Positions 1-34,824 of a stretch of DNA of 34,824 nucleotides are shown piece after piece. Position numbers and translations under genes: made by a program. The notes below the pieces were generated by a model that was given only the letters and a program-made list of their open reading frames with translations, did no database searches and was not told the origin of the DNA. Origin of the DNA: Luteitalea sp. (GTDB taxonomy: Bacteria; Acidobacteriota; Vicinamibacteria; Vicinamibacterales; CAVVIG01); NCBI GenBank assembly GCA_009380045.1, contig WHSN01000022.1:1-34824 (forward strand). The letters are read 5' to 3'. How positions within the stretch are numbered: position 1 is the stretch's first letter; every line of letters starts with the position of its first letter.

Positions 1-706
1 CGTCGGCGCCCGCCACGTCGGCGAAGGTCACCTTCGGCGCATCTTTGGCGACCTGGCGGGCCTTGGCCTTGCCGAACTGCATGACCCGGCTGACGCCACC
101 CTGCATGGCGTTGATGAAGAAGAAGAAGATGCCGACCAGCAGGAGGAACACGTCGGCGGGTGACAGCACGAGCGGCATGACGGCCCGGAGCGCCAGCGCC
201 ACGTACATCGCCGGCAGAACCAGCACCAGCTCGGAGGCGCGCATCAACCCGTCGTCAACGGCGCCGCCGACGTACCCGGAGAGGCCGCCGACCAGGCCGC
301 CGACGCACATCGCCGCCAGCGCCGCCGCCACCGAAAGCCCCAATGAGGTGCGCGCTCCGAACAGCAGACGGCTGAAGACGTCGCGGCCGAAGCTGTCGGC
401 GCCGAGGAGCAGCAGCGGCGCGCGCTCGTGGTCCGCGGTGCGCACCAGGCGGCCGTCCACCATCCACTCGAGCGGCACCATGCGCGAGCGATCCTCTTCG
501 TAGCGCTGCTCGAGCTGGTTGACGCGCATCCAGGGATGGATGAACGGCGCCCGCCAGCGGCCGTCTGGTCCGCGAACGTGAACGACAGTGGGCGGGGCGT
601 TGAGGAGGCCCGTGAATCGAGCGTCGGTCGGATGCGGCGCAATCGCCGGAGCGAACAGCGCCCCGAGCGCGGTGACGAGCAGCAGGACCGCGCCAGCCGC
701 CCTCAT
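1..706 (-). CDS. DppC-type ABC permease N-terminal half, in frame with an FtsH-like segment (partial)
   Basis: The frame opens at an ATG overlapping the dppB stop codon (ATGA) and stays open to the window edge, at least 235 codons. Residues 1 to about 185 look like the N-terminal half of a DppC/OppC inner-membrane permease: an N-terminal membrane segment, the GADSFGRDVFSRLLFGAR motif, then SGYVGG and ELVLVLPAMYVALALR. Just after the hydrophobic FLLLVGIF, where DppC normally continues with its permease loop, the sequence becomes FFFINAMQGG, MQFGKAKARQ and KVTFADVAGAD. That is the end of FtsH transmembrane helix 2 and the start of its AAA domain. I read all codons across the junction (around positions 120-145) and found no stop. 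Either the assembly or genome joins two genes at a short shared hydrophobic stretch, or this is a real fusion. The rest lies outside the window. Confidence 0.75.
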   Translation of the reverse strand, partial: MRAAGAVLLLVTALGALFAPAIAPHPTDARFTGLLNAPPTVVHVRGPDGRWRAPFIHPWMRVNQLEQRYEEDRSRMVPLEWMVDGRLVRTADHERAPLLLLGADSFGRDVFSRLLFGARTSLGLSVAAALAAMCVGGLVGGLSGYVGGAVDDGLMRASELVLVLPAMYVALALRAVMPLVLSPADVFLLLVGIFFFFINAMQGGVSRVMQFGKAKARQVAKDAPKVTFADVAGAD

Positions 707-1644
707 TCAGAAAACCGGGGATCGACGGCAACGAGCGCCGCGTCGGAGAGCAACGTGCCGGCAGCGAGAAAAATCGACCCGGCCGCGGCGCAGGCGGCGA
801 CCAGGTAGACATCGCGGGCGCGAAGCGCGTCGAGCATCAGCCGTCCCAGCCCCGGCCACGCCGTGACGATCTCCACCGCGAACGAGCCGCTCAACAGCGT
901 GCCGATCACCAGGCCGTAGACCGACGCGATCGGCCGCAGCCCCACCTTGAGCGCATCCCTCCAGATGATGCGGCGGCGCGAGACGCCCCTGGCGCGGGTG
1001 GCGATCACGAACGGCTGTGACACCGCCTGCCGCATCGCCTGGGCCTGGAGCCGCTCGAACATCGCGCCGATCGGCAGCGCCAGCGCGAGCACCGGCACGA
1101 TCATGTGGCGGACCAGATCGAGCAACGCGCCGTCACTCGTGACCGAGCGCATGCCACCAATCGGCAGCCAGCCGGTCCGCGCCGCCGCGAACACCAGCAG
1201 CAGCGACGTGAGCAGCGGCGGCATCGAGACGAGCACCACCGACGCGGCGCGGATCACGGAGGTGGCCAGGCCGCCGCGCGTGCCGGTGACGACGCCGAGC
1301 GGCAAGCCGACGAGCGTTGCCAGCAGCAGCGCACTGAGCGCGAGGAGCGCGGTGTTGAACGCCCGCTCGGGCACCAGGTCGGCAACCGGACGGTCGTAGG
1401 CCAGCGAACGGCCGAAATCGAACCGTGCCGCCTGGAGCAGCCACCGGCCGTACTGAGTGGCAATCGGTTGATCCAGCCCGTACCGGATGCGCGCCTGTTC
1501 GGCGACGTCGCGGCTGACGCCGACGCCGAGCGTCTCGACGACGAAATCGCCTGGCGCCAGTCTGGTCAGAATGAGGGAAGACGACGAAACGGCGAACACC
1601 AGGAACAGCGCGAAGAACAGACGCCGAACCAGGTATCGAATCAT
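703..1644 (-). CDS. dppB: Peptide/nickel ABC transporter permease, DppB family
   Basis: Inner-membrane permease of a peptide-type ABC importer (BPD_transp_1 family). The N-terminus MIRYLVRRLFFALFLVF is the usual DppB first helix, followed by a periplasmic stretch with GLDQPIATQYGRWL. The core helices start near RAFNTALLALSALLLATLVG, and the cytoplasmic loop RARGVSRRRIIWRDALK resembles the EAA loop that contacts the ATPase. Length (313 aa) is normal. I prefer the ATG at 1644; a GTG six codons upstream is possible, and neither has a clear ribosome binding site. The stop overlaps the start of the next gene by four bases, so the two permeases are probably translationally coupled. The binding-protein gene lies 163 bp upstream on the same strand. 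Confidence 0.88.
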   Translation of the reverse strand: MIRYLVRRLFFALFLVFAVSSSSLILTRLAPGDFVVETLGVGVSRDVAEQARIRYGLDQPIATQYGRWLLQAARFDFGRSLAYDRPVADLVPERAFNTALLALSALLLATLVGLPLGVVTGTRGGLATSVIRAASVVLVSMPPLLTSLLLVFAAARTGWLPIGGMRSVTSDGALLDLVRHMIVPVLALALPIGAMFERLQAQAMRQAVSQPFVIATRARGVSRRRIIWRDALKVGLRPIASVYGLVIGTLLSGSFAVEIVTAWPGLGRLMLDALRARDVYLVAACAAAGSIFLAAGTLLSDAALVAVDPRFSE

Positions 1645-1807
1645 GTTCGGTAAGGTCAGCACACAACCGTTGGGGCTTCTCGCACCCGGTGCTCGCCGAT
1701 TCGGTCACCGCAGGTCGCGACGATCACCGCCGAGCGCGCTGAGATCGCGGTGAAAACGATCGGGGAGAGCCCGTTTGCCTGCTTTCCGGGCCCGCCGATA
1801 GTACTGA

Positions 1808-3589
1808 TCACCTCGGCCGCTCCTGGTGCGCGACCGCGATCGTGTCGGCCGACCACAGCAGCTGCGGCCGGAGCACGGCAGGCGTGAGGTTCACGACTCT
1901 CGACGCGGCCGCGACATAGACGCGAGGCGCGGCGAAGTAGACGACCGGTGCGTGCTCGGCGAAGATCGTCTGGGCTTCGACGAACGCGCGGTGGCGCGCC
2001 TTCTCGTCGAGCGCGGTCGTGTGACGCGCCATGGCGGCGTCGATCCGCTGTTCCCACTCCGTGGCCGGGCTCTTCTGAGCCAGATTCCAGACGTGGGACG
2101 ATCCCCCGCTCAGCCAGAAGTCGGGGCTGAGCGCCGGGTCGGTGTCGGTGGCGCCGAAACGGAAGTAGACGGCGTCGTAGTTCCTTCCGGACAGGAACCG
2201 CTGCACCAGGGCATTGCCGTCGAGCATGACGACATCCATCGTGACGCCCAGCGCATGCAGCTCGTCGCGGATCGTCGCCGCGCCGCGTTCGAGGGCGGTC
2301 TGGCCCTTCTGCGTCAGCAGCGTGAGCCGCGCGAGGTTGCCGCGCCGGTCTTCGAGCAGGCGGTCGCCATTGCGATCGACAAGGCCAATGGTTGCCAGCA
2401 GCGCCTTCGCGCCATCGACGTCGTGCTCGACCTGAGGCACCTCGGCCGAATACCACTTCTTGTTCGCCGGCGTCACAGGACCGAACACCGGCGTGGCGGC
2501 GCCGAGAAACACCGTGTCGGCGAACAGCCGCCGATCGACGGCCATCGAGATCGCCTGGCGCAGTTCGTCGCGCTGAATCCAGTCAGCACGCGGATCGCCG
2601 TCGAACGCCCCTGGCTTCAGGTTGATCCAGAAGCCGTCGGCGTCGAGGCCCGGGCCGAGATCGAAGAGTTGAACCGATCCGGCGTCTGCCGCACGCTTGA
2701 GCGGCGCGTAGTCCTCCGGGCGCACCTCGAACGCCGGCATGTCCGATTGGCCCGCGAGCAGGCGAAGAATCTGGGCATCCTGCTCGGGAACGATCTCCAC
2801 AATGATGCGCTCGAGATACGGCAGCCGGATGCCCGCCGCGTCGCTCCGGAAATACCGCTCGTTGCGCGTGAGGACGATCCGCTGACCGGGCACATACGCG
2901 CTCAGGACGAACGGGCCGAGGCCGGTCACCGCCGACACCGGCGTCGAGAGTCCCCAGGCATCGCCAAACGTGCCGGCGTCGAGCGCCCCTTGCAGCTTGT
3001 GCCTGGGGAGGATCGGCAGGTTGTCGAGCAGCCGCACGCCTGGACCGAACGGCGACGGAAAGGCGATTTCCACCGAGGCCGGATCGAGCGCCGTCACCAC
3101 CAGCCTCGCGCCTTTCACCTGCAGCGAGTCGGCGAGGACGCTCCCCCGATCGTAGGCAGCCGCGAACGAAAACACCACGTCGTCAGCGGTGAACGGCCGG
3201 CCGTCGGCGAAGGTGACTCCAGGCCGGAGCTTCAGCGTGTAGCGGAGACCGTCCGACGAGCGGGTCCAGCTTTCCGCCAGCCACGGTTCCAGCTCCTCGG
3301 TTGCGCGGTTCACGCGGACGAGCTTTCCCTGGGTCAGCAGCGACAACAGTTGTGTGGTGCCGTCCCGCCGGGTGTACCAGGTGAAGGATTGCGGTTCGGC
3401 GCGAACGTTCACGGTCAGCTCGCCGCCCCGTGTCGGAGCTCCTGCCGCGACCCGATCGGCGGCGGTGACCTCGCCTGACACCGACTCGACGGCTTGCGAG
3501 GCGGGCGGCGCCGCGCGGCAACCGATCGCGGCCGCAGCTATGACGCTCATCGTGAGCAAGCGCGACAGGTGGCGTCTGGGTGTGATCAA
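1808..3589 (-). CDS. Peptide ABC transporter solute-binding lipoprotein (SBP family 5)
   Basis: Extracytoplasmic peptide/oligopeptide binding protein that would deliver ligand to the DppB/DppC permeases downstream. After a lipoprotein signal the mature part starts with RGGELTVNVRAEPQSFTW. Family landmarks include LEPWLAESWTRSSDGLRYTLKL, RPGVTFADGRPFTADDVVFS, and later RQAISMAVDRRLFADTVFLG. The start is uncertain. An ATG at 3550 leaves a signal with no positive charge, whereas the TTG at 3589 gives ITPRRHLSRLL, a hydrophobic run and the lipobox AAIGC. I chose the TTG although no strong ribosome binding site precedes it. The longer upstream extension of the frame (to 3784) is low-complexity and not family-like. 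Ligand specificity cannot be read from the sequence. Confidence 0.87.
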   Translation of the reverse strand: MITPRRHLSRLLTMSVIAAAAIGCRAAPPASQAVESVSGEVTAADRVAAGAPTRGGELTVNVRAEPQSFTWYTRRDGTTQLLSLLTQGKLVRVNRATEELEPWLAESWTRSSDGLRYTLKLRPGVTFADGRPFTADDVVFSFAAAYDRGSVLADSLQVKGARLVVTALDPASVEIAFPSPFGPGVRLLDNLPILPRHKLQGALDAGTFGDAWGLSTPVSAVTGLGPFVLSAYVPGQRIVLTRNERYFRSDAAGIRLPYLERIIVEIVPEQDAQILRLLAGQSDMPAFEVRPEDYAPLKRAADAGSVQLFDLGPGLDADGFWINLKPGAFDGDPRADWIQRDELRQAISMAVDRRLFADTVFLGAATPVFGPVTPANKKWYSAEVPQVEHDVDGAKALLATIGLVDRNGDRLLEDRRGNLARLTLLTQKGQTALERGAATIRDELHALGVTMDVVMLDGNALVQRFLSGRNYDAVYFRFGATDTDPALSPDFWLSGGSSHVWNLAQKSPATEWEQRIDAAMARHTTALDEKARHRAFVEAQTIFAEHAPVVYFAAPRVYVAAASRVVNLTPAVLRPQLLWSADTIAVAHQERPR

Positions 3590-4006
3590 CGCACTGTTCA
3601 GCGGCCAGGTCCTCGGCCCGCAGCCTCGGCGTAGGCCGCAGATTCCCGCCTGGCCGCCATGCATCAAGTGTAACCGTTGCACATCGGTGCCGGCTGTGGC
3701 GGCTGGGGCCACCCGCTGCCACGACTCCTGAAGGACCAAATGACACGATGACGCGGTGACGCCATGGCGCCATGCCGGCGTCATTCGACATCGGCTGCGA
3801 ACGCCTCGAGCTTCGTATCGGCCGAAGGGCCTGGCCGGCGCACGCTACGGATGTGCTCGGCCTGTTGCACTGAACCGTCTACAATCGCGTGCGCGAGGGC
3901 GCCCGGCAAGACCATGCGCCCATCGGCTGTTTCCAACAGGTGCTGTTCGACGGCGAGCACCCCCGCGTTGGACCGATCGGATTCACATCTGATGGCGGAG
4001 TGACGC
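3590..4006. other. Divergent intergenic region with nested inverted repeat
   Basis: About 417 bp between the binding-protein gene (minus) and the subtilase (plus). I see no convincing gene. It holds a nested inverted repeat: TGACGCC (3757-3763) pairs with GGCGTCA (3777-3783) and encloses the perfect palindrome ATGGCGCCAT (3764-3773). The stretch just before it, with GACCAAATGACACGATGACG, shares short words with the repeat array at 26.3-26.5 kb. A ribosome binding site GGAG lies about six bases before the subtilase ATG. No clear sigma-70 promoter is visible. Confidence 0.5.
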
Positions 4007-5686
4007 ATGGCCCAGCTTCGAACGGTTCGGCGCGCGGTGCTTGCCGCTGCGCTCATCGCGCTGTCCGCCCTCGCCCACCCGGCGATGGCCGCCGAGCGCG
4101 CACGTCTCAGCGCGGATCTCGCGGATCATCTCGCAGCGGATTCGCAGTCCATCGACGTCATCGTGCACGGCGATCGCGACGAGGTGGAGACGCTTGCCCG
4201 GCGCTACAACGTCGTGGTGACGAAGTTCCTGAAGACCGGCGGCGTGCTGCGGGTCACCGCCGGTCAACTCGCGGCGATTGCCGACGATGGCTCGCAGGAT
4301 CATCTGTCGGCGGACATTCCGATCCGCTCCAGTGCTGATGTGGTCGCCGAGTCGATTGGCGCGGACAAGGTGTGGGCGGGTGCGGGCGTTGCGGGACTGT
4401 CGGGCAAAGGGGTCGGCATCGCCGTCATCGACTCCGGCGTGGACTTCCGGCACGAGGCGTTGCAGCGTCGGGTGGTGGTGAGCAAGGACTTCATCGGTGG
4501 GGATGGCCTGGACCGCTATGGCCATGGCACGCACGTGGCGGCGCTCATCGCGGGGGCGGCGGCGGATGGGTATCGCGGCATCGCGTACGGGGCGAACATC
4601 ATCAGCCTCCGGGTGCTGGACGACGCCGGCGCGGGGATGGCCAGCGACGTCATCGAGGCGATCGACTGGGCGGTCGACAACCGGCGCGCTTACAACATCC
4701 GGGTGATCAACCTGTCGCTCGGGGCGCCGGTGTTGCAGCCGTATCGCGACGATCCGTTGTGCGAGGCGGTCGAGCGGGCGGTCGCCGCCGGCATCGTCGT
4801 CGTCGCGTCGGCGGGCAATGGCGGCGTGACCGGGGATGGCCGGCTGGTGTACGGCAGCATTACCTCGCCGGGAAATGATCCGAGCGTGATCACGGTTGGC
4901 GCGCTCGACGTCCACGGTACGGCGGACCGGTCGGACGACACCGTCGTCAAGTTCAGTGGCAAGGGCCCGACGATGTACGACCTGGTGCTGAAGCCCGATC
5001 TCGTGGCGCCGGGAAGCCGAGTGGTGTCGGCGGAAGCCGCCGGGTCCTACCTGGCGGCGAAGTATCCGGAACGGCATGTGAGCGGGAGCGGGTCGAGCGG
5101 GTACCTGCGGTTGTCGGGGACGAGCATGGCGGCTGGTGTCGTGAGCGGAACCGTGGCATTGATGCTGGAGGGGCGGCCAAGACTGTCACCGCGGGCGGCG
5201 AAGGCGGTGCTGCAGATCACGAGCTCGTTCATCGCTAACGTGGTCCCGTTTGGATCCGGGTTAGGCAGCGTCAATGCCCTGCTAGCTATTCGTTCATCTC
5301 TCGACTCGAAGAAGGCCGGCACGTTCGAAATCGACCGCGATACATCTATCGCGCACGAGCGCCTTGCCGTAAACGAGCTGAGATCCGATCGGCTTCGGAC
5401 GTTTCCTGTCGATCCGTTTCTGGACTCGATCTTCTGGGACGTGGAGTCCCAAAGCATAGTTTGGGACGTCTACGGCTCCTCGATAGTGTGGGATATACAG
5501 TCCAACGTCGTTCTCTCGAACGTTCACAGAAGCTCCGCTGGACCGGGTGCATCAATCGTCTGGGATGCGACCAAAGGCTGGATCGTCGCCACCGCTTCGA
5601 TCGTTTGGGATGTTTATCGACCGACGGTAGCGGTGACGGGGGACATATCTCCACGAGTCGAGGGGAGTTCAATCGTGTGGGATTAG
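4007..5686 (+). CDS. Secreted subtilisin-like serine protease (S8) with C-terminal SIVWD repeats
   Basis: Secreted S8 peptidase of 559 aa. A signal peptide covers residues 1 to about 28 (RRAVLAAALIALSALAHPAMA). An inhibitor-like propeptide follows to about residue 105, then the catalytic domain. The triad is complete: Asp142 in VIDSGVD, His173 in YGHGTHVA and Ser373 in SGTSMA; Asn271 in SAGNGG is the oxyanion residue. After about residue 470 the protein changes to a low-complexity tail with one SIFWD and five SIVWD motifs, the last forming the extreme C-terminus. Similar IVWG-type tails occur in acidobacterial subtilases as far as I recall; their role is unknown to me and an export, anchoring or substrate role is only inference. 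From about position 5220 the DNA is visibly richer in A+T than the first 1.2 kb of the gene. GGAG six bases before the ATG supports the start. Confidence 0.92.
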   Translation: MAQLRTVRRAVLAAALIALSALAHPAMAAERARLSADLADHLAADSQSIDVIVHGDRDEVETLARRYNVVVTKFLKTGGVLRVTAGQLAAIADDGSQDHLSADIPIRSSADVVAESIGADKVWAGAGVAGLSGKGVGIAVIDSGVDFRHEALQRRVVVSKDFIGGDGLDRYGHGTHVAALIAGAAADGYRGIAYGANIISLRVLDDAGAGMASDVIEAIDWAVDNRRAYNIRVINLSLGAPVLQPYRDDPLCEAVERAVAAGIVVVASAGNGGVTGDGRLVYGSITSPGNDPSVITVGALDVHGTADRSDDTVVKFSGKGPTMYDLVLKPDLVAPGSRVVSAEAAGSYLAAKYPERHVSGSGSSGYLRLSGTSMAAGVVSGTVALMLEGRPRLSPRAAKAVLQITSSFIANVVPFGSGLGSVNALLAIRSSLDSKKAGTFEIDRDTSIAHERLAVNELRSDRLRTFPVDPFLDSIFWDVESQSIVWDVYGSSIVWDIQSNVVLSNVHRSSAGPGASIVWDATKGWIVATASIVWDVYRPTVAVTGDISPRVEGSSIVWD

Positions 5687-5827
5687 TTCTGGACTATTCG
5701 TAAGCGTTGCCGACTCGCCCATTCGTTTTGAATAGCTCGAAGCTCGACTCCGTAGGCGCTAGGAAATGCGTACTAGCGACGACGTGTGTGCGGCACGCAG
5801 CCAGTCCGACAGGAAAAACCGACATCG

Positions 5828-5837
5828 GGGGCTAAGG
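5828..5837. repeat. Left direct repeat GGGGCTAAGG flanking the IS4-type element
   Basis: GGGGCTAAGG is repeated exactly at 7280-7289, directly outside the inverted repeats of the insertion sequence. Ten bases fits the 9-13 bp target duplications of the IS4 family. The inverted repeats are offset by about three bases relative to these copies. An alternative reading is that CTAAGG is part of a longer imperfect terminal repeat. Confidence 0.55.
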
Positions 5838-7280
5838 CGCAATGCCTTTCGGAAATTCGCTGACGTGAGATTCCTCTTGTACATTTGTCCGGAAATCGGT
5901 ACTTACGCTGGGGATGTCGACACCATCCTCGAGCGACCGCGGACGATCGCCGACCGGCTTTCTGGGCGCCTGGAAGGAGGTGGTCGGTCCGCGCGGAGTG
6001 CCGAGCGTGGCGCCTCGTCGCGGTCGCAAGCCGCGGGTGCCCCTCACCAAACTGCTGCCGGCACTCACGTGGCACGCGATGCAAGAGACCGGGACGTTGG
6101 CCGAGCACCTGTTTCAGTTGTTCCGCGAGCCGCTGGCCAACAGTTCGTGGTCCGATCGACGGCTGCGCCTGCCGTGGGAGATCTTTGCCGAGCTGATGCG
6201 ACGCGCGTTGCGGCCGCGCGCCAGTGCGCGTCAGCATCGCGACGCGTTTTGGCGCGGCTGGCGGGTGGTCGCCCTCGACGGCACGCAATTCAGTCTGATC
6301 AACACGCCCCAGATCACCGACTCGGTCACGAAGGCGGTCACCCGTCGGGGCCGGGCGGCCTTCGCGAAGATGACCACCGCCGTTCTGCTGGAAGTGGGCC
6401 TGCACAACCCGCTGGCCGCCGCGATCGGTCGCCGCGGCGAATCCGAATGGGCCTTGGCGCAGCGGCTGTTGGCGCAGCTGCCGAAGCACGCCGTGTTGCT
6501 GGGCGATCGGCTCTACGGCGTGATCGCCTTTGTCCGGGCGGCGCAGCTGGCGTGCCGGCGCGTCGGCAGTCACTTCCTGCTGCGCGCGTCGCGGACGGTC
6601 AAGCCGCGGATCCTGCGGCGGCTCAGCGACGGCACCCGGCTGGTGGGCCTGGCGGTCCGGGCGCCGCACCATCCCAGCCGTGTCATGGAGTGGCTCGAAG
6701 TCCGCGAGATTCGCGTGCGGGTCGGCCGGAAGGGCCACCGCGCGCACGAACTGCGGCTGTGGACCAGTCTGATCGATCCCGTCGCGGCGCCGGCGCTCGA
6801 ACTCGCGCGCGTCTATGCGAGTCGGTGGGAACACGAACTCTATTTCCGAGAACTCAAACGGCAGCTGCGCCGGACCGCGGTGCTCCAGAGTCACACCGTC
6901 GAGACGGGGGCGCAAGAAATCGCCGCGCTCGTCTTGGCGAGTGCCGTCTTGGCGACCGAACGCGCCCGCGCGGCCACCGGCACCATCCCGCCCCTGCGCA
7001 TCAGTTTTGGCCAGCTCCTGGACATCGTCCGCGGGATGTGGCTGGTGCTGGGGCCCCTTCGACGACATCTTTACCGATCAGCAGAAGACCCGCGTCGTGC
7101 GCCGTGGCCGCGCCCTCATGCGCCGCAGTCTGACCGGGCCGCGACGGCCGCGCACCTGTCCGCGCGCGGTGCGGCAACCTGTGACCCGTTGGCCTCGGCT
7201 CATGAAGCCGGCATCGATCGAACAACCGTGGGATCTTCAACTCGTCTGACTCGTCGACTGGGAATTTCCGAAAGGCATTG
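5838..7280. mobile_element. IS4-family insertion sequence, about 1.44 kb
   Basis: A single transposase frame is enclosed by a perfect 19-bp inverted repeat, CAATGCCTTTCGGAAATTC at 5840-5858, with its reverse complement at 7262-7280. Outside lie 10-bp direct repeats (GGGGCTAAGG). Length and organisation are typical for IS4. The element separates the S8 protease gene from the TPR/sigma-54 regulator, which would otherwise be only about 0.3 kb apart. Its interior is GC-rich, unlike the flanks on both sides, so it probably arrived after the flanking block. Because its transposase is frameshifted it is probably not self-mobile unless the shift is a sequencing error. Confidence 0.85.
5914..7249 (+). 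pseudogene. IS4-family DDE transposase with a one-base frameshift near the 3' end
   Basis: RNase-H-fold transposase. Asp122 lies in VVALDGTQFSL and Asp198 in VLLGDRLYGV. The glutamate is Glu308 in YASRWEHELYFRELK, which matches the IS4 signature Y-x2-R-x3-E-x6-K exactly. The 5914 frame is good to about 7050 and then loses family resemblance (LGPLRRHLYRSAED). The frame one base later gives LGPFDDIFTDQQKTRVVRRG and the classic IS4 tail CPRAVRQPVTRWPRL, ending at 7249. The break coincides with GGGGCCCC near 7053-7060, where CCCC in place of CCC explains the shift. The IS is therefore either inactivated by a single insertion or carries a homopolymer error; programmed frameshifting is less likely this close to the C-terminus. 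Confidence 0.85.
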
Positions 7281-7289
7281 GGGCTAAGG
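7280..7289. repeat. Right direct repeat GGGGCTAAGG flanking the IS4-type element
   Basis: Second exact copy of the ten-base sequence found at 5828-5837, in the same orientation and immediately after the right inverted repeat. This is consistent with a target-site duplication. Confidence 0.55.
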
Positions 7290-7435
7290 TTGCTCTCAGC
7301 CGATGCTACGGATTCTGTGCCCCGGGCGTCAGCCTTTCGGGACAGAGGCGTTCCGACATTTCGGATTGCACGCAAAACTTGTTCACGCATGACTGGTCAC
7401 AGGACAGCGACAATGCTATCGTCTCCGCGGTACAC

Positions 7436-10180
7436 ATGGACACACTAGGGGCGGTCGAGCGAGCTTACGAGCGGGGACGTTATCTAGAGGCCCTGCACGC
7501 GGTGCAATCCATGCGCGTGTCGCATGCCGACAGCCTTCAAGCAGATATCTGGAGGGTTGACATCTTCGAGCGGGTCGGCATGTACGACGATAGTCGTCGC
7601 ATCGCAGACCGCATGCTTGCAACAACTCGACTTTCACCGAAGCAGCGGGCCATCTGTGAGTCGGCGCTCGGGAGAATTGCTGCGGATACAGGTCTGTCAA
7701 CCGACGCCGTAGTCCATTTTCAGAAGGCTCTATCAGCGTGTGAAAAGGCCAACGACAGCACGCTAGTCTGTTGGACCCAACTGCGATTGCTGGCCGTACT
7801 CGCCGAGAGCTCAGGCCAGCAAGCCGCCGCCATGGTTCTGTCGCAACTGCGACAGAATGCGATAAAACTCGGCGATCCCGTTGTGTCAGCCGCTTTGCAT
7901 GTATTCATGGCACAGATGGACGGGAAGCGCGGATTGGTGGAAAATGCAGTCCGACATAGTCTGCTGGCGCAACAGATCTTGGCTGGCGACGAAAACCAGT
8001 GGCTAGCTGGGATGGCTGAGACCACGCTCACCGCCGCCGCAATCATGTGCAGCGAGTACGACAAGGCCCTTTTTCATGGGACACATGCGGTGGAACTCGC
8101 GGAGACAAGCGGCGCCGCAGTACTCTATCGGTCCGCTCTAGGAAATCTCGGCAATGTGTACTACCAACTTGGAAATTTCACGAAAGCTATAGAGATTTTT
8201 GAACGTTCCCAGATGACTCGACCAGTATTAGGGCCGAGCAAGAATGGCGGTTGGGACTCTCTCGCCCAAGTTTGTCTGTTGCAAGATCGACTCGTGGATG
8301 CGGCCGACTACCTGCAGAAGATCGAAGTCCGAACGGAGGGCGATTGGCGCCTCTATCCAAATCGACACTCCATGTTGACGTTCGCCGCTCTGCGCTCCAG
8401 GCAAGGGCAACTCGGCGAAGCATTGGAGTGCTGCGACTTCGCATTGCAGCTCGCATCGGAAACGGGTGATCGATCGCTGCAGGTACTGACTTCGCTAACC
8501 AAGAGCGACATTCTTCAAAGGGCAGGACGCGTTCGCGAAGCTCACGAACTCCTGGGAGCGATTGCGCCTTTTCTCAGGGACATCTCTCCATATGCCTATG
8601 CTGACTACGAGCGCGCAGTCGGTAGTTGTCTAGTTCGCTCCGGATGCGTGACCGCTGGAACTAGACATCTCGACTGGGCGCGGGAACTCTACAAGAGGCT
8701 CCACAGCACCCCAGGCATATGGCAGGCGGATCGCGCGTTGGCCGAGATAACTCAACTTGATGTCTTGGAGCCGGCGATCCCGAGCAATCCTGCCGATCGG
8801 AGCAATCCTGCCGATCGCAATGCCTCAACTCAAGAGTGCGGTGCGGTGATGCAGCACCTTGCTGCTTTGATGCTCCATGCCGGGCGACCGGAGCTCCTGG
8901 CGACAGGGGTTGTGGCGATCCTTGGGAATGCAGGATGCGTCGCCGGCGCGATGGCGCGCGCTCGTTCAACAGACGGAACAGCTGAGATCCTTTCGTCCTT
9001 TGGATGCATCGAGGAGGGCTCCGAGAGCCGAACAATAGCCCTCGGGACGTCAGGCAGCCGATCAATCGAAGTGGTGCTCCAGCCGCTCACCGACGTCGAG
9101 TCACGCGTCACTCTCAACGCCTTGGGCACTCTGCTCGGCACCGTGCGCGAGCTCGAGGCGGCACGAGCGGAGCGTGAAGATCGTCTGACGCTGTGGCCGA
9201 CCAACGAACTGCCCAGCGACAGAGACGGTTCGGCGGTAACCGGCACGATGGCTGCGGTAATGGCAACCGTCCGGCGCGTCGCTCCTACCAACGTCCTGGT
9301 GCTGATTACCGGCGAGAGCGGCACGGGGAAAGAGGTGCTCGCCCGCTCGATCCACCGCGCGTCCCCACGCGCCGCGAAGCCGTTCGTGCCGTTCAACTGC
9401 GCCGCGATCCCGCGCGAGCTGCTGGAAAGCCAGTTGTTCGGCTACCGGCGCGGCGCCTTCACCGGCGCCGACCGCGACAGCCCAGGCGTGATTCGCGCCG
9501 CCAAAGACGGCACCCTGTTCCTCGACGAGATCGGCGAACTGGGCCTCGACCTCCAGCCCAAACTGCTCCGCTTCCTCGAGTCGAGCGAAATCAACCCGCT
9601 CGGGGAGGCGACACCCTCCCGGATCGACGTCCGCATCGTCGCCGCCACCAACGCGAACCTGGACGACCTGGTGCAACAGGGGCGGTTTCGCGAAGACCTG
9701 TTCTACCGCCTCAACGTGATCCGCCTGCCGATTCCACCGCTGCGCGAGCGCCGCGAGGAAATCCCGGCGCTCGCCCATCACTTCATCGCCCGCGCCGCGG
9801 CGGAGTTCGGCAAGGGCCGGATGCGGATCGCCGAAGAAGCGATGGAACACCTGCTGCTGTTTCGCTGGCCCGGCAACGTCCGCCAGCTGCAGAACGAAAT
9901 CCGGCGAATGGTCGCACTCGCCGACCCCGACTCGGTGCTGCGACCTTCGACGATCGCTCCGCACATCCTTCGCGCCACGCCGAAGGCGGCAGCGGCGCCG
10001 GATCCGGCGGCGATGGCGGTGTCGCTGCAAGACAAGCTGCCGCCGACGATCTCCAGAATCGAACGCGAGATGATCAAGCGAGCGCTGCTGGCGCACGACG
10101 GCAAGGTCGATGCGGCGGCGCGCGCCCTCGGAATCTCCCGCAAGGGTCTCTACCTGAAACGCCAGCGCCTCGGGCTCTGA
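7436..10180 (+). CDS. TPR-containing sigma-54 dependent transcriptional activator
   Basis: Cytoplasmic enhancer-binding activator of sigma-54 RNA polymerase, 914 aa from the first ATG. A TTG 19 codons upstream (7379) is a possible alternative, and neither start has a clear ribosome binding site. Roughly residues 5-440 are helical repeats of TPR type (for example YRSALGNLGNVYYQLGNFTK). Residues about 470-580 resemble a GAF-like sensor. The AAA+ domain has Walker A GESGTGKEV near residue 626, the sigma-54 contact loop GAFTGAD near 673, Walker B LFLDEIGEL near 694 and the arginine-finger region FREDLFYRLNVIRLP. The C-terminus is a Fis-type HTH (KVDAAARALGISRKGLYLKRQ). An 18-bp tandem duplication at about 8780-8815 encodes repeated SNPADR. 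The gene is a mosaic: up to about 9230 it is less GC-rich with different codon use, and the AAA/HTH part is strongly GC-rich. The S8 protease upstream is a plausible partner or target. Confidence 0.93.
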   Translation: MDTLGAVERAYERGRYLEALHAVQSMRVSHADSLQADIWRVDIFERVGMYDDSRRIADRMLATTRLSPKQRAICESALGRIAADTGLSTDAVVHFQKALSACEKANDSTLVCWTQLRLLAVLAESSGQQAAAMVLSQLRQNAIKLGDPVVSAALHVFMAQMDGKRGLVENAVRHSLLAQQILAGDENQWLAGMAETTLTAAAIMCSEYDKALFHGTHAVELAETSGAAVLYRSALGNLGNVYYQLGNFTKAIEIFERSQMTRPVLGPSKNGGWDSLAQVCLLQDRLVDAADYLQKIEVRTEGDWRLYPNRHSMLTFAALRSRQGQLGEALECCDFALQLASETGDRSLQVLTSLTKSDILQRAGRVREAHELLGAIAPFLRDISPYAYADYERAVGSCLVRSGCVTAGTRHLDWARELYKRLHSTPGIWQADRALAEITQLDVLEPAIPSNPADRSNPADRNASTQECGAVMQHLAALMLHAGRPELLATGVVAILGNAGCVAGAMARARSTDGTAEILSSFGCIEEGSESRTIALGTSGSRSIEVVLQPLTDVESRVTLNALGTLLGTVRELEAARAEREDRLTLWPTNELPSDRDGSAVTGTMAAVMATVRRVAPTNVLVLITGESGTGKEVLARSIHRASPRAAKPFVPFNCAAIPRELLESQLFGYRRGAFTGADRDSPGVIRAAKDGTLFLDEIGELGLDLQPKLLRFLESSEINPLGEATPSRIDVRIVAATNANLDDLVQQGRFREDLFYRLNVIRLPIPPLRERREEIPALAHHFIARAAAEFGKGRMRIAEEAMEHLLLFRWPGNVRQLQNEIRRMVALADPDSVLRPSTIAPHILRATPKAAAAPDPAAMAVSLQDKLPPTISRIEREMIKRALLAHDGKVDAAARALGISRKGLYLKRQRLGL

Positions 10181-10342
10181 GCGAAGCGCGCCACGGGACC
10201 GGCTAGACCTGGGCCCCGCTCCGGGTTCTCTACGGGCGCATTGGCACCTGCCGGCGCTCCAGCGCTGTCTCGTTCAGAACTCGTCCCGATCCTCCTGGAC
10301 GCATCGGTCGTGAGTCTTATTCGCCGTCCAGAAACACCGGTG

Positions 10343-10624
10343 CTACGTACCCCCACCCTCTCCAAACTCCTCCTCGGTTCGCGCGGCGTACGGGAGATCC
10401 CGGTCGAGCGACTCGCGGTAACGCAGGCAGCCGCGGAGAAACTGCGGCCAGTCCGGAACGCTCGGGAGCGGATCGGTCTTCTCCGGCAGCAGCGCCCAGA
10501 GCTGGGGGTGATGCCAACACAGCTCCTGTCCTGAGCTGTCCCGATGCGCCCGGATACCAGCCCGCAGGCGCTTGACCTCGGCGACCAGCGCCACCCGATC
10601 GAGCTGCTCGAGATCGTCATCCAT
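10343..10624 (-). CDS. Small conserved hypothetical protein (CWHHPQLWALLPE motif)
   Basis: 93 aa, no recognised domain name. The sequence has family-like segments RLRAGIRAHRDSSG, ELCWHHPQLWALLPEKTDP and WPQFLRGCLRYRESLD, which I recall as conserved in small bacterial proteins of unknown function. The N-terminal LEQLDRVALVAEVKRL is predicted helical. The single Cys-Trp-His-His cluster could bind a metal, but that is inference. No signal peptide or membrane segment is visible, so it is probably cytoplasmic. AGGGGA a few bases before the ATG serves as the ribosome binding site. It is divergent from the zinc-ribbon gene at 10776. Confidence 0.7.
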   Translation of the reverse strand: MDDDLEQLDRVALVAEVKRLRAGIRAHRDSSGQELCWHHPQLWALLPEKTDPLPSVPDWPQFLRGCLRYRESLDRDLPYAARTEEEFGEGGGT

Positions 10625-10775
10625 TCCCCTGTCCTCCCGTCACGTCGAGACCATACGCCGCTCCAGGTCCCCCGCCGCGCTCTCGCTGTGCGAAGGGATC
10701 GCATGTCGGCGCTCCTTACATATACTGTGGGGTCCATCTCGTCCCGCACGCACCTGAACCCGGAGGTTTTTCGCC

Positions 10776-10958
10776 ATGATCGAGAACACCTGCCCAAACT
10801 GCGAAAACAACATCGCCGACCTCGTGATTTCTGTGGCGGCCGACAGACAAGGAGGCAGAGACGACGAGCGCCAGACACGCCTGTGCCCGCACTGCGGCAT
10901 CGAGCTGGCGATCGCCGTGACCGTCCACGCCACGATATCCCGCGCCGACCTTGCCTAG
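10776..10958 (+). CDS. Small zinc-ribbon-like protein with two CPxC knuckles
   Basis: 60 aa. An N-terminal CPNCENN and a C-terminal CPHCGIEL, about 30 residues apart, give the four cysteines of a zinc ribbon. No other domain is present. GGAGG at 10763-10767, eight bases before the ATG, is a strong ribosome binding site and supports translation despite the small size. Function unknown; such short ribbons often bind nucleic acid or protein partners. It lies just upstream of the split HTH gene but on the opposite strand. Confidence 0.65.
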   Translation: MIENTCPNCENNIADLVISVAADRQGGRDDERQTRLCPHCGIELAIAVTVHATISRADLA

Positions 10959-11189
10959 TCCCCTGGAAACGTGTTCCGTCACCTAAATCCCGGGCGGGGC
11001 ATCCCGCGCTCCGGGCCTTGCACGAGTCTCGCTTACGGGACACCAGCATGTCGTCGTGAGTCCGGCTGCACTGCGAGGGCCTCGGTTGCCGGCCGGTGGG
11101 CACCGAGCGCCCGAGCGACCGGACGTCGCTGCGTCGGTCACGGAATCGCCGGGGCGCTGGCGCACACCGGCAGTGCCCCGTCATCGCCC

Positions 11190-11305
11190 TTACCCTGCTT
11201 CGCCCACCACCGCCAACAGCGCCTCGATGGACGACAGCAGCACGCGCTGCGAGCCACATCTGGTGCGGATGGTGCGGAGGCGCCCTTCACGAATCCGGTA
11301 GTACA
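11190..11305 (-). pseudogene. C-terminal fragment of an HTH (excisionase-like) protein split by the mobile element
   Basis: On the minus strand the frame reads YYRIREGRLRTIRTRCGSQR followed by VLLSSIEALLAVVGEAG and TAA at 11190-11192. It has no start of its own. The matching N-terminal half, ending in SRRTVYYR, lies 4.28 kb away at 15584-15730 on the same strand. Joining the halves through a single copy of the 11-bp duplication restores a continuous winged-HTH domain: LLIEDAARLLGVSRRTVYYR plus IREGRL. This is direct evidence that the DNA between them was inserted. The 231 bp between 10959 and 11189 show no gene. Confidence 0.85.
11295..11305. repeat. Left 11-bp target-site duplication CCGGTAGTACA
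   Basis: CCGGTAGTACA here and at 15584-15594 are identical, in the same orientation, and neighbouring bases differ on both sides, so the duplication is exactly 11 bp. It encodes the YYR residues of the interrupted HTH gene and appears in both gene halves. Confidence 0.85.
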
Positions 11306-11307
11306 GG

Positions 11308-11359
11308 CTTTGCCCAGTAAAGGCACCATGCCCAAATAATCAGGAGTCTGCCCAATAAT
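11308..11359. repeat. Left terminal repeat and three subterminal TGCCCA-type motifs
   Basis: The terminal CTTTGCCCAG (11308-11317) overlaps TGCCCAGTAA (11311). Further copies are TGCCCAAATAAT (11329-11340) and TGCCCAATAAT (11349-11359). Their starts are 18 and 20 bp apart, about two helical turns, as expected for multiple transposase or accessory-protein binding sites. The right end has matching copies. Confidence 0.55.
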
Positions 11360-11399
11360 GGCCGTCGGCTCGGCTCAACCGTGCGAGGGAGTTAGCCGT

Positions 11400-11804
11400 T
11401 CAGGCACCCCCATCTTGCCGTTTCCCTGAGCCTCGTTTGGTGACGGTGCTGCCTTCGAGCTCTTGGATCATGCTCATCGTGTCACTCTCCACGGTAAGGA
11501 TCACAATCGCTTGGATGGGCTTGCCGTTCTCGAACCGCGTGGCGGATAGCACGAGACTCTTGCCCATCTTTGCGATGTCACTAAAGGCAATCGGTGGGAA
11601 CTGCTGGGCCTGAACGGTCGCGGCCACGCGTCCCCTGGTGTCCGTAATGCGTAGGGTTTCCAGCGCCCCTTTTGGCTCCGTCATGTTGATGACCCACGTT
11701 CCCAAGAAGGCACGCACCTCTGATGAGGCGACCGTAGCTCCTTGACCGCGAAGGGTAGAACCAGCCAACAGTTACGCCGCCGCGACGATCATGCACTTTT
11801 TCAC
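11400..11804 (-). pseudogene. Secreted small protein with an in-frame stop in its signal peptide
   Basis: The downstream part (11400-11768) is a well-formed frame with FLGTWVINMTEP, TLRITDTRGRVAATVQA, AFSDIAKMGKSLVLSATRF and VILTVESDTMSMIQELEG. This pattern recalls a small beta-rich secreted family; no function is known to me. Upstream in the same frame an AAGGAGG ribosome binding site precedes a GTG at 11802-11804 and VKKCMIVAAA. A TAA stop (11772-11774) comes next, then LLAGSTLRGQGATVASSE. Read through the stop, this is a textbook signal peptide with an alanine-rich core and a cleavage site after ATVA. A single nonsense change therefore separates the export signal from the mature domain. 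It could be a true null, a sequencing error, or be re-initiated at the TTG (11768) as a cytoplasmic product. Confidence 0.65.
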
Positions 11805-12148
11805 CGAAGCCTCCTTGGGCTGATCGCTCATCGCATCCCTGTGCCCTTCCTCTTAGACACCGCTCACCTTGCGATCACGCTTGCACAGAACCACACATTT
11901 CTGCCGCCGCCGAAGATATATGGCAGAGCTATTGCACGTACTCTTGACTGAACCGGCAATCTGCTGGTTCTGACTCCACAACATTAAGGTTCGCGCTGAG
12001 GACGTACCGTCCTGAGTGCATTCGTCTGTCATCTACACAGGTCGGTGTGACGGTGTGATAGCGGAGGCGGGCGCTGGGATGTACAGCCGATGGAGAACTG
12101 GATTGGATTCGGCGGCTCGATCAGACGGTTAAAATTAATAGTGTGGTG
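11805..12148. other. Intergenic region inside the mobile element
   Basis: About 340 bp between divergently oriented genes, without a supported gene. It contains a near-perfect 21-bp inverted repeat at 11950-11970 (GAACCGGCA / TGCTGGTTC, one mismatch, ATC centre) that could be an operator or part of a terminator. Local A+T content is higher than in the host DNA. Confidence 0.4.
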
Positions 12149-12177
12149 TTGACTCACACCCAATACGAGCGTATTAT
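12149..12177 (+). promoter_or_regulatory. Sigma-70 promoter with two overlapping palindromes
   Basis: TTGACT (12149-12154), a 17-bp spacer and TATTAT (12172-12177) form a near-consensus promoter. The predicted transcription start, near 12184, falls just before the ribosome binding site of the 12197 gene. AATACG-AG-CGTATT (12162-12175) is a perfect inverted repeat overlapping the -10 box. GGTGT-TGACTC-ACACC (12145-12160) overlaps the -35 box. Both look like repressor sites. The winged-helix product of the downstream gene is a plausible autoregulator (inference). Confidence 0.65.
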
Positions 12178-12196
12178 TCTTACCGAAAGGACTACG

Positions 12197-12643
12197 ATGT
12201 TAGATTTCATAGCCCAGCTTGAGCAGCGTGTGCAGAACACCAAGTTGGAGTTGGGGGCGGCGGAAAAGCGAAGCGCCGAAGTGTCGGCGGAGGTGGAACG
12301 GCTCACGTCTGCCGTCACCGCTTACGAATCTGCGCTCGCGGCTGAGAAGCGGATGCGGGGACTACCCGCAGATACAGAGCAGCCGGAGGTGGCGCCGGAA
12401 CCGGAGGCGACGGATCTCCTAGGGCACCGCAAGCCAACTAACGGCATCAACAAAACCGCCTTCGTGCATGACCTTCTGATAAAGGCCGGGAGGGCTGGCC
12501 TGACTGGAGACGACGTTTACCGTGCATTGGAGAAGGCCAGCTTACGTGTCCATCGAAATTACGTGTACAACATCATGGGCCGGCTGAAGCTCACCGGCGC
12601 CGCTGAGCAACGTGATGGCCGGTACTACGTTAAGGGGGGATGA
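12197..12643 (+). CDS. Coiled-coil plus winged-helix DNA-binding-like protein of the mobile element
   Basis: 148 aa from the ATG preceded by AAAGGA five bases upstream; an upstream GTG at 12143 lies before the promoter boxes and is rejected. Residues 1-57 are a charged heptad-rich coiled coil (LEQRVQNTKLELGAAEKRSA and following). A proline/glutamate linker follows. The C-terminal part (from about 82) resembles a winged helix: NKTAFVHDLLIKAGRAGLTG, DDVYRALEKASLRVHRNYVY, NIMGRLKLTGAAEQRDGRYY. I do not recognise a named family. A coiled coil attached to a DNA-binding domain would suit a dimeric adaptor that could work with the ParA ATPase encoded 2 kb away, but that is inference. It has its own promoter and is followed by a strong terminator. 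Confidence 0.72.
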   Translation: MLDFIAQLEQRVQNTKLELGAAEKRSAEVSAEVERLTSAVTAYESALAAEKRMRGLPADTEQPEVAPEPEATDLLGHRKPTNGINKTAFVHDLLIKAGRAGLTGDDVYRALEKASLRVHRNYVYNIMGRLKLTGAAEQRDGRYYVKGG

Positions 12644-12680
12644 GCGAGGCCGAACGCAGCATTGACCTCGTAAAAAGAAA

Positions 12681-12705
12681 AAGGAGGCGTTGATAGCGCC
12701 TCCTT
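12681..12705 (+). terminator. Rho-independent-type hairpin after the winged-helix gene
   Basis: AAGGAGGCG and CGCCTCCTT form a perfect 9-bp stem around TTGATAG, 37 bp after the stop codon. The A-rich tract upstream (taaaaagaaaa) reads as a U-tract on the opposite strand, so termination could be bidirectional. The U-tract on the plus side is short. Confidence 0.65.
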
Positions 12706-12765
12706 CTCCCGGTCTTACCGCCCGGTCGGAGCTTGTGGCTCACGTCGAACAGGGACCCTGAAACT

Positions 12766-12781
12766 CCGTACAAGTGTACGG
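12766..12781. repeat. 16-bp palindrome CCGTACAAGTGTACGG
   Basis: Two perfect 7-bp arms around AG in an otherwise gene-free 190-bp stretch of the mobile element. Candidate operator, resolution or partition (parS-like) site. No second copy was noticed in the window. Confidence 0.45.
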
Positions 12782-12839
12782 CCTTCCTGACGACGAATCA
12801 ACCAGCAAGTTGCAAGGGGCGGCTCAAAAAAGGAGCCGC

Positions 12840-12950
12840 ATGAAGACTAAGAAACAGTCGAAACAGCAGGGGTGTCGATACCCCACCAACAAGCAGGCAT
12901 GGTGTCGCTACGTCCATGCCCCTACCCCCGCAAAGCGCCAGCGGCCCTAA
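12840..12950 (+). CDS. Possible 36-aa basic peptide (MKTKKQSKQQ start)
   Basis: Short frame with an AAGGAG ribosome binding site four to five bases before the ATG. The product is very basic, with two Cys-Arg-Tyr segments (GCRYPTNKQAWCRYVHAP), and has no known family. The start sits directly after a hairpin: GCGGCTC (12819-12825) pairs with GAGCCGC (12833-12839), and the second arm lies over the ribosome binding site, so translation could be masked. Its 3' end overlaps the opposite-strand ribbon-helix-helix gene by 29 bp. Coding status is doubtful without expression or conservation data. Confidence 0.3.
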   Translation: MKTKKQSKQQGCRYPTNKQAWCRYVHAPTPAKRQRP

Positions 12951-13098
12951 GCGCCAGCTGACGCAACCAAGCAGACAGTTCTAGGCCTGCTTCTTCTGCT
13001 GCTGTGGTGAGGATGCGTTTCTGCTCGACCGTAACACGCATTCTCACCACGGCATCTTTGAGCGGTTTAGCTGATCCGTCGCTGGGCCGCTTCCCCAC
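12922..13098 (-). CDS. Ribbon-helix-helix (CopG/MobC-like) small DNA-binding protein
   Basis: 58 aa from a GTG. The core VRMRVTVEQKRILTTAAEEA followed by GLELSAWLRQLALRAAGA has the beta-strand/helix/helix pattern of ribbon-helix-helix repressors and mobilisation accessory proteins. A longer reading from 13209 would start inside the divergent transposase promoter and is unlikely. The GTG lies seven bases after a TACATT -10 box, so the mRNA is predicted to be leaderless. It is transcribed divergently from the transposase, and the shared 86-bp region carries paired GTAGC repeats, so control of both promoters by this protein is a natural guess. Confidence 0.65.
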   Translation of the reverse strand: MGKRPSDGSAKPLKDAVVRMRVTVEQKRILTTAAEEAGLELSAWLRQLALRAAGALRG

Positions 13099-13184
13099 GA
13101 AGCCTAATGTAGCGCATTCGTAGCCACATTGCAACCACGAAATGCTTGTTGACTCTGTAGCCCTTTTGTAGCTACAATGTGGCC
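13099..13184. promoter_or_regulatory. Divergent leaderless promoter pair with GTAGC-N6-GTAGC repeats
   Basis: Plus strand: TTGACT (13149-13154), 18 bp, TACAAT (13173-13178), with the transposase ATG at 13185 where transcription should start. Minus strand: TTGCAA, 17 bp, TACATT, with the GTG of the ribbon-helix-helix gene seven bases on. GTAGC occurs four times (13109, 13120, 13157, 13168), as two pairs with starts exactly 11 bp apart. Each pair lies in the core-promoter region of one of the two promoters. CAATGTGGC also occurs in inverted orientation near each start. This fits a symmetric operator bound on one face of the helix. Confidence 0.62.
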
Positions 13185-14402
13185 ATGTTGAATGAAGCTC
13201 TGACGCCACGGGAACAGCGCGGATTGCTGCTGGCCGCCACCGCTCGCATCACGCAGCGCAAGTGGAAGTTCGACGTGCCGTCTGCGACCAACAGTGGCCA
13301 AACGTATCTGGTCGTTCACGTCGCCGGGCAGTTCCTGTGCTCCTGCCCGGATTACGAGCTTCGCAACGAGCCGTGCAAGCACTGCTACGCTGTGCAATAT
13401 TTCCTGAAGCGGGAAACCGCGCCAGACGGCACCGTCACGGAGACGCGCAGCGTCCGCGTCACGTACCCGCAGCAGTGGGCGGCCTACAACCGCGCACAGG
13501 TCACGGAAAAGGACGCGTTCTGCACGCTGCTCCGCGATCTGGTCGCTGACGTGCCGTCGCCTGAACAGAAGCGCGGTCGCCCCGCGCTCCCGCTGTCGGA
13601 CATGCTGTTCTCGGCCGCGTACAAGGTCTACAGCACGGTCAGCGGACGCCGCTTCATGACTGACCTGCGGGACGCCACCGCGAAGGGGCTGATTGATCGC
13701 ACGCCGCACTACAACTCCATCTTTAACGTGCTGGACAACGAAGCAACCACGCCGATTCTCAAGAGCCTGATTACGCGGAGCGCGCTGCCGCTCAAGGCGC
13801 TGGAAACCGACTTCGCCGTGGACTCGACGGGCTTCGGGACGCAGAACTTCTACCGCCACTACAGCGCGAAATACGGCCGGGACCAAGTGCGTCGCGCGTT
13901 CGTCCAGCTTCACGCGATGGTCGGCTGCCGCACAAACGTCGTGACCGCCGCTGAAGCGACGGTCGGCCCGTCTGGAGACGCGACCACGATGCCCGTACTG
14001 GTGGCGGAAACCACGCCGCATTTCAACGTCGAGCAAGTCGCGCCCGATAAAGCCTACGGGAGCCTAACGAACCTGGAACTGCTGGACGGGCAAGGGATCA
14101 AGGCCATGATTCCGTTCAAGAAGAACTCAACAGCCGCGAGCAAGAACGTCGGACGATCCGAAGTCTGGGCGCGGCTGTTCCATTTCTTCAGCCTGCACCG
14201 CGACGAATTCCTGGCCTCGTATCACACCCGCAGCAACGTCGAATCGACGTTCTCGGCCATCAAGCGGAAGTTCAGCGATCAGGTTCGCAGTAGGACGCCC
14301 ACGGCGCAGATTAACGAGACCCTGCTCAAGGTGCTGTGCCACAACATCGTGTGCGTGGTTCACGAGATGAACGAATCGGGCGCCATCGCAGCCTCCCCCT
14401 AA
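13185..14402 (+). CDS. DDE transposase with N-terminal SWIM zinc finger
   Basis: 405 aa. The N-terminal part carries a SWIM zinc finger, C-x-C-x9-C-x-H (Cys52, Cys54, Cys64, His66; CSCPDYELRNEPCKH). The catalytic core is IS5/IS1182-like: Asp213 in FAVDSTGFG, Asp288 in VAPDKAYGS and Glu353 in YHTRSNVESTFSAIKRKF. The tail, with INETLLKVLCHNIVCVVHEM, is typical of this group. All three acidic residues are present, so it should be active. Start chosen at ATG 13185; a GTG two codons earlier is possible. No ribosome binding site exists, consistent with a leaderless transcript. I see no short inverted repeats closely flanking it, so it is probably the transposase of the whole 4.28-kb element rather than of a nested IS. 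SWIM fingers usually bind DNA or protein and may help recognise the ends. Confidence 0.88.
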   Translation: MLNEALTPREQRGLLLAATARITQRKWKFDVPSATNSGQTYLVVHVAGQFLCSCPDYELRNEPCKHCYAVQYFLKRETAPDGTVTETRSVRVTYPQQWAAYNRAQVTEKDAFCTLLRDLVADVPSPEQKRGRPALPLSDMLFSAAYKVYSTVSGRRFMTDLRDATAKGLIDRTPHYNSIFNVLDNEATTPILKSLITRSALPLKALETDFAVDSTGFGTQNFYRHYSAKYGRDQVRRAFVQLHAMVGCRTNVVTAAEATVGPSGDATTMPVLVAETTPHFNVEQVAPDKAYGSLTNLELLDGQGIKAMIPFKKNSTAASKNVGRSEVWARLFHFFSLHRDEFLASYHTRSNVESTFSAIKRKFSDQVRSRTPTAQINETLLKVLCHNIVCVVHEMNESGAIAASP

Positions 14403-14432
14403 CGGCGACACCCGCTCACGGCGAATGAGGGC

Positions 14433-15455
14433 CTACGGAACAGAGATCCCCATGCGTTTCATGACCTCCAGCGCCAAGCCCTGAAATTCCACGGCTGCTT
14501 CATCGATCTGAGAGTAATACCCGCTATTGACGTGCCCTCGAAGTTTACCGATTGCGATGCCTAAGCTTTGCGCTTGCGGAGCGAGGCTGTGGAAGTCTTT
14601 GATCGAAGCGAGCTTGTTGCCGGCATGAGGCACCAGAGCAGGATCGACCGCTTTCAGATCCGCAACGATTCGGTCACGCACCCTAGGGGCAATCCTCGCC
14701 TCCCAATATTCGTGCGGCTTGGTCGCGATTCGGCCCGATGCGACCTTGTAGGCGGATGTGATGTAGCCCAAGTAGGTTGGGCACCCGTGAATGAGCGTCG
14801 CCCGGTCCGCTTTGGTAGCAAGTTGGCGGACTGTCTGCCAGTCGGTGATCCACTTGGCGAGCGATCTACCAACCGTTGAGAGCGCTCTCAGAGAAAACAA
14901 ATCGGCCGCCACCGGAGTCGCAAAATAGTCGGAGTCGAGCAGAATCGTCCGATTCAGTGGCCCGACGTTGGGCCCGACATCATACAGAAGGATGTCCACG
15001 CCGTAATCAGCTGCCATCTGTCTGGATGCCCGTGACAGAGCACACATCACGTCATAGTCACGACTCTTGCGAGCAAACGAGCCCGTCCAGGACGCAGGCA
15101 ATTCCTCCTCATACGTCGCCAAAAGCACATCGCCAGGACAGAGCAGTACTCCTTCTCGGACCTCGAATATCTCGACAGTCTTGATCGGCCCTTTGCCATC
15201 AACGACCGGCTTGATAGCGGACCAAATCGTTCCGCCGTCAACGTCGTCTGACTCACCAAGCAATTCGTCGAGCTTCTTCTCGTCCAGGTAAAACGACGTC
15301 AGGTTGCACTGCGGGTCCGCGTCAACCAGCAGAACCCGGAGCCCGAGATCCGCCAGTGAATCCGCCATGTTGATCGAGAGAGTGGTCTTCCCAACCCCGC
15401 CTTTGTGGTTGAAAAGGGCGAGCGATTTAGCCGACTTGCCGTTGGATTTGGCCAT
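14433..15455 (-). CDS. ParA/MinD-type P-loop ATPase
   Basis: 340 aa from ATG 15455; an in-frame ATG at 15482 would add nine residues and neither has a ribosome binding site. The deviant Walker A is KGGVGKTTL (Lys18 and Lys23) after LALFNH. Walker A' is VLLVDADPQCNLTSF (Asp45) and a Walker B-like strand is DILLYDVGPNVGP. These place it among dimerising ParA/Soj ATPases that bind DNA non-specifically in the ATP state and position plasmids, chromosomes or protein cargo. It lacks an N-terminal HTH, so it is of the short-N-terminus type. The C-terminal third is longer than in minimal Soj proteins and not recognised. No ParB-like gene is adjacent; the coiled-coil/winged-helix protein in the same element is the only candidate partner. 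It converges with the transposase (30-bp gap) and forms the right end of the element. Confidence 0.88.
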   Translation of the reverse strand: MAKSNGKSAKSLALFNHKGGVGKTTLSINMADSLADLGLRVLLVDADPQCNLTSFYLDEKKLDELLGESDDVDGGTIWSAIKPVVDGKGPIKTVEIFEVREGVLLCPGDVLLATYEEELPASWTGSFARKSRDYDVMCALSRASRQMAADYGVDILLYDVGPNVGPLNRTILLDSDYFATPVAADLFSLRALSTVGRSLAKWITDWQTVRQLATKADRATLIHGCPTYLGYITSAYKVASGRIATKPHEYWEARIAPRVRDRIVADLKAVDPALVPHAGNKLASIKDFHSLAPQAQSLGIAIGKLRGHVNSGYYSQIDEAAVEFQGLALEVMKRMGISVP

Positions 15456-15523
15456 GATTCGGAGGAGGGTAGCACGCCTCATGAATATGCAATTATCGGA
15501 ACCCATGAGATTTTCTGATCTTG

Positions 15524-15583
15524 TGCCCAATAATCGAAGGGCTGCCCAAAAATCACGAGGAATCGGCTGATTTCTAGGCAAAG
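15524..15583. repeat. Right subterminal TGCCCA-type motifs and terminal inverted repeat
   Basis: TGCCCAATAAT (15524-15534) and TGCCCAAAAAT (15543-15553) start 19 bp apart in the same orientation as the left-end copies. CTAGGCAAAG (15574-15583) is the inverted counterpart of the left terminus. The subterminal copies are direct between the two ends while the terminal motif is inverted, so the ends are asymmetric. Confidence 0.55.
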
Positions 15584-15594
15584 CCGGTAGTACA
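15584..15594. repeat. Right 11-bp target-site duplication CCGGTAGTACA
   Basis: Exact copy of 11295-11305 directly after the right terminal repeat of the element. Confidence 0.85.
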
Positions 15595-15730
15595 CCGTCC
15601 GGCGAGAAACGCCCAGCAGCCGGGCAGCATCCTCGATGAGGAGGCTGCGCCCGCCGCTCCCCTCGGCGACTTCGGGTTCGTCCAGCACGCCCCAGGCAGA
15701 CGCAGGTTGAATGCCATGCGCCGGCGGCAT
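15584..15730 (-). pseudogene. N-terminal fragment of the split HTH (excisionase-like) protein
   Basis: On the minus strand the frame has MPPAHGIQPASAWGV, a Glu/Gly-rich stretch, then LLIEDAARLLGVSRRTVYYR, after which it runs into mobile-element DNA. The HTH recognition helix is intact, but the wing lies in the fragment at 11190-11305. The start is uncertain. Upstream (15786-15850) are two similar palindromes that could be its own operators. Read through into the element the frame continues for 34 codons, so a truncated HTH product is conceivable. Confidence 0.82.
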
Positions 15731-15785
15731 GAAACAGGCGCAAAACGCGACGCGTCTGCCGATTCTCTCGAGAAAGCCAGTCCTC

Positions 15786-15803
15786 GCGGGTAGTTTCTAC
15801 CCG
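15786..15803. promoter_or_regulatory. Operator-like palindrome 1, GCGGGTAGTTTCTACCCG
   Basis: Perfect inverted repeat CGGGTAG-TTT-CTACCCG, 56 bp before the start of the split HTH gene. A second 18-bp copy with three central differences lies 47 bp further upstream. A paired palindrome upstream of a regulator gene suggests autoregulation. Confidence 0.5.
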
Positions 15804-15832
15804 AAATGGATAGCCAGAGAAAGGCGCCTGGC

Positions 15833-15850
15833 GCGGGTGCGTTCTACCCG
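15833..15850. promoter_or_regulatory. Operator-like palindrome 2, GCGGGTGCGTTCTACCCG
   Basis: Second copy of the 18-bp site: CGGGT and ACCCG arms, with TTCTACCCG identical to site 1. It lies between the HTH gene and the divergently transcribed methyltransferase-like gene at 15971, so it could serve either. Confidence 0.5.
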
Positions 15851-15970
15851 CCGAAGGCGATTTTCACCGAAACCATCAACCCACACGTGCCAGAAAACTC
15901 TCACGGTTTAGGAATGTCATGATATGATTTTTGAGTAATCAAAACATCAGCACGGCGGCCAAGCAACACC

Positions 15971-16591
15971 ATGCACACCGAACAGACGTTCCGTCTTCTC
16001 ATGATCGTCGGCGCACTGGTGGTGTTTCCGCTGCTGGCCTATCACCGCCTCAAATCGCGCACGGGAGAACCGCTGGATCGACGGCAAGAGGGGCTGTTCA
16101 TCCTGCTCACCCTGCGTCCGATCGGCCTGTGCACGATCGCCGGGCTGTTCACGTATCTGGCCAGCCCTCAGACCATGGCCTGGGCGTCGGCGCCGTTCCC
16201 GGTCTGGCTTCGCTGGACGGGAATCGCCATGCAGGCGCTCAGCGGAATATTGCTGATCTGGACGGTGCGCACGCTCGGACCCAACCTCACCGATACGGTC
16301 GTCACGCGCCACAATCACACACTGGTCACTACGGGGCCGTATCGCTGGGTGCGACACCCCTTCTACGGCTCGGTCACCTTGCTGCTGCTCGCGAACGGGC
16401 TGGCGGCCGCGAACTGGTTCCTGCTTGCGGGAGGCGGAGCCGTGGTCGCGCTGCTCGTCATGCGCACCGACGCTGAAGAGCAGCGGCTGGTTGCGCGGTT
16501 CGGGGACGGGTACCGCGACTACGTGGAGCATACCGGACGTTTCGTGCCGGGGTTGACGACGCATGCGAGCATGCGGCAGTCGAACGTCTGA
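15971..16591 (+). CDS. Isoprenylcysteine carboxyl methyltransferase (ICMT)-family membrane protein
   Basis: 206 aa integral membrane protein of the ICMT/phospholipid-methyltransferase fold. Predicted helices lie at about 8-25, 42-62, 78-98 and 138-162. The family signature is clear: VTTGPYRWVRHPFYGS (Arg/His cofactor-binding segment) and near the C-terminus EEQRLVARFGDGYRDYVEHT followed by GRFVPGL. Bacterial members methylate unknown or lipid substrates, and the substrate here cannot be deduced. It is a single gene, with an A+T-richer stretch upstream containing TATGAT (about 15923) as a possible -10 box. Confidence 0.85.
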   Translation: MHTEQTFRLLMIVGALVVFPLLAYHRLKSRTGEPLDRRQEGLFILLTLRPIGLCTIAGLFTYLASPQTMAWASAPFPVWLRWTGIAMQALSGILLIWTVRTLGPNLTDTVVTRHNHTLVTTGPYRWVRHPFYGSVTLLLLANGLAAANWFLLAGGGAVVALLVMRTDAEEQRLVARFGDGYRDYVEHTGRFVPGLTTHASMRQSNV

Positions 16592-16678
16592 TTTTAGCGC
16601 TGTGATGGCACGCACGCCGCTGCCAGGCGGCCGGTGCCGCCACTTCATCTCTATCCGAACGGGCGCCGCGGTTTCACG

Positions 16679-17575
16679 TCAAGCGAGGCGGCGGCCCTTC
16701 AACCGCTCGAGGATACGGAGCGGCGACCGGGCCTCTTCCATCATCGCGTCAACCGGCACGACCAGCGTCTGCTCGAACTGATACTGGCCGGCCATCGCCG
16801 CGTGACTCACCTGGTCGGTGAACGCCAGCCACGTGGAGCCTGACGGGAAGCTCACCACTTCCTGTGGCGACCGCTCCTGAAAGTCGGCGTCCTCCTTCAT
16901 CCGATCGTGCAGCTGCAGCATCAGCGCGTCGTAGGCAGTGCGCCGCGACCTGGTCACGCGCAGCGTCTGCAGGATCGCGGCGCTTCCGGGCCAGGGCAGC
17001 GACAGACCGCCGGCGAACCGCGAGGCGATGACCTCGAACTCGCCGCCGACGCGCCACGACCGCGGCCTCCCTTCAGGGTTGACATTCGAGAACACGCGCA
17101 GGATCCGCCGTCCCTGTACCGGCGACGCCGGAAAGCTGTCAACGTGCAGCCGCGTGTCGTCCTTGCGCCACGACGTCTGTCGTCCGGCGACCTCGGCGGG
17201 GCGAAAGCTGGCGCGGGCTCGCGAGACCTTGCCTTGATATCGTGGGAGGAGGTGATGGACGAGCGACGCCGCCGCGTCACTGAAGCGTGCGATCGCCAGG
17301 CGCAGCCGTTCTCGATCGGCGCCGGCGAGCGTGGTGCCGCTGGCGGCTCCCGTCGCAGGGTCGAAGCTGGTGTTCTTGCTCGAGGAGAGAATCGCCGGGG
17401 AAAAGATCAGCCCTTCCGCAGCGTCGACGATGAACCTCAGGTCTGGGAGGAAGAGCACCATTCCGCTCTCGAGCGCGGCGATGGTGGAGGTGGAGAGGTC
17501 GGGAAGCGCGGAAGCAGTCCAGCTCGCGTGTTCGACAGGAAGAATCCGGCTCAAATCTCCTCGTCGTCGCCCCAC
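16679..17575 (-). CDS. kdoO: Kdo hydroxylase (Fe(II)/2-oxoglutarate dioxygenase family)
   Basis: 298 aa, the usual length for KdoO. These enzymes hydroxylate the Kdo sugar of the lipopolysaccharide inner core. Recognisable blocks are SWRKDDTRLHVDSFPASP with the HxD iron ligands His144 and Asp146, RRILRVFSNVNPEGRPRSWR, RTAYDALMLQLHDRMKEDADF, and FPSGSTWLAFTDQVSHAAMAG with the distal ligand His248. The start ATG overlaps the 3' end of the small basic-protein gene by 25 bp, so the two are likely co-transcribed. Its presence implies an outer membrane with Kdo-containing LPS. Confidence 0.9.
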   Translation of the reverse strand: MGRRRGDLSRILPVEHASWTASALPDLSTSTIAALESGMVLFLPDLRFIVDAAEGLIFSPAILSSSKNTSFDPATGAASGTTLAGADRERLRLAIARFSDAAASLVHHLLPRYQGKVSRARASFRPAEVAGRQTSWRKDDTRLHVDSFPASPVQGRRILRVFSNVNPEGRPRSWRVGGEFEVIASRFAGGLSLPWPGSAAILQTLRVTRSRRTAYDALMLQLHDRMKEDADFQERSPQEVVSFPSGSTWLAFTDQVSHAAMAGQYQFEQTLVVPVDAMMEEARSPLRILERLKGRRLA

Positions 17576-17757
17576 GGATTCGGTTGTGGTCCTGGGGTGA
17601 TTCCGGCAATATCCGGATCCTCGTCGCCTTCGCGTCGGGGCCCCGATGAACGGGTGAGCTTCGCGCTGGCGCGCCGTTCGTCCTTTTGCTTGCGCTTTTC
17701 CTGGCGGGCGCGTTCTTTCGCCCGTTTTTCGAGTGTTGGTCTGGTTCGGTTTGCCAC
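17551..17757 (-). CDS. Small charged conserved protein (NRTRPTLEKR family)
   Basis: 68 aa. It starts at a GTG preceded by GGAGGG (seven-base spacing): VANRTRPTLEKRAKERARQE, then KRKQKDERRASAK, ending with the acidic EGDEDPDIAGITPGP. The basic, helical N-terminus and acidic tail recall short conserved proteins in acidobacterial and related genomes. Function is unknown; nucleic-acid binding is possible from the charge. The upstream extension to 17808 lacks support. It overlaps the Kdo hydroxylase gene. Confidence 0.7.
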   Translation of the reverse strand: MANRTRPTLEKRAKERARQEKRKQKDERRASAKLTRSSGPRREGDEDPDIAGITPGPQPNPWGDDEEI

Positions 17758-17937
17758 GTGGGGCCCTCCTGGCGTCATCAGTAATGTATCACCGACGTGG
17801 CGGGCCACGCGACGTGCGCACCAGGGTCCGATGACGCTCGCTCCGGAAACACGGCGACGCGATGATGCGGCTGATTCGCGTGATCACGCCGTTGCCGGCA
17901 ACCATGCGACGCCCGGCGGCGGAGTGATCGCCAGCAA

Positions 17938-18594
17938 ATGAGCCCCAGGCAACGACGAAGCGGTCGCGCCATCCTGACGATGATCGGATGCTTCTACGCC
18001 GGCATCGCGGTCGGCTGGCTGTTGCACGCCACCTTCACGCCCGGGATCGTTCAGCCGCAGGAACCGCCGCCGAGGGCCTCGATCGCGGCGGAAACAGCCG
18101 GCTCGCCTGACGCGCCGACGCCGGGCACACCAGCGAACGACCCGGTGGCCGAGCTGCGACGCCGGGATCTGCGAGTGCCGATCGACGGGGCCGACGTCGC
18201 GACGCTGCAGGGCGGATTTGGCGAACGACGTGATTCGGGTGGACGCCGACATGAAGCGGTCGACATCCTCGCGCCGCGGCACACGCCGATTCATGCCGTC
18301 GACAACGGGACGGTCCTCCGGCTCCTCGAGCACGAGGACGGCGGCACGACGATTTACCAGCTCGATCCGGTTGGCAGGTTCTGCTACTACTACGCGCACC
18401 TCGAGCGCTACGCGAACGGCCTGCGCGAGGGCCAGGCGATCGCGAAGGGGCAGATCATCGGGTATGTCGGGACAACCGGCAATGCGCCGCCGAATACGCC
18501 GCATCTGCACTTCGCGATTTTCGAGCTCGCCCCCGATCGCAAGTGGTGGGAAGGGGCGCCGCTCGACCCGTACGAGGTCTTCCGGCGACCCTGA
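17938..18594 (+). CDS. M23 (LytM-type) peptidase with N-terminal membrane anchor
   Basis: 218 aa. An N-terminal membrane segment (ILTMIGCFYAGIAVGWLLHA) after a basic start anchors it in the inner membrane or acts as an uncleaved signal. A Pro/Ala-rich linker runs to about 70. The M23 domain has all expected zinc and catalytic residues: His105 and Asp109 in RRHEAVDIL, His154 in YYAHLERYANGL, His189 and His191 in TPHLHFAIF. Such enzymes cut peptidoglycan cross-bridges or act in envelope remodelling. It has the full ligand set, unlike the inactive EnvC/NlpD types. Confidence 0.9.
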   Translation: MSPRQRRSGRAILTMIGCFYAGIAVGWLLHATFTPGIVQPQEPPPRASIAAETAGSPDAPTPGTPANDPVAELRRRDLRVPIDGADVATLQGGFGERRDSGGRRHEAVDILAPRHTPIHAVDNGTVLRLLEHEDGGTTIYQLDPVGRFCYYYAHLERYANGLREGQAIAKGQIIGYVGTTGNAPPNTPHLHFAIFELAPDRKWWEGAPLDPYEVFRRP

Positions 18595-19120
18595 CGAAGC
18601 AGGGGCCTGATTCCACCGCTCTCTCGGTACTTGAACCAGAACGCGCTCAGTTCCGCGATCCTCGCGCCGGCAATGCCCTGGGCGACCTTTCGGCCGACGC
18701 CCTCACCCTGGTCGTAGCCGTCAGCGACCGCGCGGACAAATGAATGCCGGCGTAGGCACGCGACAAGCCGTTTTCAACCGCCGCCTCTGAGAAACCCTTG
18801 AGGCGCCGCGTGGCGCCAGGCAGCGTGGAGCTGGCACTCTTTCACAACTCGCCGGCTTCGGTCACGCACGACTACGTGGCCAAGTCACTGATCGGTGAGG
18901 TCTTGTGACGCGGCGGTCTCAAGCGCCGCCGTGGCATCGCTCTCGCTCTTCTCTCCAGTGTGCTGACGCGGGATGGGTCATTGCCGCCCACGGGCGTGCA
19001 GACACCGAGTCCTCGAAGACGCCCGGCCTGGGCGGAAATGGAGAGAGTCATGGAGCCAGCCTCTGCGCATCGACGTCGTCTCACCTGTCGGGGGACGACG
19101 GAAATCTCTTCACAGCGTCA

Positions 19121-19243
19121 GACACAGCGTGGCAGCCCTTCCTCACGACACCGCCGGTGCCAGACTATCCGTCGACACACACGGTGCTCGGAGCCGCGGC
19201 CGCCGAGGTGCTTGTTCATGTCTTCGGCGACCGCGTGCGTTGA
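19121..19243 (+). pseudogene. Fragment of a vanadium haloperoxidase / PAP2-type phosphatase
   Basis: A 40-residue stretch, DTAWQPFLTTPPVPDYPSTH then TVLGAAAAEVLVHVFGD, matches the PAP2/haloperoxidase signature around the catalytic histidine (PxPxYPSxHxVxxxAAAxVL). Neither the N-terminal half nor the final helix with the second motif is present, and no start or ribosome binding site precedes it. It is a gene remnant. Confidence 0.55.
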
Positions 19244-19350
19244 GCGCGACCCGGGATGTCGGCACCGTGCTGAAAGATCGGCACGGCGGCCGGCGACGTG
19301 AAGTGGCTTTCGTTAGCGCCGGTGAAGACCACGCCGCCGGCGGTCGACAT
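19216..19350 (-). pseudogene. Probable fragment of a PQQ-dependent dehydrogenase
   Basis: The minus-strand frame MSTAGGVVFTGANESHF...FQHGADIPG resembles a propeller blade of quinoprotein alcohol dehydrogenases (AGGLVFTGxxxGxFxAxD...FxTGAxIxG) with a deletion in the middle. It overlaps the end of the haloperoxidase fragment on the other strand. Assignment rests on about 30 residues and is tentative. Confidence 0.35.
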
Positions 19351-19431
19351 GGCTTCACGAGCGGGGCGGGACCTGCCCCGCGGCCGTGCATGTGTCACAA
19401 TGCCGCGCTAATCATGCCCAAGGACGGAGCA

Positions 19432-21057
19432 ATGCGGCAACCGGCCGGACCGCCCGGTCAGAGGCCGGACCTTGGGAGGGCCGGCCATCCGGCGCAGGTC
19501 GGCCCAGTCAGGCAGAGCGCGCCCTTGACCGCGGCAGTATGCCTGGCCATCGCCGTCGCATCGGCAACGGGGCGGCTGGACGCGCAAACCACGCCGCCCG
19601 CTGCGTTCGAGGTGCACGAGAAGTCGATTGTCGAGCTCCAGGATGCGATGCGCTCGGGACTTGTCTCCTCGGTGCAGCTCGTCGACGCCTACCTGGCGCG
19701 GATTCGGGCCTACGACCAGGACGGACCGCGAATCAACGCCATGATCGCCGTGAACGCCCGGGCGCGCGAGACCGCCGCCGCGCTGGACGAGGAACGCCGC
19801 ACGCGCGGACCGCGCGGGCTGCTGCACGGCATCCCGGTTGTGGTGAAAGACAATTACGCCACCGTCGACATGCCGACCACCGGCGCCTCGAAGGCCCTCG
19901 ACGGCTTCCAGACCGGCCGCGATGCCTTCATGGTGAAGAAGCTTCGCGACGCCGGCGCGGTGATCATCGGCAAGACGAACCTTCACGAGCTGGCCTACGG
20001 CATCACCTCGATCAGCTCACTTGGCGGGCAGACCCGTAATCCGTACGACCCGACGCGCAATCCCGGGGGATCGAGCGGCGGCACCGGTGCGGCGGTGGCT
20101 GCCGGGTTCGCCGCGGCCGGCCTCGGCACCGACACTTGCGGCTCGATTCGGAATCCCGCCGCCAGCAACAACCTGGTCGGGCTGCGCGGCACTGCCGGGC
20201 TCTCGAGCCGGGACGGCATCCTGCCGCTCGCCCACACCCAGGATATCGGCGGTCCGCTGGCCAGAACCGTGACCGATCTCGCGATCGTGCTCGATGCAAC
20301 GGTCGGCTTCGATCCGGCCGATCCGAACACCCGCGCGAGCGAGGGGCGCGTGCCGCGCACGTATTTCTCGACCATGGGCGACATCAGCCTGCAGGACACG
20401 CGTATCGGCATCCTGACGCCGCTCTTCGGCACGGCGCCCGAGGACGCGGAGGTCGCCGGCATCGCGCGCCAGGCGATCGGCGCCATCGGTCAGCTCGGCG
20501 CCGACGTGATCGAGATCGCCATGCCCGGGCTCGACGATCTGCTGCGGGGAACGAGCGTGATCAGCGCCGAATTCAAGTTCGACCTGATGGACTTCCTGGC
20601 GGCATTTCCGAACGCCCCGGTCAAGACGCTCGGGGCCATTGTCGCGGGCGGCAAGTACGATCCGGCGATCGACGGCGTCCTGAAGCGCGCCGAAGCGGTG
20701 GCGTCGCGCGACTCCGAGGCGTACCGGACGGCACTGGCGAAGCGCGACACCACGCGCGACGCGGTGCTCGCGGCGATGACCTCGCGAGGGATTACAGCGC
20801 TCGCCTACCCCACGCTGCGCCGCAAGCCGGCTCGAATCGGCGAGCCGCAAGCCGGCTCGAACTGTCAACTGAGTCCGACGACGGGATTGCCGGCGATCAG
20901 CATCCCGGCGGGCTTCACCGAGGACGGTCTGCCCGTCGGCCTCGACCTGCTCGGCCTGCCGTTCAGCGAGCCGGCCCTGCTGAAGGCGGCGTACGCGTAC
21001 GAACGATCGGTCGCTCCGCGCAAGCCGCCAAGGAGCACGCCGCCACTCGCTCAATGA
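19432..21057 (+). CDS. Secreted amidase (amidase-signature family)
   Basis: 541 aa. The start is taken at ATG 19432 with AGGA seven bases upstream; an earlier in-frame extension is low-complexity. A hydrophobic stretch at about 30-50 (APLTAAVCLAIAVASATG) ending near DAQTT indicates export. The Ser-cisSer-Lys triad is complete: Lys139 in VVVKDNYA, Ser215 in GGSSGGTGAAVAAG and Ser238 in TDTCGSIRNPA. The rest fits family length, ending with TGLPAISIPAGFTEDGLPVG and LDLLGLPFSEPALLKAAYAY. Members hydrolyse amides, including peptide amides and aryl-acylamides; the substrate is unknown. It has no operon partner: the next gene starts 144 bp later and is unrelated. Confidence 0.9.
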   Translation: MRQPAGPPGQRPDLGRAGHPAQVGPVRQSAPLTAAVCLAIAVASATGRLDAQTTPPAAFEVHEKSIVELQDAMRSGLVSSVQLVDAYLARIRAYDQDGPRINAMIAVNARARETAAALDEERRTRGPRGLLHGIPVVVKDNYATVDMPTTGASKALDGFQTGRDAFMVKKLRDAGAVIIGKTNLHELAYGITSISSLGGQTRNPYDPTRNPGGSSGGTGAAVAAGFAAAGLGTDTCGSIRNPAASNNLVGLRGTAGLSSRDGILPLAHTQDIGGPLARTVTDLAIVLDATVGFDPADPNTRASEGRVPRTYFSTMGDISLQDTRIGILTPLFGTAPEDAEVAGIARQAIGAIGQLGADVIEIAMPGLDDLLRGTSVISAEFKFDLMDFLAAFPNAPVKTLGAIVAGGKYDPAIDGVLKRAEAVASRDSEAYRTALAKRDTTRDAVLAAMTSRGITALAYPTLRRKPARIGEPQAGSNCQLSPTTGLPAISIPAGFTEDGLPVGLDLLGLPFSEPALLKAAYAYERSVAPRKPPRSTPPLAQ

Positions 21058-21201
21058 GCGGCCGACCCGATCCGATTTCGTACCTGTTCTCGCGATGTCG
21101 GTCACGGTCGCCACAACGGTCACCAGCGAGCGCGCTCCGGCCCGCAGTGCAAGCGACCTGGGTCCGCCAGCGATCGACCGCAGGTCAGGCAGACTGATGC
21201 G

Positions 21202-21966
21202 ATGATGGACCAGACGAAACCGTTCTTCCATACGTTGAGCGAGTTCACGACGATTCTCGCCGTCAAGGTGTACCGGCTGCAGGCGGATCTGCCAGTGGCG
21301 GTGCCGCTGCTCCCCTGCCTCGATCACGAGGCGATGCTGCACGAGGGCATCGCACCGCACGCCGCGGCCTACGTCGAGGACGCGACCGGCAATCTTCACG
21401 AGGTGGTCTACATTCCGGAGCGGCGCCGCATCGACGTCGACGTCGTCTCGACGATCGGCGAGTGCTCGCGCGAGGCGCACGACCGGTTCGTCGCCGGCCT
21501 GAGGCAGCGCTTCGCCAGCGAGCGCGTGCACGTGATCGGGGTGTCGTGGCTCAAGGGGGATCTGCGGGTGGCGAACGCCTGCCGGGCCCAGGTGTCGCTG
21601 CGCGACGTGCTGCTCGGGCCCGACCTCGATCGCACGAAGGTGGCGGTTGACCGGCTGCAGATCATCAGCAGCCTGATGGAAAAGGAATCGCGCGTCGCCT
21701 CGTGGGGGTCTCGCACGGTGATGACGCCGCTGCTGGCGGTCGCCGGCTTCCTGACCTACCAGATTCTCGGTTCGATCGGCTCCCGTATCGGCAGCAACTG
21801 GGTCAGCGGCATCCGCTATCTGGTGGTCGGTCTGATCGGCGGGTTCTTCCTGTACTACGGCCTGAAGGCGGTGCACCTGACCGGGATGGCCAACCGGGTC
21901 TGGAAACGCTCGGCCGAATACGGGTTGATCCTCAACGAGAGGCGGCGCTTGCGGCGTCTGCCGTAG
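21202..21966 (+). CDS. Hypothetical protein with two C-terminal membrane segments
   Basis: 254 aa, family not recognised. The first two thirds are soluble (FTTILAVKVYRLQADLPVAV, VEDATGNLHEVVYIPERRRI and later IGVSWLKGDLRVANACRAQV). Two predicted membrane helices follow, around 172-190 (VMTPLLAVAGFLTYQILGSI) and 205-222 (IRYLVVGLIGGFFLYYGLKA), then a short basic tail. This topology suggests a cytoplasmic domain tethered to the inner membrane by a hairpin. Codon use matches the host GC-rich pattern. An ATG at 21205 is an alternative start. Confidence 0.65.
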   Translation: MMDQTKPFFHTLSEFTTILAVKVYRLQADLPVAVPLLPCLDHEAMLHEGIAPHAAAYVEDATGNLHEVVYIPERRRIDVDVVSTIGECSREAHDRFVAGLRQRFASERVHVIGVSWLKGDLRVANACRAQVSLRDVLLGPDLDRTKVAVDRLQIISSLMEKESRVASWGSRTVMTPLLAVAGFLTYQILGSIGSRIGSNWVSGIRYLVVGLIGGFFLYYGLKAVHLTGMANRVWKRSAEYGLILNERRRLRRLP

Positions 21967-22143
21967 TGCGCGGCACACCGACGACGACCGCAAGAGCGCG
22001 CAGGGACTCGCCCGGAGATGGCTTGGCGGGTCGAGATCCTGCGCCCGCTCCCTGTCATCCACGCTTCGCGAGGAACACGGCTCCTGTTGGACTGGACGTC
22101 GTGATCCTCGTCATCTCTCCCGTCTTCGCGATCGACGGCCTCG

Positions 22144-22395
22144 CTAGAACTTGTACTGCAGCGCGGCGCGCACGATGCGGCCCTGCAGAATCGTCAGCGG
22201 CTGCCCGAGGGCGGCGCCGAAATTCTGGTTCTGGCTGAGCACCACGTTCGAGTTCAGCACGTTGTACACCGACACCTGCCCGGTGAGCTGGGCGCGGCGA
22301 TTACGAAACTCCCGCTTGCCTTCGAGATCGATCTGATTCCAGCGTTTCAGGCAGCTCGTGCCCGCGGCGACGCCGCTGATTTCATCGGGCGCCTG
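22144..22395 (-). pseudogene. C-terminal remnant of a TonB-dependent (Oar-like) outer-membrane receptor
   Basis: On the minus strand, an open stretch closed upstream by TGA (22396-22398) reads SCLKRWNQIDLEGKREFRNR, then LTGQVSVYNVLNSNVVLSQN, QNFGAALGQPLTILQGRIVR and AALQYKF followed by TAG. That is the final beta-strands of an Oar-type TonB-dependent receptor, ending in the terminal aromatic residue. Only about 80 of the expected roughly 1000 residues are left and there is no start. The 5' part was deleted or replaced by the sequence that now precedes the TIG lipoprotein gene. Confidence 0.7.
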
Positions 22396-22495
22396 TCATG
22401 GCACAATCGGCGGGATGCGCCGCGACCTGATCCCGCTCGGCGCCCGGGCGCAGATTCCGGCGCAGGCGCAGTCAGGCTATGATGCGGCAGACTCG

Positions 22496-23677
22496 ATGAA
22501 CGTCGGCACCCCCCGATCCCGGTCCATCCGCCGCCTCTCCGCCCTGTGCGCCGTCAGTTTGGTGATGGCAGCCGCGTGCGGCGACTCGCCGGCCGTGCCA
22601 TCCAACCCGCTGCGCGTGACCTCGATTTCGCCGACCCTCGGCAGCACCACCGGCGGGACGCCGGTCAACATCAGCGGCAGCGGCTTCGCGTCGGACGCGA
22701 CCGTCACCATCGGCGGCGTCGAGGCGACCAGCGTCGCCGTGCAGGGACCTGGCGGGCTCACCGCCATCACCGGAGCCCGGTCCACGGCCGGCGCCAGCGA
22801 CGTCACGGTCACCACCGGCGGCCGGTCGGCGACGCTCACCGCCGGCTTCACCTTCGTCGGCCCGCCGGCCACCAATCAGCCTCCGGTGATCGCGAGCATT
22901 CGCAGCATCGGTTCCCGCCCGAACCAGCCGTCGGCCTTCGCCGACATCGACGAGACCATCACGCTGGTGGCGACCGTCACCGACAACGAAACGCCAGCCG
23001 GTTCGCTGACCTATGCCTGGAGCGGCCCCGGAACGTTCACCGGAACGGGCGCAACCACCGTCTGGCGGGTGCCGGCAAGCATCACGCCAACGCCGTCCCC
23101 GGTCGTCGTCACGCTCGACGTCACCGAACCGTTCACCGAGGGTGGCGTGTCACACACCAACCGCTCGGCGCCCGGCCTCTTCACGGTACAGGTGCACGAC
23201 TCGCAGAAGGAGATCCTGGAGCTCGGCGAAGATTTCCTGACGCTGTTCACGAGATCCGAGGTCCCGGTGGGCGACGTGCTTCGGAACTTTTCCCCGACGT
23301 GTGATCAAGGCGCCGGACGCCGCAACGAAGCGGGCGACGTGGAAAGGGCCCGGCGCGAGCACGTCCAGGACTTCAGCAAGTTTCGCATCGCGCGCCTCCC
23401 GCCGGTCACGTTCAATTTCGGCGGCGCCTGCCTCGCGTTCGGGAACCCGACGCGGGTCAGGCGCTCGGATGCCTGCTCGCTGTTCTCGGTGCACTGGGAG
23501 ATCACCTACATTCAGAACCTGGATGCCAATCGCCGTATCGGCACGCGGGCCGTGACCGACGGCAGAGACCATGTGACCGCCGTGCTCGAGAACAACCAGT
23601 GGCGTCTGTGTCACAGCGATTTCGTGGGCACCGAGGTCATCGGCTCGCGCGGCATCGTTCGTCAGGTGCAGTGGTAG
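22496..23677 (+). CDS. IPT/TIG-domain lipoprotein
   Basis: 393 aa. Start at ATG 22496: a basic n-region (RSRSIRRL), hydrophobic core and lipobox MAAACGDS indicate a lipoprotein exported to the envelope. Residues about 40-125 form one IPT/TIG immunoglobulin-like domain (SISPTLGSTTGGTPVNISGS, TVTIGGVEATSVAV). A second Ig-like/PKD-like part follows (ITLVATVTDNETPAGSLTYA). The C-terminal third, with SKFRIARLPPVTFNFGGACL and HVTAVLENNQWRLCHSDFVG, is not recognised and has several cysteines that may form disulfides. The frame extension upstream of 22496 overlaps the receptor remnant and is discarded. Role unknown, probably surface binding. Confidence 0.78.
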   Translation: MNVGTPRSRSIRRLSALCAVSLVMAAACGDSPAVPSNPLRVTSISPTLGSTTGGTPVNISGSGFASDATVTIGGVEATSVAVQGPGGLTAITGARSTAGASDVTVTTGGRSATLTAGFTFVGPPATNQPPVIASIRSIGSRPNQPSAFADIDETITLVATVTDNETPAGSLTYAWSGPGTFTGTGATTVWRVPASITPTPSPVVVTLDVTEPFTEGGVSHTNRSAPGLFTVQVHDSQKEILELGEDFLTLFTRSEVPVGDVLRNFSPTCDQGAGRRNEAGDVERARREHVQDFSKFRIARLPPVTFNFGGACLAFGNPTRVRRSDACSLFSVHWEITYIQNLDANRRIGTRAVTDGRDHVTAVLENNQWRLCHSDFVGTEVIGSRGIVRQVQW

Positions 23678-23908
23678 GGGCGGTCACCACGATCACGGCG
23701 CCGCGCGCGGCGCTCGCGGGAAACTCCAGCCAGGCCCTGATCAATGACGCTCCACCACTGTCCGAATGCGGAGGCCGTGCGATCCGCGACCAGTGATTCC
23801 TGCGACCCGGCACCGTGATCAGAGCGCTGGCGGTGCACTCGGGGCGGGCTGAGTGTTTCCGGGGTCTCGGCGTGACCGGCGGTGAACCTGGTCAGACAGG
23901 TTCGAGGC

Positions 23909-26320
23909 TCACAGCTCTGCACGCCGCAGCCGGAGCGCGTTCGCGATCACCGATACGGAACTGAACGTCATCGCCGCGCTCGCCCAGATCGGTGAGATCA
24001 GGAGCCCGACCACCGGATACAGCACGCCGGCGGCAACCGGCACACCGAGCGCGTTGTAGACGAACGCCAGAAACAGGTTCTGCCGGATGTTCCGCATGGT
24101 GGCACGGCTCAAACGCCGCGCCCGCGCGATCCCCAGCAGGTCGCCCTGGACAAGCGTGATGCCGGCGCTCTCGATGGCGACATCGGTCCCGGTCCCCATC
24201 GCGATGCCGACCTGCGCCTCGGCCAGCGCCGGCGCGTCGTTGATCCCGTCGCCTGCCATCGCCACCACCCGGCCCTCGCTCTGGAGCCGCCGCACGACCT
24301 CGCGCTTCTGGTCCGGCAACACATCGGCGATCACCTCGTCGATGCCCAGGGTTCGCGCGACCGCGTGCGCGGTGAGGGCGGTGTCGCCGGTCAGCATCAC
24401 GATCCTGAGCCCCTCCCGGTGCAGCAGTCGAATCGCCTCGGATGTCGACGGCTTCACCGGATCGGTGACGGCGATGAGCCCGGCGGCCGTGCCGTCGAGC
24501 ACCACGAACATCACGGTATGACCCTGCTCTCGCAGCCTGTCAGCGTCAGCCGATAGCGCCGAGGCATCGACGTTCCGTTCCTGCAGGAACCGGCCATTGC
24601 CGATCAGGCCACGCCGGGCGCCGACCGTGCCTTCAACCCCCCGTCCGGTCAACGAGGTGAAGTCAACCGCCGCCGGGATCTCGATGCCCCGTTCACGCGC
24701 GGCGCCGAGAACCGCGGCCGCCAGTGGATGCTCGCTCGCCTGCTCGAGCGCGGCCGCCACGCGGAGCACGTGATCCTCCTCGTACCCGGGCAGATGAACG
24801 ACGGTCGACACCCTGGGTTTCCCCTCGGTGAGCGTGCCGGTCTTGTCCACCACCAGCGTGTCAACCTGCTCGAGCCGTTCGAGCGCTTCCGCGTTCTTGA
24901 TCAGCACTCCAGCGCCCGCGCCCCGGCCGGTGCCGACCATGATCGCCATCGGCGTGGCGAGTCCCAGGGCGCACGGGCACGCGATGATCAGCACCGCGAC
25001 CGCGCTCACCAGGCCGTGCGCAAGACGCGGCTCGGGCCCCCACAGGCTCCACGCAGTAAAGGCCAGCACCGCAATCAAGACCACCGCCGGCACGAAGTAG
25101 CCGGCAACCATGTCCGCCACGCGCTGAATGGGCGCCCGCGTGCGCTGAGCCTCGCTCACCATGCGAACGATCTGCGCCAGCAGCGTGTCACTGCCGACAC
25201 GCTCCGCGCGCATCAGCAGCGTGCCGGTGCCGTTGATCGTGCCGCCGGTCACGCGTGAGCCCGATTCCTTCGTGACCGGGATCGGCTCCCCCGTGACCAT
25301 CGATTCGTCGATCGAGCTCCGTCCCTCCTCGACGATCCCGTCGACCGGCACCCGTTCACCCGGCCTGATGCGAACCCGGTCGCCGACCGCCAGGTCCGCC
25401 GACGGGACATCGACTTCCTGGCCATCGCGAACGAGCCGGGCGGTCTTCGGCGCGAGGCCGAGCAGGTGGCGGATCGCCATGCTCGTGCGCCCCCGCGCAC
25501 GCAGCTCGAGCACCTGTCCGAGCAGCACCAGCGTGGTGACGACGACCGCCGTGTCGAAGTACGGCTCGACGCTGCCGTGCATCCGGAAGCCTTCGGGGAA
25601 CACTCCCGGCGCCAGCGTGGCGACGACGCTGAAGAGGTAGGCGGCGCCGACACCCAACGCGATCAGCGTGAACATGTTCGCGTGGCGGTTCCTGATTGAC
25701 GCCCATCCCCGCTCGAAAAATGGCCAGCCGGCCCACAACACAACGGGCGTGCCGAACCCGAGGCCGATCCAGTTGGTGAGCCGCATGTCGATGCGGCCAC
25801 CGAGCCCGGGGCCGATCGCCATGTCTCCCATGGCCGTGATGAAAATCGGCAGGCTGAGCGCGGCGGACACCCAGAAGCGCCGCGTCATGTCCAGGAGCTC
25901 GGGATTGGGCGCTTCGTCTACAGCGACGGTGCGCGGCTCGAGGGCCATGCCGCAGATCGGGCACGCGCCTGGATCGCTGCGGAGGACCTCGGGATGCATC
26001 GGGCACGTGTACTCCACACGTGTCGTCGCAATGGTCGCGACGTCGGGCTCGAGCGCCATCCCGCACCTGGGACATGCCCCGGGGTGATCCTGGCGGACCT
26101 CGGGGTCCATCGGGCATACGTATCGGGTCCCGGCCGGCGGCGGAACCATCTCCAGGGCGTCCAGCTTCGCAACGATGAACTCTTCCGGGTCGGCTTCGAA
26201 CCGCGTCAGGCACGACTGGTTGCAGAAGTAGTAGCGCTGGCCTTTGTACTCGACCGAGCCGACGGCGTCGGCCGGATCGATCGTCATGCCGCACACGGGG
26301 TCCAGGACGAATTGGGTCAT
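23909..26320 (-). CDS. copA: Cu+-type P1B ATPase with N-terminal YHS and two metal-binding modules
   Basis: 803 aa inner-membrane heavy-metal exporter. The N-terminus has a YHS domain ([10 protein letters not shown], Cys10; [11 protein letters not shown], Cys33 and Cys37), then two CPMxPEV...PGACPxCGMALEP modules at about 69-92 and 106-129. ATPase landmarks are [12 protein letters not shown], the CPC transmembrane metal site (Cys448-Pro-Cys450), phosphorylated Asp492 in [20 protein letters not shown] and [13 protein letters not shown] indicates Cu+/Ag+ specificity by family rule. It is the last gene of a minus-strand operon after a beta-barrel protein and a Cys/His-rich protein. Its ATG lies inside the last unit of a repeat array and no normal ribosome binding site is visible. 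Expression may depend on the repeat structure or on coupling (inference). Confidence 0.93.
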
Positions 26321-26496
26321 TGGGTCAGTTGGTCAATGGTCAGTTGGTCGTTGGTCATTGGTCATTGGTCAGTTGGCATGGGGGTCATTGGTCATCATTG
26401 GGGTCATTGGGCGATCGGTCAATCGGGGCATCGGGTCTGACGCGATGACCAAATTACCAGACGACCAAATGACCAAATGATCAAATGACCAGATGA
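26321..26496. repeat. Inverted array of short TTGGTCA / TGACCAA repeats in an operon gap
   Basis: The whole 176-bp gap between the stop of the barrel gene and the start of the ATPase gene consists of degenerate short units. On the plus strand about ten TTGGTCA-type units (to about 26420) are followed, after a short GC-rich centre, by about six TGACCAAA-type units. The two halves are therefore inverted and could pair into a long stem in the mRNA. The upstream gene's TGA stop and the ATPase ATG are both made of repeat units. Units vary from 7 to 9 bp with many substitutions. Confidence 0.75.
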
Positions 26497-27750
26497 TCAA
26501 ATTCCCGAGCCGTCCGGCATGGGTTGCCCCATGCGCATGTTCAGCATCCGTCCCATCGGGCCCGCCGGAGGCCTGACACGCAGGAACAGCTGAAACGACA
26601 GCGGGCGTGAGCCGTGCGTCGGCCGCAACACCGCGGGCACCGCGTACGCGGTAACCATGGCGCCGGCGCCGCCCTCGAATCCACGCCACCGGAACAGCTC
26701 ACGATGCAGCCCGGCCGTGATCGCGCCTACGGTGGATTTCGCCGGCCTTTCGCCATTGTGTGCGTCCGTAGCGTGAAGCAGGAGATCGCTTTCCACCTGC
26801 ACGGCTTCGATACGGCCGAACCATGAATTGGCGCCCACGAGGCGCGTCGCCTCGGCGAACACGGCATGCCGCGTTATCTCGGGCGTAGCGTTGGCGCCGT
26901 AGCCGGCGGCAACGGCAGTGAAGTCGACGCCGTTTCCGGCGAGCCACGATAGCGAGGCGGTTGTCCGCTGAACGTCGCCAGGATGCAGTTCCTCGGGGTC
27001 TTTCAAATGCCCGGTCGACGCCTGCAGCTCCCAGCGCTCGCTGGGGCGAAACCACACGCGCCCCGAGACAGAGTCCATCCGTCCGAAATCGAAGTCCCAG
27101 CGATGCTCGTCCGGTTCTCGCCCGTTGAACAGCGACCCTTCCAGAACCCATGCTCCCCGATCAAGCGCCACCGTGACGACGCCGAAGGCAATGTGCGTCG
27201 AATCGAAGGTGTGATGCCCCAATGGAGCCAATGGATTGTCAACGGCTGAGGCGCGATGCATGAACGCCACTGGGCCCAGCGCCGGCTCTCCCGCTGGTCC
27301 CCCCGCAATCGTGAGGCCTGTGCCGGGGGCGATTGGCACCCGCCACGCCGCCGCGACCTGCATGAAGAGATCGTGAGGGTGCTGCCGGTCGACGAGTGGC
27401 TCGCCCGACACCGCCTCTCCCACCTGGAACAGCTCGCCGTATCCATGCCGGCCGACGGTGGCGGCATCGAGACTGAACATACCGCTCAGCGTCAGCTGCG
27501 ACGACGCGACCCGCCGCGACGCCATGCCCATCCACCAGTTGGGGGCCTTGAGCTCGTCGCCCCCACGCGGACCACCCTGATGGTTCAGCAGACCCAGCAA
27601 CTGGCCCTCCTGCATCACATGCCAGCCGGTAGTGGCCATGTCCATCTGCATCTGTTTGTGATCGTGTGTTTGCGCACCGACGACGCTCACGGCGCCGCCG
27701 AACACCATCACCGCGAACCCGATGCTCCATCGTCCCAGCTTGACGTACAC
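26497..27750 (-). CDS. Predicted outer-membrane beta-barrel protein of the copper-efflux operon
   Basis: 417 aa with an N-terminal signal (GFAVMVFGGAVSVVGAQTHD). The mature N-terminus is rich in His and Met (HDHKQMQMDM), as in metal-handling proteins. The body has alternating strands with aromatic ends, for example GRVWFRPSERWELQASTGHL and DFTAVAAGYGANATPEITRH, which suggests a beta barrel. It contains DRQHPHDLFMQVAAAWRVPI, a conserved-looking His-rich segment. I know this type of protein from copper/heavy-metal loci but not its biochemical role. It lies 86 bp after the Cys/His-rich gene and before the P1B ATPase, so co-expression in metal detoxification is likely. Confidence 0.7.
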   Translation of the reverse strand: MYVKLGRWSIGFAVMVFGGAVSVVGAQTHDHKQMQMDMATTGWHVMQEGQLLGLLNHQGGPRGGDELKAPNWWMGMASRRVASSQLTLSGMFSLDAATVGRHGYGELFQVGEAVSGEPLVDRQHPHDLFMQVAAAWRVPIAPGTGLTIAGGPAGEPALGPVAFMHRASAVDNPLAPLGHHTFDSTHIAFGVVTVALDRGAWVLEGSLFNGREPDEHRWDFDFGRMDSVSGRVWFRPSERWELQASTGHLKDPEELHPGDVQRTTASLSWLAGNGVDFTAVAAGYGANATPEITRHAVFAEATRLVGANSWFGRIEAVQVESDLLLHATDAHNGERPAKSTVGAITAGLHRELFRWRGFEGGAGAMVTAYAVPAVLRPTHGSRPLSFQLFLRVRPPAGPMGRMLNMRMGQPMPDGSGI

Positions 27751-27836
27751 GTTCCACCTTCAATCCGATAAACGAATGCGTGACGACCACGCGAGAGGCC
27801 GCACACCGTCATGGAGAGAATCGCGCGTTGAAGCGG

Positions 27837-28229
27837 CTAGACCCGGAGCGGGCTGAGGAATGCCGAAGAACGGGGCTGATGATCGTCGTTCTGACCGAGC
27901 GCCACACCCGAGGAGAAACCCTTGTGCGCGGGCGTGCTGACGAGTCGAGTCGCGATCGCCGGAGTCACGGCTTTCAGGCCCCGGTCGGGACCTGCCTGGG
28001 GCGCGACGTCGGCCGACAGCTCGCCGTGATCGTGATTGCAGGTCGATGTGGATTGCCACAGAGCTCCGGCGCTCGAGGCCGGAGCGTCATGGCAACTGGC
28101 GGCCTTCGTGTCGGAGACCTGCGGGTGGGTGTGACAGCCGAATACGCAGGCGTCGAGCAACGCCTGGCCCGCGCACATGATCCCGAGCAGGACGATGATC
28201 AGCGATCGGAAACCGTTCACCACCTCCAT
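27837..28229 (-). CDS. Small exported Cys/His-rich protein at the start of the copper operon
   Basis: 130 aa from ATG 28229. The hydrophobic N-terminus (FRSLIIVLLGIMCAGQALLD) is a signal or membrane anchor. Cys and His then cluster: ACVFGCHTHPQ, ASCHDAP and STCNHDHGEL. The tail is polar and lacks cysteines. The pattern suits a periplasmic copper or other soft-metal binding protein. No named family is recognised. The longer frame to 28331 adds a region without features. It is the first gene of the minus-strand operon and lies divergent to the TerB-like gene, with a 258-bp promoter region between them. Confidence 0.65.
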   Translation of the reverse strand: MEVVNGFRSLIIVLLGIMCAGQALLDACVFGCHTHPQVSDTKAASCHDAPASSAGALWQSTSTCNHDHGELSADVAPQAGPDRGLKAVTPAIATRLVSTPAHKGFSSGVALGQNDDHQPRSSAFLSPLRV

Positions 28230-28487
28230 GATAGCGGATCGTGCCGGTCCGCTCACCCCGTCTGTTGTCGGATTGACGTGATTCCGACGTCTGGGGTTGT
28301 GTGCCGCGGCGTTTTCCCAAGTTGCTGTCACGTCGATCGCCGCGCTGCCTGCGACGGTTTCTGCCGATGGCCCCCGGGTTCATCGACGTGGAGCTCCGGG
28401 ATGCGCTGAAGCCGCCCGGGGGTGCAGGTTCGAGGGCAGGGGCGCCGAAGAGGTCCACGTTCGACGCTCGAATGCTAGGATCAAGGA

Positions 28488-29066
28488 ATGAGCACCGACG
28501 ATCAATTGGGCAAACGGGGCCGGGCACTCGAAGAAGACTATTTCCGCCGGAAGGACCAGGAGCTGATCGAGAAGATGCGCGAGAAGGTGGCGGCGGAACG
28601 GGCGCAACAGGCGCTGGGCGCCACCACCGGGTTGACCGACCCGGCTCTCCTTCAGGAGCTCCAGACGCTTGGGTTCACGCTGGACACGGTGTCTCTGCTG
28701 CCGCTCGTGCCGGTGTTGCAGGTGGCCTGGGCCGAGGGCGGGGTGACCGCGGGTGAACGCAATCTGATCCGAAGACTTGCCGAAGTTCGGGGAATCAAGA
28801 CCGGAACTCCGGCCGACGCACAGTTGACCAGTTGGTTGGAGCATCGGCCGCCCGACGCGGTGTTTGCGGGCGCCGGACGCCTGATCCGCGCCATGATGGA
28901 GACCAACGCCGATGTCGTTGGCGATCTGAGCGCCGACGACCTCGTGGCCTACTCCGAGAAGGTCGCGGCCGCGTCCGGTGGAGTTTTTGGAATCGGGCGT
29001 GTCTCGGGCGAAGAGCGTGAGTTGCTGGCTTCGATCGCTGCCGACTTGAAGGGCCGGCGCTCTTGA
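28488..29066 (+). CDS. TerB-like protein
   Basis: 192 aa. Residues about 1-45 are a charged helix (LEEDYFRRKDQELIEKMREK). The rest is all-helical and resembles a TerB/DjlA N-domain: VLQVAWAEGGVTAGERNLIR, followed by a second helical half ending DVVGDLSADDLVAYSEKVAA and GEERELLASIAADLKGR. TerB domains bind metals or membrane-stress complexes in some systems; the function here is unknown. It is cytoplasmic, with no signal. It is a single gene between the copper operon (divergent) and the sdh operon (same strand, 277 bp later). The opposite-strand frame of similar length is a shadow. Confidence 0.72.
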   Translation: MSTDDQLGKRGRALEEDYFRRKDQELIEKMREKVAAERAQQALGATTGLTDPALLQELQTLGFTLDTVSLLPLVPVLQVAWAEGGVTAGERNLIRRLAEVRGIKTGTPADAQLTSWLEHRPPDAVFAGAGRLIRAMMETNADVVGDLSADDLVAYSEKVAAASGGVFGIGRVSGEERELLASIAADLKGRRS

Positions 29067-29241
29067 AGAGGGCCGGAAACGGGGCTGAATCCCACCTCTT
29101 CTCTCGAGCCGCGGCTTCTTGCGACACGCCGCGACACTCGCATCATGAGCTCGCTGTCCCCGTGAGACGGATGGCAACATCGTCGATCGAACGACCCACG
29201 GCCGGCTCCGCGCCGCGGATGTCGCTTGAAATCGCCGGACG

Positions 29242-29270
29242 TTGCCGGTATGGTAGGGCGCAAATGTAGA
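29242..29270 (+). promoter_or_regulatory. Possible sigma-70 promoter of the sdh operon
   Basis: TTGCCG (29242-29247), 17-bp spacer, TGTAGA (29265-29270), about 75 bp before the first gene of the operon. The match to consensus is moderate. Confidence 0.35.
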
Positions 29271-29343
29271 TTCGGCACGGGACAGCCCGTCTGGGCCCAT
29301 CAATTGACTGTTTTCCGCCGGCGATCTCCGGAGGATGTGTTGC

Positions 29344-30153
29344 GTGGTGATGTCGAGTACGCCCATCCGTCTGTCTCGGCGTCAATTTGGCGAAACGATG
29401 CGGCGCGACCGCTGGTGGGTGCAGCCGCTCGTTGTCTTCCTGGGATTGTCCACCTTCGTCGTGTACTCGACGTGGGCGGCGTTTCAGGGTGAGAACTACA
29501 CCTCCGGGCCGTATCTTTCACCGTTCTATTCGCCGGAAATCTTCGGGGCGTCACCTCACAGCTGGTTTGGCCCGAGACCCGCTGCCTGGCCGGCGTGGCT
29601 TCCTTTCTCCCCGGCGCTGCTCATCCTGCCGATCCCCGGGCTCTTCCGGCTGACGTGCTACTACTACCGGGGCGCGTACTACAAAGCGTTCTGGGCGGAC
29701 CCGCCTTCGTGCAGCGTTGGCGAGCCGCGATCGACCTACTGGGGCGAGAGCTCGTTTCCCCTGATCCTTCAGAACGCTCATCGCTACATGCTGTTCCTTT
29801 CGTTGGCGGTGCTGGCCGTCCTGGCTGTCGATGTGTGGAAAGCGATGTGGTTCACCGATTCGGCAACCGGAACGGTGTCGTTCGGGATTGGACTCGGCAC
29901 GATCATCCTGGCCGCGAATGCCGTCCTGCTCGGCGGATATTTGTTCGGCTGCCATTCGATGCGGCACGTGGCCGGCGGCTGTGTCGATCGGATCTCCCGG
30001 GCGCCGCTGGGCCTTCGAGCCTACTCCTGCGTCAGCTGTCTCAATCGCCGTCACATGATGTGGGCGTGGACGAGCTTGTTCTCTGTGGGCTTCTCTGACC
30101 TGTACGTTCGACTGTGCTCGATGGGCGTGTGGTCGGACCTCAGGATCATTTGA
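29344..30153 (+). CDS. Five-helix membrane protein, probable succinate dehydrogenase membrane anchor
   Basis: 269 aa from GTG 29344, which is nine bases after GGAGG; ATG 29350 is an alternative. Five predicted helices include PLVVFLGLSTFVVYSTWAAF, PFSPALLILPIPGLFRLTCY, YMLFLSLAVLAVLAVDVWKA and IGLGTIILAANAVLLGGYLF, with the last near the C-terminus. Histidines at helix borders (QNAHRYMLF, GCHSMRHVAGG, NRRHMMWAW) could ligate haem b. It directly precedes sdhA, and the TGA stop overlaps the sdhA ATG (TGATG), so the genes are translationally coupled. It differs from classic SdhC/SdhD; the role as quinone-site and haem subunit is inferred from context. The CVSCLNRRHMMW segment, with a CxxC, is unusual for an Sdh anchor. 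Confidence 0.75.
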   Translation: MVMSSTPIRLSRRQFGETMRRDRWWVQPLVVFLGLSTFVVYSTWAAFQGENYTSGPYLSPFYSPEIFGASPHSWFGPRPAAWPAWLPFSPALLILPIPGLFRLTCYYYRGAYYKAFWADPPSCSVGEPRSTYWGESSFPLILQNAHRYMLFLSLAVLAVLAVDVWKAMWFTDSATGTVSFGIGLGTIILAANAVLLGGYLFGCHSMRHVAGGCVDRISRAPLGLRAYSCVSCLNRRHMMWAWTSLFSVGFSDLYVRLCSMGVWSDLRII

Positions 30154-31967
30154 TGCCCGACTATCAGACCCACGAGCACGACGTGCTGGTCGTCGGCGCA
30201 GGCGGCGCCGGCTTGCGTGCAGCGATCGAGGCGTCTAGGGCTGGCGCGTCGGTTGGTCTCGTCTGCAAGTCCCTGCTGGGAAAGGCCCACACCGTCATGG
30301 CCGAGGGCGGCATCGCCGCCGCGCTGGGCAACGTCGACGATCGCGACAGCTGGAAGGTCCACTTCGCCGACACCATGCGGGGCGGCCAGTATGTGAACAA
30401 CTGGCGCATGGCCGAGCTTCACGCCAGGGAGGCGCCCGATCGGGTGCGCGAGCTGGAAGCGTGGGGCGCGATGTTCGATCGGACCAAGGACGGCCGTATC
30501 CTCCAGCGTAACTTCGGCGGCCACCGCTACCCCCGTCTCGCGCACGTCGGCGACCGCACCGGCCTCGAGATGATCCGCACGCTGCAGGACCACGGCATTC
30601 ACCAGGGAATCGACGTGCACATGGAGTGCACCATCACCCGGCTGCTGAAGGACGGCGACCGGGTTGTCGGCGCCTTCGGTTACGAGCGGGAACGCGGCCG
30701 GTTCAAGCTGTTTCGATCCCGCGCCGTCGTGCTGGCCACGGGAGGCGTCGGCCGCGCGTTCAAGATCACGAGCAACAGCTGGGAGTACACCGGCGATGGC
30801 CACACGCTCGCCTACGACGCCGGCGCCGAGCTGATCGACATGGAGTTCGTCCAGTTCCACCCGACGGGCATGGTGTGGCCGCCGAGCGTCCGCGGCATTC
30901 TCGTGACCGAAGGCGTACGCGGCGAAGGTGGCGTTCTCAGGAACAACCAGCAACGCCGCTTCATGTTCGACGACATTCCGGAGAACTACCGCGCCCAGAC
31001 CGCCGACGACGAGGAGGAAGGGTGGCGATACACACAGGGCGACAAGAACGCGCGGCGGCCGCCGGAGCTGTTGACGCGTGACCACGTCAGCCGGTGCATC
31101 GTCCGCGAGCTCAAGGAAGGGCGGGGCAGCCCGCACGGCGGCGTCTATCTCGACATCTCCTGGATCAAGGACCGGATCCCGAACGCCGCCGAGCACATCA
31201 AGAAGAAGCTGCCGAGCATGTACCACCAGTTCAAGCAGCTGGCCGACATCGACATCACTCGCGAGCCGATGGAAGTCGGCCCGACCACCCACTACATCAT
31301 GGGCGGGGTGCGGGTGGACGCGGAGACGCAGATGTCGAACGTGCCCGGTCTCTTCGCGGCGGGCGAGTGCGCCGCCGGAATCAACGGCGCGAATCGGCTC
31401 GGCGGCAACTCGCTGTCCGACCTGTTGGTGTTCGGCAAGCGCGCCGGAGAGTTCGCCGCGGCGTTCGCGCGACACGAGACAATCGGCACGATCGACGACC
31501 GCCAGGTGGACGATGCGGCGCGGCAGGCGCTGGAGCCGTTCGATCGGGGCACCCAGGGCGAGGGACCGTACCAGGTGCAGTACGCACTGCAGGACATGAT
31601 GCAGGACCTCGTCGGCATCGTCAGGAACGAACCGGAGATGCGGCGTGCGCTCGACTGTCTCGCGCGCCTGCGCGAGCGCGCCGCCTCGGTTGGCGTGGGA
31701 GGGCATCGCGAGTACAACCCCGGCTGGCATGCCGCGCTCGATCTGCACAATCTCCTGACCGTCTCCGAAGCGATTACCCGCTCGGCGATCGCACGCACGG
31801 AAAGCCGTGGCGGGCATTTCCGGGAGGACCATCCTGACAAGGATGCCGCTTTCAGCACCGTCAACATCGCCGTGCGCCGGGAGTCTGACGGCGGCATGGC
31901 CGTCTCCCGCGCCGCCAATCCGGCGATGCCTGACGAGTTGAAGAGCATCATCGAAGAAATGAAATGA
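30153..31967 (+). CDS. sdhA: Succinate dehydrogenase / fumarate reductase flavoprotein subunit
   Basis: 604 aa. Oxidises succinate to fumarate (or the reverse) at the inner face of the cytoplasmic membrane. FAD-binding VLVVGAGGAGLRAAIEASRA lies at 11-30. His46 in GKAHTVMAEGGIAAALGN is the expected covalent FAD attachment. The active-site region has EFVQFHPTGM, with later HYIMGGVRV and GANRLGGNSLSDLLVFGKRA. The start ATG overlaps the upstream stop (TGATG) with AGGA before it; the earlier ATG at 30114 is not favoured. The 3' end overlaps sdhB by ATGA. Length is normal for the family. Confidence 0.95.
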   Translation: MPDYQTHEHDVLVVGAGGAGLRAAIEASRAGASVGLVCKSLLGKAHTVMAEGGIAAALGNVDDRDSWKVHFADTMRGGQYVNNWRMAELHAREAPDRVRELEAWGAMFDRTKDGRILQRNFGGHRYPRLAHVGDRTGLEMIRTLQDHGIHQGIDVHMECTITRLLKDGDRVVGAFGYERERGRFKLFRSRAVVLATGGVGRAFKITSNSWEYTGDGHTLAYDAGAELIDMEFVQFHPTGMVWPPSVRGILVTEGVRGEGGVLRNNQQRRFMFDDIPENYRAQTADDEEEGWRYTQGDKNARRPPELLTRDHVSRCIVRELKEGRGSPHGGVYLDISWIKDRIPNAAEHIKKKLPSMYHQFKQLADIDITREPMEVGPTTHYIMGGVRVDAETQMSNVPGLFAAGECAAGINGANRLGGNSLSDLLVFGKRAGEFAAAFARHETIGTIDDRQVDDAARQALEPFDRGTQGEGPYQVQYALQDMMQDLVGIVRNEPEMRRALDCLARLRERAASVGVGGHREYNPGWHAALDLHNLLTVSEAITRSAIARTESRGGHFREDHPDKDAAFSTVNIAVRRESDGGMAVSRAANPAMPDELKSIIEEMK

Positions 31968-32719
31968 CGACAACCGCGACGTTCCGAATCTGGCGTGGCG
32001 ACTCCACCGGCGGCGATTTCAAGGATTATGCGACCGCCGTGTCCGAGGGCATGGTGGTCCTCGACGCCGTCCATCAAATTCAGGCCGAACAGGCGAACGA
32101 TCTCGCGGTTCGCTGGAACTGCAAGGCCGGGAAGTGCGGGTCGTGCTCGGCCGAGGTCAACGGCAATCCCCGGCTGATGTGCATGACCCGGCTGAATCAG
32201 CTCGATCTGTCGGCGCCGGTCACGGTCGAGCCGATGCGCACCTTCCCTCCGGTCAAGGACCTCGTGACCGACGTCTCGTGGAATTTCCAGGTGAAGAAGG
32301 GGATCAGGCGCTTCAAGCCCCAGCCCGCGGGGGCCGACGGAACGTGGCGGATGGCGCAGCCGGATGTCGAACGCGTACAGGAATTCAGGAAGTGCATCGA
32401 GTGCTTCTTGTGCCAGGACGTCTGCCATGTGCTTCGCGAGCACCAGATGTTCGACCGGTTCGCCGGCCCTCGTCATCTGGTCTACGCCGCCGCCCTGGAG
32501 ATGCACCCGCTGGACTCGGAGAATCGAGTCCGCGACCTGAAGGACGCGCAGGGCATCGGGTACTGCAACATCACGAAGTGCTGCACGAAGGTGTGTCCCG
32601 AAGACATCACCATCACCGACAACGCCATCATCCCCTTGAAAGAGCGTGTCGTCGATCAGCTCTACGATCCTGTCGCCAGGCTGTTCCGGATGGTACGGGG
32701 AGGTTCCCATGACGTTTGA
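31964..32719 (+). CDS. sdhB: Succinate dehydrogenase / fumarate reductase iron-sulfur subunit
   Basis: 251 aa electron-transfer subunit. The plant-type [2Fe-2S] site is Cys53, Cys58, Cys61 and Cys73 (WNCKAGKCGSCSAEV...MCM). The second domain has the ferredoxin-like clusters: Cys144/147/150/154 in KCIECFLCQDVCHVL and Cys201/206/207/211 in CNITKCCTKVCPED. Both C-x2-C-x2-C-x3-C type motifs needed for [4Fe-4S] and [3Fe-4S] are present. It overlaps sdhA (ATGA) and its 3' end overlaps the next gene by 11 bp, indicating a tight operon. Confidence 0.95.
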   Translation: MTTTATFRIWRGDSTGGDFKDYATAVSEGMVVLDAVHQIQAEQANDLAVRWNCKAGKCGSCSAEVNGNPRLMCMTRLNQLDLSAPVTVEPMRTFPPVKDLVTDVSWNFQVKKGIRRFKPQPAGADGTWRMAQPDVERVQEFRKCIECFLCQDVCHVLREHQMFDRFAGPRHLVYAAALEMHPLDSENRVRDLKDAQGIGYCNITKCCTKVCPEDITITDNAIIPLKERVVDQLYDPVARLFRMVRGGSHDV

Positions 32720-33212
32720 GCTCAAGACGCTGTCCGCGGAGGCTCTGCCGAGAGCCCTCGAAAAGGCCGAGCGCTACCGCCTGCTCAACGAGGCGGGCGA
32801 GGCCGAGAGCATCTGTCGCGATGTTCTCGACGTCGAACCGGGCAACCAGCACGCGCTGGTCACCCTGGTGCTGGCGCTCACCGACCAGTTCGACAGCGGC
32901 GCCTCCTTCGTCGGCGACGCCCACGAGACGATCGAACGGATGCGCGACGGTTACGCGCGCGCGTACTACACCGGCATCGTCTACGAACGGCGGGCCAAGG
33001 CGCAGCTGCACCACGCGCCGCCCGGATTCGGTCCGCGCGTGTACGGGTGGCTCCGTGAGGCGATGCTCTGCTACGAGAAGGCCGAAGCGATCCGGCCGCT
33101 CGGCAACGACGACGCGGTACTGCGGTGGAACGCGTGTGCGAGGCTCCTCATGCGCGACCGGCATCTCGTGCCGGCGATCGAGGAACGAGGGGAGCCGCTT
33201 CTCCTGGAATAG
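32709..33212 (+). CDS. Small TPR-like helical protein at the end of the sdh operon
   Basis: 167 aa. The start ATG has GGGGAGG five bases upstream, inside the end of sdhB. The sequence is helical and repeat-like: ALEKAERYRLLNEAGEAESI, RDVLDVEPGNQHALVTLVLA and later AMLCYEKAEAIRPLGNDDAV. These have the Leu/Ala/Gly/Pro spacing of TPR units. A tetratricopeptide scaffold role, perhaps in assembly or regulation of the dehydrogenase, is inferred only from position. No signal peptide or membrane segment is present. Confidence 0.75.
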   Translation: MTFELKTLSAEALPRALEKAERYRLLNEAGEAESICRDVLDVEPGNQHALVTLVLALTDQFDSGASFVGDAHETIERMRDGYARAYYTGIVYERRAKAQLHHAPPGFGPRVYGWLREAMLCYEKAEAIRPLGNDDAVLRWNACARLLMRDRHLVPAIEERGEPLLLE

Positions 33213-33233
33213 GTCTCATACAAGGACGCCATC

Positions 33234-33653
33234 ATGAAACTGACTGTTCAAATCAGCGCGCTGCCCGACAGGAACACATCGACTGGCTGCGTGAACGGGC
33301 GGAGCCTGGCGATCGACCGTTGCATGAGCGGGGGCCGGACCGGAGAGGGAGCGACCTATGGTGAGCTGCTGTGTCTCGCCGTCGGAGGAGGATACGCGGA
33401 CGAGCTGCTCCGGGAAGCCGAACGCCGCCGGATTCGCATCGACCGTGCGCACGTCACTGTCGAGGCCGAGGCCGAGAACGGCGGCCGCAAGACCACCAAT
33501 CTGGCGATCTCGGTGCGAGTCGAAACGAGCGCCGACGAACACGCCATCATGGAGCTGATTGAGCACACCGATCGGGTGTCTGAAGTGCTGAGATCGCTCC
33601 GCCTTGGCACCTCGGTACGACTCGCCGATGCGGAGCTCCTCCCGAAGCGATGA
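33234..33653 (+). CDS. OsmC-fold protein lacking both catalytic cysteines
   Basis: 139 aa, normal OsmC/Ohr size. The core shows the fold: TYGELLCLAVGGGYADELLR (central helix), then RIDRAHVTVEAEAENGGRKT, NLAISVRVETSADEHAIMEL and EHTDRVSEVLRSLRLGTSV. In peroxidase members a Cys sits where this protein has Gly in AVGGGYAD, and a second one where it has Thr in EHTDRV. The Cys in ELLCLAV is displaced by several residues. It is thus unlikely to be a classical thiol peroxidase and may bind a ligand or partner instead. The gene follows the TPR-like gene by 21 bp in the same direction. Confidence 0.75.
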   Translation: MKLTVQISALPDRNTSTGCVNGRSLAIDRCMSGGRTGEGATYGELLCLAVGGGYADELLREAERRRIRIDRAHVTVEAEAENGGRKTTNLAISVRVETSADEHAIMELIEHTDRVSEVLRSLRLGTSVRLADAELLPKR

Positions 33654-33945
33654 CGGGCCCTGGGTGATTCGCAGGCCATGCTGCCCGACGGTTGATGGCC
33701 GGGCGATGTGGCGCCCGCTTCGCTTCTGCTTCCCGCCGAACCCGGCCTGAACGGTTTCGGCGGGATCTGCGTCGTGCGCAACCGGTGGTCCTCGGCGGGG
33801 CAAGGCACTTTTCAAGGACGTCGATGGGCGCATGCCTTGGAGCTCACCGATGTCAGGGTAGCCACCTTCTCCCACAGTCGATGGCAACCCGTGACCATGC
33901 GGCCGCCCGGTTCAGTGTCCACGTCCCCGGTGAGATCTCATCGGA
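33654..33945. other. Non-coding stretch without recognisable features
   Basis: About 290 bp with only short random frames on both strands. No gene, RNA or strong hairpin recognised. Confidence 0.4.
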
Positions 33946-34441
33946 TCAGTTCTCCTCGAGAATCGCGATCTCCTGGCGCATGTGCACGTCTTCGATCATT
34001 TGGGGCTCGCCGTAGAGGAAGTCGTCCATCATGACGACATCACGCCTCGAGGTGTCGTTGCGCCTGAGGAGCGACGGTCCCGGTCTTGATCCGGACGTAC
34101 GCGATGCGCGCGTCGTCGAACAGGACGCCCAGGAACGACAGGCTCGCGTCGCCTTTCGACGCGGGACGTCGGCGGTGAACAGCAGGTTTCCACGCGGGCC
34201 ATGGAACGGCGTCGAGGTCGAGCTGCCGTCGCGGCCCCTGCCCCGTTCGTCGTCTCCGTAACTTGTCGTCGTGCCCGTCGAGCTGGTCGACATCAGAAAA
34301 GATGGCGCCGAACCCGGTTGTGGTGGCCGGAAGCTCACCTCCGCCTGGGACGAAGAAACGGGCCTTGGTCACGTTGCTGTCGATCGGGCTGAACAGCCTG
34401 ACCGGACTGAACGCTTGGAAGATGTTGACGTAGGTCGGGTC
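33946..34441 (-). pseudogene. Multiply frameshifted remnant of a hypothetical exported-type protein
   Basis: On the minus strand homologous-looking pieces alternate between two frames. Frame A reads DPTYVNIFQAFSPVRLFSPI, KARFFVPGGGELPATTTGFG and AIFSDVDQLDG. Frame B reads GPRGNLLFTADVP. Frame A again has KGDASLSFLGVLFDDARIAY and VRIKTGTVAP. Frame B ends with DVVMMDDFLYGEPQMIED. At least three shifts are needed to join them, so the gene is dead or the sequence here is poor. The intact protein would be a beta-rich domain of unknown function. There is no supported start: the ATG at 34443, despite an AAGGAGAG before it, opens the wrong frame. Confidence 0.65.
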
Positions 34442-34579
34442 ATATCACTCTCCTTTTTCTGTTATCGCCAGCGACTTGCGTTGTGGACTCGACCACGTTT
34501 GGCAGGCCTGGCTCTCCTGTCGTGAACCCCAGTTGATCGTGGACGGCAGCCAGTCTAGTCTCATGCGTACGAACTGTTA

Positions 34580-34598
34580 GTACATGAATTCACTGTAC
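34580..34598. repeat. Imperfect palindrome near the IS630-type gene
   Basis: GTACA (34580-34584) and TGTAC (34594-34598) flank TGAATTCAC. It lies 30 bp before the transposase start and could be part of the element's left end. No partner end is inside the window. Confidence 0.3.
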
Positions 34599-34627
34599 GT
34601 CGCCGCGGAAAATTGGTACGGTGAGCG

Positions 34628-34824
34628 ATGTTCATGCCGCGCCTGTGCGTGGTCTTGCCCGCCGCCGACCGGGCGCAACTGGCCCACGTCGTCGCGGATG
34701 GCAACACGCCGCAGACACTGGCCGTGCGCGCCTCCATCCTGCTGATGCTGGCCGATCGCGTGCGGCCCTCGCATGTCGCGACCCGGCTCGCCCTGAGTCG
34801 GAATCACGTCCATTATTGGGTGCA
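34628..34824 (+). CDS. IS630-family transposase, N-terminal part (cut by window edge)
   Basis: 65 codons open to the right edge. LPAADRAQLAHVVADGNTPQ, TLAVRASILLMLADRVRPSH and VATRLALSRNHVHYWV form the N-terminal helix-turn-helix of IS630-type transposases, which bind the element ends. The DDE core lies beyond the window, so activity cannot be judged. An opposite-strand frame over the same DNA is a shadow. The adjacent pseudogene may have been disrupted when this element inserted. Confidence 0.75.
   Translation, partial: MFMPRLCVVLPAADRAQLAHVVADGNTPQTLAVRASILLMLADRVRPSHVATRLALSRNHVHYWV

Follow-up and report, generated by a model that had tools for sequence, protein, structure and literature searches.

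A divergent promoter pair with candidate RHH operators and predicted leaderless starts between a small regulator gene and a transposase gene of Luteitalea sp.

Introduction

How might the expression of a lone transposase be governed from a stretch of DNA that is hardly longer than two promoters? To our knowledge, the control of lone transposases is understood for few elements. The locus considered here lies on contig WHSN01000022.1 of a Luteitalea sp. genome assembly (GCA_009380045.1); the analysed stretch of 34,824 nucleotides (positions 1 to 34,824) is referred to below as the window. In it, 86 bp separate the GTG start codon of a gene for a small RHH protein (13098) from the ATG of a divergently oriented transposase gene (13185). 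An original prediction, made from the DNA alone, had interpreted these 86 bp as two back-to-back promoters that give leaderless mRNAs, with paired GTAGC words serving as a symmetric operator for an RHH repressor in a compact copy-control switch. Our comparative analysis makes it probable that this region is a divergent promoter pair under the control of one RHH autoregulator, from which leaderless mRNAs would be produced. The features of the region are compiled in Table 1.

Table 1. Features of the divergent intergenic region and its two flanking genes in the window
Feature	Position	Strand	Basis or remark
NikA-like RHH gene, 58 aa	12922..13098	-	GTG start 13098
Predicted RHH promoter, TTGCAA-N17-TACATT	13106..13134	-	8/12 consensus; position as in homologues
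First GTAGC-N6-GTAGC pair	13109..13124	+	sequence
Operator-like palindrome TTCGTAGCCACATT, RHH promoter	13117..13130		matrix rank 2, 17.1 bits
Weak operator-like site, 11 bp off the 13117 site	13128..13141		matrix rank 4, 9.3 bits
Predicted transposase promoter, TTGACT-N18-TACAAT	13149..13178	+	10/12 consensus; no Shine-Dalgarno (SD)
Second GTAGC-N6-GTAGC pair	13157..13172	+	sequence
Operator-like palindrome TTTGTAGCTACAAT over the transposase -10	13165..13178		matrix rank 1, 24.4 bits
Weak operator-like site, 11 bp off the 13165 site, overlapping the transposase start codon	13176..13189		matrix rank 3, 10.6 bits
Transposase gene, SWIM zinc finger and DDE domain, 405 aa	13185..14402	+	Pfam

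Promoters and GTAGC words of the intergenic region

Both promoters of the original prediction are present at the spacings that it gave. On the plus strand, the -35 (13149-13154) and -10 (13173-13178) boxes end six nt in front of the transposase ATG, and an alternative GTG start of the transposase at 13179 would directly abut the -10. On the minus strand, the corresponding boxes (13134-13129 and 13111-13106) end seven nt in front of the GTG of the RHH gene; this promoter is weak, lies under the limit of our promoter scan and is absent from its list. The four GTAGC words (at 13109, 13120, 13157 and 13168) likewise form the two pairs with 11-bp steps, one in each promoter, that had been noticed. 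Dinucleotide shuffling of the 86 bp (20,000 rounds) gave four copies of some 5-mer in 0.12% of cases and two N6-spaced pairs of some 5-mer in 0.015%; nowhere else in the window do two N6 pairs of one 5-mer fall within 86 bp. One might attribute the clustering of the repeats to chance and regard each promoter as independent of the other, given that a single sequence, short words and a weak second promoter are at issue; we regard this as very improbable in view of the shuffle frequencies and of a matrix, built from other loci, that recovers the sites independently.

The four GTAGC words all read in the same direction, and as direct repeats they consequently have no symmetry about the promoters. 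Of the symmetric operator that had been envisioned, what stands is the palindrome GTAGCTAC, which supplies the symmetry. Conservation of GTAGC-N6-GTAGC in homologous elements had been proposed as a check; when this was run, the arrangement turned up in no more than two partner-side promoters (L039 and L060), in both cases with one change. We have abandoned it as a conserved unit and replaced it by the palindrome WWTGTNGCTACAWW.

An operator-like palindrome in related RHH loci

The palindrome WWTGTNGCTACAWW is positioned over or beside the -10 in six further loci with RHH genes (L019, L032, L060, L026, L038, L039). An operator matrix was built from the other RHH loci only, with the window left out, and was scanned over the 34.8 kb; its four best matches all fall within this 86-bp region or at its border, and the next match elsewhere reaches 8.6 bits. 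Each promoter contains one strong site, and the third and fourth sites are each displaced by 11 bp from a strong one (Table 1). On the RHH side of the window, the best operator is located upstream of the -10, unlike in most relatives. Eight zinc-ribbon loci are without the operator (best score 9.6), and the 4.3-Mb genome contains a single instance of TTGAC with GTAGCTACA after it at the distance usual for a promoter.

On full scores, +11 and -11 are the best operator offsets; once overlapping positions are removed, the observed values are attained in 19 and 34 of 2000 shuffles, and offsets of 9, 20 and -13 are about equal. Since these other offsets do about as well, an 11-bp array was rejected as a family trait, and the 11-bp phasing is left as a weak feature.

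The operator co-occurs with a particular type of RHH protein. A gene-blind search of viral contigs for TTGAC...TGT[A/G]GCTACA...ATG recovered L060, L039 (as L099), L038 (as L161), L066, L145 and L163, and the recovered sites adjoin an RHH-like protein with RxRx[TPS] in the presumed DNA-facing strand. Most of the 100 stretches from two operator scans were taken as chance, and only open reading frames that read as RHH were used; a small RxRx[TPS] open reading frame is adjacent to 9 of the 73 distinct sites, as compared with 104 of 2000 random positions. RHH proteins with other strands (L028, ExRxT; L042, RxLxT; L022) have other sequences at the place of the operator. This fit between strand and operator was noticed in a few cases and not predicted; if it is true, the RHH protein of L028 would prefer TGTCCGTACA and that of the window TGTAGCTACA. 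In L145 and L163, the RHH gene and the operator are followed by N6-methylase genes, a layout in the manner of a restriction-modification controller. A related RHH gene also stands before a methylase-like gene in L042, from the family of the host, where CCTAAT..ATTAGG near the -10 takes the place of GTAGCTAC.

The RHH protein and its candidate function

The RHH protein of the window exceeds the cut-off of the NikA-like family PF21983 (34.8 bits; cut-off 27), as do those of L032 and L163, and the protein from L019 is slightly under it (25.2 bits). Its GTG start aligns with the ATG of the homologues. The model of the monomer contains two helices, the strand not being formed; Foldseek neighbours of this model are mostly RHH proteins, with NikA, Arc and RHH antitoxins at the top and E-values above 0.1. 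Alignment searches within the phylum retrieved only L019 and the more distant L042, and a search among plasmids gave no match. An inverted repeat of 19 nt (13000-13018/13036-13054; 89% complementary) is situated within the RHH gene.

That a small RHH protein controls both itself and the transposase, as originally proposed, is in keeping with the divergent position of its gene and with operator-like sites in both promoters, from which we infer repression. Its best Pfam family and its closest solved structure by sequence, NikA (a match that is not significant), would also suit a protein that acts mainly as a DNA-architecture partner of the transposase, in the way NikA serves the relaxase at oriT; the palindromes would then be assembly sites and repression would be secondary. 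We consider such a role improbable, because the same RHH type and operator precede N6-methylase genes and adjoin an IS1-type transposase gene, where a shared recombination site is unexpected, and because the sites are found in promoters and not at ends of the element, none of which were detected. Autoregulation by the RHH protein is the more probable reading.

Predicted leaderless starts

In 21 of 25 regulator genes (NikA-like RHH and zinc ribbon), the best promoter ends 5-9 nt 5' of the start codon, against 0.29 expected from shuffles and 11 of 255 control open reading frames, although the 25 loci are kin and these counts therefore overstate their independence. The distances were determined with one fixed promoter score across loci and a search span of 110 bp; for some loci, this span contains no promoter. 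Among the transposase genes, the -10 is located exactly six nt from the ATG, and no SD sequence is present, in the window and in L010, L032, L060, L122 and L127; at the other transposase loci it lies 22-34 nt from the start codon (52 nt in L008), mostly in combination with an SD sequence.

The operator and the autoregulation could be correctly identified and the mRNAs still not be leaderless: transcription might begin at other promoters farther from the genes, or a number of nt ahead of the start codons, and the spacing would be a by-product of the compact overlap of operator, promoter and gene. Both promoters are consensus predictions, that on the minus strand being weak, and L019 and L026 possess the operator, yet have a leader before the transposase gene. 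Nevertheless, we hold this to be unlikely, since zinc-ribbon loci with unrelated operators have the same spacing on the regulator side, and since SD sequences are lacking precisely where the -10 is six nt from the transposase ATG. Leaderless starts are therefore still what we predict, with support from comparison: the promoter positions fit and are backed by the relatives. For the RHH gene of the window, whose promoter is weak when taken alone, the leaderless part of the original prediction leans largely on these relatives.

Long leaders with hairpins directly before a transposase gene that is not leaderless were observed in L021, L029, L030, L035, L026 and L028. The leader of L026 folds better than all 200 of its shuffles (z -3.8), and the others are less clear; such hairpins are possibly another layer of control.

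A model for the control of the two genes

From the sequence data we infer the following course of events. RNA polymerase would start at, or a few nt from, the start codons of both genes (GTG for the RHH protein, ATG for the transposase), and two mRNAs with almost no leader would be formed. Each promoter contains a palindrome of the type TGTAGCTACA, located over the -10 in that of the transposase and between the -35 and the -10 in that of the RHH gene; an RHH dimer would bind there and would block both promoters, so that its own level would stay low and the transposase would be nearly off. When a naive cell is newly entered, neither gene would be blocked, and a burst of expression would last until the RHH protein has accumulated. 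Kept across several phyla, this layout seems to be a genuine control module of mobile DNA that can be exchanged, rather than a product of chance.

A broader proposal, which we advance tentatively and would at present rate somewhat below even, is that regulator gene, promoter-embedded operator and leaderless start make up a transferable cassette that unrelated mobile genes have repeatedly captured, and that leaderlessness is selected. If this is true, the captors would include N6-methylase systems in addition to SWIM/DDE and IS1-type transposases; regulators of different kinds (RHH, zinc ribbon, perhaps DUF6471) would replace one another and the leaderless geometry would stay constant. Such constancy in the face of regulator swaps would mean that selection has favoured leaderlessness as a way of expressing genes as soon as a foreign cell is entered. 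Several lineages can be followed that have in common the operator word, the RHH type and the distance to the start codon; swaps of the regulator provide natural controls, and a reporter of about 200 bp makes the purpose of leaderless regulator mRNAs in mobile elements testable.

Relatives of the transposase and probable exchange of regulators

Relatives of the transposase with approximately 40-55% identity are found in Acidobacteriota, Eremiobacterota (Vulcanimicrobiota), Xanthobacteraceae, Abditibacteriota, a woesearchaeote and viral contigs, and most of them are accompanied by a divergent small regulator gene. Zinc ribbons (C..C then CPKCKSPYWNTPR) are frequent among these regulators; the regulator is an RHH protein in L019, L032, L060, L026, L028 and L022 and a DUF6471 protein in L003, and none was recognised for 8 of the 31 loci in our transposase tree. 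On this tree, the RHH label changes at least five times on well supported branches, which indicates that regulators were probably swapped more than once, gains and losses being indistinguishable. As judged from their sequences, L025 and L035 are a direct case of such an exchange: their DNA is 78% identical from the transposase ATG onward, and their upstream regions differ. In L019, L032 and L060, the gene divergent from a transposase of this family encodes an RHH protein, and the palindrome is found on either side. L039 has this RHH type and the palindromes too, next to a transposase of the IS1 type.

Zinc-ribbon genes divergent from the same transposase family (L002, L004, L007, L009, L010, L018, L025, L120, L122, L123, L127) have back-to-back TTGAC boxes and another motif, TATACC..TAGTAATATA, around both -10s.

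Comparison with known systems

The closest known counterparts are the regulators CvkR and Arc of type V-K CRISPR-associated transposons; the locus resembles known systems in its probable mode of action and is a member of neither the CvkR/Arc nor the PvuII type. According to the report on these elements (PMC9938897), type V-K CRISPR-associated transposons encode CvkR (MerR), or the RHH proteins Arc_1 and Arc_2, in reverse orientation upstream of cas12k, and the Anabaena cvkR and cas12k mRNAs are leaderless, with 82 nt between their start codons compared with 86 in the window. Further common traits are the small reverse-encoded regulator beside a transposon gene, the palindromic operator and the exchange of regulator types between elements. 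The partner, in contrast, is cas12k of a Tn7-like CRISPR transposon there and a lone SWIM/DDE transposase here, the CvkR motif AnnACATnATGTnnT differs from the window sites TGTNGCTACA, and leaderlessness was demonstrated there for CvkR (PMC9938897) and is not known to have been demonstrated for the RHH proteins. Having neither a cas12k partner nor the motif AnnACATnATGTnnT, the window locus falls outside the CvkR/Arc group. The mRNAs for the repressors lambda cI and Tn1721 tetR, to which the same study refers (PMC9938897), are leaderless as well. They have in common with the prediction for our locus that a mobile-element repressor is translated without a leader, but these are helix-turn-helix repressors with other promoters.

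Repressors of the Arc, CopG and NikA type resemble the RHH protein in the fold that Pfam and Foldseek predict for it, in palindromic sites and perhaps in one-turn steps; they differ in operator word and genetic setting. TTGAC...TGTAGCTACA with a start codon about 6-8 nt past the -10 also precedes presumed BrnT-like toxin genes in L045, L055, L073, L090 and L095; in L045, L073 and L095, the start codon is an ATG about 6-7 nt past the -10. BrnT-type toxin-antitoxin systems differ in having toxin and regulator in one operon.

C proteins are of the helix-turn-helix type. In C.PvuII, from a type II restriction-modification system, the C-dependent transcript starts at the initiator codon (PMC2997769). 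Like the putative regulator of our locus, it is a small autoregulator of a mobile gene system, and its controller transcript is leaderless, but it also activates, is part of one operon and has no transposase (PMC2997769).

The transposase and the question of mobility

The transposase carries a SWIM zinc finger (PF04434, 22.2 bits; cut-off 19.6) and a DDE_Tnp_1 domain (PF01609, 63.1 bits; cut-off 23). D209 or D213, D288, Y346, R349, E353 and K360 are invariant in 10 relatives, the last four forming the signature Y-2-R-3-E-6-K; catalytic residues and YREK signature agree with an IS5-like DDE enzyme. With the NCBIfam IS5 model NF033579 it scores 108.1 bits, below the cut-off of 140, and the SWIM finger is an extra part; our literature search found no paper on SWIM-finger IS5 transposases.

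We treat the mobility of the element as putative. The window contains no terminal inverted repeats above shuffles, no clear ones were seen in nine relatives (judged without shuffle comparison), and no empty site emerged from 60 relatives, across which the flanks are not conserved. The hallmarks of an insertion sequence, namely inverted repeats with a target duplication, and several copies or an empty site, were thus not found at this locus. Copy control, the function that had been envisioned for the switch, goes beyond the evidence, given the single copy in the genome, the lack of ends and the lack of an empty site.

Directly after the transposase gene lies a gene for a ParA-like partition ATPase (14433-15455, minus strand), which hints at plasmid-derived or integrated DNA. 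A viral contig of 123 kb (G578) carries three diverged copies of the transposase family (L026, L028 and L117).
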